Position numbers and translations under genes: made by a program. A DNA stretch of 7,462 bases from Candidatus Dormiibacterota bacterium (GTDB lineage: Bacteria; Chloroflexota; Dormibacteria; UBA8260), in NCBI GenBank assembly GCA_955652455.1, contig CATPBU010000203.1, positions 1-7,462 of the forward strand, read 5' to 3'. Below the pieces are notes generated by a model, which saw only the letters and a program-made list of their open reading frames with translations, was not told the DNA's origin and did no database searches. Shown in pieces: positions 1 to 7,462 of this stretch. Every line of letters starts with the position of its first letter. Positions within the stretch are counted from its first letter, which is position 1.

Positions 1-117
1 ACGCAGGGCAACCAGCCCACCCCGCCACGTCCGCCCAGCGGGGGAGGGAGGCGCCGCCGGGGCCGGCGCGGGCGCGGCGGCGGTGGCGGTGGCGGTCCAA
101 ACCCGCCGGCCGGGTGA
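1..117 (+). CDS. C-terminal end of an upstream protein with an Arg/Gly-rich tail (partial)
   Basis: Frame 1 is open from the first base to a TGA at 115-117 and gives 38 residues. The tail begins TQGNQPTPPRPPSGGG, passes through a run of arginines (RRRRGRRGRG), then seven glycines, and ends PNPPAG. The reading frame is supported by the GTGA overlap of its stop with the start of the next gene. Basic Arg/Gly-rich disordered tails of this kind are common at the ends of actinobacterial DEAD-box RNA helicases and some other RNA-binding proteins, where they help bind RNA. That identity is a guess from composition only, since no catalytic part lies in the window. Such GC-rich sequence can also look open by chance, but the overlap makes a real gene end the better reading. 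Confidence 0.55.
   Translation, partial: TQGNQPTPPRPPSGGGRRRRGRRGRGGGGGGGPNPPAG
79..96 (+). repeat. Three tandem GGCGGT hexamers in the glycine-coding tail
   Basis: GGCGGT occurs three times in perfect tandem and is preceded by related GC-only triplets. In the upstream protein's frame it encodes Gly-Gly pairs. It is a short coding microsatellite that could vary in copy number without shifting the frame, because the unit is 6 bp. Confidence 0.7.
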
Positions 118-893
118 GCGACCGCTCGCCGATCCTCGACCGGGGGCCGGTCACTGCCGTTCTCTTCGACTACGGCCTGACCCTGGTCGACTTCGAGCGC
201 CCGGACGCCGCGATCGAGGCGGCGCAGGTGGAGATCGCCCGCTGCATCGCCGACGCAGGCCACGCCGCCACGTCACCCGAGAGCCTGCGTGCCGAGGTCC
301 ATGACCGAGTGGAGGCAGAGGTCAGCGCCCACGAGGGGCGCGGTGCCCTCGAAGAGATCGACATCATCGACGTCGAGCGGCGCGCTTTCGCCGCCATCGG
401 GCTGCACCTCGACGACGACCTCCGCGATCGCTGCAGCCGGATCGTGCAGGAGGCCTGGTTCGGCGGCGTCCGCGTCTATCCTGAGGTCGCCGAGGTGCTG
501 GCCACGCTCCGGACCGCCGGGCTCCGGCTGGGGATCTGCTCGAACGCCGCCTACCGCCCGGCGAGCATGCGCGACCAGGTCCGACACGTCGGCATCGCCG
601 ACCTCGTTGACACAACCGTCTTCTCCAGCGAGGTCGGTTGGCGCAAGCCCTCACCAAGGATCTTCAGTGCGGCACTCGACGCTCTGGGCGCGAGCGCGAC
701 CAGCACCGTCTTCGTCGGCGACCGGGTGCGCGAGGACATCGGTGGCGCCCACGGCGTGGGGATGCGCGCGGTGCTCGTGCAGCGCCGGCCGCAGTCTGAC
801 CGCCAGGCGGCGACCACCGAGCACCCGGATGCCGTTGTCAGCTCACTGCGAGAGCTGCCCGAGCTCGTTCTCGCCACCGGCGTGGCGCGGTGA
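114..893 (+). CDS. HAD-superfamily hydrolase (subfamily IA-like)
   Basis: A 259-residue protein with the four haloacid dehalogenase-superfamily motifs in order. Motif I is VLFDYGLTLVDF with the nucleophile Asp19. Motif II is in LGICSNA (Ser143). Motif III is Lys178 in GWRKPSPRIF. Motif IV is FVGDRVREDIGG (Asp203 and Asp208). Residues about 25-115 form the helical cap expected of subfamily IA. The family mainly hydrolyses phosphate esters in the cytoplasm through a phospho-aspartate intermediate; the substrate cannot be told here. Motif I reads D-Y-G-L-T, so the usual second Asp (DxD) is Gly. This is seen in other HAD branches with a DxGGxL motif and may affect leaving-group protonation. The GTG start overlaps the upstream stop (GTGA), which suggests translational coupling. 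The stop overlaps the next start in the same way. Family assignment is firm and function is open. Confidence 0.9.
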   Translation: MSDRSPILDRGPVTAVLFDYGLTLVDFERPDAAIEAAQVEIARCIADAGHAATSPESLRAEVHDRVEAEVSAHEGRGALEEIDIIDVERRAFAAIGLHLDDDLRDRCSRIVQEAWFGGVRVYPEVAEVLATLRTAGLRLGICSNAAYRPASMRDQVRHVGIADLVDTTVFSSEVGWRKPSPRIFSAALDALGASATSTVFVGDRVREDIGGAHGVGMRAVLVQRRPQSDRQAATTEHPDAVVSSLRELPELVLATGVAR

Positions 894-1924
894 GGGCAGT
901 GCAGTACGCGGCGTACGGGACGGCGCCGAGGCTGGTCGAGACCGTCGCGCCGAGCTGTCCTTCCGACGGGGTCCTCATCGAGGTCAGGGCGACAGGGCTG
1001 TGCCGGTCGGACTGGCACGCCTGGATGGGCCACGAGGCTGTATCGCTGCCGCACATCCCCGGTCACGAGTTCGCCGGGGTGATCTCGGCGGTGGGGGAGG
1101 AGGTCGCGGCCTGGTCGGCCGGCGACCGGGTCACTGCGCCGTTTGTGCTCGGCTGCGGGGTGTGCGAGTACTGCCGCGCCGGCGACGCGCAGGTGTGCCC
1201 GGACCAGCGCCAGCCGGGATTCACCGGACCCGGTTCCTTCGCCGAGCTCGTCGCCGTCGAGCGCGCTGACGCCAATCTCGTTGCCCTGCCCGCCGCACTG
1301 GACTTCGTCGCCGCCGCGTCGCTTGGCTGCCGTTTCTCGACCGCCTTCCGGGCTCTGACGGCGCATGGCAAGGTGGTCGCCGGGCAGTGGGTGGCGGTGC
1401 ACGGCTGCGGCGGGGTCGGTCTCTCCGCGGTGATGATCGCCACCGCGCTGGGCGCGCGGGTGGTGGCGGTGGACACGTCGGTCGCGGCGCTGACCAGGGC
1501 GGAGACGCTGGGTGCGACCCACCTCGTCGAGGTCGGTGAGCATTCGGACGCGGCAGCGGCGGTGATCGAGGTCACCAGCGGCGGCGCCCACGTCTCCGTC
1601 GACGCCATCGGTGATGCCCGAACCGTGGTCGCGTCGGTGACGTCCCTGCGCCGGCGCGGCCGTCACGTCCAGGTCGGCCTGCTCCACGGCGCTGACGCGC
1701 AAACCGCACTGCCGATGAACCGGGTCATCTCGCACGAGCTGCAGATCCACGGATCGCACGGCATGGCGGCACATGAGTATCCAGCGATGCTCGAGATGGT
1801 GGTCTCCGGAGCGCTCCGCCCCGACCGGCTGGTGGGCACTGTGATCGGGCTCGACGGCGCCGCCGACGCGCTCACCGCGATGGACAGCAACACCGGGCAC
1901 GGCATGACCGTGATCGCGCTGTAG
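890..1924 (+). CDS. Zinc-dependent alcohol dehydrogenase (MDR family)
   Basis: A 344-residue medium-chain dehydrogenase/reductase. The catalytic zinc ligands are visible as Cys38 (GLCRSDWH), His59-Glu60 (PGHEFAG) and Cys147 (LGCRFSTA). The structural zinc loop has Cys89, Cys92, Cys95 and Cys103 (GCGVCEYCRAGDAQVC). The Rossmann glycine motif is GCGGVG at 172-177. An acidic residue, Asp195, ends the second strand (VVAVDTS), which in this family favours NAD(H) over NADP(H). Expected role: reversible oxidation of an alcohol to an aldehyde or ketone in the cytoplasm; substrate unknown. Length is typical and nothing is missing. The GTG start overlaps the HAD stop by GTGA, so both genes are probably made from one transcript. 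A HAD phosphatase next to an alcohol dehydrogenase might act in one catabolic route, but that is inference only. Confidence 0.93.
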   Translation: MRAVQYAAYGTAPRLVETVAPSCPSDGVLIEVRATGLCRSDWHAWMGHEAVSLPHIPGHEFAGVISAVGEEVAAWSAGDRVTAPFVLGCGVCEYCRAGDAQVCPDQRQPGFTGPGSFAELVAVERADANLVALPAALDFVAAASLGCRFSTAFRALTAHGKVVAGQWVAVHGCGGVGLSAVMIATALGARVVAVDTSVAALTRAETLGATHLVEVGEHSDAAAAVIEVTSGGAHVSVDAIGDARTVVASVTSLRRRGRHVQVGLLHGADAQTALPMNRVISHELQIHGSHGMAAHEYPAMLEMVVSGALRPDRLVGTVIGLDGAADALTAMDSNTGHGMTVIAL

Positions 1925-1950
1925 CGCGGTCCGCGACCCACATCGCATTG

Positions 1951-1977
1951 GTTGTAACGATTTTCGGGACGTACAAC
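1951..1977. promoter_or_regulatory. Inverted repeat GTTGTA-N15-TACAAC, possible operator
   Basis: Perfect 6-bp arms lie at 1951-1956 and 1972-1977. Their centres are 21 bp apart, two DNA turns, so both half-sites face the same side of the helix. It ends 10 bp before the TATACT box at 1988 and so covers the -35 zone of the promoter for the XRE-type gene. Autoregulation by that protein is a natural guess. A 6-bp dyad in a 120-bp gap can also arise by chance. Confidence 0.3.
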
Positions 1978-1987
1978 AGTGCCGGTC

Positions 1988-1993
1988 TATACT
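1988..1993 (+). promoter_or_regulatory. -10 box TATACT for the XRE-type regulator gene
   Basis: TATACT is close to the ideal sigma-70/SigA -10 hexamer and lies in a locally AT-richer stretch (about 1945-2030) within very GC-rich DNA. The start of transcription would be near 2000, giving a 5' leader of about 46 bases. No good -35 hexamer is present at the usual distance (CGGGAC at 1965-1970), which is common for actinobacterial promoters or for promoters that need an activator. Confidence 0.5.
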
Positions 1994-2045
1994 CGCGGAA
2001 CGTCGCAACTACATCGTCCATGACACATTTCGAGGCACCCATCCG

Positions 2046-2315
2046 GTGGACTTTCGTGACTACCTCAAGGAGAGGTGCCGTGCGCGTGGGATCTCCCTCC
2101 ACCGTCTGGCGTTGCTCTGCGACCTCAACCAGATCTACTTCTACCAGGCGGTGAACAAGAACAAGGAGAACCCACCCCCGTGGGTGCTGCGCCGTGCCGC
2201 GCCTCACCTCGGTGTCTCGTACGTCGGGCTGATGATCGCCGCCGGCTACCTCCGCGACGATGACCTGCGCGAGTGGACCGCGGGGACATCGGTGGTGGCC
2301 GCGCCCGCACGCTGA
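2046..2315 (+). CDS. Small XRE (Cro/CI-type) helix-turn-helix DNA-binding protein
   Basis: An 89-residue protein that is almost only an XRE HTH domain. Helix 1 is about 2-14 (DFRDYLKERCRARG), helix 2 about 17-25 (SLHRLALLC), recognition helix 3 about 27-37 (LNQIYFYQAVN) and helix 4 about 45-54. It is followed by LGVSYVGLMIAAGYL, the closing helix typical of the family. The ENPPPWVLRR segment matches the usual 'NPSPEVLRKIA' position. There is no sensor or dimer domain; the last 20 residues look disordered. The recognition helix is unusually aromatic (Tyr31-Phe32-Tyr33). The GTG start is chosen because it sits 10 bases after GAGG (2032-2035) and no other in-frame start lies between it and the -10 box. 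It is probably a transcription repressor; the target is unknown, though the inverted repeat at 1951-1977 or the downstream transfer genes are candidates. Confidence 0.82.
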   Translation: MDFRDYLKERCRARGISLHRLALLCDLNQIYFYQAVNKNKENPPPWVLRRAAPHLGVSYVGLMIAAGYLRDDDLREWTAGTSVVAAPAR

Positions 2316-2317
2316 CC

Positions 2318-2332
2318 CGCGGCCTCGCCGCG
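2318..2332 (+). terminator. GC-only hairpin after the XRE gene
   Basis: Directly after the TGA at 2313-2315, CGCGGC (2318-2323) and GCCGCG (2327-2332) pair around a CTC loop, a compact 6-bp all-GC stem. There is no T-run. Stem-only terminators are accepted in actinobacteria but are hard to prove, and short GC dyads are frequent in DNA of this composition. If real, it separates the regulator's transcript from dinB. Confidence 0.35.
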
Positions 2333-2360
2333 CGGGCGCCGGAACCGCTCTAGCGCGACC

Positions 2361-2366
2361 GATACT
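2361..2366 (+). promoter_or_regulatory. -10 box GATACT giving a leaderless dinB transcript
   Basis: GATACT differs from TATACT at the first base only and ends 6 bases before the GTG start at 2373. Transcription would therefore begin at or next to the start codon. No Shine-Dalgarno sequence is visible before that GTG, which fits leaderless translation, common in actinobacteria. GGAAC at 2341-2345, 15 bases upstream of the box, resembles ECF-sigma -35 elements (SigE/SigH type), but the match is loose. No actinobacterial LexA box (TCGAAC-N4-GTTCGA type) was seen. Confidence 0.4.
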
Positions 2367-2372
2367 TGGTCG

Positions 2373-3584
2373 GTGCACTGGCCGCGGGCGATCATCCACA
2401 TCGATCTTGACGCCTTCTATGCGTCGGTCGAGCAGCTGCGCCGGCCGGACTTGCGCGGCCGGCCGGTCATCGTCGGCGGCGGTGGTGACGACTACCGGCG
2501 CGGCGTGGTCAGCGCCGCCTCGTACGAAGCGCGGCGCTACGGCGTCCACTCCGCGATGCCGCTTGGCCGCGCCCGCCGTCTCTGCCCGCACGCGGTGGTG
2601 CTGCCCGTCGATTTCGTCGCCTACCGCGCCGCGTCCCGCCAGGTGTTCGCGATCGCGCGCGACTTCACGCCGCAGATCGAACCGGCGTCGCTGGACGAGG
2701 CCTACCTCGACGTCACCGGCTCGATCGCTCGGATGGGACAGCCGGATCAGCTCGCCAACGAGCTCCGCGACCGCGTCGCCGGGGAGTGCAGGCTCGACGT
2801 GTCGTGCGGGGTGGCCACGTGCAAGCTCGTCGCCAAGGTGGCGTCCGACTTGCGCAAGCCGCGAGGCTTCGTGGTGGTGCCGCCCGGCGATGAGGCCGCG
2901 TTCCTGGCGCCACTGCCGCTGCGCCGCCTGCCCGGGCTCGGGCCGGCGTCGGAGAAGGCGCTGTCAGGGTTGGGGTTGACCACGCTCGGCGACCTGGCAG
3001 CGTTTCCGCTGGAGGCGCTGCGCCGCCGCCTCGGCGAGCACGCCGCGGTGAGCCTGACCCAGCGCGCGCGCGGCATCGACCACAGCGAGGTGGTGCTCCC
3101 GACCCGGCCCAAGAGCGTGTCGCGCGAGGAGACGTTCTCGACCGACGTTTCCGACCGCAACGAGCTGCACCGCCGCCTGCGCGAGTGCGCCGCGGATGTC
3201 GGGCGCCAGCTGCGCCGCGGTGGATGGACGGCGAAAACCGCCACGCTCAAGCTTCGCTACTCCGACTTCACCACGCTGACCCGCCAGCTCACCTGGCTCA
3301 GCCCGCAACACGGCGACACGGTGCTGGCCGAGGCGGCCCTCCATCTCTTCGACGGCACCTGGGCCGGCACGCCGGTTCGGCTGCTTGGAATGGGAGTCAG
3401 CGGCATCATCGACGCGGCTCAGCTCGACCTCTTCGAGACCGTCGGCTCGCCGCGCGACGAGCAGCTCGACCAGACCCTCGACGTGCTCCGCGACCGCTTC
3501 GGCAACGCCGCGCCGCACCGTGGTGCCAAGCCGGCATTGCGCGACCTCGACTTCCGTGGCGAGGACCTGCGCGACGGCGAGTGA
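2373..3584 (+). CDS. dinB: DNA polymerase IV (Y-family translesion polymerase)
   Basis: A 403-residue Y-family polymerase that copies past damaged template bases at low fidelity. The metal-binding residues are Asp11 in IIHIDLDAFYASVEQ and Asp108-Glu109 in ASLDEAYLDV. Tyr16, aligned with the E. coli DinB steric-gate Phe13, should exclude ribonucleotides. The fingers segment contains SAASYEARRYGVHSAMP (47-63). A helix-hairpin-helix follows at about 185-210 (RLPGLGPASEKALSGLGL). The little finger spans about 245-345 and begins KSVSREETFS. QLDLF at 350-354 is a clear sliding-clamp binding motif, followed by about 50 extra residues, as in mycobacterial-type DinB. All catalytic parts are present and the length is normal for actinobacteria. 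The GTG start gives the exact N-terminal context expected of the family; no ribosome-binding site precedes it (see the -10 box at 2361). It ends 7 bp before the convergent small membrane gene. Confidence 0.96.
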   Translation: MHWPRAIIHIDLDAFYASVEQLRRPDLRGRPVIVGGGGDDYRRGVVSAASYEARRYGVHSAMPLGRARRLCPHAVVLPVDFVAYRAASRQVFAIARDFTPQIEPASLDEAYLDVTGSIARMGQPDQLANELRDRVAGECRLDVSCGVATCKLVAKVASDLRKPRGFVVVPPGDEAAFLAPLPLRRLPGLGPASEKALSGLGLTTLGDLAAFPLEALRRRLGEHAAVSLTQRARGIDHSEVVLPTRPKSVSREETFSTDVSDRNELHRRLRECAADVGRQLRRGGWTAKTATLKLRYSDFTTLTRQLTWLSPQHGDTVLAEAALHLFDGTWAGTPVRLLGMGVSGIIDAAQLDLFETVGSPRDEQLDQTLDVLRDRFGNAAPHRGAKPALRDLDFRGEDLRDGE

Positions 3585-3591
3585 CCTGTCG

Positions 3592-3858
3592 TCATACGTG
3601 AAGGAACGACTTCACGAGCTGGATGACGAGGACGGCTCCCCCGCCCTTGACGAGCATGTCGACGAGGAAGCCCGAGCTCGATTCTTGGTGCTGCATCACC
3701 TTGTGCAGGCTCGATAGAGCCACGCCGGCCGGGATCAGGTACTCGCCGGCGGTGAGCAGGGGGCTCGCAACGGTGTCCCAGACATGCAGGGTGTCGCGGT
3801 TCGGATCGACCTGGATGTCGGCGACGAGGTGGGCGAGCACGGTGGCCACGAGCAGCAT
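3592..3858 (-). CDS. Small membrane protein, probable conjugation-system subunit (pilin-like/DUF6112-like)
   Basis: An 88-residue protein with a hydrophobic N-terminus (MLLVATVLAHLVADIQV), a second apolar stretch at about 31-50 (ASPLLTAGEYLIPAGVALSS), a short polar loop with HKVMQHQESSS, and a third apolar stretch at about 63-86 containing KGGGAVLVIQLVKSF. Two or three membrane passes around a short polar loop are the layout of VirB2/TrbC pilins and of the small proteins that sit beside TrbL genes in actinobacterial conjugation loci. The similarity is architectural; I cannot prove homology. Support for a real gene: an ATG with a strong Shine-Dalgarno (AGGGAGAA, 3865-3872), membrane-protein composition, and close convergence with dinB. 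It points away from the TrbL gene, whereas such partners usually lie in one operon. It could instead be an unrelated small membrane protein. Confidence 0.65.
   Translation of the reverse strand: MLLVATVLAHLVADIQVDPNRDTLHVWDTVASPLLTAGEYLIPAGVALSSLHKVMQHQESSSGFLVDMLVKGGGAVLVIQLVKSFLHV
3597..3616. repeat. 7-bp inverted repeat at the dinB/small-membrane-gene junction
   Basis: CGTGAAG (3597-3603) and CTTCACG (3610-3616) pair perfectly around a 6-base loop, just 12 bp past the dinB stop and inside the last codons of the - strand gene. Its place between two convergent genes suggests a bidirectional transcription stop for dinB, but there is no T-run on either side, and the dyad may simply reflect coding sequence (Val-Lys-Ser-Phe-Leu-His-Val). 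Confidence 0.3.
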
Positions 3859-3864
3859 GGAGGG

Positions 3865-3872
3865 TTCTCCCT
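3865..3872 (-). promoter_or_regulatory. Ribosome-binding site of the small membrane gene
   Basis: On the - strand AGGGAGAA lies 6 bases before the ATG at 3858-3856. It is the best Shine-Dalgarno in the window and the main evidence that fixes this start and that the - strand gene is real. Confidence 0.6.
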
Positions 3873-3903
3873 GGTTGTCGGACGGTGCAACTCAGGCGGC
3901 CAC

Positions 3904-3976
3904 TGTCTGCGCTGACAGCGGACAGACCGAGGACAAACGATGTCCGCGGGGTGTCCCCGAACACGGCACAGTGTCC
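3904..3976. promoter_or_regulatory. Cluster of phased GGACA/TGTCC half-sites, putative operator
   Basis: Seven TGTC or GACA tetramers occur in 73 bp. GGACA starts at 3920 and 3931; TGTCC starts at 3941, 3952 and 3972. Steps are 11, 10, 11 and 20 bp, about one helical turn or two, so the sites lie on one face of the DNA. Nested dyads include GCGGACA (3918-3924) with TGTCCGC (3941-3947), perfect over 7 bp; GGACA-N5-TGTCC (3931-3945); and TGTC-TGCGCT-GACA (3904-3917). The cluster starts 45 bp upstream of the small membrane gene's ATG. This arrangement is typical of cooperative binding by a dimeric regulator; iterons or a relaxosome binding site are alternatives. Confidence 0.5.
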
Positions 3977-4201
3977 GCGACGTGCCGGACTTGATCGTCA
4001 GGGAGTTGCGCCTGCGCCCGTTCACCGACACCGCCACGGCGCCGATTCATCCGAGTGCGAAGAGCACCGCTGAGACGCCGGGCGCGCCGTCCGCTTCGGA
4101 GGCTCTGGCCAGACTTTCGGCGCGGCATTCACGGCGGCGCGCGGTCGACGAACGCGAACTGTGACCAGGAATTTGTCCGCCCTCAGTCCGCAACTCACGG
4201 C

Positions 4202-4207
4202 TAGCTT
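4202..4207 (+). promoter_or_regulatory. Possible -10 box TAGCTT for the TrbL/VirB4 operon
   Basis: TAGCTT fits the actinobacterial TANNNT pattern and would place the transcript start near 4214, about 30 bases before the GTG at 4243. The best -35-like sequence, TTGTCC at 4173-4178, is 23 bp away, too far for a normal sigma-70 promoter. It is a weak call made mainly on position. Confidence 0.25.
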
Positions 4208-4242
4208 GTGCGCATGCCTGTCACCGCCGCACCTGGAGATGC

Positions 4243-5889
4243 GTGTCAGTGCTGACATTCGCGTCGCCGTTCACCTTCCAGGAGCATATGGTTCTCGATG
4301 CATGCGGCGTGTTCGGCTTCGGGCTGGACGGCCTCTGCAACTTTGTCAGCGGTGCGGCCGATTGGTTCAGCCAAACGCTCGAGGTGATCCAGAACCCTTT
4401 CAAATGGCTGTATCACCACACACTCGGCGCACCCATCCCGCAGCACGCAGGTGACCCTGGCTGGGACGCGTGCCAGGCGGATTGGAGCCAGCCGTCATGT
4501 CCGAAACTCGTCGACGAGCTGAAGCCGGCCAGCCTGACCCTGTCGGGCACCTGGCCGCGTCTCTACAGCTCATTGTCGGTGTCGGGCGTCTTCATCGCTG
4601 CGACGTGCTGCGTGGTCCGGGTGGTGCGTGGGGTGTTCGACGAGCGTGTGGTGGGCGCGCACCTGGTAATCGACAACGTCGTACGCATGGTGGTCGCCAC
4701 CGGCGTGCTGGTCGTGCCGACACCAGACAACTCGCTGCTCCTCAACGCCCTGCGGCTCAGCGCCGTGGCGTCCGGTCGCATCGCCGAGGCCGGCGCCGGT
4801 GCCGTCTCCGCCGCGTTCACAGCCAACCTCGATCTCGGCACCGTGGTGGGCAACATCGCAGCCACAGGCTTCGGGCTTGCCGGTATCGGAGATTTCCTGG
4901 TGGCGATCCCGATCCTCCTGGTCGCGGCAGCCTTCATCTATGTGATGGCGCTGTATCTACTGCGCGTCATCCAACTGGTCTTCGCCGTGGCCACCGCACC
5001 ACTCTTCGTGGCCTTGGCCGTGTACGACCCTCGCAATCGGTTCCTGCAGTGGTGGCTCGACCTCTTTGCCTCGGCGATGCTGCTGCCCATCGTGCTGGCG
5101 ATCTGCGGTTCGCTGACGGCAGGAGTCGCCATCTTCTTCCTCAACGGCAACCAAGATCTCCTATCGCCGGGCGGCGGCGCGGAATCTGTGACGCGCACGT
5201 TGCTGGCCTGCTTTGCGGTGCTCGGCGGCGTGTGGATGACCGGCAAGGCGGTGCATGGCCTTGCGTGGCGAGGATTCAGCCACGGCGGTATCAGCGGGGC
5301 GGCGACCGCCGTCTCAACTGCGATCATGGCACTCCCCAACGCAGCTGGTGATGTCGCTTCGCTGATGAGAGTCGGCGGCCGCCCACCCCGGCCGGGAGGC
5401 CTTCTCGAGACCCTCGGACGCCCCGGGGCGCGCCGCGGCGCCACGCCGCCGGGTCCGATGCGCGTGGCGGAGACGGGATCTGTCGTCGCCGCGGCGGCGG
5501 CCGGGCACGCCGCTGCTGTGTTCGGCGAGAGCCGGGAGGTCGACGCGGCCATGGAGGCAGCCGACGGCGCGGACTTCAGCCGTCACGGGTCGGCGGCGTG
5601 CGTTCTCGAACAGCCCGCGATGAGAGCAGCCTTCAACCAGGCCGTCGGCGCGTCCATCGGCCGATTCGCGACTACTGAGGAGGGCCGACTCGTGGTGGCG
5701 GAGTCGACGATGCACCTCGACGCCGCACGGGTCGACCCTGCGATGAGGGTTGCCGAGTACACCAGGGTGCTGGCTGAAGACCCGCGCGCTGGGAACGCGG
5801 TCGCCGGCGCGGCACTCGCCAGTCTGCTCCACAACCATCTCCCGGACCTCACCCCGATCCTGCGCAACCGTGCGGCGACGACGTCGTGA
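4243..5889 (+). CDS. TrbL/VirB6-like conjugal transfer membrane protein
   Basis: A 548-residue polytopic protein. An N-terminal region of about 105 residues carries four Cys (21, 32, 77, 86) and the segment SGAADWFSQTLEVIQ. It is followed by apolar segments at about 109-128, 143-160, 200-217, 218-240, 241-260, 273-300 and 315-335. The pair AAAFIYVMALYLLRVIQLVFA and TAPLFVALAVYDPRNRFLQWW is the conserved core seen in TrbL/VirB6 channel subunits of type IV secretion systems. The tail (about 345-548) is soluble, Ala/Gly/Pro-rich, and probably cytoplasmic. Its role would be to form part of the inner-membrane channel through which DNA-protein substrate passes. The start is uncertain: GTG 4243 (GGAG only 4 bases away), GTG 4249 (10 bases) and ATG 4288 (AGGAG 3 bases before) are all in frame. 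Homologues often begin close before the first Cys, which favours the later start. It overlaps the next gene by GTGA. Confidence 0.8.
   Translation: MSVLTFASPFTFQEHMVLDACGVFGFGLDGLCNFVSGAADWFSQTLEVIQNPFKWLYHHTLGAPIPQHAGDPGWDACQADWSQPSCPKLVDELKPASLTLSGTWPRLYSSLSVSGVFIAATCCVVRVVRGVFDERVVGAHLVIDNVVRMVVATGVLVVPTPDNSLLLNALRLSAVASGRIAEAGAGAVSAAFTANLDLGTVVGNIAATGFGLAGIGDFLVAIPILLVAAAFIYVMALYLLRVIQLVFAVATAPLFVALAVYDPRNRFLQWWLDLFASAMLLPIVLAICGSLTAGVAIFFLNGNQDLLSPGGGAESVTRTLLACFAVLGGVWMTGKAVHGLAWRGFSHGGISGAATAVSTAIMALPNAAGDVASLMRVGGRPPRPGGLLETLGRPGARRGATPPGPMRVAETGSVVAAAAAGHAAAVFGESREVDAAMEAADGADFSRHGSAACVLEQPAMRAAFNQAVGASIGRFATTEEGRLVVAESTMHLDAARVDPAMRVAEYTRVLAEDPRAGNAVAGAALASLLHNHLPDLTPILRNRAATTS
4244..4257. 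promoter_or_regulatory. 14-bp dyad TGTCAG-TG-CTGACA over the TrbL start codon
   Basis: Six-base arms match perfectly around a TG centre. The site matches the one at 3904-3917 at 12 of 14 positions (both TGTC-N6-GACA, ending GCTGACA). One copy stands upstream of the - strand gene and the other covers the first codons of the + strand gene, so one protein could bind both and control the two genes together. It lies about 30 bp downstream of the possible transcript start, where a bound repressor could block elongation or initiation. Confidence 0.4.
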
Positions 5890-7462
5890 GGGCCGGGGGC
5901 GGGGCCATCCGCGTTCCGCTCGCCGTCGATGCGCAGTTCCGGCTACCCGTCGGGCCGATGTTGCTCCCCGTGCGGTCGCTGGTTCTGGCGGCTTTTGCCG
6001 GCCCGATCGCGTACGCGCTGCTTGCCCTCGGGCTGCCTGGGCTGTGGGGCGCGGCCAGCGCCGGCTTCCTGCTGGCGGTGGCCGCCTCACTTGGCTTGCC
6101 GGAGCGGCAGGGTGTGTGGATCGGTACCCACATCGCCTATGGGCAGGCGTGGCGGGTGATGCCTTCGACGGTCACTCGCGGACGGGCGGGACGCGCCCGT
6201 GTCCGCGACCTGCGGGGCGCCGTCCGTGTCTCCGGCGAACGACCCACCATCCGCCCGTCGAAGTTGCTTCCTCGCCGCTTCACCACCTTCTTGACCGTAC
6301 CGACGACCTCGACGGACGCGCACGGAATCTTGCGCCTCGATCCTGGTGGTGGCCGCGCCGTGCTCACGCTCGACGGTCCTGCTGTCAGTGTCGCCGGCGA
6401 CGGGTACCTCGACTGGTGTCGCGCTGCGCTCCGCTGGATCGGTTCGCTGGACTGCCCGGCGCAGTTCATCACTCTGATGACCCACCACGACGCCCGCCGT
6501 GTCGGGGAGGCGTTCGATCACCGCGTCGCGGCCTGGCCGAGGACGCCGCTATGCGAGCTCGAGCGCGGGCTGGCAGGCACACTTGCCGAGACAACGCTCG
6601 GGCTGCGGCATTACGTCGTCCTTGCACCCGGTTCGGCGGGCGCCGACGGGATGCCGTACCGTTCGACTCCCTGGCGCGCAGGCGATGCGCGTGACGCAAC
6701 TCACGACCAGGCTGATCGCGCTCTCCAATCAGCCCTGCGGATGGCACCCGGGTTCGCCATCGACGTGCGCGCGGCCGACCGCGACGACATCGCTGCTCTG
6801 CTCGCACACACCGCGCTCGGGGCGTCGCGCGCAATGGTGGGGGAGAACGTGCTTCGCATCGGCGACCGGCATCACATGGTGCTGACGACGACGCAACTGC
6901 CCGCCGTCATCGAGGTGGGCGCCGTCGTCGAAGCCATGACCCGTGCTCACGCTTTCGGCGTGGCGAGCGTGCATCTCCTCCCCGTCAGCACGAGTGTCGC
7001 GCAGAAGTACCTGCACCGGCGTTCGTCGATGCTGGACTACATACACCGCCGGGGCGCCGATCCCGTCGAAGCCCAGGTCGCCCTGCAGGAAACCACGGAC
7101 GTGGTCGCGGCCCTGGCCCAACGCGACATCGTTCCGTGGCGCGTTGCTCTCACGGTGTGCGTGGCGCACCGGGAGCGAGCCAGGGCATTCGAGGCTGCCG
7201 AACGACTCGGTGCCATGCTCGCGGCGCACGGCTTCCGCACGACAGAGGTGAGCGGGCCGGGCCTCCTGCCGGCGCTGGCGCTCTCGCCAGGATGCGCGCC
7301 GCTCGCTCGCAGCCTGGTCTTGACGTCCGACTCTGTCGCAGCGAGGATGCTGCCCTGCTTGGGCACGCCGTTCGCGGACGTGTCGGCACCGCTGTTGGGT
7401 ATCAATGTCCTCAACGGAACCCCGGCGTACTTCTCCATCTGGAGCCAGCCGAATCACAACCT
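5886..7462 (+). CDS. VirB3/PrgI-VirB4-like conjugation ATPase, N-terminal part (runs off the window)
   Basis: The frame opens with GTG at 5886, overlapping the TrbL stop (GTGA), and stays open for 525 codons to the window edge. The N-terminus has a short polar lead (IRVPLAVDAQFRLPVG), two membrane helices (about 32-50 and 53-71), then a basic region: the layout of VirB3/PrgI. The rest reads as the N-terminal domain of VirB4/TrbE-type ATPases. Its end is diagnostic: SLVLTSDSVAARMLPCLG (476-493), LLGINVLNGTP (504-514), then YFSIWSQPNHN. In VirB4 proteins this 'G.n..tGtp..fd.f..pNhN' stretch lies immediately before Walker A, which should fall just past position 7462. The protein would power assembly and substrate transfer of a type IV secretion system at the inner membrane. 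Fusion of VirB3- and VirB4-like parts is known in other systems. No nucleotide-binding motif is visible in the window, so the ATPase call is partly inference. Confidence 0.78.
   Translation, partial: MRAGGGAIRVPLAVDAQFRLPVGPMLLPVRSLVLAAFAGPIAYALLALGLPGLWGAASAGFLLAVAASLGLPERQGVWIGTHIAYGQAWRVMPSTVTRGRAGRARVRDLRGAVRVSGERPTIRPSKLLPRRFTTFLTVPTTSTDAHGILRLDPGGGRAVLTLDGPAVSVAGDGYLDWCRAALRWIGSLDCPAQFITLMTHHDARRVGEAFDHRVAAWPRTPLCELERGLAGTLAETTLGLRHYVVLAPGSAGADGMPYRSTPWRAGDARDATHDQADRALQSALRMAPGFAIDVRAADRDDIAALLAHTALGASRAMVGENVLRIGDRHHMVLTTTQLPAVIEVGAVVEAMTRAHAFGVASVHLLPVSTSVAQKYLHRRSSMLDYIHRRGADPVEAQVALQETTDVVAALAQRDIVPWRVALTVCVAHRERARAFEAAERLGAMLAAHGFRTTEVSGPGLLPALALSPGCAPLARSLVLTSDSVAARMLPCLGTPFADVSAPLLGINVLNGTPAYFSIWSQPNHN

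Follow-up and report, generated by a model that had tools for sequence, protein, structure and literature searches.

What does a dense array of short GGACA/TGTCC repeats do between divergently oriented T4SS genes of an uncultured bacterium? Such an array occupies positions 3904 to 3976 of a DNA stretch of 7,462 nucleotides from a Candidatus Dormiibacterota bacterium (the window, i.e., the whole stretch that was analysed), and a first-pass annotation of this DNA had proposed it to be either the master operator of the transfer region or a relaxosome/oriT binding array. Comparison with related genomes indicates that the array is very probably a conserved promoter element, made of two back-to-back tandem-repeat boxes and accompanied by a third, and that the box occurs in part of the class. 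The proposed operator of the transfer region came close to this, although the box appears to serve a scattered regulon rather than one locus. Our main reading, to which we assign a probability of about 0.6, is that these are paired activator boxes of divergent T4SS/transfer promoters, forming one site of a chromosomal regulon for which the L244 protein family provides the candidate activator.

Gene content and genomic setting of the window

The window encodes a HAD hydrolase, an alcohol dehydrogenase, an 89-aa protein with a sub-threshold HTH match, DNA polymerase IV (dinB) and an 88-aa minus-strand gene, which are followed on the plus strand by a 60-aa ORF, a TrbL/VirB6-like gene and the start of a VirB4-like gene. 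The features relevant here are:

3592 to 3858, minus strand: gene for an 88-aa small hydrophobic protein, VirB2-like by size and position only
3902 to 3907, minus strand: -10-like GACAGT, N12 after box 1; predicted transcription start about 3895
3920 to 3935, minus strand: box 1, TGTCC-N6-TGTCC (half-sites 3931 to 3935 and 3920 to 3924), before the 88-aa gene; kept in 4 of 4 orthologous loci
3941 to 3956, plus strand: box 2, TGTCC-N6-TGTCC, before the conserved 60-aa ORF
3969 to 3974, plus strand: -10-like CAGTGT at N12 after box 2, overlapping the fifth TGTCC (3972)
3982 to 4164, plus strand: conserved 60-aa ORF (V.[DE][LV]IVRELRLR...), its GTG 41 bp after the start of box 2
4174 to 4189, plus strand: box 3, TGTCC-N6-AGTCC, before the TrbL/VirB6-like gene
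4202 to 4207, plus strand: -10 TAGCTT, N12 after box 3 (TAGCGT in L086, TAGCCT in L087, TAGCGT at N13 in L088)
4214 to 4255, plus strand: 13-aa leader ORF MPVTAAPGDACQC, its ATG exactly 40 bp downstream of the first T of box 3
4249 to 5889, plus strand: TrbL/VirB6-like membrane protein, 546 aa; Pfam TrbL at 20.4 bits, under the cut-off of 25.9
5886 to 7460, plus strand: N-terminal portion of a VirB4-like ATPase; 77% identity with the L086 protein over 519 aa

The 88-aa protein has relatives in 15 of the 110 class genomes and gave no match in Pfam or NCBIfam searches, while the VirB4-like protein of L086 carries AAA_10 and TraG P-loop matches. The TrbL protein has 55 relatives in the protein search, and the close ones that carry an organism name belong for the most part to Candidatus Dormibacteraeota or Dormibacteria; three related loci were found in genome contigs and none in viral contigs or plasmids, and TrbL matches, most of them distant, occur in 8 of 400 phylum and 12 of 110 class genomes. 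In L086, the one relative that was annotated, the TrbL-VirB4 cluster is flanked by dinB on one side and an acetyl-CoA synthetase-like gene on the other, and because of these neighbours it looks chromosomal rather than mobile. In both the window (dinB at 2373 to 3584) and L086, dinB directly adjoins the T4SS cluster.

The stop of the 13-aa leader ORF overlaps the TrbL start (GTGCTGA). This ORF, which lies at the predicted transcription start, may couple TrbL translation and, if real, would be leaderless; short ORFs were seen by eye at a leader-like place in L087 and L088, and none at the corresponding place in L086.

The array and its conservation in orthologous loci

The repeats described by the first-pass annotation (GGACA at 3920 and 3931, TGTCC at 3941, 3952 and 3972) were all recovered, as were the 7-bp dyad GCGGACA/TGTCCGC (3918 to 3924 with 3941 to 3947) and the seven TGTC/GACA tetramers within 3904 to 3976. 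The helical phasing is likewise real and consists of direct repeats with an 11-bp period. The claim that this density exceeds chance stands in so far as neither five GGACA/TGTCC nor seven TGTC/GACA tetramers within 73 bp arose in any of 5,000 dinucleotide shuffles of the 384-bp intergenic region. However, some 5-mer (with its complement) reaches at least five copies per 73 bp in 299 of 1,000 shuffles and CGCGC, with six copies, is denser than GGACA/TGTCC in the real intergenic region, so that density alone proves little. That the array is real follows instead from its conservation in three orthologous loci and from its genome-wide recurrence against a reversed-pattern control.

The window was compared with three orthologous loci, i.e., L086 (Ca. 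Amunia), L087 (Ca. Aeolococcus) and L088 (a Dormibacteraeota bin), all of which contain the small ORF and have the 88-aa gene in divergent orientation to TrbL. GGAC-N7-GGAC and GTCC-N7-GTCC are conserved in all four loci, with the outer base of the half-site varying between A and G, or T and C, and the box 3 pair (4174/4185) before TrbL is also kept in all four, with one core base changed in L087. Invariant columns make up 23 of 30 half-site positions (picked after inspection, four of the six half-sites coming from the first-pass annotation) as compared with 34 of 142 other noncoding positions. The annotation had proposed to check whether motif and spacing persist among related elements, which holds for the half-sites and the 11-bp spacing within each pair but not for the gap between box 1 and box 2 (N5, N5, N20 and N21 in the four loci), nor for the TGTCC at 3972, which is not conserved across the orthologous loci. 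Because this inter-box gap varies, the unit is each tandem pair and not the dyad.

Promoter anatomy of the box

In the window's clade, an xAnnnT motif lies downstream of the box at N12 in 20 of 22 cases and at N13 in the other two, with the reservation that 10 of the 22 boxes were found with a pattern already including TAnnnT. At box 1 this motif stands at N12 in all four orthologous loci (GAGAGT in L086, GAAGCT in L087, CACAGT in L088). TAnnnT is a housekeeping-type -10. Among 93 unique boxes from the wider set of genomes, TAnnnT occurs at N12 in 84, part of the boxes having been fetched with N12 fixed and the rest with N10-12 allowed; the T at -7, which was not asked for, is present in 94%, and the G at position 6 in 90%, the latter having been demanded by the search pattern for part of them. 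A (62%) and T (57%) predominate immediately 5' of the first half-site, and no -35 hexamer was found at these 93 boxes. When 25 gaps between GTCC cores were compared in ten loci, the 7-bp gap was the commonest in five and tied in three; it came second in L086 and was not prominent in L148.

Start codons peak at offset 40 from the box (19 of 93 boxes versus an average of 5.1). An excess at offset 32 (25 of 93) is what we take to be a by-product of the -10 T. These positions fit together if the box spans -40 to -25, the -10 lies at -12 to -7 and +1 coincides with the start codon, in which case many transcripts would be leaderless. This probably applies to the 60-aa ORF, while the 88-aa gene has a predicted leader of 37 nt.

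An 11-bp period composed of a 7-bp motif and a 4-bp spacer, at a near-fixed place before the -10 and with no -35, is what tandem OmpR/PhoB operators display: the PHO box consists of units of 7 + 4 nt (as given in the cited part of PMC4415409), and all known OmpR/PhoB sites are described as direct repeats in the cited part of PMC4832192. It is therefore likely that the box is bound by an OmpR-type tandem dimer. In the mechanism that we propose, each box consists of two 7-bp half-sites (TGTCCGn) repeated in tandem with a 4-bp spacer, lies at -40 to -25 of a promoter that has an xAnnnT -10 but lacks a -35 hexamer, and would be bound head-to-tail by a dimer of an OmpR/PhoB-type winged-helix protein, which would hold sigma region 4 in place of the -35 element, and transcription would often start at the start codon. 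The box position and the missing -35 are the reasons to presume activation, with the L244 family supplying the candidate activator.

Distribution of the box across genomes

The strict pattern TGTCC-N6-TGTCC-N12-TA occurs 19 times in G007, 28 in G057 and 22 in G369, once each in G001 and G002 and not in G003, and its reversed control has no match in any of these six genomes. With up to two mismatches G001, G002, G007, G057 and G369 are clearly above control and G003 weakly so (5 to 2). In the 110 genomes of G001's class, 22 carry the strict box, with 96 matches (two G057 boxes being counted twice owing to a variable gap) versus 4 for the control; the 1.5-Mb draft G414 has five boxes. Among 400 genomes from the whole phylum, nine have a match, giving 66 matches and 6 control matches. 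By hand count, the 55 of these genomes that are in the class list account for 64 of the 66 matches and for none of the six control matches, and the box is thus at background outside the class (2 matches versus 6 controls). The form that recurs genome-wide is the single tandem pair.

Genes downstream of the boxes

Downstream ORFs were selected by a mechanical rule that took the longest frame within reach, which gave 97 ORFs for the 93 loci in addition to those of 15 further loci; some are therefore wrong frames. Pfam was applied in 50 scans to 49 different ORFs, drawn from boxes other than the two-mismatch ones of G057 and G369, and many of these ORFs have no Pfam family. Those named include the T4SS coupling protein VirD4 (L149, L166), ClpP (L156, L160, L217) and Clp/AAA ATPases (L204, L221, L232), together with an M48 peptidase, HAD enzymes, a family 20 glycosyltransferase (trehalose-6-phosphate synthase type), GGDEF, PRPP synthase, adenosine deaminase and others.

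The T4SS genes preceded by a box are those of TrbL, VirD4, an ATPase and the 88-aa protein, and BLAST joins several targets between genomes: the coupling proteins of G002 and G007 (61%), the ATPase of G001 with those of G334, G406, G410, G411 and G415, TrbL of the window and G007 (32%), the 88-aa proteins of the window and G369 (65% over 52 aa), ClpP of G007, G057, G369, G409 and G414, and the Clp ATPases of G007, G057 and G414. Of the 15 further box loci in the window's clade, 10 fall in recurring families, among which are T4SS genes as well as three unknown families (coupling protein 2, ATPase 2, PVSFFD protein 3, L254 1, L244 family 2) and five do not (L255, L260, L266, L267, L268). For the box-driven genes of G001, G002 and G003, N-terminal sequences were compared by eye to judge kinship (L243/L250, L249/L256, L248/L261/L245, and L254 with L169). 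In G002 and G003 the box-driven coupling protein genes lie on other contigs than TrbL.

The PVSFFD protein (PLATLPVSFFD...SALAVQH; 161 aa in G001) is box-preceded in G001, G002 and G003 (L261, L248, L245), and its G001 copy has no Pfam family. The box-downstream ORFs L190 (G306) and L195 (G374) resemble, by eye, Flp/TadE-type pilin precursors.

A candidate regulator

The best regulator candidate is the L244 family, of which 94 homologues were found; we see about an even chance that it binds the box. In six genomes the distance between an L244-family gene and a box is 0-0.4 kb, and in a seventh the gene follows a box by 1.8 kb. This adjacency, which is looser in three genomes, holds in all seven in which the family was seen, the sampling having favoured box loci. 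The N-terminal part has a predicted receiver fold in which the phosphoacceptor Asp at the end of beta 3 is absent, the aligned position 91 being V in 29 of 37 rows and I in the other 8. In the structural model, the C-terminal domain resembles an OmpR-type winged helix, with the DNA-binding domain of GlnR among its matches; it is short and shows just two clear helices between the sheet and the hairpin. The family has no Pfam match and is a new orphan family, in which a pseudo-receiver is joined to a putative OmpR-like winged helix. In G003 the candidate regulator gene (L262:655-1755) is broken by an in-frame stop and its box is kept.

Alternative readings

The alternative that deserves most weight, though we consider it rather unlikely, accepts the boxes as real OmpR-type operators and has them bound by a canonical phosphorylated response regulator of the host, with the L244 family as a mere target or neighbour. 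The tandem-site geometry suits the whole OmpR/PhoB family, each of six genomes has 5-11 PF00486 matches, and two PF00486 paralogues with recognition helices like VDAHVYRLRRKIEP, which we take to be MtrA/RegX3-like, are common to G001, G007 and G057, the three genomes read. However, among the box places listed no PF00486 gene was seen by eye just downstream of a box, whereas L244-family genes are repeatedly near boxes. An autoregulated canonical response regulator, sought in the same comparison by eye, was not seen and was set aside.

It is improbable that a WYL-type activator like PafBC, working by sigma adaptation, serves the boxes as stress promoters. ClpP and Clp targets would fit stress, both SARP and PafBC serve promoters with a poor -35 according to the cited part of PMC10936776, and G001, G002, G003, G007, G057 and G369 each have an open frame of 329-398 aa that gives a WYL match, with weaker extra matches in G001 and G002. 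A WYL-domain protein is encoded in nine of ten genomes, but the exception, G414, has five boxes all the same, with the reservation that it is a 1.5-Mb draft. Moreover, the 50 Pfam scans of 49 different box-downstream ORFs named no DNA-repair gene, and the PafBC motif is non-palindromic, with a tandem repeat unmentioned in the cited part of PMC6789036.

If the tandem repeat were itself a core promoter element recognised by an alternative sigma factor, with no activator involved, this would account for the near-fixed distance to the -10 and the lack of a -35 hexamer. We hold this to be quite improbable, since the TAnnnT is of the housekeeping type, two similar half-sites at an 11-bp distance suggest a tandem dimer, and all known OmpR/PhoB sites are stated to be direct repeats (cited part of PMC4832192).

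The annotation's dyad could be read as a symmetric operator to which a dimeric repressor, for example the 89-aa XRE protein, would bind, a reading that finds some appeal in the perfect 7-bp dyad, in the common centre (3938) of the outer (3920, 3952) and inner (3931, 3941) pairs, in the four half-sites being identical in L086, and in four viral contigs with exact inverted arrays and no paired -10, as such dyads can evidently stand alone. It is highly improbable here, because the two arms stand 15-16 bp further apart in L087 and L088 with every tandem pair preserved, and because single tandem pairs are what recurs. Nothing that came up in the comparison connects the 89-aa XRE protein with the box. 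With up to two mismatches, the inverted four-half-site array is present in 17 of 110 genomes and so is its reversed control (the exact form being found only in G001), and it was thus rejected as a genome-wide unit.

A SARP (BTAD) activator has only a very slight probability. The AfsR box, two 11-bp direct repeats with their centre at -29.5, an upstream repeat from -40 to -30 and a suboptimal -10 CACTGT (cited part of PMC10936776), has the very coordinates deduced here, but BTAD matches are absent from the three box-richest genomes (G007, G057, G369) and from G039, which rejects SARP unless the drafts miss the gene. A relaxosome/oriT array, as also suggested by the annotation from its place among transfer genes, has next to no probability, as the box is not a single site in a transfer locus and precedes many unlinked genes with a -10 at an almost constant distance.

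Similarity to known systems and significance

The paired activator boxes of our main reading share with the E. coli phoA Pho box (TGTCA-N6-TGTCA-N11-TATAGT, read from NC_000913) two 11-bp direct repeat units with a TGTC core directly before the -10. They differ from it in the half-site TGTCCG and the N12 distance, in targets that include T4SS and Clp genes, in a start codon that often lies at the predicted +1 and in a regulator candidate without phosphoacceptor. The L244 family, as modelled, shares a receiver-like domain and a winged helix with the atypical or orphan OmpR-type regulators GlnR and ChxR, the latter needing no phosphorylation (cited part of PMC3960148), and differs from them in its lack of a Pfam match and its short C-terminal domain. 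BldC sites are also head-to-tail direct repeats, and an optimised BldC site happens to contain TGTCCG repeats (cited part of PMC5859096). In contrast, BldC reads AATT-N4-C and the repeats of that site are 9 bp apart by our own reading of the letters, while the boxes here have 11 bp and no AATT between half-sites.

What was an unexplained repeat is thereby recognised, in an uncultured lineage, as a defined class of promoter for which there is a candidate activator. T4SS genes at separate places are joined into one putative regulon and tied to Clp proteases, a link that makes the purpose of the T4SS testable, and a new receiver-like family without phosphoacceptor gains a likely DNA site. A shallow literature search found no such regulon described for this lineage, which is weak evidence of absence. 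More tentatively, and as a possibility that we think unlikely on present grounds, in Dormibacteria-type bacteria an orphan, phosphorylation-independent OmpR-like family might switch on scattered T4SS genes and Clp proteolysis via leaderless, -35-less promoters, amounting to a domesticated DNA-exchange/secretion (competence-like) state.

Scanning viral contigs for the inverted pattern yielded 85 stretches, of which the four with overlapping matches were inspected. All four carry the exact inverted four-half-site array with equal spacing (L009:5897, L025:10794, L044:800, L073:299) and lack a paired xAnnnT -10 at N12 on both sides; those of L009 and L025 are almost perfectly palindromic. They are perhaps an unrelated phage operator.
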